From: a virus
Strand: one strand, 5' to 3'
Virus record (IMG/VR): IMGVR_UViG_3300038832_000020
Location: 1-21,804 of that record
DNA: 21,804 nt
The translations under genes and the position numbers were made by a program. Below are positions 1 to 21,804 of this stretch, one piece after another. The notes beneath the pieces were generated by a model. The model saw only the letters and a program-made list of their open reading frames with translations, had not been told where the DNA came from and did not search any database. Each line of letters begins with the position of its first letter. The stretch's first letter is position 1.

Positions 1-1
1 C

Positions 2-283
2 GCTTATGCTCTGTGCAAAGAGTATACCGAGCGGTATGGCAAGGTTCATTCGTCGGAGGACTTGATCAAAAAGTTGCGTCGTGTGCCGAATGCACTGTCG
101 GTGATATTTCCACACTCGATGACAAATTTTGCTCAAGCGATGCCCGATAAATATAAAGTTAAAGATAATGCTGTTCAAGCGTATCGAAATTACTATAATG
201 GTGAAAAAGGTTATTTTGCAAAGTGGCCGGACGGTAAAACTCCCGATTGGTGGGATCCGGTCCAGAATTTGATGACAGTATAG
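2..283 (+). CDS. Conserved phage protein, C-terminal part (5' end outside window)
   Basis: The frame is open from the first bases of the window, so only the last 93 residues are present. The visible part contains LCKEYTERYGKVH, then FAQAMPDKYK, AVQAYRNYYNGEK and FAKWPDGKTPDWW. I recognise this pattern from a family found in many T4-like marine phages and some bacteria, whose full-length members usually begin with a segment like NIFVLDxDP and carry conserved His residues near the N-terminus. The family is mostly annotated as hypothetical, sometimes compared with pyrimidine-dimer glycosylases; I do not vouch for that function. A good Shine-Dalgarno sequence for the next gene follows the stop within about ten bases, so the two are probably co-transcribed. 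Confidence 0.72.
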   Translation, partial: AYALCKEYTERYGKVHSSEDLIKKLRRVPNALSVIFPHSMTNFAQAMPDKYKVKDNAVQAYRNYYNGEKGYFAKWPDGKTPDWWDPVQNLMTV

Positions 284-292
284 GAGGTTATT

Positions 293-526
293 ATGTTTAG
301 AGACAAATACTTGGTTACATGTTTGCTTATTGCAGGAATCGCTGTCGGTCTTATCGAAGATCGAATCGAATATACCCTTGTTTCTGCGGTGTTTTTGATC
401 GGTATGCTCTTGTTTGAGCGTGTGCATCGTGACATCGACATCATGAACGATAATGTTCTCAGACATGTTGATGATGAAGTTCGTGGTCTACAAAACTCGA
501 TTGATGATCTGTATCGTCAACAATGA
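293..526 (+). CDS. Small membrane protein with C-terminal helix
   Basis: This is a 77-aa protein. Residues about 7-20 (LVTCLLIAGIAVGL) and 27-42 (YTLVSAVFLIGMLLFE) look like two short membrane segments separated by a charged turn (IEDRIE). They are followed by an acidic and polar helix (about residues 44-77) that could form a coiled coil. The start is supported by a TAGGAGG Shine-Dalgarno seven or so bases upstream. The stop overlaps the next start as ATGA, which implies translational coupling. No family is recognised. Small membrane proteins of this kind are common in T4-like accessory regions and may act on the host envelope, but that is inference. Confidence 0.7.
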   Translation: MFRDKYLVTCLLIAGIAVGLIEDRIEYTLVSAVFLIGMLLFERVHRDIDIMNDNVLRHVDDEVRGLQNSIDDLYRQQ

Positions 527-978
527 GTGAAACCGATTATCCAACCCAATCAAACTTTCAATCAGAAAGCACTGCTTCTGGCAAAGAGTTTGAAGATTTA
601 GTAAATGAAGATTTGCTAAGTCGTGGGTACACCATACTCGGCAACAATGTTAAAATACCTGAAGTTGGAATCAATGTAGATTATATTGCCGAAAAGAACG
701 GGGTTGTCGAGTATGGTGAGGATAAAGGTGGAAAGGCTGGGAATAAAAAACGTCCCGGCGCACAACGAACAGACAATGTGAAAAAAGCCATCTGCAACGG
801 TGCTTTGTTGAAAACAAAATACCCAAACGCAAACTATGTTATTTACTTTTCAGCAAAGCCCAAGAAGGGAAAGTCCTCGGATCTTATGATTAACACTGCG
901 ATTGCCGCTGGTTATGTGGATGAGATCCGATACTTGGAGTATAAAGAAAATGATTCTTTGTCTTTTACTTTGGAATAG
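523..978 (+). CDS. PD-(D/E)XK nuclease-like protein
   Basis: This is a 151-aa soluble protein. After a polar N-terminus it has KEFEDLVNEDLLSRGY (residues 21-36), an alpha helix with a conserved-looking Glu. Then NVDYIAEKNGVVEYGEDKGG (51-70) fits the core of a PD-(D/E)XK restriction-endonuclease-like fold: D53, then E66-x-K68. The hydrophobic strand ANYVIYF further on fits the next core strand. The fold is known from Holliday-junction resolvases, Vsr-type and phage nucleases. The exact substrate cannot be read here and activity is not proven. The gene overlaps its upstream neighbour by four bases (ATGA). It is followed by about 40 bases with no gene and then tRNA-Thr. Confidence 0.6.
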   Translation: MSETDYPTQSNFQSESTASGKEFEDLVNEDLLSRGYTILGNNVKIPEVGINVDYIAEKNGVVEYGEDKGGKAGNKKRPGAQRTDNVKKAICNGALLKTKYPNANYVIYFSAKPKKGKSSDLMINTAIAAGYVDEIRYLEYKENDSLSFTLE

Positions 979-1016
979 ATTGATGGTGGCAACTGATTGT
1001 CCAAAGATAGCGATAT

Positions 1017-1088
1017 GCCAACGTAGCACAACGGTAGTGCAGTTCACTTGTAATGAACAGGTTGCTGGTTCAAATCCAGTCGTTGGCT
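1017..1088 (+). tRNA. tRNA-Thr (anticodon UGU)
   Basis: The cloverleaf can be drawn by hand. The acceptor is GCCAACG/CGTTGGC (7 bp). The D-stem is GCAC/GTGC, with loop AACGGTA. The anticodon stem is GTTCA/TGAAC around loop CTTGTAA, giving anticodon TGT (1049-1051). The T-stem is CTGG(T)/CCAG with loop TTCAAAT. The discriminator is T, and CCA is not encoded. It lies between a nuclease-like gene and a micro-gene on the same strand. Confidence 0.93.
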
Positions 1089-1102
1089 TTTAGGGGGGTA
1101 AC

Positions 1103-1246
1103 ATGGCAGGAAAAGGTGACGCATACAGAAAAGTTGATAAAAAGAAGTGGGATGCAAACTGGGATCTTGCCTTCGGTAAGTCCAAAAAGATTAAGCCTCA
1201 AGGCAAAAAGACCATAAATACCCAAAAGGGGAAAAAGAATGCTTAA
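1103..1246 (+). CDS. Tiny basic conserved phage protein
   Basis: A 47-aa Lys-rich protein that begins MAGKGDAYRKVDKKKWDANW and continues with DLAFGK. I recognise the pattern SGKGDxxRxVdxxKYxxNYDxIFG from very small proteins of many T4-like phages; their function is unknown. A GGGGGG run a few bases before the ATG serves as Shine-Dalgarno. The gene starts just 14 bases after tRNA-Thr and overlaps the next gene by eight bases in another frame. High charge and small size suggest nucleic-acid contact, but that is inference. Confidence 0.65.
   Translation: MAGKGDAYRKVDKKKWDANWDLAFGKSKKIKPQGKKTINTQKGKKNA
1213..1220 (+). promoter_or_regulatory. Candidate late promoter -10 box (CATAAATA)
   Basis: The sequence CATAAATA differs by one base from the T4 late consensus TATAAATA. 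It lies about 18 bases upstream of the ATG at 1239, inside the end of the micro-gene. An AAGGGG Shine-Dalgarno sits in between, so a transcript starting about 1226 could still be translated. The same eight bases recur before other genes of this window (16544-16551 plus; 21335-21342 minus). Confidence 0.45.
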
Positions 1247-2117
1247 ATTATCCGAATGGACTGAAATCAATGAGATGGCATACTCTCACAATGCAGACAA
1301 ACTTGAATTTCAATTTCGTGGACCTTTGAGATCGGGCACCAAAATTGGGGACACTGGTCTTGATGCTCACCTAAGTCACAGCGGTGGATCTCATGGTCTT
1401 GAGATTGGAATGGATAATAAAGACTTTCACCAAATATATGTTAAGTACGATAGTCATGCAGGTTGGCACGCAGCACACAGAAACCCTGTAATTCACAAAT
1501 ACATTAACGGTGGAATGCACCTTGTTGGTTCAAGAAAAACAACTCTTGGTGGTCACTTAACAGATCATTATGGTCATGGGCACAAGGATATAAAGCGAAC
1601 TGAGTTTAATCATAGACTCGGACAAACGGATAAAAGATCATACACTGCCGCTGCGGCAGCAGTCCAAGACGGCGGTAAATTTTCAGTCTCAAACATTCCC
1701 GACTCCATTATTCGACAATCATACAAATCAGTTGGGAAAGATTATGTTTACATGAAAAATAAAGGTCTTTTCCGAACAGGTGCTGATGTTGCAAACTTAG
1801 GTGTCCCTTTGTTGTCAACACACGCTGGTTCATCTGGGTTTGTTCTTAACATGCGACCGAAGCCGGGTAAAAGAAACAATGAGGGTTTCAGACACCACAA
1901 TGCCGTTGGTCAAATTAAACTTGAATCAAATAAGGCTCTTAAAACACACGAAGCGACAAGAACACCAGAGCAAGCGATTGCACATCTTAAGAGCAGGGGA
2001 GTAAAAGTTGGCAGCGAACGTGGTGGCACACCTGCTTCACACATCGCTTCACATCAAGCAGAAAATAATGTTGATTTGAGTCATATGGATCACTTGCATA
2101 TTAATAAACACGCTTAA
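1239..2117 (+). CDS. His-rich protein with putative capsid-targeting leader
   Basis: This 292-aa protein belongs to no family that I recognise. It is rich in His and Gly, with stretches such as HLSHSGGSHG, HAGWHAAHRN, GHLTDHYGHGHK and a C-terminal HMDHLHINKHA. The N-terminus MLKLSEWTEINE resembles the T4 capsid-targeting leader (about ten residues, hydrophobic/acidic, ending in (I/L)xE); cleavage would fall after I10-N11-E12. This would make it an internal head protein delivered with the DNA. The start is supported by an AAGGGG sequence upstream and by a possible late promoter. The gene overlaps its tiny upstream neighbour by eight bases. The clusters of His could bind metal; the function is unknown and the packaging claim is inference from the leader only. 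Confidence 0.75.
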   Translation: MLKLSEWTEINEMAYSHNADKLEFQFRGPLRSGTKIGDTGLDAHLSHSGGSHGLEIGMDNKDFHQIYVKYDSHAGWHAAHRNPVIHKYINGGMHLVGSRKTTLGGHLTDHYGHGHKDIKRTEFNHRLGQTDKRSYTAAAAAVQDGGKFSVSNIPDSIIRQSYKSVGKDYVYMKNKGLFRTGADVANLGVPLLSTHAGSSGFVLNMRPKPGKRNNEGFRHHNAVGQIKLESNKALKTHEATRTPEQAIAHLKSRGVKVGSERGGTPASHIASHQAENNVDLSHMDHLHINKHA

Positions 2118-2132
2118 TACACAAGGTTTGTA

Positions 2133-2996
2133 ATGTTAATTTATCGTAATGAATTTTGCCCAATATCGTCATATCCATCGTATCCACCGTATGCAGACGG
2201 AGCATATCTCGAAGATTATTTTCTAACCCGTTTCTTTGCGGAGGGTGAGCAAAACAATTACGAGAGAAAAGCACTACCGATTATTTGGACGACCATCTAC
2301 AATGAAAAGGGCATTCGGCTTGATGATCTTGATAGGTTGCAACAAGTTCTGAGGGGCATAGATCAAACACAAAAATATTTTACTGTTGCCCAACACGACG
2401 ACGCACCGAGACACCATTTACCACCTAATACAAAGGTGTTTTCGGCTGGTGGTAGAGTCAAGGGTGAACACATCATACCAGTTCCTTTGATTTGTTCTCC
2501 AATACCCAAAAATTATATTCCCTCAACACAAAAAAATATTCTTGCGTCATTCGTTGGTTCAGAAACACATGAACTTCGGAAAAAAACAATTGAACATTTT
2601 TGGGACAAGTCTGATGTGGAAGTTGGTTCAAGAGCATGGGACATTAACGTCCCAGAGGAACAATTTAAACATTTCATCGAAACGACGAGTCGAAGTGAAT
2701 TTTGTCTCGCACCAAGAGGTTACGGACCAACAAGTTTTAGGATGTATGAAGCGATGCAAATGAATTCAATTCCAGTCTATATTTCAGACGATCATTATCT
2801 TCCTTGGGAAGATGAACTTGACTGGAGAAAATTTTGTGTTATAGTAAACCCAGATGAAATTTGCTCTTTGTATGATAGATTGAAGTCGATGTCTCAAGAG
2901 ACAAAAGATAACATGCGTGAGGAAATGAATAAAGTGTATCGTTCGCACTTTACTCTTGATGCGGTTTACAAAAATATTTTAAAACGACTTGATTGA
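2133..2996 (+). CDS. Exostosin-family (GT47) glycosyltransferase
   Basis: This is a 287-aa protein. The C-terminal half carries the exostosin/GT47 signature: ASFVGSETHELRKKTIEHF (about residues 138-156), then SRSEFCLAPRGYGPTSFRMY, EAMQMNSIPVYISDDHYLPW and ELDWRKFCVIV (about 186-247). Family members transfer a sugar from a nucleotide-sugar donor. The conserved FCLAPRGxGxxSFRxxEAMxxxxIPV segment is the nucleotide-sugar-binding part. There is no signal peptide or membrane segment, unlike eukaryotic exostosins, so it should be cytoplasmic. Related genes are known in T4-like cyanophages, where a role in glycosylating DNA, virion proteins or host surface sugars has been suggested but not settled. 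It stands alone between a putative head protein and small genes, so its acceptor is unknown. Confidence 0.88.
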   Translation: MLIYRNEFCPISSYPSYPPYADGAYLEDYFLTRFFAEGEQNNYERKALPIIWTTIYNEKGIRLDDLDRLQQVLRGIDQTQKYFTVAQHDDAPRHHLPPNTKVFSAGGRVKGEHIIPVPLICSPIPKNYIPSTQKNILASFVGSETHELRKKTIEHFWDKSDVEVGSRAWDINVPEEQFKHFIETTSRSEFCLAPRGYGPTSFRMYEAMQMNSIPVYISDDHYLPWEDELDWRKFCVIVNPDEICSLYDRLKSMSQETKDNMREEMNKVYRSHFTLDAVYKNILKRLD

Positions 2997-3005
2997 AAGG
3001 TAACG

Positions 3006-3236
3006 ATGGAAGAAAATACAGAATACTATCCAACAGTGGTAGAAATTGATGGTGTTTACTTTGATGTTCTTCTCACCAGAGAGGATATCAAAGCAGGTTC
3101 TCAACGGGCAATTGATTATCCAAACTTAGTTCCTGCTCGGGCACAATGTGTGTATTGTGAACAGAAAGAGCAGTATTGTTCTACATGGCAAAAAATTATG
3201 GGCAACTGCCCGAAAGGTGTGACACATGGCATTTAA
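3006..3236 (+). CDS. Small protein with four-cysteine motif
   Basis: This 76-aa protein is not a family I recognise. The N-terminal half is a plausible small beta-sheet (TVVEIDGVYFDVLLTREDI). The C-terminal half has CVYCEQKEQYCSTWQKIMGNC (four Cys in C-x2-C-x6-C-x9-C spacing), which could hold a zinc ion or iron-sulphur cluster. A GAAAGG Shine-Dalgarno precedes the ATG. The gene begins ten bases after the glycosyltransferase and overlaps the following gene by 11 bases in another frame, so it belongs to the same transcription unit. Confidence 0.65.
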   Translation: MEENTEYYPTVVEIDGVYFDVLLTREDIKAGSQRAIDYPNLVPARAQCVYCEQKEQYCSTWQKIMGNCPKGVTHGI

Positions 3237-3525
3237 ATTATTTAATCTTATCTCCGGTCAGGAGTGTCTTGCCGATATTGAAGAGGAAACAAAAACCTCT
3301 TATATCTGTAAATCTATTCTTCAGTTGATTCCTGATCCACAACAAGGTGGTGTTGCGATGATCGGATTCCCTATGTTTAAAGAGGGTTCTGGAACGACAG
3401 AAATTGGAAAAGATAAACTTATTTGTGTAAGTGAGCCTTTACAAGAGTTGATTAATCAGTATAATCAACAAACAGGAACGGGTATCGTGACCCCTCCAAA
3501 ACAAGGTTTAACTTTAACGAAGTGA
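3226..3525 (+). CDS. Conserved phage Sm-like small protein
   Basis: This is a 99-aa protein. The opening MAFKLFNLISGQECLADIEE followed by a short strand and a proline-containing loop matches a small family in T4-like marine phages (pattern KLxKLxTGExxxAdvee...). That family is often described as Sm/LSm-like beta-barrel proteins of unknown function. The rest (VAMIGFPMF, a flexible linker, LICVSEPLQELINQYNQQTG) fits a small beta-barrel with a C-terminal helix. An RNA-binding role would follow only if the Sm-like assignment is correct. The start lies inside the upstream gene (11-base overlap), and a tiny basic gene follows after four bases. Confidence 0.68.
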   Translation: MAFKLFNLISGQECLADIEEETKTSYICKSILQLIPDPQQGGVAMIGFPMFKEGSGTTEIGKDKLICVSEPLQELINQYNQQTGTGIVTPPKQGLTLTK

Positions 3526-3529
3526 TATT

Positions 3530-3670
3530 ATGGCAAGAACATCAACACAACAACAAGCCCACGTTCAAGGTCTCTTGAAAGGTGGAAAAACAAAGAAGCG
3601 TAAAAACAAAGCAAAAGCAAGCCGCTCCAGAACATCACGTTCCGGTAATGGTTCGAGACTGAAGTATTAA
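3530..3670 (+). CDS. Tiny Arg/Lys-rich protein
   Basis: This 46-aa reading frame begins MARTSTQQQAHVQGLLKGGK and continues with KKRKNKAKASRSRTSRSGNG. It is very basic with no acidic residues. It starts four bases after the stop of the Sm-like gene and ends six bases before tRNA-Arg, so it fills the gap exactly. This, with the compositional resemblance to small basic phage proteins, argues that it is a true gene. No clear Shine-Dalgarno is seen, so coupling to the upstream stop is likely. Binding to nucleic acid is inference. Confidence 0.55.
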   Translation: MARTSTQQQAHVQGLLKGGKTKKRKNKAKASRSRTSRSGNGSRLKY

Positions 3671-3676
3671 TCTTCT

Positions 3677-3750
3677 GCTCTCGTAGCATAATTGGACAAT
3701 GCAACTGACTTCTAATCAGTAGATTGCAGGTTCGAGTCCTGCCGAGAGCG
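3677..3750 (+). tRNA. tRNA-Arg (anticodon UCU)
   Basis: The acceptor is GCTCTCG/CGAGAGC (7 bp), the D-stem GCAT/ATGC with AATTGG in the loop. The anticodon stem ACTGA/TCAGT surrounds loop CTTCTAA, giving anticodon TCT (3711-3713). The T-stem is GCAGG/CCTGC with loop TTCGAGT. The discriminator is G; CCA is not encoded. AGA codons, read by this tRNA, are common in the phage genes of the window, so supplementation of the host pool is plausible. Confidence 0.94.
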
Positions 3751-3850
3751 TTTGTCGCAAAAGATATACACAGGTATTGTTTTCCGACATTAAAATAAAA
3801 AATACATAATTGTGCTAAACTGGCTTAAAAAGTGGCACAAGGAGAAACAC

Positions 3851-4045
3851 ATGAGTTATAGCGTCGGACAACAAGTTTACTGCAAAGAATCAAACAGACA
3901 AGCAACAGTTGTTTCAATCAACGAAGAGACTGTTACCATTCAGTATAAAGTGTCTGGTGAGGTTGTTGAAGTTACCCAAGGACAGATTTCACAATTGCTT
4001 CTCGGTCATAACGACTATTCAAACCAAACCTTTATTCAAGACTAA
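3851..4045 (+). CDS. Small SH3/KOW-like beta-barrel protein
   Basis: A 64-aa protein if the start is the ATG at 3851, which has an AAGGAG Shine-Dalgarno eight or so bases upstream. A longer in-frame reading from 3812 lacks this and uses a non-ATG codon. The sequence VGQQVYCKESNRQATVVSIN followed by EETVTIQYKVSGEVVEV reads as a five-strand SH3- or KOW-like barrel: a G-x-x-V start, a central VVSI strand and a polar turn. Such domains bind RNA or protein. No specific family is recognised. It sits alone between tRNA-Arg and tRNA-Leu. Confidence 0.6.
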   Translation: MSYSVGQQVYCKESNRQATVVSINEETVTIQYKVSGEVVEVTQGQISQLLLGHNDYSNQTFIQD

Positions 4046-4048
4046 TCA

Positions 4049-4121
4049 GGTCCCATAGCCCAATGGCAGAGGCAGTGGACTTAAAATCCATCCAGTCCGA
4101 GTTCGAGTCTCGGTGGGACTA
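4049..4121 (+). tRNA. tRNA-Leu (anticodon UAA) with short variable loop
   Basis: The acceptor is GGTCCCA/TGGGACT (first pair G-U). T8 and A9 are normal. The D-stem is three pairs, GCC/GGC. The anticodon stem GTGGA/TCCAT surrounds loop CTTAAAA, giving anticodon TAA (4082-4084), which reads Leu UUA. The T-stem is CCGAG/CTCGG with loop TTCGAGT. The discriminator is A, as expected for tRNA-Leu; CCA is not encoded. The variable loop is only about five bases, whereas bacterial and T4 tRNA-Leu have a long arm. A TATAAATA box starts just two bases after its 3' end. Confidence 0.85.
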
Positions 4122-4122
4122 T

Positions 4123-4130
4123 TATAAATA
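4123..4130 (+). promoter_or_regulatory. Late promoter -10 box (TATAAATA)
   Basis: This is an exact match to the T4 late promoter consensus. It lies between the 3' end of tRNA-Leu (4121) and the ATG at 4136. A start site six to seven bases downstream would fall on or next to the A of that ATG, so the first gene may be read from an almost leaderless mRNA. It would serve the operon 4136-7619 and perhaps the polyamine genes. Use of this box needs a gp55/gp33-type system; gp33 is present in the window. Confidence 0.62.
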
Positions 4131-4135
4131 CGGGT

Positions 4136-4591
4136 ATGAAGAGATTCCTTGAATTCATATCCGAGAACTGGACTGAAGCGACACCCGATCAACAGCGGTG
4201 GGCATCGAAGAAATTCGTGTATCATATCACGACCCCTGAGCGTGCCGAAAAGATCAAGAAAACAGGGTTAAAACCATCAAAAAAATCTAAAGGTAAGTTT
4301 GGTGCCAAGAGTGATTACAAACGGAGAACTACAGAGCCAAGAGCGTTTGTTACGAGTAGTAGGGCATTAGATTACTGGACTGGTGCCGTTGCTCAGGCTC
4401 TTAATGTTGGTGAAGAGGGAATAACGGTTCTTAAGTATCCCGTTCAAAATATACCCAAAAATATTCGTCGAAAAATGGAACTTGATGACGATGGATCTAG
4501 GGATGCAATGCCTCTGCGTGCTAAAACACGATTAAGACCCGCATATGAGATAACAAGAACTCTTGGTGGCAAGAGAAGGAGAAAAAAGTAA
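4136..4591 (+). CDS. ADP-ribosyltransferase-like protein with capsid-targeting leader
   Basis: This is a 151-aa protein. The N-terminus MKRFLEFISE closely resembles the T4 capsid-targeting leader MKTYQEFIAE; a gp21-type cut would fall after I8-S9-E10. The body begins FVYHITTPERAEKIKKTGLK (27-46), with His30/Thr32 and the I-x2-x-GL pattern typical of ART-fold proteins (DarT, RNA 2'-phosphotransferase, small ADP-ribosyltransferase toxins). Next comes RAFVTSSRALDYWTGAVAQA (69-88), matching the second ART motif strand-helix, and a late PAYEIT with Glu138 as a candidate third motif. It would transfer ADP-ribose from NAD to a host target; which target cannot be read. T4 Alt is a known head-packaged ART, which makes the combination credible. 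The tail GGKRRRKK is strongly basic. No Shine-Dalgarno is visible. The stop overlaps the next start by one base. Confidence 0.68.
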   Translation: MKRFLEFISENWTEATPDQQRWASKKFVYHITTPERAEKIKKTGLKPSKKSKGKFGAKSDYKRRTTEPRAFVTSSRALDYWTGAVAQALNVGEEGITVLKYPVQNIPKNIRRKMELDDDGSRDAMPLRAKTRLRPAYEITRTLGGKRRRKK

Positions 4592-4980
4592 TGGCAGATT
4601 TTAATCACGATATTCCAGAAGAGTATCTAGATGACAGTTTTGATTTTGGATTCACCGCAGCGGACGATGGTGATCTGAACGAACTTCTTGAACTTGATGC
4701 TTCTAAGACAACCCCCGATGAGATTGCAGCGATCAAGAGTCAACTCGATTTGATTCTTGAAATGAACTCGACTTGCGAGGGTGCAAACCAAGTCAAAGCA
4801 CAATATGACGAACTTCTCAAAGCCAAACTTCTTGAGATCGAGCGTGCCGTTGTTCCCTTGCTTTTGAACCTGAAGAAGAACAAAGCCAAGGACTACATAC
4901 ACTGGCCTGGCAAACAACGGGAAGCCCAGTGTGATCTTCAGATTCAAAAAGTTCTAGGAATGACAAGAAGCGGATTATGA
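4591..4980 (+). CDS. Conserved T4-like phage protein of unknown function
   Basis: This is a 129-aa acidic protein. The first 45 residues are rich in Asp/Glu (IPEEYLDDSFDFGF, DDGDLNELLELD). The C-terminal half is helical with EIERAVVPLLLNLKKNKAKD and YIHWPGKQREAQCDLQIQKVL. The pattern EIExxixPLLxNLxKNpxKdYIxWPxR...qixKiLxxTR is one I recognise from many T4-like marine phages, annotated only as hypothetical. Start and stop are locked into the operon: TAATG with the gene before and ATGA with the gene after. Conservation beside the nucleotidyltransferase gene hints at a shared late role, but nothing more can be said. Confidence 0.72.
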   Translation: MADFNHDIPEEYLDDSFDFGFTAADDGDLNELLELDASKTTPDEIAAIKSQLDLILEMNSTCEGANQVKAQYDELLKAKLLEIERAVVPLLLNLKKNKAKDYIHWPGKQREAQCDLQIQKVLGMTRSGL

Positions 4981-7619
4981 AGTTTAGAGATTTCTCACTT
5001 GCAGAAGAAAAGAACGACACTGCCGTCATGACATTCGGTAGGTTCCAGCCTATCACATCGGCACACGAAACTCTCATCAAGCAAGTTGGAAGTCTGGCAA
5101 AAGAGAAAGGGGCACATCCCTTTGTTTTCACCAGCCGAAAAAGCGGTGACAAAAAGAATCCTTTAGATTTTAATACAAAGTCCGATATGCTCCGAAAGCA
5201 CTATGGAGTCAACGTTCCCGACTCGGAAGAAATCAACAATCCATTTCAAGCGGCACAACATTTAGGCAAACTCGGATACAAAAATGTTCACTTGGTGCTT
5301 GGTGGTGATCGTGTCAAAGACATCGGTGGCATGATTAAGAAATACATGGGACACGAGGATCCAGAGAAAAGAATCAACATATCAAACCTGACTTTGCACT
5401 CCGCAGGTGAGCGTGATGCAAACCCAGTCTCAGGCACCGCTGTAAGAGCAGCAGCACGCTCAGGCAACGTCAAGGAGTTTCAGCGAATGATTGCCCCCTC
5501 TCTCGGTAAGGAGTCCACAGAGACGATCTACAGGGTGTTACGGGGAGAGCAGCAATTAGGTGAATCACTGGACAAACCATTCCCTACAACATATAAAACA
5601 AGAACAATTTCTGGTCGTAAGCGTCACTATTATAATTTTGAAGTGACACCAAGGAAGCCCGAAAGCAAAATTGATAAACTTTCAGATCCCAAAAAAGGCA
5701 CAATAGAGTTTCTTCCGGCTGTTGATGCGTCAGGAAATCCTACTAAGAAGGGACATGTTGAATTGTCTTTTGATATAGATGGTGACATGCATACAACTGG
5801 AGGAGGAAGTGCAGGAGGAGTCTTCTCCACGGTCAAAAGTGCTGTTAAAGATTTTATGAAAAATAATCCAGATACAAAGGTTCTTAAGGCTAACATAATG
5901 CCCGGTGATCAGTATAAGAGAGATTTGGATGACAATGTAGTTACAGACAAAGACGGAAAACCTGTTTTTAGTGGAAGAGCAAAACTTTACAAGCGTCTTG
6001 GAAATTATTTCGGCAAAGAATATGGATTTGATGTTGATGTTGATATGGATGGAGGATACTTTAAGGCAACACGAAAAATAGATGAATCGCTGGATAAACC
6101 ATTCCCTATAACATATAGATCGAAAGAAAAGTTGGATGGTGGTAAGCGACATTATTTTGATTTTGAAGTGCCACCAATTGACACTAAAAGCAGACTTCCT
6201 CAACTTTCAAAACCCACGAAAGGTAAAGTTGAATTTAATCCGAGCCGACTGTCCAGTCGTGAAGCGGCTAAGAAAGGACATTATGAGGTATCTTTTGATG
6301 TGGGTGGTGAAACCAAGACAACTGGAAAAGGTAACGCAGGAAGAATTTTATCAACGGTCAAAAGTGCTGTTAAACAGTTTATGAAAATGAAGCCAGATGC
6401 AAAGAGTTTTAATGCTATCATAATAGACAGTGATCAGTTTAAGAAAGATTCGGATGGCAATATCGTAAAAGACAAAGACGGAAAATTCATTCCTAGTGGA
6501 AGAGCAAAACTTTACAAGCGTCTTGCAAATCATTTTGCCAAAGAATATGGATTTGATGTTGATATTAACATGAAGCAAGGACGCTTTAGGGGAACACGAA
6601 AAGGAGAAACCCCAGTTGACACAAGTAGTAGTATTCCGGCTAACTTGAGACCTTCCTCCGCATTTGCTGAATCACTGGACAATCCCTTTCCCACGACATA
6701 TACGAAAGACAGATTGTATGGTGACATAGAGCATCACTATGGTTTTGAAATTCCAGCAGAGGGGGAGCAAAAAAAAGTTAAGAAGGGCAAAGTAATGTTT
6801 TCTCAGGCATTCGGCAGGGGACGAGGACATTACGATTTAGCATTTGATGTGGATGATCAAAGCACCCCGACTGGAGCAGGAAACACAACAAAAATTTTCT
6901 CAACGGTTTTAAGTGCTGTTGATCAACACATGAAAAAATATCCAAAAACAAAGGGTATTGAGGCTCTCATACCGGCGGATCTAGAGCATAAGAGAGATGA
7001 TCGAACTGGGGAAATTATCAGAGATGAAAGCGGAAAACCTGTTCGGAGCGGAAGATCAAAACTTTACACAAGACTTGCAAACCAATTGGGCAAAAAATAT
7101 GGATTTGATGTTGAAGTTGATGCCGACGGAGGGGGATTCAGGGGGACAAGAAAAAAAGCCCCCAAATTGGCTGAAGAGGTAAAGAGGGATCCAAACAGAA
7201 CAGGACCAAGAACTGGTCTTGGATCGACTAAGTTCATCGGTGTTCCAGATCCAAAGACTGGTAAGATTAAAATTAGACATGTCTTTGCAAATGAACCTTT
7301 ACCAGATGATATTAAAAAGGCATTACAAAAAGAAGAAGCAAACCCAAGAATCCCACGGAAAGAAGGTCAACCCGCAAAATCCAAAAAGCATTCCGATCTC
7401 TACACCGACGAGGATCCAAAAGGCACAATCCACGGTCTTGGCTTCAAGAATGCCTCAGTTGCAAGAGCATCTGTGAAAAAGATCGAGTCGTCGAGCAGAT
7501 CCCATGCACATAAAATACAAGCCGCTGTTGCGATGGAGCAGCGAGCAAGAGTAGCAAATAAAGATGCTGCTGCTGCAATTTACAGAAGATATATTGACAG
7601 AAACAAAAAATCAAAGTAA
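4977..7619 (+). CDS. Putative packaged polyprotein: nucleotidyltransferase plus three repeats
   Basis: This is an 880-aa protein. Residues 1-10 (MKFRDFSLAE) look like a capsid-targeting leader. Residues about 14-180 form a nucleotidyltransferase-like domain of the NMN/cytidylyl type: GRFQPITSAH (21-30, the HIGH-like motif), GGDR (109-112) and VSGTAVR (151-157, the ISGTxxR-like motif). Three tandem repeats follow (197-370, 371-565, 566-733). Each starts SLD(K/N)PFP(T/I)TY and contains a TG-x-G-N/S turn, a (F/L)STVxSAV helix, then SGRxKLYxRLxN and KEYGFDV or its equivalent. The end (734-880) has KKHSDLYTDEDPKGTIHGLG and HAHKIQAAVAMEQRARVA, conserved in marine phages. Each border is preceded by a gp21-like (L/I/F)xE: LGE196, IDE370, FAE565, LAE733. 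Adenylyl or cytidylyl transfer activity and cleavage are inferred. Its start overlaps the upstream stop (ATGA). Confidence 0.82.
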   Translation: MKFRDFSLAEEKNDTAVMTFGRFQPITSAHETLIKQVGSLAKEKGAHPFVFTSRKSGDKKNPLDFNTKSDMLRKHYGVNVPDSEEINNPFQAAQHLGKLGYKNVHLVLGGDRVKDIGGMIKKYMGHEDPEKRINISNLTLHSAGERDANPVSGTAVRAAARSGNVKEFQRMIAPSLGKESTETIYRVLRGEQQLGESLDKPFPTTYKTRTISGRKRHYYNFEVTPRKPESKIDKLSDPKKGTIEFLPAVDASGNPTKKGHVELSFDIDGDMHTTGGGSAGGVFSTVKSAVKDFMKNNPDTKVLKANIMPGDQYKRDLDDNVVTDKDGKPVFSGRAKLYKRLGNYFGKEYGFDVDVDMDGGYFKATRKIDESLDKPFPITYRSKEKLDGGKRHYFDFEVPPIDTKSRLPQLSKPTKGKVEFNPSRLSSREAAKKGHYEVSFDVGGETKTTGKGNAGRILSTVKSAVKQFMKMKPDAKSFNAIIIDSDQFKKDSDGNIVKDKDGKFIPSGRAKLYKRLANHFAKEYGFDVDINMKQGRFRGTRKGETPVDTSSSIPANLRPSSAFAESLDNPFPTTYTKDRLYGDIEHHYGFEIPAEGEQKKVKKGKVMFSQAFGRGRGHYDLAFDVDDQSTPTGAGNTTKIFSTVLSAVDQHMKKYPKTKGIEALIPADLEHKRDDRTGEIIRDESGKPVRSGRSKLYTRLANQLGKKYGFDVEVDADGGGFRGTRKKAPKLAEEVKRDPNRTGPRTGLGSTKFIGVPDPKTGKIKIRHVFANEPLPDDIKKALQKEEANPRIPRKEGQPAKSKKHSDLYTDEDPKGTIHGLGFKNASVARASVKKIESSSRSHAHKIQAAVAMEQRARVANKDAAAAIYRRYIDRNKKSK
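5565..7175 (+). repeat. Three tandem repeat modules inside the 880-aa protein
   Basis: Units run 5565-6086 (174 aa), 6087-6671 (195 aa) and 6672-7175 (168 aa). Units 1 and 2 are close even at DNA level: 5970-6000 and 6495-6525 are the same 31 bases, and GGTCAAAAGTGCTGTTAAA occurs in both. Unit 3 is more diverged. The middle unit carries an extra proline/serine-rich linker at its end. This suggests two duplications, the last one recent or homogenised by recombination. Confidence 0.88.
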
Positions 7620-7628
7620 ACTATTACC

Positions 7629-7958
7629 ATGAATGGAAAGCATCTTCTAGTTAACGGTAAGGATGTAAGTGCAGATGTCGATGACGAATCTCTGTGGAGA
7701 GAAGTCTTCGACAAAACTGTTAGCACAACCAAGACAACTAAAATGCGTGACTTCGATCTTGTCAAGTTTCCAGAAAAAGGTGTGACGGCTTTTCTTGTTC
7801 TTGGTGAGTCTCACATCTCTGTTCACACATACCCCGAAGATAACGCTTACTACTTCGATGTTTTTTCTTGCAAAGATTTTAATGTGACAAAGGTTGTTCG
7901 GATTCTTTTGGACACGTTTGGAAATCACGACATGGAGTATGAGTTTTTACAGCGATGA
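7629..7958 (+). CDS. speD: S-adenosylmethionine decarboxylase proenzyme
   Basis: This is a 109-aa protein of the short bacterial type. It opens GKHLLVNG, and carries the processing motif LGESHISVHTYPE (58-70): cleavage between E60 and S61 would give the alpha chain with its pyruvoyl group from S61. H66 and C81 (DVFSCKDF) match the family's processing/proton-donor residues. The enzyme decarboxylates S-adenosylmethionine to provide the aminopropyl donor for spermidine. The start at MNGKHLL fits the family length although no strong Shine-Dalgarno is visible. The stop overlaps the next gene's start by four bases. It is the first gene of a three-gene polyamine cassette (SpeD, SpeD paralogue, SpeE). 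Confidence 0.93.
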   Translation: MNGKHLLVNGKDVSADVDDESLWREVFDKTVSTTKTTKMRDFDLVKFPEKGVTAFLVLGESHISVHTYPEDNAYYFDVFSCKDFNVTKVVRILLDTFGNHDMEYEFLQR

Positions 7959-8338
7959 ACTATGTGAGCAAGAAACAATTTTTGGGGAGAGAAACATGGG
8001 GACTTTCTACCTGTGTGGATCTATACAATTGCAATTACCGAATCAAGCACGCTGACGAGATCGAGCGATATGTTGTGGAACTCTGTGACTTGATCGGCAT
8101 GAAAAGATTCGGTCCATGTAACGTCATTCACTTTGGAGAGGATCCGAAGGTGGAGGGGTTCTCCATGACGCAGTTGATCGAAACGTCTTTGATCTCCGGT
8201 CACTTTGCAAATAAAACATGGACAGCGTATTTGGATATCTTTAGTTGCAAGTGGTATGATCAAAGAGTGGTCGAAGCATTTAGCAAAGAATTTTTTGGAG
8301 CAGATAAATCTGAATGTAAGGTGAATATTCGGCAATGA
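7955..8338 (+). CDS. SpeD-like paralogue with altered processing site
   Basis: This 127-aa protein shares the fold pattern of SpeD: WGLSTCVDLYNC, an I-x2-YVVELCDLIGM helix, then QLIETSLISGHFANKTWTAY and LDIFSCKWYD. Lining up with SpeD, LGESHISVH corresponds to IETSLISGH: Ser78 is kept in the place of the pyruvoyl serine, but the preceding Glu is Thr77 and the following His is Leu79. The Cys in DIFSC (C98) is kept. It could be a second subunit for SpeD, or a pyruvoyl enzyme with a new substrate; SpeD homologues acting on arginine or ornithine have been reported from bacteria and phages. It overlaps speD and speE by four bases each, so equal synthesis of the three is likely. Confidence 0.82.
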   Translation: MNYVSKKQFLGRETWGLSTCVDLYNCNYRIKHADEIERYVVELCDLIGMKRFGPCNVIHFGEDPKVEGFSMTQLIETSLISGHFANKTWTAYLDIFSCKWYDQRVVEAFSKEFFGADKSECKVNIRQ

Positions 8339-9180
8339 AAATTACAGATAGTTGGGATGAGGCACTTGGAAGAACGATTTCAATTGACGGTGAGTTAATC
8401 AAAGAGGTTCAGTCCAAATACCAAAACATTAAAGTCTATGATACAAAGTCTTTTGGTAAACTTTTGCAACTCGATGGTGTGATTCAACTCACCGAGTTTG
8501 ACGAAGCAAACTACCATGAGATGTTCGCACATGTTCCCTTGACATCACATGAAAAACCAGAGCGTGTTCTGGTGATCGGTGGTGGTGACGGTGGCATTGT
8601 TCGTGAGGTTGCAAAGCACAAGAATGTTACAAAGATTGATTTGGTCGAGATCGACGAAGAGGTTATCAAAATCTCTGACGAATACTTTCCGAACATCTCA
8701 TCTGGCTTCAGAGATCCTAGAGTAACGATTCATTTCGACGATGGTGCAGAATACATTGAGAACTTAGAGTTTCAGTATGATGTTATTCTCATTGATTCGA
8801 CCGATCCGTTTAGTGTGGGTGCGTCTTTGTTCACAGAAAAATTTTATGAACAACTCACTCAAGCGATTCGTGAACACGGAATGATTGTGTCTCAGTCTGA
8901 AAGCATGTTCTACAATGCGGACATGATTTCTGACATGAAGAAATTTAAGACTAAATACTTTGGATCTGTTAAGTATTATTACACTATGGTTCCGACATAT
9001 CCTTCGGGAACAATCGGTTTTCAAATTTGCTCTGATGGTCATTATAGCCCGTTCCACCCAAATGGAAATTACCGACACGGAACTCTAGGATATGATTTGG
9101 GTGATCTCAAGTATTACAATGCTGGGATTCACGTTGGAAGTTTTCTTTTACCGAATGGGGTTAAACAATGGCACACATGA
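8335..9180 (+). CDS. speE: Spermidine synthase
   Basis: This 281-aa protein is of usual bacterial SpeE length. Visible motifs are SKYQNIKVYDT (27-37), EANYHEMFAHVPL (57-69), VLVIGGGDGGIVREV (78-92, donor-binding loop), LVEIDEEVI (103-111), DDGAEYI (135-141) and YDVILIDSTDPFSVGASLF (148-166, with the catalytic Asp and the TDP variant of SSDP). Near the end, PTYPSGTIGFQICSDG matches the family's PTYPxGxxGF. It transfers aminopropyl from decarboxylated AdoMet to a diamine, normally putrescine. Together with speD it gives the phage its own last steps of spermidine synthesis. It overlaps the SpeD paralogue as ATGA and the next gene by 13 bases. Confidence 0.95.
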   Translation: MKITDSWDEALGRTISIDGELIKEVQSKYQNIKVYDTKSFGKLLQLDGVIQLTEFDEANYHEMFAHVPLTSHEKPERVLVIGGGDGGIVREVAKHKNVTKIDLVEIDEEVIKISDEYFPNISSGFRDPRVTIHFDDGAEYIENLEFQYDVILIDSTDPFSVGASLFTEKFYEQLTQAIREHGMIVSQSESMFYNADMISDMKKFKTKYFGSVKYYYTMVPTYPSGTIGFQICSDGHYSPFHPNGNYRHGTLGYDLGDLKYYNAGIHVGSFLLPNGVKQWHT

Positions 9181-9806
9181 TTGCAAATATACCGAATCAA
9201 AAAGTCTGGGTTCGCAAAGAATATCTTCAAGATGGACAGAGCGGACACGGTGAATTTGTAGAGGGTCATTGGGTCACGGCAAAGAGTTTGCCTGGCAGAG
9301 CATTTTATTTTGAAACTTATTTGCCAGAGTATGGTGCGTTGTATGACAAACTGCCCATCTCTGCTTTTGTTTCTGATCCAGAGAAACCTGAACTGGATCT
9401 TGGACTTCAAGACTTGCAATTCTGGAACTGCATGGACTATGGTGTGACTGCCATTTACAAACAGTTTATCGGTAGTATGGACTTTGAAATCTTCACACGA
9501 TCACACAAGATCGTAAAAGCCGAATATCTCTTCACGCTCGACAACTACCACATTCACACAGATGAAATTGATTCTAGCACGGCTGAAATTCCAGAAGAAC
9601 ATAAGTCGTTTAATTGTCTCAAACTTGAGAACGGTCAGTTTGCCTTATACCCAAACAATCGAATGCGAGTGTATGACAACTCTCTTACTCCCAAGAATCC
9701 GAAGCAACCTGACTTCAAGGTTAGCACGGAATTTTATCAAGTCGAAAACGGCTTTGAATATCGTTTAGGTGATACTGAAGAATATTTTTGGAAAACAAAG
9801 GATTAA
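9168..9806 (+). CDS. Conserved phage protein of unknown function
   Basis: This is a 212-aa soluble protein. It contains KVWVRKEYLQDGQSGHGEFV then EGHWVTAKSLPGRAFYFETY, LPEYGALYDKLPISAF and LQFWNCMDYGVTAIYKQF. This block (pgRaxxFExylxeYGAxYDKLPIxAF) is one I recognise from many T4-like cyanophage and other marine phage genomes, always as hypothetical. The C-terminal half is less conserved and beta-rich. Two starts are possible: ATG 9168 with a GGGG about seven bases upstream, or ATG 9177 with the ATGA overlap to speE seen elsewhere in the cassette. I prefer 9168 for its Shine-Dalgarno. Its place at the end of the polyamine cassette suggests co-expression but not a polyamine role. Confidence 0.78.
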   Translation: MAHMIANIPNQKVWVRKEYLQDGQSGHGEFVEGHWVTAKSLPGRAFYFETYLPEYGALYDKLPISAFVSDPEKPELDLGLQDLQFWNCMDYGVTAIYKQFIGSMDFEIFTRSHKIVKAEYLFTLDNYHIHTDEIDSSTAEIPEEHKSFNCLKLENGQFALYPNNRMRVYDNSLTPKNPKQPDFKVSTEFYQVENGFEYRLGDTEEYFWKTKD

Positions 9807-9809
9807 GTT

Positions 9810-10121
9810 ATGAAAGTGAAAAACACAAATGCCCATCGTGCGGCAGACAGAGAATACTTTTTTGCCACCCATGTCAAATCTGAAGCGGGTGCAGGTGAAG
9901 ATGATGTCGTGATGCTTTTGCTCACGGACAAAGAACTCGAACGGGCCGCAAAGCGTGCCGACAAAAATAAAGAGGACCTGCCGAAATATTTTGCCATCGT
10001 CCAAGGTTCGACCGAGCCAATTGTCAAAGAAGAGCCAGTTTGTCTCGATGACAAGGATGTAGCGAAACCAGCGAAACCAGCGGAATCTAAGGGATTCTTT
10101 GGATGGTTGATGGGTGATTGA
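9810..10121 (+). CDS. Small charged protein, unknown
   Basis: This is a 103-aa protein that I do not recognise. An AAGGA sequence precedes the ATG by a few bases. The N-terminal part (about 1-60) has a strand-helix pattern with a charged helix DKELERAAKRADKNKEDLPK. It is followed by a Lys/Pro/Ala linker (KDVAKPAKPAES) and the C-terminal motif KGFFGWLMGD, which looks like a short hydrophobic peptide for docking. It begins four bases after the previous stop, so it is probably the last gene of that unit; a strong new promoter starts four bases after its stop. Confidence 0.68.
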   Translation: MKVKNTNAHRAADREYFFATHVKSEAGAGEDDVVMLLLTDKELERAAKRADKNKEDLPKYFAIVQGSTEPIVKEEPVCLDDKDVAKPAKPAESKGFFGWLMGD

Positions 10122-10124
10122 ATC

Positions 10125-10152
10125 TTGACATGGACTCAAATTCTGCTATAAT
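10125..10152 (+). promoter_or_regulatory. Strong sigma70-type early promoter
   Basis: The -35 is TTGACA (10125-10130) and the -10 TATAAT (10147-10152), both perfect consensus, with a 16-base spacer. A TGC directly before the -10 gives an extended -10. Such promoters are typical of T4-like early genes, read by the unmodified host polymerase. The start would be about 10159, giving a leader of nearly 30 bases with a good Shine-Dalgarno before the GTG at 10187. It should drive the run of small genes 10187-11953. Confidence 0.88.
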
Positions 10153-10186
10153 ACCCGTATGGCAAAACGAGTCTTAGGAGTGTCTA

Positions 10187-10555
10187 GTGCAAACAATTTC
10201 TGTCAAACATGGGATCTACAACATCCATAAACATTTGTGCTACCGTGAACTTTCCGAGTCTGCGGTTGGTTGGTTTTTAGACAAACACAGGTTGTCTGAT
10301 ACTTGTGTTCTTGTCAATCTTCAAACCTCTAAGCATCTCGACTGCTGGGGAACTTGTCACAAAGGTGACATCGTTGATTATGTTGTTAACGTTGCCACGG
10401 ATCAAAGCATCCGTGATTTTCTTGCAACTCTGATGCACGAACTTGTTCACGTTCTCCAATGGGAGCGTGGGACTTGGGAAGGTGACGGAGAAGAAGAGGC
10501 AGAGAAGAAACAATACAAACTCGCAGACAAGTTTTGGAAGGAGGGGATGTTATGA
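10187..10555 (+). CDS. HExxH zinc-peptidase-like protein
   Basis: This 122-aa protein starts with GTG. The start is chosen because TTAGGAG lies six bases upstream and no in-frame ATG is near. The key motif is TLMHELVHVLQWERG (81-95): H84-E85-x2-H88 is a zinc-peptidase signature as in SprT-like or other small zincins. A Glu-rich helix with DGEEEAEKKQYKLAD follows, able to give the third ligand. At this length it would be a minimal protease domain or a non-proteolytic relative. It is the first gene after the strong early promoter, so it may act on host proteins soon after infection; the target is unknown. Its stop overlaps the next start. Confidence 0.72.
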   Translation: MQTISVKHGIYNIHKHLCYRELSESAVGWFLDKHRLSDTCVLVNLQTSKHLDCWGTCHKGDIVDYVVNVATDQSIRDFLATLMHELVHVLQWERGTWEGDGEEEAEKKQYKLADKFWKEGML

Positions 10556-10653
10556 TGGGATTATTGCTTTTTGCATTGGGTGGCTTTACACTCGGTCTTA
10601 TTCTGGGCATATGCCTTGGTTCTGGTTTAGTTGATGATTGGAGTCGAAGATGA
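10552..10653 (+). CDS. Micro-membrane protein
   Basis: This 33-aa frame begins MMGLLLFALGGFTLGLILGI and ends CLGSGLVDDWSRR. It is one membrane-spanning segment with a Gly-rich face and a short charged C-terminal tail, likely cytoplasmic by the positive-inside rule. GGAGGGG is well placed before ATGATG. It overlaps the upstream stop (ATGA) and its own stop overlaps the next start (ATGA). Such tight coupling on both sides argues that it is real. Confidence 0.6.
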   Translation: MMGLLLFALGGFTLGLILGICLGSGLVDDWSRR

Positions 10654-10859
10654 ACTGTATTGATTGTGGTGAAAAAATTCCTGAGATTCGACTTGAAGCG
10701 AATCCCGATACAGACTATTGTGTTGGGTGTGTTGACAAACACATTCCCAAAGTCCGTGGTTACATGATCTATGGTCATAAGACTGCGGGTGAAATTGTTA
10801 TTGCGAAGGGTAAAGAAAATATCCGTCGTTTGGAAAGAGAATATCATAGGAGTCGATAA
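10650..10859 (+). CDS. DksA/TraR-type C4 zinc-finger small protein
   Basis: A 69-aa protein with Cys3-x2-Cys6 and Cys24-x2-Cys27, in MNCIDCGEKIPEIRLEANPD and YCVGC. This is the DksA/TraR-type zinc finger (CxxCGxxIPxxRLxAxPxxxxCxxC). In DksA and TraR this finger is followed or preceded by helices that reach into RNA polymerase through the secondary channel. Here only the finger and a basic helix (GKENIRRLEREYHRSR) are present, with no N-terminal coiled coil, so a DksA-like effect on transcription is only possible. The start ATG at 10650 has GGAG six bases upstream, and is preferred to an upstream TTG. Confidence 0.75.
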   Translation: MNCIDCGEKIPEIRLEANPDTDYCVGCVDKHIPKVRGYMIYGHKTAGEIVIAKGKENIRRLEREYHRSR

Positions 10860-11020
10860 TGGCAAACAGCAAACAAACAGTCGTGAAAGCAAAGCACCGC
10901 AAAAGAAAGAATCGAAAGCGTGATCGTCGCATCGAAGAACTGCGAAACGCAAAGAAGAAAACTCTTCGTCAAATGAAAAACGAAGGTGGACTTCCAAAAG
11001 TTTTGGAGGAGTTGATCTGA
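10859..11020 (+). CDS. Tiny highly basic protein
   Basis: This 53-aa frame begins MANSKQTVVKAKHRKRKNRK and continues RDRRIEELRNAKKKTLRQMK. It is helical and strongly basic until the last dozen residues (GGLPKVLEELI). TAGGAG lies a few bases before the ATG. The start overlaps the previous stop by one base (TAATG), and the stop overlaps the next start (TGATG). No family is recognised; composition suggests RNA or DNA contact. Confidence 0.6.
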   Translation: MANSKQTVVKAKHRKRKNRKRDRRIEELRNAKKKTLRQMKNEGGLPKVLEELI

Positions 11021-11235
11021 TGTATGGGCTTTGGCACAACGAATTGAACAAGTGGATGATTGACAGTTTCAATCATGAAACACAGGAAGAAGATGTTGCT
11101 CTTTTTAAATCAAAGAAAGAGGCACTCGAAGAAGCCGATATTATCAATCGTGAGTGGTCAAAGCGAAACGGAAAGATGGTGATGAAAAAAACCGAAGAAG
11201 TAAAAGTCAAGCAGTATCGAAAGGCAAAGAAATGA
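11020..11235 (+). CDS. Small phage protein, unknown
   Basis: A 71-aa protein beginning MYGLWHNELNKWMIDSFNHE. The pattern xxLWxxxxxKWxxD... followed by LFKSKKEALEEADIINREWS resembles short phage proteins in which a small beta-hairpin is followed by a helix (the 'skkeAxxxA' pattern). They have no known role. A GGAGGAG sequence lies upstream. The C-terminus is very Lys-rich. It overlaps its neighbours on both sides, consistent with the early operon. Confidence 0.6.
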   Translation: MYGLWHNELNKWMIDSFNHETQEEDVALFKSKKEALEEADIINREWSKRNGKMVMKKTEEVKVKQYRKAKK

Positions 11236-11468
11236 ACCAATACCGATTACACATTGATATTCCACTTGGCACGAACGAGGAAGAGGCAAAGAAGATTGCT
11301 CGCAACTTTGTTCAGTCTCACCTTGACTTCACAAACACTTCTAGCGATGGTGTCAAAGAAGTAAACTACCGACTCGGACACGATGAGGATCGGCAGAAAT
11401 CAAACTATCTCGACATCAACGAAAACGGTCACTGTAGTAATAAAAAACTTCGCATCAATTATGCGTGA
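11232..11468 (+). CDS. Small phage protein, unknown
   Basis: A 78-aa protein beginning MNQYRLHIDIPLGTNEEEAK, with KIARNFVQSHLDFTN then VNYRLGHDEDRQKSNYLDIN. The start is set at the ATG that overlaps the previous stop as ATGA; an upstream in-frame extension lies within that gene and is Lys-rich noise. The pattern beta-loop-helix-beta with YRLGxDxDR-x-x-NYLxxNE is one I have seen in T4-like phage hypothetical proteins, with no function known. It overlaps the next gene by eight bases. Confidence 0.6.
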   Translation: MNQYRLHIDIPLGTNEEEAKKIARNFVQSHLDFTNTSSDGVKEVNYRLGHDEDRQKSNYLDINENGHCSNKKLRINYA

Positions 11469-11859
11469 CACAAACAAATGGAATAAAGAAAACCCAGAAC
11501 TAAAGAAGCGATTCGATAGGGACTGGAACTACCGAAGAAAATTCGGTGCTTCAATGATGGAGCAGTTTGGTGTTGAAGGAATCGAGGGGTATGAATTTCT
11601 TTGTGAACGTCAAAACCACACCTGTCCATTGTGTAAGAAAACGGAAGAAGAGATTCTTCACGAAGCAGCAGAGAACAGAAAGCGAAAAGGACTTGCACCA
11701 GTGAAGTATTCGATGCCAGCATTTGTTCATGATCATTGTCACAAAACAAATAAGGTTCGAGGGTTGATTTGTTCAGGATGTAATACTATGATTGGTGGAT
11801 ATGAAAACGCAATTTCACAACTTGGAGAGGAAACTCTCAGAGATTATTTGAATGATTGA
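11461..11859 (+). CDS. Endonuclease VII-like HNH nuclease
   Basis: A 132-aa protein with the recombination endonuclease VII signature. C55-x2-C58 (HTCPLC) and C104-x2-C107 (GLICSGCN) would bind the structural zinc. FVHDHCHKTNKVRGLIC (88-104) holds the D91-H92 catalytic pair, and N108 completes the His-Asn finger. The N-terminal 45 residues (KKRFDRDWNYRRKFG) are basic and helical. The T4 enzyme gp49 resolves branched DNA during packaging and is 157 aa; here its C-terminal dimer part is largely absent, so this may be a stand-alone HNH nuclease of the same family, or a homing-type enzyme. The start is the ATG at 11461, overlapping the gene before by eight bases. Confidence 0.83.
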   Translation: MRDTNKWNKENPELKKRFDRDWNYRRKFGASMMEQFGVEGIEGYEFLCERQNHTCPLCKKTEEEILHEAAENRKRKGLAPVKYSMPAFVHDHCHKTNKVRGLICSGCNTMIGGYENAISQLGEETLRDYLND

Positions 11860-11953
11860 TAAAAAGCGAAAAATAGAATTAGTGCTATGTTCCATGACTA
11901 TCTTATTTGGGATAAGTTTGTTGGCGCTGATATGGCACGCAAGTTCCTTATGA
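11852..11953 (+). CDS. Micro-membrane protein
   Basis: This 33-aa frame starts MIDKKRKIELVLCSMTILFG and ends ISLLALIWHASSL. It has a basic N-terminus and one membrane segment, so N-in orientation is expected. The start lies within the end of the HNH gene (eight-base overlap). The stop is a single TGA, after which the same frame stays open for 44 more codons (11954-12085) up to a TAA at 12086-12088, overlapping a tRNA-like sequence. It is not clear if the short form is the full product. Confidence 0.45.
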   Translation: MIDKKRKIELVLCSMTILFGISLLALIWHASSL

Positions 11954-12047
11954 GCGGAGTCTGCAAGAATCTTCAAAAAAGCATATGATGAGGCTAGACA
12001 TAACTCAACTTATCGTGTAATGTATGCAAACTGGAAAGCATATGAAA

Positions 12048-12122
12048 GCGCCGTGGGAGGAATTGGCATTTCTCAGGACGACTTATAATCGTGCAAACTT
12101 GGTTCGATTCCAAGACGGCGTA
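12048..12122 (+). tRNA. Irregular or degenerate tRNA-Ile-like sequence (anticodon UAU)
   Basis: The T-arm is textbook: CTTGG/CCAAG around TTCGATT. The acceptor GCGCCGT/ACGGCGT pairs at all seven positions (first pair G-U). The anticodon loop CTTATAA gives TAT (12084-12086), reading Ile AUA, on a stem ACGA/TCGT extended past a G-G mismatch. Oddities: G in place of the near-invariant T8, a D-stem GAGG/TCTC with G-U pairs, and one extra base between D- and anticodon stems. So either a divergent functional tRNA or a decaying one. Confidence 0.6.
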
Positions 12123-12124
12123 TT

Positions 12125-12166
12125 GTAGAGCGTATACATACTCTACTGTTTTAAAACATGTTTTAA
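12125..12166 (+). promoter_or_regulatory. Dyad cluster: hairpin and overlapping palindromes
   Basis: GTAGAG (12125-12130) pairs with CTCTAC (12141-12146) across a ten-base loop and is followed by TGTTTT, a weak terminator-like form that may also help tRNA 3' processing. Directly after it, GTTTTAAAAC (12148-12157) and TTAAAACATGTTTTAA (12151-12166) are perfect palindromes that overlap. They precede the gene at 12191 and could be an operator; no regulator is known. Confidence 0.45.
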
Positions 12167-12190
12167 TCGTTTTTTGTAAAGGAGAAGGCC

Positions 12191-12529
12191 ATGGCCGAAG
12201 AAATTGTAAAGAGAGCATTTCTCAACAAAACCCCCGCTAGAGAAGACTTCTTTGTTTTCTCTGTCTCGAACATCGTTGATGTTCTCCCCGGACAAGTTAT
12301 CACCGAAGATCAGGTGAAACAACTTTTCGCAGATGGTGTCGATGTCACCATTAACCTTCCGATGCCTCCCCCCGGCGGTCAAGCACCACCAGCAGGTGGT
12401 CCTCAATTCCGTGAAGTTCAACCCACGGGAGAAAAGAAGCCTTGCACCACTTGTGGTAAGAAAAAGGCTGCTGCCGAAAACATTGTTCAAGAAGAGGCCT
12501 CCGCTGAGGTTACTGAAGTCACTGAGTGA
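12191..12529 (+). CDS. Unknown protein with Pro/Gly linker and CxxC tail
   Basis: A 112-aa protein, not recognised. A GGAG sits well before the ATG. Residues 1-55 look folded (IVKRAFLNKTPAREDFFVFS, then VDVLPGQVITEDQVKQLFAD), followed by a linker PPPGGQAPPAGG (59-70). Then comes a short CTTCGKKKA element (C85-x2-C88), and an acidic end. A folded head joined by a flexible linker to a mini zinc- or redox-type motif suggests a tether or virion accessory protein; this is inference. It stands alone between the dyad cluster and a strong terminator, so it is likely transcribed separately. Confidence 0.68.
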   Translation: MAEEIVKRAFLNKTPAREDFFVFSVSNIVDVLPGQVITEDQVKQLFADGVDVTINLPMPPPGGQAPPAGGPQFREVQPTGEKKPCTTCGKKKAAAENIVQEEASAEVTEVTE

Positions 12530-12551
12530 TTTCAAAAAACATCAAAGTAAG

Positions 12552-12578
12552 AAAGGGAGCCTTTTGGCTCCCTTTTTT
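12552..12578 (+). terminator. Rho-independent terminator
   Basis: AAAGGGAGCC (12552-12561), loop TTTT, GGCTCCCTTT (12566-12575), ending in a run of six T on the plus strand. It ends the plus-strand gene at 12191. The minus-strand gene has its stop at 12577-12579, so the hairpin also lies just within its 3' end. On that strand the T-run is interrupted (TTTCTTACTTT), hence weaker. Confidence 0.9.
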
Positions 12579-15207
12579 AGTAGGAATATCCTCCACCACC
12601 CGATGAAGGTGGGGCCCCACCCGATGAAGGTGACGGTGGTGGACTTGTAGAGAAAGAAGGATCCTCAGTTCTACAGTGTATAGCGTACGCATCTATCACA
12701 AGTGGGTTGGAACGACATGAACTTTTTACATTATCACAGTAAGGACTTTCACTTGGCTTGCGATCTGGATAATGTTTTATCCAACACTGATGTTTTTTCA
12801 ATTGTGTGTCACATTCTACATTAACATTACTACCTTTTGGTGGAAGAGGAGAATTTGAAACACACTCCGTACACTCTTGGAAAGAATTCGTTGAGTTTGC
12901 ACATTCTCTTGGATCATATGAAGCAACATTCACCGTTAATCTTGAGTCTTCGAGTTCTGGTGGTGCTTCAGTGAGATAGTAATTTTCATCACCATCTCTA
13001 GTTCTCATGTCGAGTGGTTTGGTGTATTGTATGACAGGCTCTTCGGGTTTGGTTGGTGTTAAAGTTGAACCAACTTGAAGAACAAAAACGTTTGGATCGT
13101 TCGGATCGTAATCACCTAAAATATCATCTGGATCATCATCTGGTCCATACAGAACAAGAACAGGATTATTTGTTTCGATGTTGGTGAAGAAACTACATGG
13201 CTGAGGAACTGCGTCACATTTATAGAAACAGTTTCCGCAACCAGAGCAATATGGAACAGGGGTACATCTACCACCATCAATATTACATTGGAGCCACTTT
13301 GGTTTTTTGTCACACTTCCAATAGTAGTTTGCCCCACCCGTGGGATCTACCTTGTGTTTGTGGTTGTTCACTCCCAACTGAAGACACATTTTTTGTAACT
13401 CTTTTCTAGTTTTGTTGTCTGGAGTTGCAGAGGGATATGTTGTGCCTTCACAGAAACAACTTTTAAATTGTGGATCATTCCATCCACCTGCCCATGCAGG
13501 GGAAAGTGCCTGCTTACAAAAAGTTGACTCCTTACCATCTCTACCGATTGCATCCGGTCCATTTCCAGAACATCCAGAGAGTCCTCTATATCCTTTTTCC
13601 CACGGATCTATGCTGCATTGATAGTCGTCTTTTTGTCTGTTCCACATTGTCCATAAAGCACACTCACGGCACTTAAAAGATTCAATACCTGCTTCTGCAA
13701 ACATTAAACACTTACAGCATTTCATTTGCTCATCGACCCATTTAAGGAATTTGTCTTTTGGTGAGAATGGAGGTCTTTCTTCATCTGTTGGTGGTAGACA
13801 CTCTCTGGTTCCAGTCGGTAAATCGCTGGGCAGGGTTGTCTCCATGGCAATTGGAATAGAATTATCAGTAACATTCAATGTTTTTGTTGTCGTGTTTCCA
13901 ATGAAAACTATTTTTGCATTTTCTCGACCGGGACGACCAAAATGTGAAACACCTATGATAAGAGGTCTATTTTGACCTTCGGGTATAAGTGAGATGTCTG
14001 CTCCTATCATTGAAGGATCCGATATATCGAGTCTATATCTTTGTGTTGCTTGAACGGTTATCTGTGTCGATGTTCTATCATTTAGAATAAGTTGTCCATT
14101 GACTTTTTTAACAACAATATCCTCAAAGAAATAATCAAGATTTGCAATTGATGTTTGTGTTGATGATTTTGGCTGTTGTAATTGTATCTGTCTGGTTTCA
14201 TTTTGTCTTTGAATTGGTGGATCAATGTCTTCTAAGTTTTCATCGGGTATAGTTGCAACACTGAAAGTTTTTGGACATTTAGGACACGAATTCCCATTAA
14301 AAGGTGCCGATATTAATCCCTCGGTTGTTCCTTCAATGAAAGTGTAGTTTAAATTTTCTCTTCTTGATTTTGCAAGACCGTAAAATTCAAAACCATTTTC
14401 ACATTCGACAAGTTGACCGCTTTCAATATACGATGATGTTGTGGGGTTAAATGCTGCCGACTTTGCGTAAAAACAATTAGTTCCCGGCTTTGGTGATCCC
14501 TCGGTTGATTGTTTAAAGACGGAGAGTGTAACGGGACTTCCCACTAAATCTAAATCTGGAACAGGACGATTTAATTTAAGAATTTCTGTTCCGTCATTTT
14601 CAACGACAATTGATTTTACTTCATACAAACGATCTTTCGATATGTTGGTGTTTCCGGCAGAAATTTTTATGAAGTCGCCGGGAACGATCCCTGACCGTGA
14701 GAATGACTCAGATGAGTTTACACCGAGGTGGTTTATTACTTGATATTCTTCGGAAGTTTCTGGTGGGAGAGTTATACCAATGAAAGGAACTTTATTAAAA
14801 AAGTTTGATCTGTAAACTTTAACATCTGGACTAAATGTTATCCCTGTGGGTGTTGCTTTTATTTTATGATCACCCACTAAATTTTTGAACGAATAACTGC
14901 CATTGAAATCCGCTCTAACATCTCTAATTTTATCATCGTAATTTGCGTTCGATATTGTAAAAGACGCTCCTGTTTTTTTCGATTGAAAAATTGTTGTGAG
15001 TTCTTCAAGATCAGCAGGATTGTTTGTGGACGAATAATCAATAATAATATCACTACCCGAAACTATAAAGTTTGGGGTGGCACTTATTTGCCTTCTGTCG
15101 AATCTATTAAGATCAGATGTAGTGAATTCGAGTCCATAGAAAGAGTCAGTCGAATATCTTTGAAGTTTCGACTTCCTTTTCGGTGACTCTCTTCGCTCTT
15201 TATCCAT
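12577..15207 (-). CDS. Large cysteine-rich virion structural protein (putative)
   Basis: An 876-aa protein. About residues 1-320 are beta-rich (SATPNFIVSGSDIIIDYSST, then ISNANYDDKIRDVRADFNGS) like a fibre or baseplate-attached protein. The segment 340-490 is another beta-rich domain. Residues about 495-850 are strikingly Cys-rich (KCCKC, KCREC, SCFC, YCSGCGNC, ECTEC), with about 32 Cys in total. The end is a Ser/Pro/Gly tail, SPPPSPSSGGAPPSSGGGGY. No signal peptide is seen. It is cotranscribed with the 441-aa protein upstream (one base between them). I expect a tail or adsorption-related virion protein; Cys clusters may bind metal or form disulphides outside the cell. I recognise no family. 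Confidence 0.72.
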   Translation of the reverse strand: MDKERRESPKRKSKLQRYSTDSFYGLEFTTSDLNRFDRRQISATPNFIVSGSDIIIDYSSTNNPADLEELTTIFQSKKTGASFTISNANYDDKIRDVRADFNGSYSFKNLVGDHKIKATPTGITFSPDVKVYRSNFFNKVPFIGITLPPETSEEYQVINHLGVNSSESFSRSGIVPGDFIKISAGNTNISKDRLYEVKSIVVENDGTEILKLNRPVPDLDLVGSPVTLSVFKQSTEGSPKPGTNCFYAKSAAFNPTTSSYIESGQLVECENGFEFYGLAKSRRENLNYTFIEGTTEGLISAPFNGNSCPKCPKTFSVATIPDENLEDIDPPIQRQNETRQIQLQQPKSSTQTSIANLDYFFEDIVVKKVNGQLILNDRTSTQITVQATQRYRLDISDPSMIGADISLIPEGQNRPLIIGVSHFGRPGRENAKIVFIGNTTTKTLNVTDNSIPIAMETTLPSDLPTGTRECLPPTDEERPPFSPKDKFLKWVDEQMKCCKCLMFAEAGIESFKCRECALWTMWNRQKDDYQCSIDPWEKGYRGLSGCSGNGPDAIGRDGKESTFCKQALSPAWAGGWNDPQFKSCFCEGTTYPSATPDNKTRKELQKMCLQLGVNNHKHKVDPTGGANYYWKCDKKPKWLQCNIDGGRCTPVPYCSGCGNCFYKCDAVPQPCSFFTNIETNNPVLVLYGPDDDPDDILGDYDPNDPNVFVLQVGSTLTPTKPEEPVIQYTKPLDMRTRDGDENYYLTEAPPELEDSRLTVNVASYDPRECANSTNSFQECTECVSNSPLPPKGSNVNVECDTQLKKHQCWIKHYPDRKPSESPYCDNVKSSCRSNPLVIDAYAIHCRTEDPSFSTSPPPSPSSGGAPPSSGGGGYSY

Positions 15208-15208
15208 A

Positions 15209-16534
15209 TCAAGAACCTATGTAATAAACTTGTTGACGGCCGCTCACGGAGCGAACATAAATTTTTCCTGCGTTATCAATATTTAGGTAACAAGAATCAC
15301 CCGGCTCCAGTACATAACCTGCCGACGAAGAGTTCGTGAGCCGGAATCCACCAACATAAATTGAGTCGGTGTTGTCTATACTCGCTTTAATTTTGATTCC
15401 ACTCTTTACGGCAGCGTTTGCAACGATTTGAGTAGCGACAGTGGAAACTGTTTTGGATCCAGAAAGTAATGTTTCTGGTTGTGATGATTCAGAAACTGTA
15501 ACTTTAAAGTTTCCGGTGGAAAGATCATTTCTAATCAGAGGAATCGAATCAGAGTTTGTGCTGATGTTCGACAAGTTAGTGATGAGAGGTTTTGATGATG
15601 ACTCAAGAGATGTAATCAAGTCGGTATCATTAATGTCCATATTACCACTAAACGAAACAGGAAGTGCCGATGGTGCTGTGACTCGAACTGCACCATCGTA
15701 CTGTCCTCGAACGATAACAGGATCGTGACCAGAACCAGCAGTAAATCCTTGGATTCTCAGGGGTGGTTCTGCTGCGTTTGTGACACCGTGAGTAGATGCG
15801 ACGTTTACAGAAAATGTAAGTCCAGATCCGATATTAGTTACTGCAACTTTGAGAGCATCTCCGGAGAATCCTGCTGATCCACCGTCGATGGATCTATAAA
15901 GAACAGATTTGATTGTCTTTTCACCATCCGAGCCGAACACTTTGATACTGTCAGTCGCAGAGAGAATGGTTCTACCACCAGAGGCAACAACAGAACCAGT
16001 TACCTCAATAGAATCTGTGAGGTGTGAAAAATGTCTGCCACCAGTGATTCGGACTGGAGCAAAGGTTCCACTAAATCCGTCTGTCCCGCTAAGACCTCGA
16101 ACGAACATCCCTTCAGTGTTTTCACGAATTGAAATCGTACCCGTAACACCGACCGGAATACCACTTACTATACCCTGAATGTGACCTGTGATTCCAACAG
16201 GATCACCCGAAGTGGATCCGGCAACCTTAATGAAATTATGATTTGTTGCAAATGTCCCACCACCTGATGGAAGTTCACCAAAGTTTCCGATAGCGACTCC
16301 ACCCGTAATTCCAACTTCACCAGTTACACCCGTGAGTGATTGATAACTTTGGATGGTAATGGGGAGTGGGTCGCTAGAAGAAACACGAGTAGTAGCGGTG
16401 TTGTCCCCGAATGCAATTTTCTGAATTGGAACATGGGCGCTTGTCATACCGACACCAGACAAAGCAAAGTCTGTTGCCATATTTGCGGTGTTTCCGCTGA
16501 TGTCGATAATTATGTTAGATCCTGTGTCGGGCAT
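15209..16534 (-). CDS. Beta-rich virion structural protein (fibre/decoration-like)
   Basis: A 441-aa protein made almost only of beta strands and Gly/Ser/Thr turns: GVTGEVGITGGVAIG, DPVGITGHIQGIVSGIPVGV, then PVRITG, IEVTGSVVASGGR, with the V-x-I-x-G unit recurring irregularly. The C-terminal part (about 365-441) has KIKASIDNTDSIYVGGFRLT then YVLEPGDSCYLNIDNAGKIY and QQVYYIGS, a compact module I recognise in structural proteins of marine phages. It should be an extended trimeric or decoration protein; tail fibre is a guess. The start has TGGAG a few bases upstream. It starts the minus-strand unit divergently from gp33. Confidence 0.75.
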   Translation of the reverse strand: MPDTGSNIIIDISGNTANMATDFALSGVGMTSAHVPIQKIAFGDNTATTRVSSSDPLPITIQSYQSLTGVTGEVGITGGVAIGNFGELPSGGGTFATNHNFIKVAGSTSGDPVGITGHIQGIVSGIPVGVTGTISIRENTEGMFVRGLSGTDGFSGTFAPVRITGGRHFSHLTDSIEVTGSVVASGGRTILSATDSIKVFGSDGEKTIKSVLYRSIDGGSAGFSGDALKVAVTNIGSGLTFSVNVASTHGVTNAAEPPLRIQGFTAGSGHDPVIVRGQYDGAVRVTAPSALPVSFSGNMDINDTDLITSLESSSKPLITNLSNISTNSDSIPLIRNDLSTGNFKVTVSESSQPETLLSGSKTVSTVATQIVANAAVKSGIKIKASIDNTDSIYVGGFRLTNSSSAGYVLEPGDSCYLNIDNAGKIYVRSVSGRQQVYYIGS

Positions 16535-16543
16535 TTAAAACTC

Positions 16544-16551
16544 CATAAATA
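16544..16551 (+). promoter_or_regulatory. Candidate late promoter -10 box (CATAAATA)
   Basis: It lies in the 61-base gap between the divergent 441-aa gene and gp33, on the plus strand. A start six or seven bases downstream would give a leader of about 38 bases for gp33 that includes GGGAGG. It repeats exactly the eight bases seen at 1213. Its reverse complement also supplies the TATGGAG used as Shine-Dalgarno by the minus-strand gene. Confidence 0.42.
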
Positions 16552-16559
16552 GAAGGGTA

Positions 16560-16588
16560 TTGACTTATTCCTTAAAGGGAGGTATACT
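16560..16588 (+). promoter_or_regulatory. Sigma70-type promoter of gp33-gp32
   Basis: TTGACT (16560-16565) and TATACT (16583-16588) with a 17-base spacer, one mismatch to consensus in each box. The transcript would start about 16595, right at the ATG at 16596, so gp33 would be leaderless from this promoter, while gp32 would be normally led. Confidence 0.78.
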
Positions 16589-16595
16589 TCTTTGT

Positions 16596-16829
16596 ATGAT
16601 ATTTAGCGAAAAAGACCAAGAAAATTTCTCCAAACTCGTCGAAAAGCATGTCCTCCACAATGGTGGGACATATTTAGATGCTGTAATATGTATATGCGAA
16701 GAAATGAGTTTGTCACCAGAGGTTGCAGGTAAACTTGTAACAAAACCGATAAAAGAAAAGTTGCAAATTGAAGCCACAACGTTAAACTATAATATCAATG
16801 TCCCACGGGGGCATGGTACTCTTTTTTGA
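16596..16829 (+). CDS. 33: gp33-like late transcription coactivator
   Basis: A 77-aa protein. ENFSKLVEKHVLHNGGTYLD (residues 8-27), AVICICEEMSLSPEVAGKLV (28-47) and TKPIKEKLQIEATTLN (48-63) match the short gp33 family of T4-like marine phages (pattern TYxdAVxxxCEexxxxpExxxKLxxKPlKEKLxxEAxxLN). T4 gp33 bridges RNA polymerase and the sliding clamp for late transcription with gp55. The place just before gp32 agrees with T4 synteny. The start is set at ATG 16596; an in-frame TTG at 16560 overlaps the promoter itself. GGGAGG lies 13 bases upstream, farther than usual. Confidence 0.8.
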   Translation: MIFSEKDQENFSKLVEKHVLHNGGTYLDAVICICEEMSLSPEVAGKLVTKPIKEKLQIEATTLNYNINVPRGHGTLF

Positions 16830-16830
16830 A

Positions 16831-16873
16831 GTGGGGAGTTCCCACAAAGTAATAGGCCAAGGGAGATCCTTGG
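16831..16873 (+). promoter_or_regulatory. Two-hairpin leader of gp32, possible autogenous operator
   Basis: GTGGG-GAGTT-CCCAC (16831-16845) and CCAAGG-GAGAT-CCTTGG (16857-16873) form two small hairpins in the 57-base gap before gp32. The second ends just before the Shine-Dalgarno AAAGGAAAG. T4 gp32 represses its own translation by binding a pseudoknot and an unstructured stretch upstream of its mRNA. The sequence differs here, but position and the purine-rich loops fit a similar device. Confidence 0.5.
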
Positions 16874-16886
16874 GAAAGGAAAGTTT

Positions 16887-17768
16887 ATGAGTTTTAAAGA
16901 CATGAAAAGAAAGTCTGTCGGTAGCATCAGCGAACTGACAAAGAAATTAGAGAGTGCTGAGAAGAAAAATTCTTATCAGGATGATCGCTTCTGGAAACCA
17001 ACACTTGACAAGGCAAGCAACGGCATGGCTGTTTTTCGGTTCCTTCCAGCACCGGAAAATGAAGATATGCCTTGGGCAAAACTTTACACCCATGCGTTCA
17101 AGGTTGGTGGTCGCTGGTATATCGAAAACTCTCGCACCACGATTGGTGAAAAGGATCCAGTTTCAGAGATGAACTCAGAACTCTGGAACAGCGGTCTTGA
17201 ATCCGACAAGGACATCGCTAGGGATCGTAAGCGTAAGTTGTCTTACATCTCAAACATCCTTGTTCTAAAGGATCCTGGCGCACCTGAGAACGAGGGCAAA
17301 GTGTTCCTCTACAAGTATGGTGTGAAAATCTTCAACAAGATTCAGGAAGCAATGCAGCCTGAGTTTGATGACGAAGATCCTATCAACCCATTTGATTACT
17401 GGGCTGGTGCGAACTTCAAGTTGAAGGTTCGTAAGGTTGGTGGTTACATCAACTATGACAAGTCTGAGTTTGAGTCACCTTCCGAGTTGCTCGGTGGTGA
17501 TGATGGTAAACTTGAAGAGTTGTGGAAAACACAGCACTCTCTTCAAGCGTTCGTTGCTCCAGATCAGTTCAAGACTTATGATGAATTGAAGAAGAAGTTG
17601 CAAGAGGTTGTCGGTGACGATATCCGTGCGACGGAATCTGACTTCGTGAGTCAAAAGACTGTCGAGGATGTAGTTGTGGAGGAGACGGTATCCTCGGACA
17701 GCGGAGAGACAGAGGGTGAGGAGACTGACGCTTTGTCATACTTCCAGAGTCTGGGTAACGAAGACTGA
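16887..17768 (+). CDS. 32: gp32 single-stranded DNA-binding protein
   Basis: A 293-aa protein (T4: 301 aa). The basic N-terminus MSFKDMKRKSVGSISELTKK is the cooperativity part. The OB-fold core shows FRFLPAPENEDMPWAKLYTH (residues about 50-69), SYISNILVLKDPGAPENEGK (119-138), VFLYKYGVKIFNKI and WAGANFKLKVRKVGGYINYD (172-191), all closely parallel to T4. The C-terminus is acidic and ends TDALSYFQSLGNED, like the T4 tail that recruits replication proteins. T4 holds zinc by one His and three Cys; this protein contains no Cys at all, and GGRWYIENSRTTIGEKDP stands in that region. It coats single strands in replication, recombination and repair. It is likely read from the gp33 promoters. Confidence 0.96.
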   Translation: MSFKDMKRKSVGSISELTKKLESAEKKNSYQDDRFWKPTLDKASNGMAVFRFLPAPENEDMPWAKLYTHAFKVGGRWYIENSRTTIGEKDPVSEMNSELWNSGLESDKDIARDRKRKLSYISNILVLKDPGAPENEGKVFLYKYGVKIFNKIQEAMQPEFDDEDPINPFDYWAGANFKLKVRKVGGYINYDKSEFESPSELLGGDDGKLEELWKTQHSLQAFVAPDQFKTYDELKKKLQEVVGDDIRATESDFVSQKTVEDVVVEETVSSDSGETEGEETDALSYFQSLGNED

Positions 17769-17793
17769 TTTCATTTTGGAGATGGATGAAATC

Positions 17794-17826
17794 AAAAAAG
17801 CCCCGCTTCGGCGGGGCTTTTCTTTT
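17794..17826 (+). terminator. Bidirectional rho-independent terminator
   Basis: AAAAAGCCCCGC (17795-17806), tetraloop TTCG, GCGGGGCTTTT (17811-17821), with a T-run on both strands (TTTTCTTTTA on plus; TTTTTTGATTT on minus). UUCG on C-G is a very stable loop. It separates the converging gp32 and tape-measure-like genes; the latter's stop is at 17825-17827. Confidence 0.93.
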
Positions 17827-19435
17827 ATCCCATTCGAGTTCTCCATATAGGTAATCTCATGTTTTCCTTTGAAATTCGAGTGAATGTATCATCTGATCCG
17901 GCACTGATATTAGCAGAACCAGTGGGTTTATTGCCTTTCATTATGTTGCGTCCCAAGTTTATTGGAATCGGCACTTGTTGACTTTGGTTTGCCTGTGCCT
18001 GTGCCATCATCATTTCTCTCTTTTCAATTTGTTTTTCTGTCACATTAGTTCTCTCTACTAAATTTTCACCAAGATTTACACCAGCACCACTTAGATTTTC
18101 TACACCCCGTGTGCTAACTTGTGGGATGCCGGAAGAATCATATCGTGGAGTGGGGGCAGGACCAGGAGAATTGTCTCTGAACAAAGATTCTACAGATCGT
18201 GCCGGTGGGGTATCTCTTGGTGTAAATGAGGCATCATAAGGTTTAATACTTGGATCGACCGGTCTTCTTCCTCTATTAACACTTGCTGTCATGACGGCTG
18301 ATAACTCTTCGGGATTCAAACTATGCATATTTTCGTCCGTTGGTTGTTCAATCGGTGCCCTCTGTCCTCTAAGACGATTTGCAGTCATAACGGCCTCTAA
18401 TTCCATTGGATCCAAACCATGAGTGTTTTCGTCCGTTGGTTGTTCAATCGGTGCCCTCTGCCCTCTGTTCATAGCGGCATCAGCGAATTTTTCTTTTTCC
18501 TCTTTAGACAAATTATAACCAGTGGTTGAGCCACCTACTAATTTTTGTAAATCCAACTCTGTTTCTTTTATTCGTTTTCTTAGGTGTGCAACTTGTCTTT
18601 CTTTTGTTGTTTTGTTTACTCTTGGATTATTTAATATTTTTTCTAATTGCTTTTGTAGTTGGGGTACTCGTCGAGTTAAAGTTTCTATTCTTTTCTCTTT
18701 TCGTCTAATTTCATTTTCTTTCTTTTGTGCTTCAGTCTTTGGTTTTTTTTCTTTAGGCTCTGTAAACATATGTGCGTACTGTCCGAACTTTCCACTCTCT
18801 ATAAGTCTTCGTTGCACCTTTTCATTATCGGATAAACCAGATTCAAACATTCTTTGGTCTCTTTCTCTGACCATTCCATAAGTTTCCATGCCCTGTCTCT
18901 CAGCAAATTCTCTTGTTCGGGCTCCTTGGGCTTCAAGAAATCTCATGTTTTGTTCGTGAACACTTTCTGGTCCACCCTCACCCAAAACTGCCGGGGTTGG
19001 ATTCATTACCATACCACCAGTTCTGTACGCAGGAATAATCTTAGTCAAAATGGTCACATCATTTCGACTGATTGGAATAAATCTTTTTCCAGATTCATTT
19101 AACTTTTTCATCATAATTTCAAGTCTAGAAAATGCTTTTGAAAAAATCTTATTCTTCTGGAGTGTTTTGTTCAATTTTTTGCCGTTAAATTTTACGGCAG
19201 GAGAAACATACTCTGGTTTATCTTTAGCGACAATCCCAAAGGAGGGTTTGTTTATTTGATGTCCTTCAGGAGACAGTTTTTCCATCTCTGGAATTTTACT
19301 ATTCATCAAATTTGAAGCGATAGTTTTTATTTTACCACTAAATGGTAAACGGATCTTCTGTTTTCTCTTTCGGGACTTTTTACCTTTTCTTTTAAGTCCT
19401 GAAAGTAGTTTAGATAATAGTGTTTCTTCCGGCAT
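17825..19435 (-). CDS. Putative tape-measure/baseplate hub protein (gp29-like position)
   Basis: A 536-aa hydrophilic protein. The N-terminus (1-30) is very basic (LKRKGKKSRKRKQKIRL). AYRTGGMVMNPTPAVLGEGG (136-155) followed by PESV matches a short motif often found near the C-terminal part of phage tape-measure proteins. A coiled coil lies at about 226-300 (KKENEIRRKEKRIETLTRRV etc.). Two perfect-frame 32-residue repeats follow (324-355, 356-387), starting RGQRAPIEQPTDEN, with a third truncated one (RGRR, 388). It comes after gp26 and gp51 on the same strand. T4 has gp27-28-29 there. Its 26-base overlap with gp51-like is unusual. The call is by motif and place; it could be another hub-associated structural protein. 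Confidence 0.5.
   Translation of the reverse strand: MPEETLLSKLLSGLKRKGKKSRKRKQKIRLPFSGKIKTIASNLMNSKIPEMEKLSPEGHQINKPSFGIVAKDKPEYVSPAVKFNGKKLNKTLQKNKIFSKAFSRLEIMMKKLNESGKRFIPISRNDVTILTKIIPAYRTGGMVMNPTPAVLGEGGPESVHEQNMRFLEAQGARTREFAERQGMETYGMVRERDQRMFESGLSDNEKVQRRLIESGKFGQYAHMFTEPKEKKPKTEAQKKENEIRRKEKRIETLTRRVPQLQKQLEKILNNPRVNKTTKERQVAHLRKRIKETELDLQKLVGGSTTGYNLSKEEKEKFADAAMNRGQRAPIEQPTDENTHGLDPMELEAVMTANRLRGQRAPIEQPTDENMHSLNPEELSAVMTASVNRGRRPVDPSIKPYDASFTPRDTPPARSVESLFRDNSPGPAPTPRYDSSGIPQVSTRGVENLSGAGVNLGENLVERTNVTEKQIEKREMMMAQAQANQSQQVPIPINLGRNIMKGNKPTGSANISAGSDDTFTRISKENMRLPIWRTRMG
18275..18466 (-). repeat. Two 96-base in-frame tandem repeats
   Basis: Units 18371-18466 and 18275-18370 each encode 32 residues starting RGQRAPIEQPTDEN and ending EAVMTANRL or SAVMTASVN. 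The first half of each unit is nearly identical in DNA (for example TTTTCGTCCGTTGGTTGTTC at both 18330 and 18426 on the plus strand), the second half has diverged. A partial third unit (RGRRPVDPS) follows. Confidence 0.9.
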
Positions 19436-19613
19436 TGTTTCTCTCTCTAATTCGTTGGTTTTCTTTATCTACATGTTGCCTTATCAATTCTATGTAGATT
19501 TCTCTTTCCCAAGGCATGAGAGATTCTAATTCAGTGATGCTCATTTTAAAGTGTATTATTAAATCAGAATTTGTCTTTATCATCGAGGTTATGTTTTCGT
19601 GACAAAGACTCAT
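19410..19613 (-). CDS. gp51-like baseplate hub assembly protein (by position)
   Basis: A 67-aa protein with MSITELESLMPWEREIYIEL (24-43), then IRQHVDKENQRIRERN. The MPWEREIY...LL/IRxxxxxEN pattern occurs in small proteins between gp26 and the hub/tape-measure genes of T4-like marine phages and is usually labelled baseplate hub assembly catalyst gp51, although T4 gp51 is much longer (about 250 aa). It may be a tape-measure chaperone in function. Its start overlaps gp26's stop (ATGA), and its end overlaps the next gene by 26 bases. Confidence 0.6.
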   Translation of the reverse strand: MSLCHENITSMIKTNSDLIIHFKMSITELESLMPWEREIYIELIRQHVDKENQRIRERNNAGRNTII

Positions 19614-20305
19614 CCGAAAAAATCAAGCATACCTTCCAATCTTAACTTTCTTTCAACTCCGTCTTTTGTTCTATACTCAACCACTTTGTAAACATATGGT
19701 TGTTCTGTAATAAAATTACATAGTTTGTCATATTGTGCGTGAGTGAGGTTTTCAATAAACTCGGTTTTTTCGTCTTCGGAAATATCAGAGCCATCAAAAA
19801 CTTCTTCATTCAATGTTATCGTGTTAATACATCTCGAAATTAAAGAATCGGTTGCATTTTTATTATCAATATTCATATAATCATACACGGTCGGAGATTT
19901 CATTTTTATGGTCATCTCATCGTTGATTTTTACCACATCTTTAACATCAGACTTATAAATGTCGAGATCGGTTAGATTGATGCCAACCCTCACCGATTCA
20001 TCTGTCACTGGACAAGTAAAAATAGGCTCTGCCGTTTCCGAAACCGACTTTGCTCGAATTTGGCAAAACAAATATTCTAAGTCGACCATTGGAATTTTAT
20101 ATGCACTCTTCACATCATCAACACAACTTTCAACAATGTTTGCGATTGCATTGAGAACTGTCGAGTCATCGTCATTGTCTTTTGCCATTAAAAGAATTTT
20201 TTCCTCTTTCACAAGAAACGGTCTAAAGAATGTTTCTTTTCCCGTTGATGGAATTGTTGTTCTATATTTTGGTAAGGATGACTGTAAATGATCTAAAAGT
20301 CTCAT
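19610..20305 (-). CDS. 26: gp26-like baseplate hub subunit
   Basis: A 231-aa protein (T4 gp26: 208 aa). ETFFRPFLVKEEKILLMAKD (24-43) is the family hallmark, followed by a helix IANIVESCVDDVKSAYKIP and EYLFCQIRAKSVSETAEPIF (78-97). A pattern CPVT-x-E (102-107) replaces a metal-like strand seen in relatives. The C-terminal half is helical. In T4 it takes part in building the central hub, on which the baseplate wedges assemble. GGAG lies before the ATG. It overlaps the gp51-like gene and follows the tail-tube-like gene after 12 bases. Confidence 0.83.
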   Translation of the reverse strand: MRLLDHLQSSLPKYRTTIPSTGKETFFRPFLVKEEKILLMAKDNDDDSTVLNAIANIVESCVDDVKSAYKIPMVDLEYLFCQIRAKSVSETAEPIFTCPVTDESVRVGINLTDLDIYKSDVKDVVKINDEMTIKMKSPTVYDYMNIDNKNATDSLISRCINTITLNEEVFDGSDISEDEKTEFIENLTHAQYDKLCNFITEQPYVYKVVEYRTKDGVERKLRLEGMLDFFG

Positions 20306-20317
20306 AATTTCTCCATA

Positions 20318-20899
20318 TTAATCTTTGGGGGATTGTTTTGTAGTATATTCCTTAAATCCAATTGTAACATTCAATGTAGCGACTTGGTTTATTTGATCGG
20401 CAGAGTACGACTCTTGAATGATTGATGTTGGATATGGTTCAATTAATTCAAGTCTCCATTTTCTGTTTTCGTTCATGTCCATAAAATCAAGGTTTACCGT
20501 GGAACGTGTGAGTGCAGAATATGATCCGGTTCGCTCAAGAGTGGATGTTCGTCCTGAGCCGGGGGAACTGAGTGGATTATACAAATCTAACCAATCCTCA
20601 AAAAAATTTCGGACACCCCAGTTTTGATCGACCAACAGACCCATTAGAATTGATGGCTCACCACCATAACCTCTTCTGATTGGTATTACTCTTGGATTTG
20701 ATCCTTGTGCTGTTAATTCATCGGGAATCCCGTCTAAACTTCTCCCCGGCAAACTAAAAGTTTGAACAGGCCAGGTTAATACTCCAACATCATCATTTTC
20801 AACGTACACCTCGAAACGAGTCGGACGTTGTAACCCACCACCGATGCTACCTTGTCTGTTAAAAACCAGAGAGCGAAATGTATCAATATCTGATTTCAT
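20318..20899 (-). CDS. Tail-tube-like protein (gp19/gp54 family)
   Basis: A 193-aa protein (T4 gp19: 163 aa). FRSLVFNRQGSIGGGLQRPT (8-27) then RFEVYVENDDVGVLTWPVQT and FSLPGRSLDG give the N-terminal pattern 'RPxxFxVxxxx...xxxxxxLPG' of the tube fold. PSILMGLLVDQNWGVRNFFE followed by DWLDLYNP matches 'xxtxxxxxDxxxxvRxffxxW', and NQVATLNVTIGFKEY ends with a strand as in T4. It is either the tail tube or a baseplate tube-initiator protein; a window-only view cannot decide. The start is ATG 20899 with AAGGA upstream; it overlaps gp4's stop by one base (TGATG), so a longer in-frame reading is rejected. Confidence 0.7.
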   Translation of the reverse strand: MKSDIDTFRSLVFNRQGSIGGGLQRPTRFEVYVENDDVGVLTWPVQTFSLPGRSLDGIPDELTAQGSNPRVIPIRRGYGGEPSILMGLLVDQNWGVRNFFEDWLDLYNPLSSPGSGRTSTLERTGSYSALTRSTVNLDFMDMNENRKWRLELIEPYPTSIIQESYSADQINQVATLNVTIGFKEYTTKQSPKD

Positions 20900-21330
20900 C
20901 AAAATAATTCCTTTTCGGTGAGAATCACAAAAGACCAGTTCCGCTTTTTGCAAAATTCTTTTGCGGCTTCCCATTTTGCCTCATTTACAATATATGTAGT
21001 GCATTCTGAGAGGTATGTTTTTTTTCTTTTTTTACCCTTTTCTGGTGGGATTGTTTGTTTATATGGCTTCACTTCTATGACTTTTGTTCTATGATCTCCA
21101 TTGTTTTCACGAACCTTTACAATAAAATCCGGAAAATAGCGATGTTTTTTATTGTCAAGCGGTGAAATATAGGGAATGATTATCTCCTCACTTCCCCATT
21201 TGACAATATTTTCGTTTGTATCCAAATATTTACAAACCTTTCTTTCCCACAAAGAGCGGCATATTATGTTTGTTGGATCACCTACATATTTAGATTCATT
21301 AATCGGTTTATACTTTGTTTTGTAAGCCAT
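20899..21330 (-). CDS. 4: gp4-like head completion protein (TnsA-like nuclease fold)
   Basis: A 143-aa protein (T4 gp4: 150 aa). YKPINESKYVGDPTNIICRS (7-26), LWERKVCKYLD, then WGSEEIIIPYISPLDNKKHR (45-64) and YFPDFIVKV are near-textbook for the T4 head completion family. The PD-(D/E)XK core is D68...E86-V-K88, with E29 as the likely first acidic residue. The end AKWEAAKEFCKKRNWSFVIL followed by TEKEL fits the TnsA-like helix-strand close. In T4 it is needed to finish packaged heads before tail joining, perhaps by trimming DNA ends. No Shine-Dalgarno is seen; a CATAAATA box lies four bases before the ATG. Confidence 0.9.
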   Translation of the reverse strand: MAYKTKYKPINESKYVGDPTNIICRSLWERKVCKYLDTNENIVKWGSEEIIIPYISPLDNKKHRYFPDFIVKVRENNGDHRTKVIEVKPYKQTIPPEKGKKRKKTYLSECTTYIVNEAKWEAAKEFCKKRNWSFVILTEKELF

Positions 21331-21334
21331 GCTC

Positions 21335-21342
21335 TATTTATG
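21335..21342 (-). promoter_or_regulatory. Candidate late promoter -10 box (CATAAATA, minus strand)
   Basis: Read on the minus strand it is CATAAATA followed by GAGC and the gp4 ATG. A start site would fall in the ATG itself, so gp4 would be read from a leaderless or nearly leaderless mRNA, or the true start site lies elsewhere. It fills most of the 22-base gap between gp4 and the divergent gp48-like gene, and no space is left for a separate plus-strand promoter. Confidence 0.45.
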
Positions 21343-21352
21343 GGGGTCAGCC

Positions 21353-21804
21353 ATGCAATTTCCAATAGTAAATTCAACAGAGATCCAATTATGGGTGACA
21401 TTTGAGGCACGAGTCTATACGAATCGTCAACAAGGACGAGCCGGTGGTGGCGGTCGTCAGGCCGGACTTGGTGGTAGGGATGCTATTTTTTCTGCTACAC
21501 TACCTGTTCCCCCTAATATGTCATCTTCTGTGTCTGCGAACTATGAGCGAGGTGAAACTGCTGTGAATCCACTTATTGAGGGGGCACTGTCTCTCGCAGG
21601 TGAGGGTGAAGGTAGACTTCGGACTCTTGGTAGTTTTGTTTCAAAGTTACCTATCATAAAAGGTCTCTCGCCGGGATTTGTTGCTGATCTCACCACATCT
21701 GGATATTTTGGTGCCGTTGACATGGATCAATCCGACATGAGATTTACTCAAATGGAACACAGAAATTTTCAGTTTAATTTTAATATGATTGCAAAGAATA
21801 ATGC
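21353..21804 (+). CDS. 48: gp48-like baseplate tail-tube cap, N-terminal part (3' end outside window)
   Basis: The frame is open to the end of the window and shows 150 residues. MQFPIVNSTEIQLWVTFEAR, a Gly/Arg-rich turn (RAGGGGRQAGLGG), IFSATLPVPPNMSSSVSANY, and later RFTQMEHRNFQFNFNMIAKN. That last strand pattern, '(F/L)xxxexRxFxFxFxxixkn', is the one I know from gp48-type cap proteins of T4-like marine phages. T4 gp48 closes the top of the baseplate at the tail tube. TGGGGG precedes the ATG by six bases. It is divergent from gp4 with 22 bases between starts. Assignment rests on an incomplete protein. Confidence 0.68.
   Translation, partial: MQFPIVNSTEIQLWVTFEARVYTNRQQGRAGGGGRQAGLGGRDAIFSATLPVPPNMSSSVSANYERGETAVNPLIEGALSLAGEGEGRLRTLGSFVSKLPIIKGLSPGFVADLTTSGYFGAVDMDQSDMRFTQMEHRNFQFNFNMIAKNN

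Follow-up and report, generated by a model that had tools for sequence, protein, structure and literature searches.

A cysteine-rich, SleB-like domain in a putative modular tail protein of a T4-like phage

The locus and its surroundings

The gene considered here, P1, lies on the minus strand of the window (the whole stretch of viral DNA that was analyzed, 21,804 nucleotides) at 12577–15207, with its ATG at 15207 and its stop codon at 12577–12579; the plus strand opposite carries stop codons throughout. The first-pass annotation, which left the strand unstated, had described an 876-residue protein with about 32 cysteines, and the reading of the open frame bears this out: the product has 876 residues and exactly 32 cysteines (3.7% overall), 27 of which fall within residues 497–845, in the CC, CxC, and CxxC clusters that had been placed mostly in residues 495–850. 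The cysteine share of other proteins of the window is 0.2% (P2), 0% (gp32), 2.2% (gp26), and 2.8% (gp4).

The surroundings of P1 are a T4-like structural region. Directly upstream, on the same strand, lies a partner gene, P2 (15209–16534, 441 residues), of which we collected 59 loci, and the P1 ATG begins 2 bases past the P2 TGA. The window also encodes a gp32 single-stranded DNA-binding protein (16887–17768, plus strand; PHROG 224, E 3.8e-115; Pfam gp32, E 1.8e-47), a gp26-like baseplate hub protein (19610–20305, minus strand; PHROG 150, E 5.5e-52; Pfam T4_baseplate, E 2.8e-51), and a gp4-like head closure protein (20899–21330, minus strand; PHROG 218, E 1.7e-57), with baseplate wedge families farther along the same record, which at 44.8 kb is shorter than a complete T4-like genome.

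The whole of P1 has no PHROG or Pfam match at the limits used, and direct searches of 50,697 phage records with P1 and P2 returned no match, for P1 even at E 10; a chassis relative and the i-type-lysozyme-like domain described below likewise had no match in that set. Used as a query, P1 retrieves near copies only. Because a related contig (L002/L003) carries nearly the same protein (89–93%) and the cysteine-rich core recurs in more distant contigs at 38–51% identity, P1 is not a chance frame. It looks like a modular tail or baseplate structural protein of a marine-type, T4-like phage, and the earlier description as a virion-type protein is supported in part, by the baseplate gene neighborhood.

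Some other features of the window deserve mention. An Endonuclease VII-type protein (Pfam E 2.3e-13) is encoded at 11383–11859, near the 3′ end of P1. An 880-residue protein at 4977–7619 has a cytidylyltransferase-like N terminus (Pfam E 2.8e-5, above the cut-off); it also contains internal repeats, and DUF6934 matches one stretch of it. Genes at 7629–9180 resemble those for SAM decarboxylase and spermidine synthase, a possible polyamine pathway; the frame at 8335–9180 has no PHROGs match. Unread bases occur at about 21801–21812 of the record, at the window's end, and the frame that follows translates with X residues.

Chassis and mobile modules

We gathered relatives of P1 through an alignment of its neighbor P2, which gave the 59 P2 loci. 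The first 235 residues of P1 (14503–15207, minus strand) form a cysteine-free, beta-rich region that we call the chassis; an iterated profile matched it in 56 open reading frames (the window, near-duplicates, and fragments counted), and dozens of contigs from T4-like phages have it directly behind P2. The sequence that follows it varies widely among relatives, with total cysteine numbers from 0 to 58. In the AlphaFold2 model the chassis has pLDDT values of about 80–96 over most of its length. Weak structural resemblances to small beta domains of tail proteins such as T5 pb9 (Z 6.0), to tail spikes, and to other proteins were set aside, as values of Z ≤7.3 are common background. By sequence, the chassis matched none of the proteins that fill this slot in phages S-T4 and P-SSM4.

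Behind the chassis, P1 is a series of smaller units on the minus strand. Residues 236–330 (14218–14502) form a small module with four cysteines (245, 269, 308, and 311), matched in 14 open reading frames and with all four cysteines kept in the window, L002, L090, L098, and L101. Residues 355–455 (13843–14145) form a beta domain, apparently of cupredoxin type and devoid of the Cys-His-Met ligands: profile positions 332–461 of P1 align to residues 390–530 of the L117 protein, a domain that bears the motif CxxHxGMG, from which we take the name cupredoxin. PHROG tail-fiber families match the CxxHxGMG-type domain in L117 and L126.

Toward the C terminus, module M (residues 761–853; 12649–12927) contains eight cysteines and is mobile between virion genes. 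A stretch 95% identical to it occurs in a different protein of L004, and it is absent from L002, whose protein is otherwise 89% identical to P1, so module M has moved recently; it is also present in L090. Since a look-alike, recognized by eye, adjoins the lysozyme-like domain in L179, which it precedes, module M is possibly wall-binding. In L004, two genes before the gene that shares module M, a baseplate-type protein (4355–6208) has a cysteine-rich insert of its own. P1 closes with the Ser/Pro/Gly tail already noted in the first pass (residues 854–876; 12580–12648), which ends GGGGYSY; similar endings are found in the enzyme-bearing proteins of L002, L090, L095, L098, L126, and L130, and not in those of L117 and L102.

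The cysteine-rich core and its slot

Residues 470–671 (13195–13800, minus strand), which we refer to as the core, have 20 cysteines in about 205 residues (9.8%). A first set of nine open reading frames, the window included, matched residues 486–680, and later scans added homologues in L150, L151, L154, L164, and L165. The contexts differ: in L150 and L164 the core sits on the chassis, in L154 on small cysteine repeats that we call GACC-type, and in L165 it stands alone. The core is optional, most chassis homologues being without it and having 0–16 cysteines.

By sequence, the core looks distantly related to SleB, a lytic enzyme of the spore cortex. The best Pfam match to it is PF07486 (Hydrolase_2, SleB; E 0.051), and with 14.6 bits against a curated cut-off of 27, a threshold that is missed everywhere, it would be a distant SleB relative rather than a PF07486 member. 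Half of the core members examined (4/8) are matched by Hydrolase_2 at E ≤1; the sole PF07486 match in the window's own record falls inside the P1 core (13288–13470, E 7.1e-4), and of 20 related records just one, that of L002, is matched at E ≤1. Profile comparison with hhalign, using eight core homologues against the SleB-like proteins of nine phage records plus one typed Bacillus subtilis sequence, gave a probability of 97.3, a score of 71.1, and a P of 2.4e-11; 200 column shuffles reached scores of at most 20.0 and probabilities of at most 2.5. Raising the core set to ten sequences gave a probability of 97.2, dropping the typed SleB sequence gave 97.1, and P2 as a decoy gave 0.0. The alignment pairs Glu505 of P1 with the Glu of YxEARGE, Asn523-Arg524 with NR, and Asp621–Tyr628 with the DPTGGA-type stretch, and Glu505 (codon 13693–13695, minus strand), the presumed catalytic residue, Asn523-Arg524, and Asp621-Pro622 are invariant in 10/10 core sequences. 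Against the PDB, the core profile reached SleB only at E 1.1, and a seven-sequence profile did not find it; a pattern-based search of a bacterial and archaeal genome collection, a weak negative, returned no relative of either the core or the i-type-lysozyme-like domain.

The predicted fold points in the same direction. We modeled full-length P1 with AlphaFold2 on an alignment (A6) of 34 sequences, none of them a SleB, and obtained pLDDT values of 75–93 over most of residues 484–670, whereas the core alone, with seven sequences, gave an unusable model (pLDDT 38.7). Foldseek against viral models returned two SleB proteins (probability 1.00; E 1.9e-3 and 9.0e-3; TM normalized to the target 0.51 and 0.53). 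Against the PDB it returned no row at E ≤1e-3, and SleB emerges only on re-alignment of the candidates: VIA-align then places SleB 4fet first (Z 10.0, 120/122 residues, rmsd 3.1) and SleB 4f55 second (Z 9.5), followed by a row at 7.3. Because a best Z of 7–8 is typical background, we use only the two SleB rows, and the core, as a predicted model, adopts a SleB-like fold. The first-pass annotation had suggested an adsorption domain of no specified kind; profile comparison and predicted fold replace this with a SleB-like, peptidoglycan-lytic type of domain.

The position that the core occupies on the chassis is an exchangeable enzyme slot, filled by a SleB-like domain, by an i-type-lysozyme-like domain, or by neither. 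In L095/L109 (58 cysteines), L117 (49 cysteines), and L177, the same chassis carries a different cysteine-rich domain that is i-type-lysozyme-like, and in L125, L126, and L130 such a domain is encoded in the gene after the chassis gene. A profile of four sequences of this domain matches 8bbu (E 1.9e-9), 2dqa (1.3e-5), 3ab6 (5.8e-5), and 4pj2 (8.1e-5) in the PDB, all of which we take to be invertebrate-type (i-type) lysozymes. On this domain the Pfam Destabilase model does not reach its cut-off (at best 15.2 of 26.2 bits); it matches 0/4 of the members and is found in 1/20 records at E ≤1. A final scan found the domain at 12 loci, among them L177, whose protein runs from the chassis through GACC modules, a cupredoxin-type motif, and the lysozyme-like domain to a Gly/Tyr-rich end. 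P1 shares its slot with these relatives of the i-type lysozymes and destabilase but does not itself contain their domain, which scores a probability of 0.2 against the core in hhalign. In many chassis proteins, for example those of L131 and L112, no enzyme is seen. A further 825-residue protein, at 5185–7659 of L173, has 84 cysteines and an i-type-lysozyme-like domain inside.

A SleB-like fold need not be an enzyme, and the core could instead be a pseudo-enzyme with a structural or wall-binding role, or could bind a receptor, in line with the first-pass suggestion. It is only 17–18% identical to active SleB enzymes, and modules do shift among these tail proteins, as such a reading would allow; yet Glu505, NR, and the DP..GANY motif are invariant in 10/10 sequences, and the alternative lysozyme-like occupants of the slot also carry an invariant Glu. 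We regard a core of this inactive kind as unlikely.

The cysteines and a proposed function

The first-pass annotation had made its reading depend on conservation of the cysteines in homologues. They are conserved: cysteine occupies 12 core columns in 10/10 relatives and 3 more in 9/10, although the core itself is optional. Counted from the equivalent of Cys470, the ten sequences have 20, 20, 18, 16, 20, 20, 20, 14, 20, and 18 cysteines, an even number in 10/10, and the differences come in twos. L102 and L154 each lack Cys516 together with Cys654; Cys531 and Cys546 occur only in the window, L002, and L090; L150/L164 have an extra pair and L165 two extra cysteines (508 and 600); and L154 has lost both 632 and 641, and has lost 660 and gained 555. 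The pairing had been noted in the first eight sequences before L164 and L165 came to light, and both agree with it. For whole proteins, the raw total is even in 17/28 (the cysteine-bearing among 30 proteins taken). All seven proteins with a CxxHxGMG-type motif have odd totals, and setting aside one motif cysteine in each, a post hoc adjustment, raises the count to 24/28. Four further proteins of the group have 26, 32, 84, and 53 cysteines, the last with one CxxHxGMG-type motif. As the sequences share ancestry and their counts are not independent, parity is support rather than proof.

Metal clusters and disulfides formed after release had both been offered as explanations. Because the core cysteines are even in number and are gained and lost in pairs, disulfides fit better, and the core cysteines probably form them outside the reducing cytosol. 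That they are instead metal ligands, with the core folding in the cytosol as a zinc- or iron-sulfur-rich domain for structure or binding, strikes us as quite unlikely. The CxxC pairs 497/500, 513/516, and 654/657 do have zinc-ribbon-like spacing, the FLYWCH zinc finger matches weakly (E 0.15), and the cupredoxin-type Cys-His-Met motifs of the same phage group suggest that metal is bound nearby. However, the joint losses of 516/654 and of 632/641 would leave four-ligand sites incomplete, L102 and L154 do not retain CxxC 513/516 (the remaining invariant cysteines could bind metal), the invariant residues of the core include no His, and by fold the core matches SleB, an enzyme that is not known to have a metal cluster.

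We therefore favor, as the likely function, an exchangeable, disulfide-stabilized, tail-borne peptidoglycan-cutting domain of SleB type. The chassis, judging by the position of its gene, would dock P1 in the virion, and when the tail reaches the wall the divergent SleB-type core would cut host peptidoglycan during entry, with Glu505 probably serving as catalytic acid. About ten disulfides could form among the 20 core cysteines, only once the particle leaves the reducing cytosol after lysis, and would keep the small enzyme intact outside the cell. In other lineages the i-type-lysozyme-like domain would take the slot, either attached to this chassis or encoded by the following gene, or the slot would stay empty. 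An endolysin that ends the infection by lysing the host is very improbable: many phages have SleB-like proteins whose annotation reads endolysin or cell wall hydrolase, and the core of L165 stands alone, but P1 starts 2 bases after P2 within a baseplate gene cluster, has a 235-residue chassis that enzyme-free versions retain, and shows no N-terminal hydrophobic stretch. A bolder extension of the favored reading, which we find possible but doubtful, is an oxidation safety catch: at least two unrelated families of tail wall-cutters (SleB-like and animal-type lysozyme) would replace one another on a single chassis, doing no harm as unfolded proteins in the reducing cytosol and maturing through at least ten disulfides only after release.

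Tail-borne wall-cutting enzymes are already known in phages, T4 gp5 being an example of a virion-associated peptidoglycan hydrolase. P1 resembles these in having a lytic-type domain on a structural protein encoded in a baseplate gene cluster; it differs in a chassis unmatched in the S-T4 and P-SSM4 slot proteins and in an enzyme part that is optional and exchangeable. From SleB/Hydrolase_2 (PF07486; 4fet, 4f55), with which it shares the predicted fold and the Glu, NR, and DPTGGA-type motifs, the core family differs in its 14–20 cysteines, its insertions, and its score below the Pfam cut-off. Agrobacterium phage Milano has a disulfide-linked contractile-tail virion whose structural proteins are 2.1% cysteine (PMC10811340). 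P1 would share with Milano disulfides in a contractile-tail virion with cysteine-enriched structural proteins. It differs in having 3.7% cysteine overall and about 10% in the lytic-type domain; the Milano bonds are largely between tube, sheath, and baseplate subunits (PMC10811340), whereas those of P1 would be mostly within a domain. Destabilase domains appear among predicted phage lysins in PhaLP 2.0, possibly through wrong annotation (PMC13237592). Among the listed results of literature searches on cysteine-rich or disulfide phage tails, SleB virion enzymes, cyanophage cysteine-rich proteins, and phage i-type lysozymes, we did not find the arrangement described: SleB-like phage enzymes and disulfide-rich virions are known separately, and a cysteine-rich SleB variant that swaps with an i-type-lysozyme-like domain was not found in print.

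An odd cysteine composition thus becomes a testable function, and even, paired cysteines in tail modules are a suggested sign of lytic domains missed by standard family models. P1 would be a further case for how a virus that assembles in a reducing cytosol makes disulfide-rich proteins. Through the slot, animal-type lysozymes would have relatives in the tails of phages, and cysteine-armored enzymes of this kind might be naturally robust wall-cutters.

Cysteine-rich modules are not confined to a single tail protein in the window's phage, since a 1,235-residue collagen-like, tail-fiber-like protein farther along the window's record (41128–44832, the same as L167 7829–11533) has 32 cysteines and GACC-type modules. 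Giant proteins made partly of GACC-type repeats are encoded on the minus strand of three other contigs, namely L009 (3–4748; 1,582 residues, 186 cysteines), L013 (591–4757; 1,389 residues, 156 cysteines), and L010 (2075–5026; 984 residues, 95 cysteines), and the gp26 proteins of these contigs are among the nearest to that of the window.
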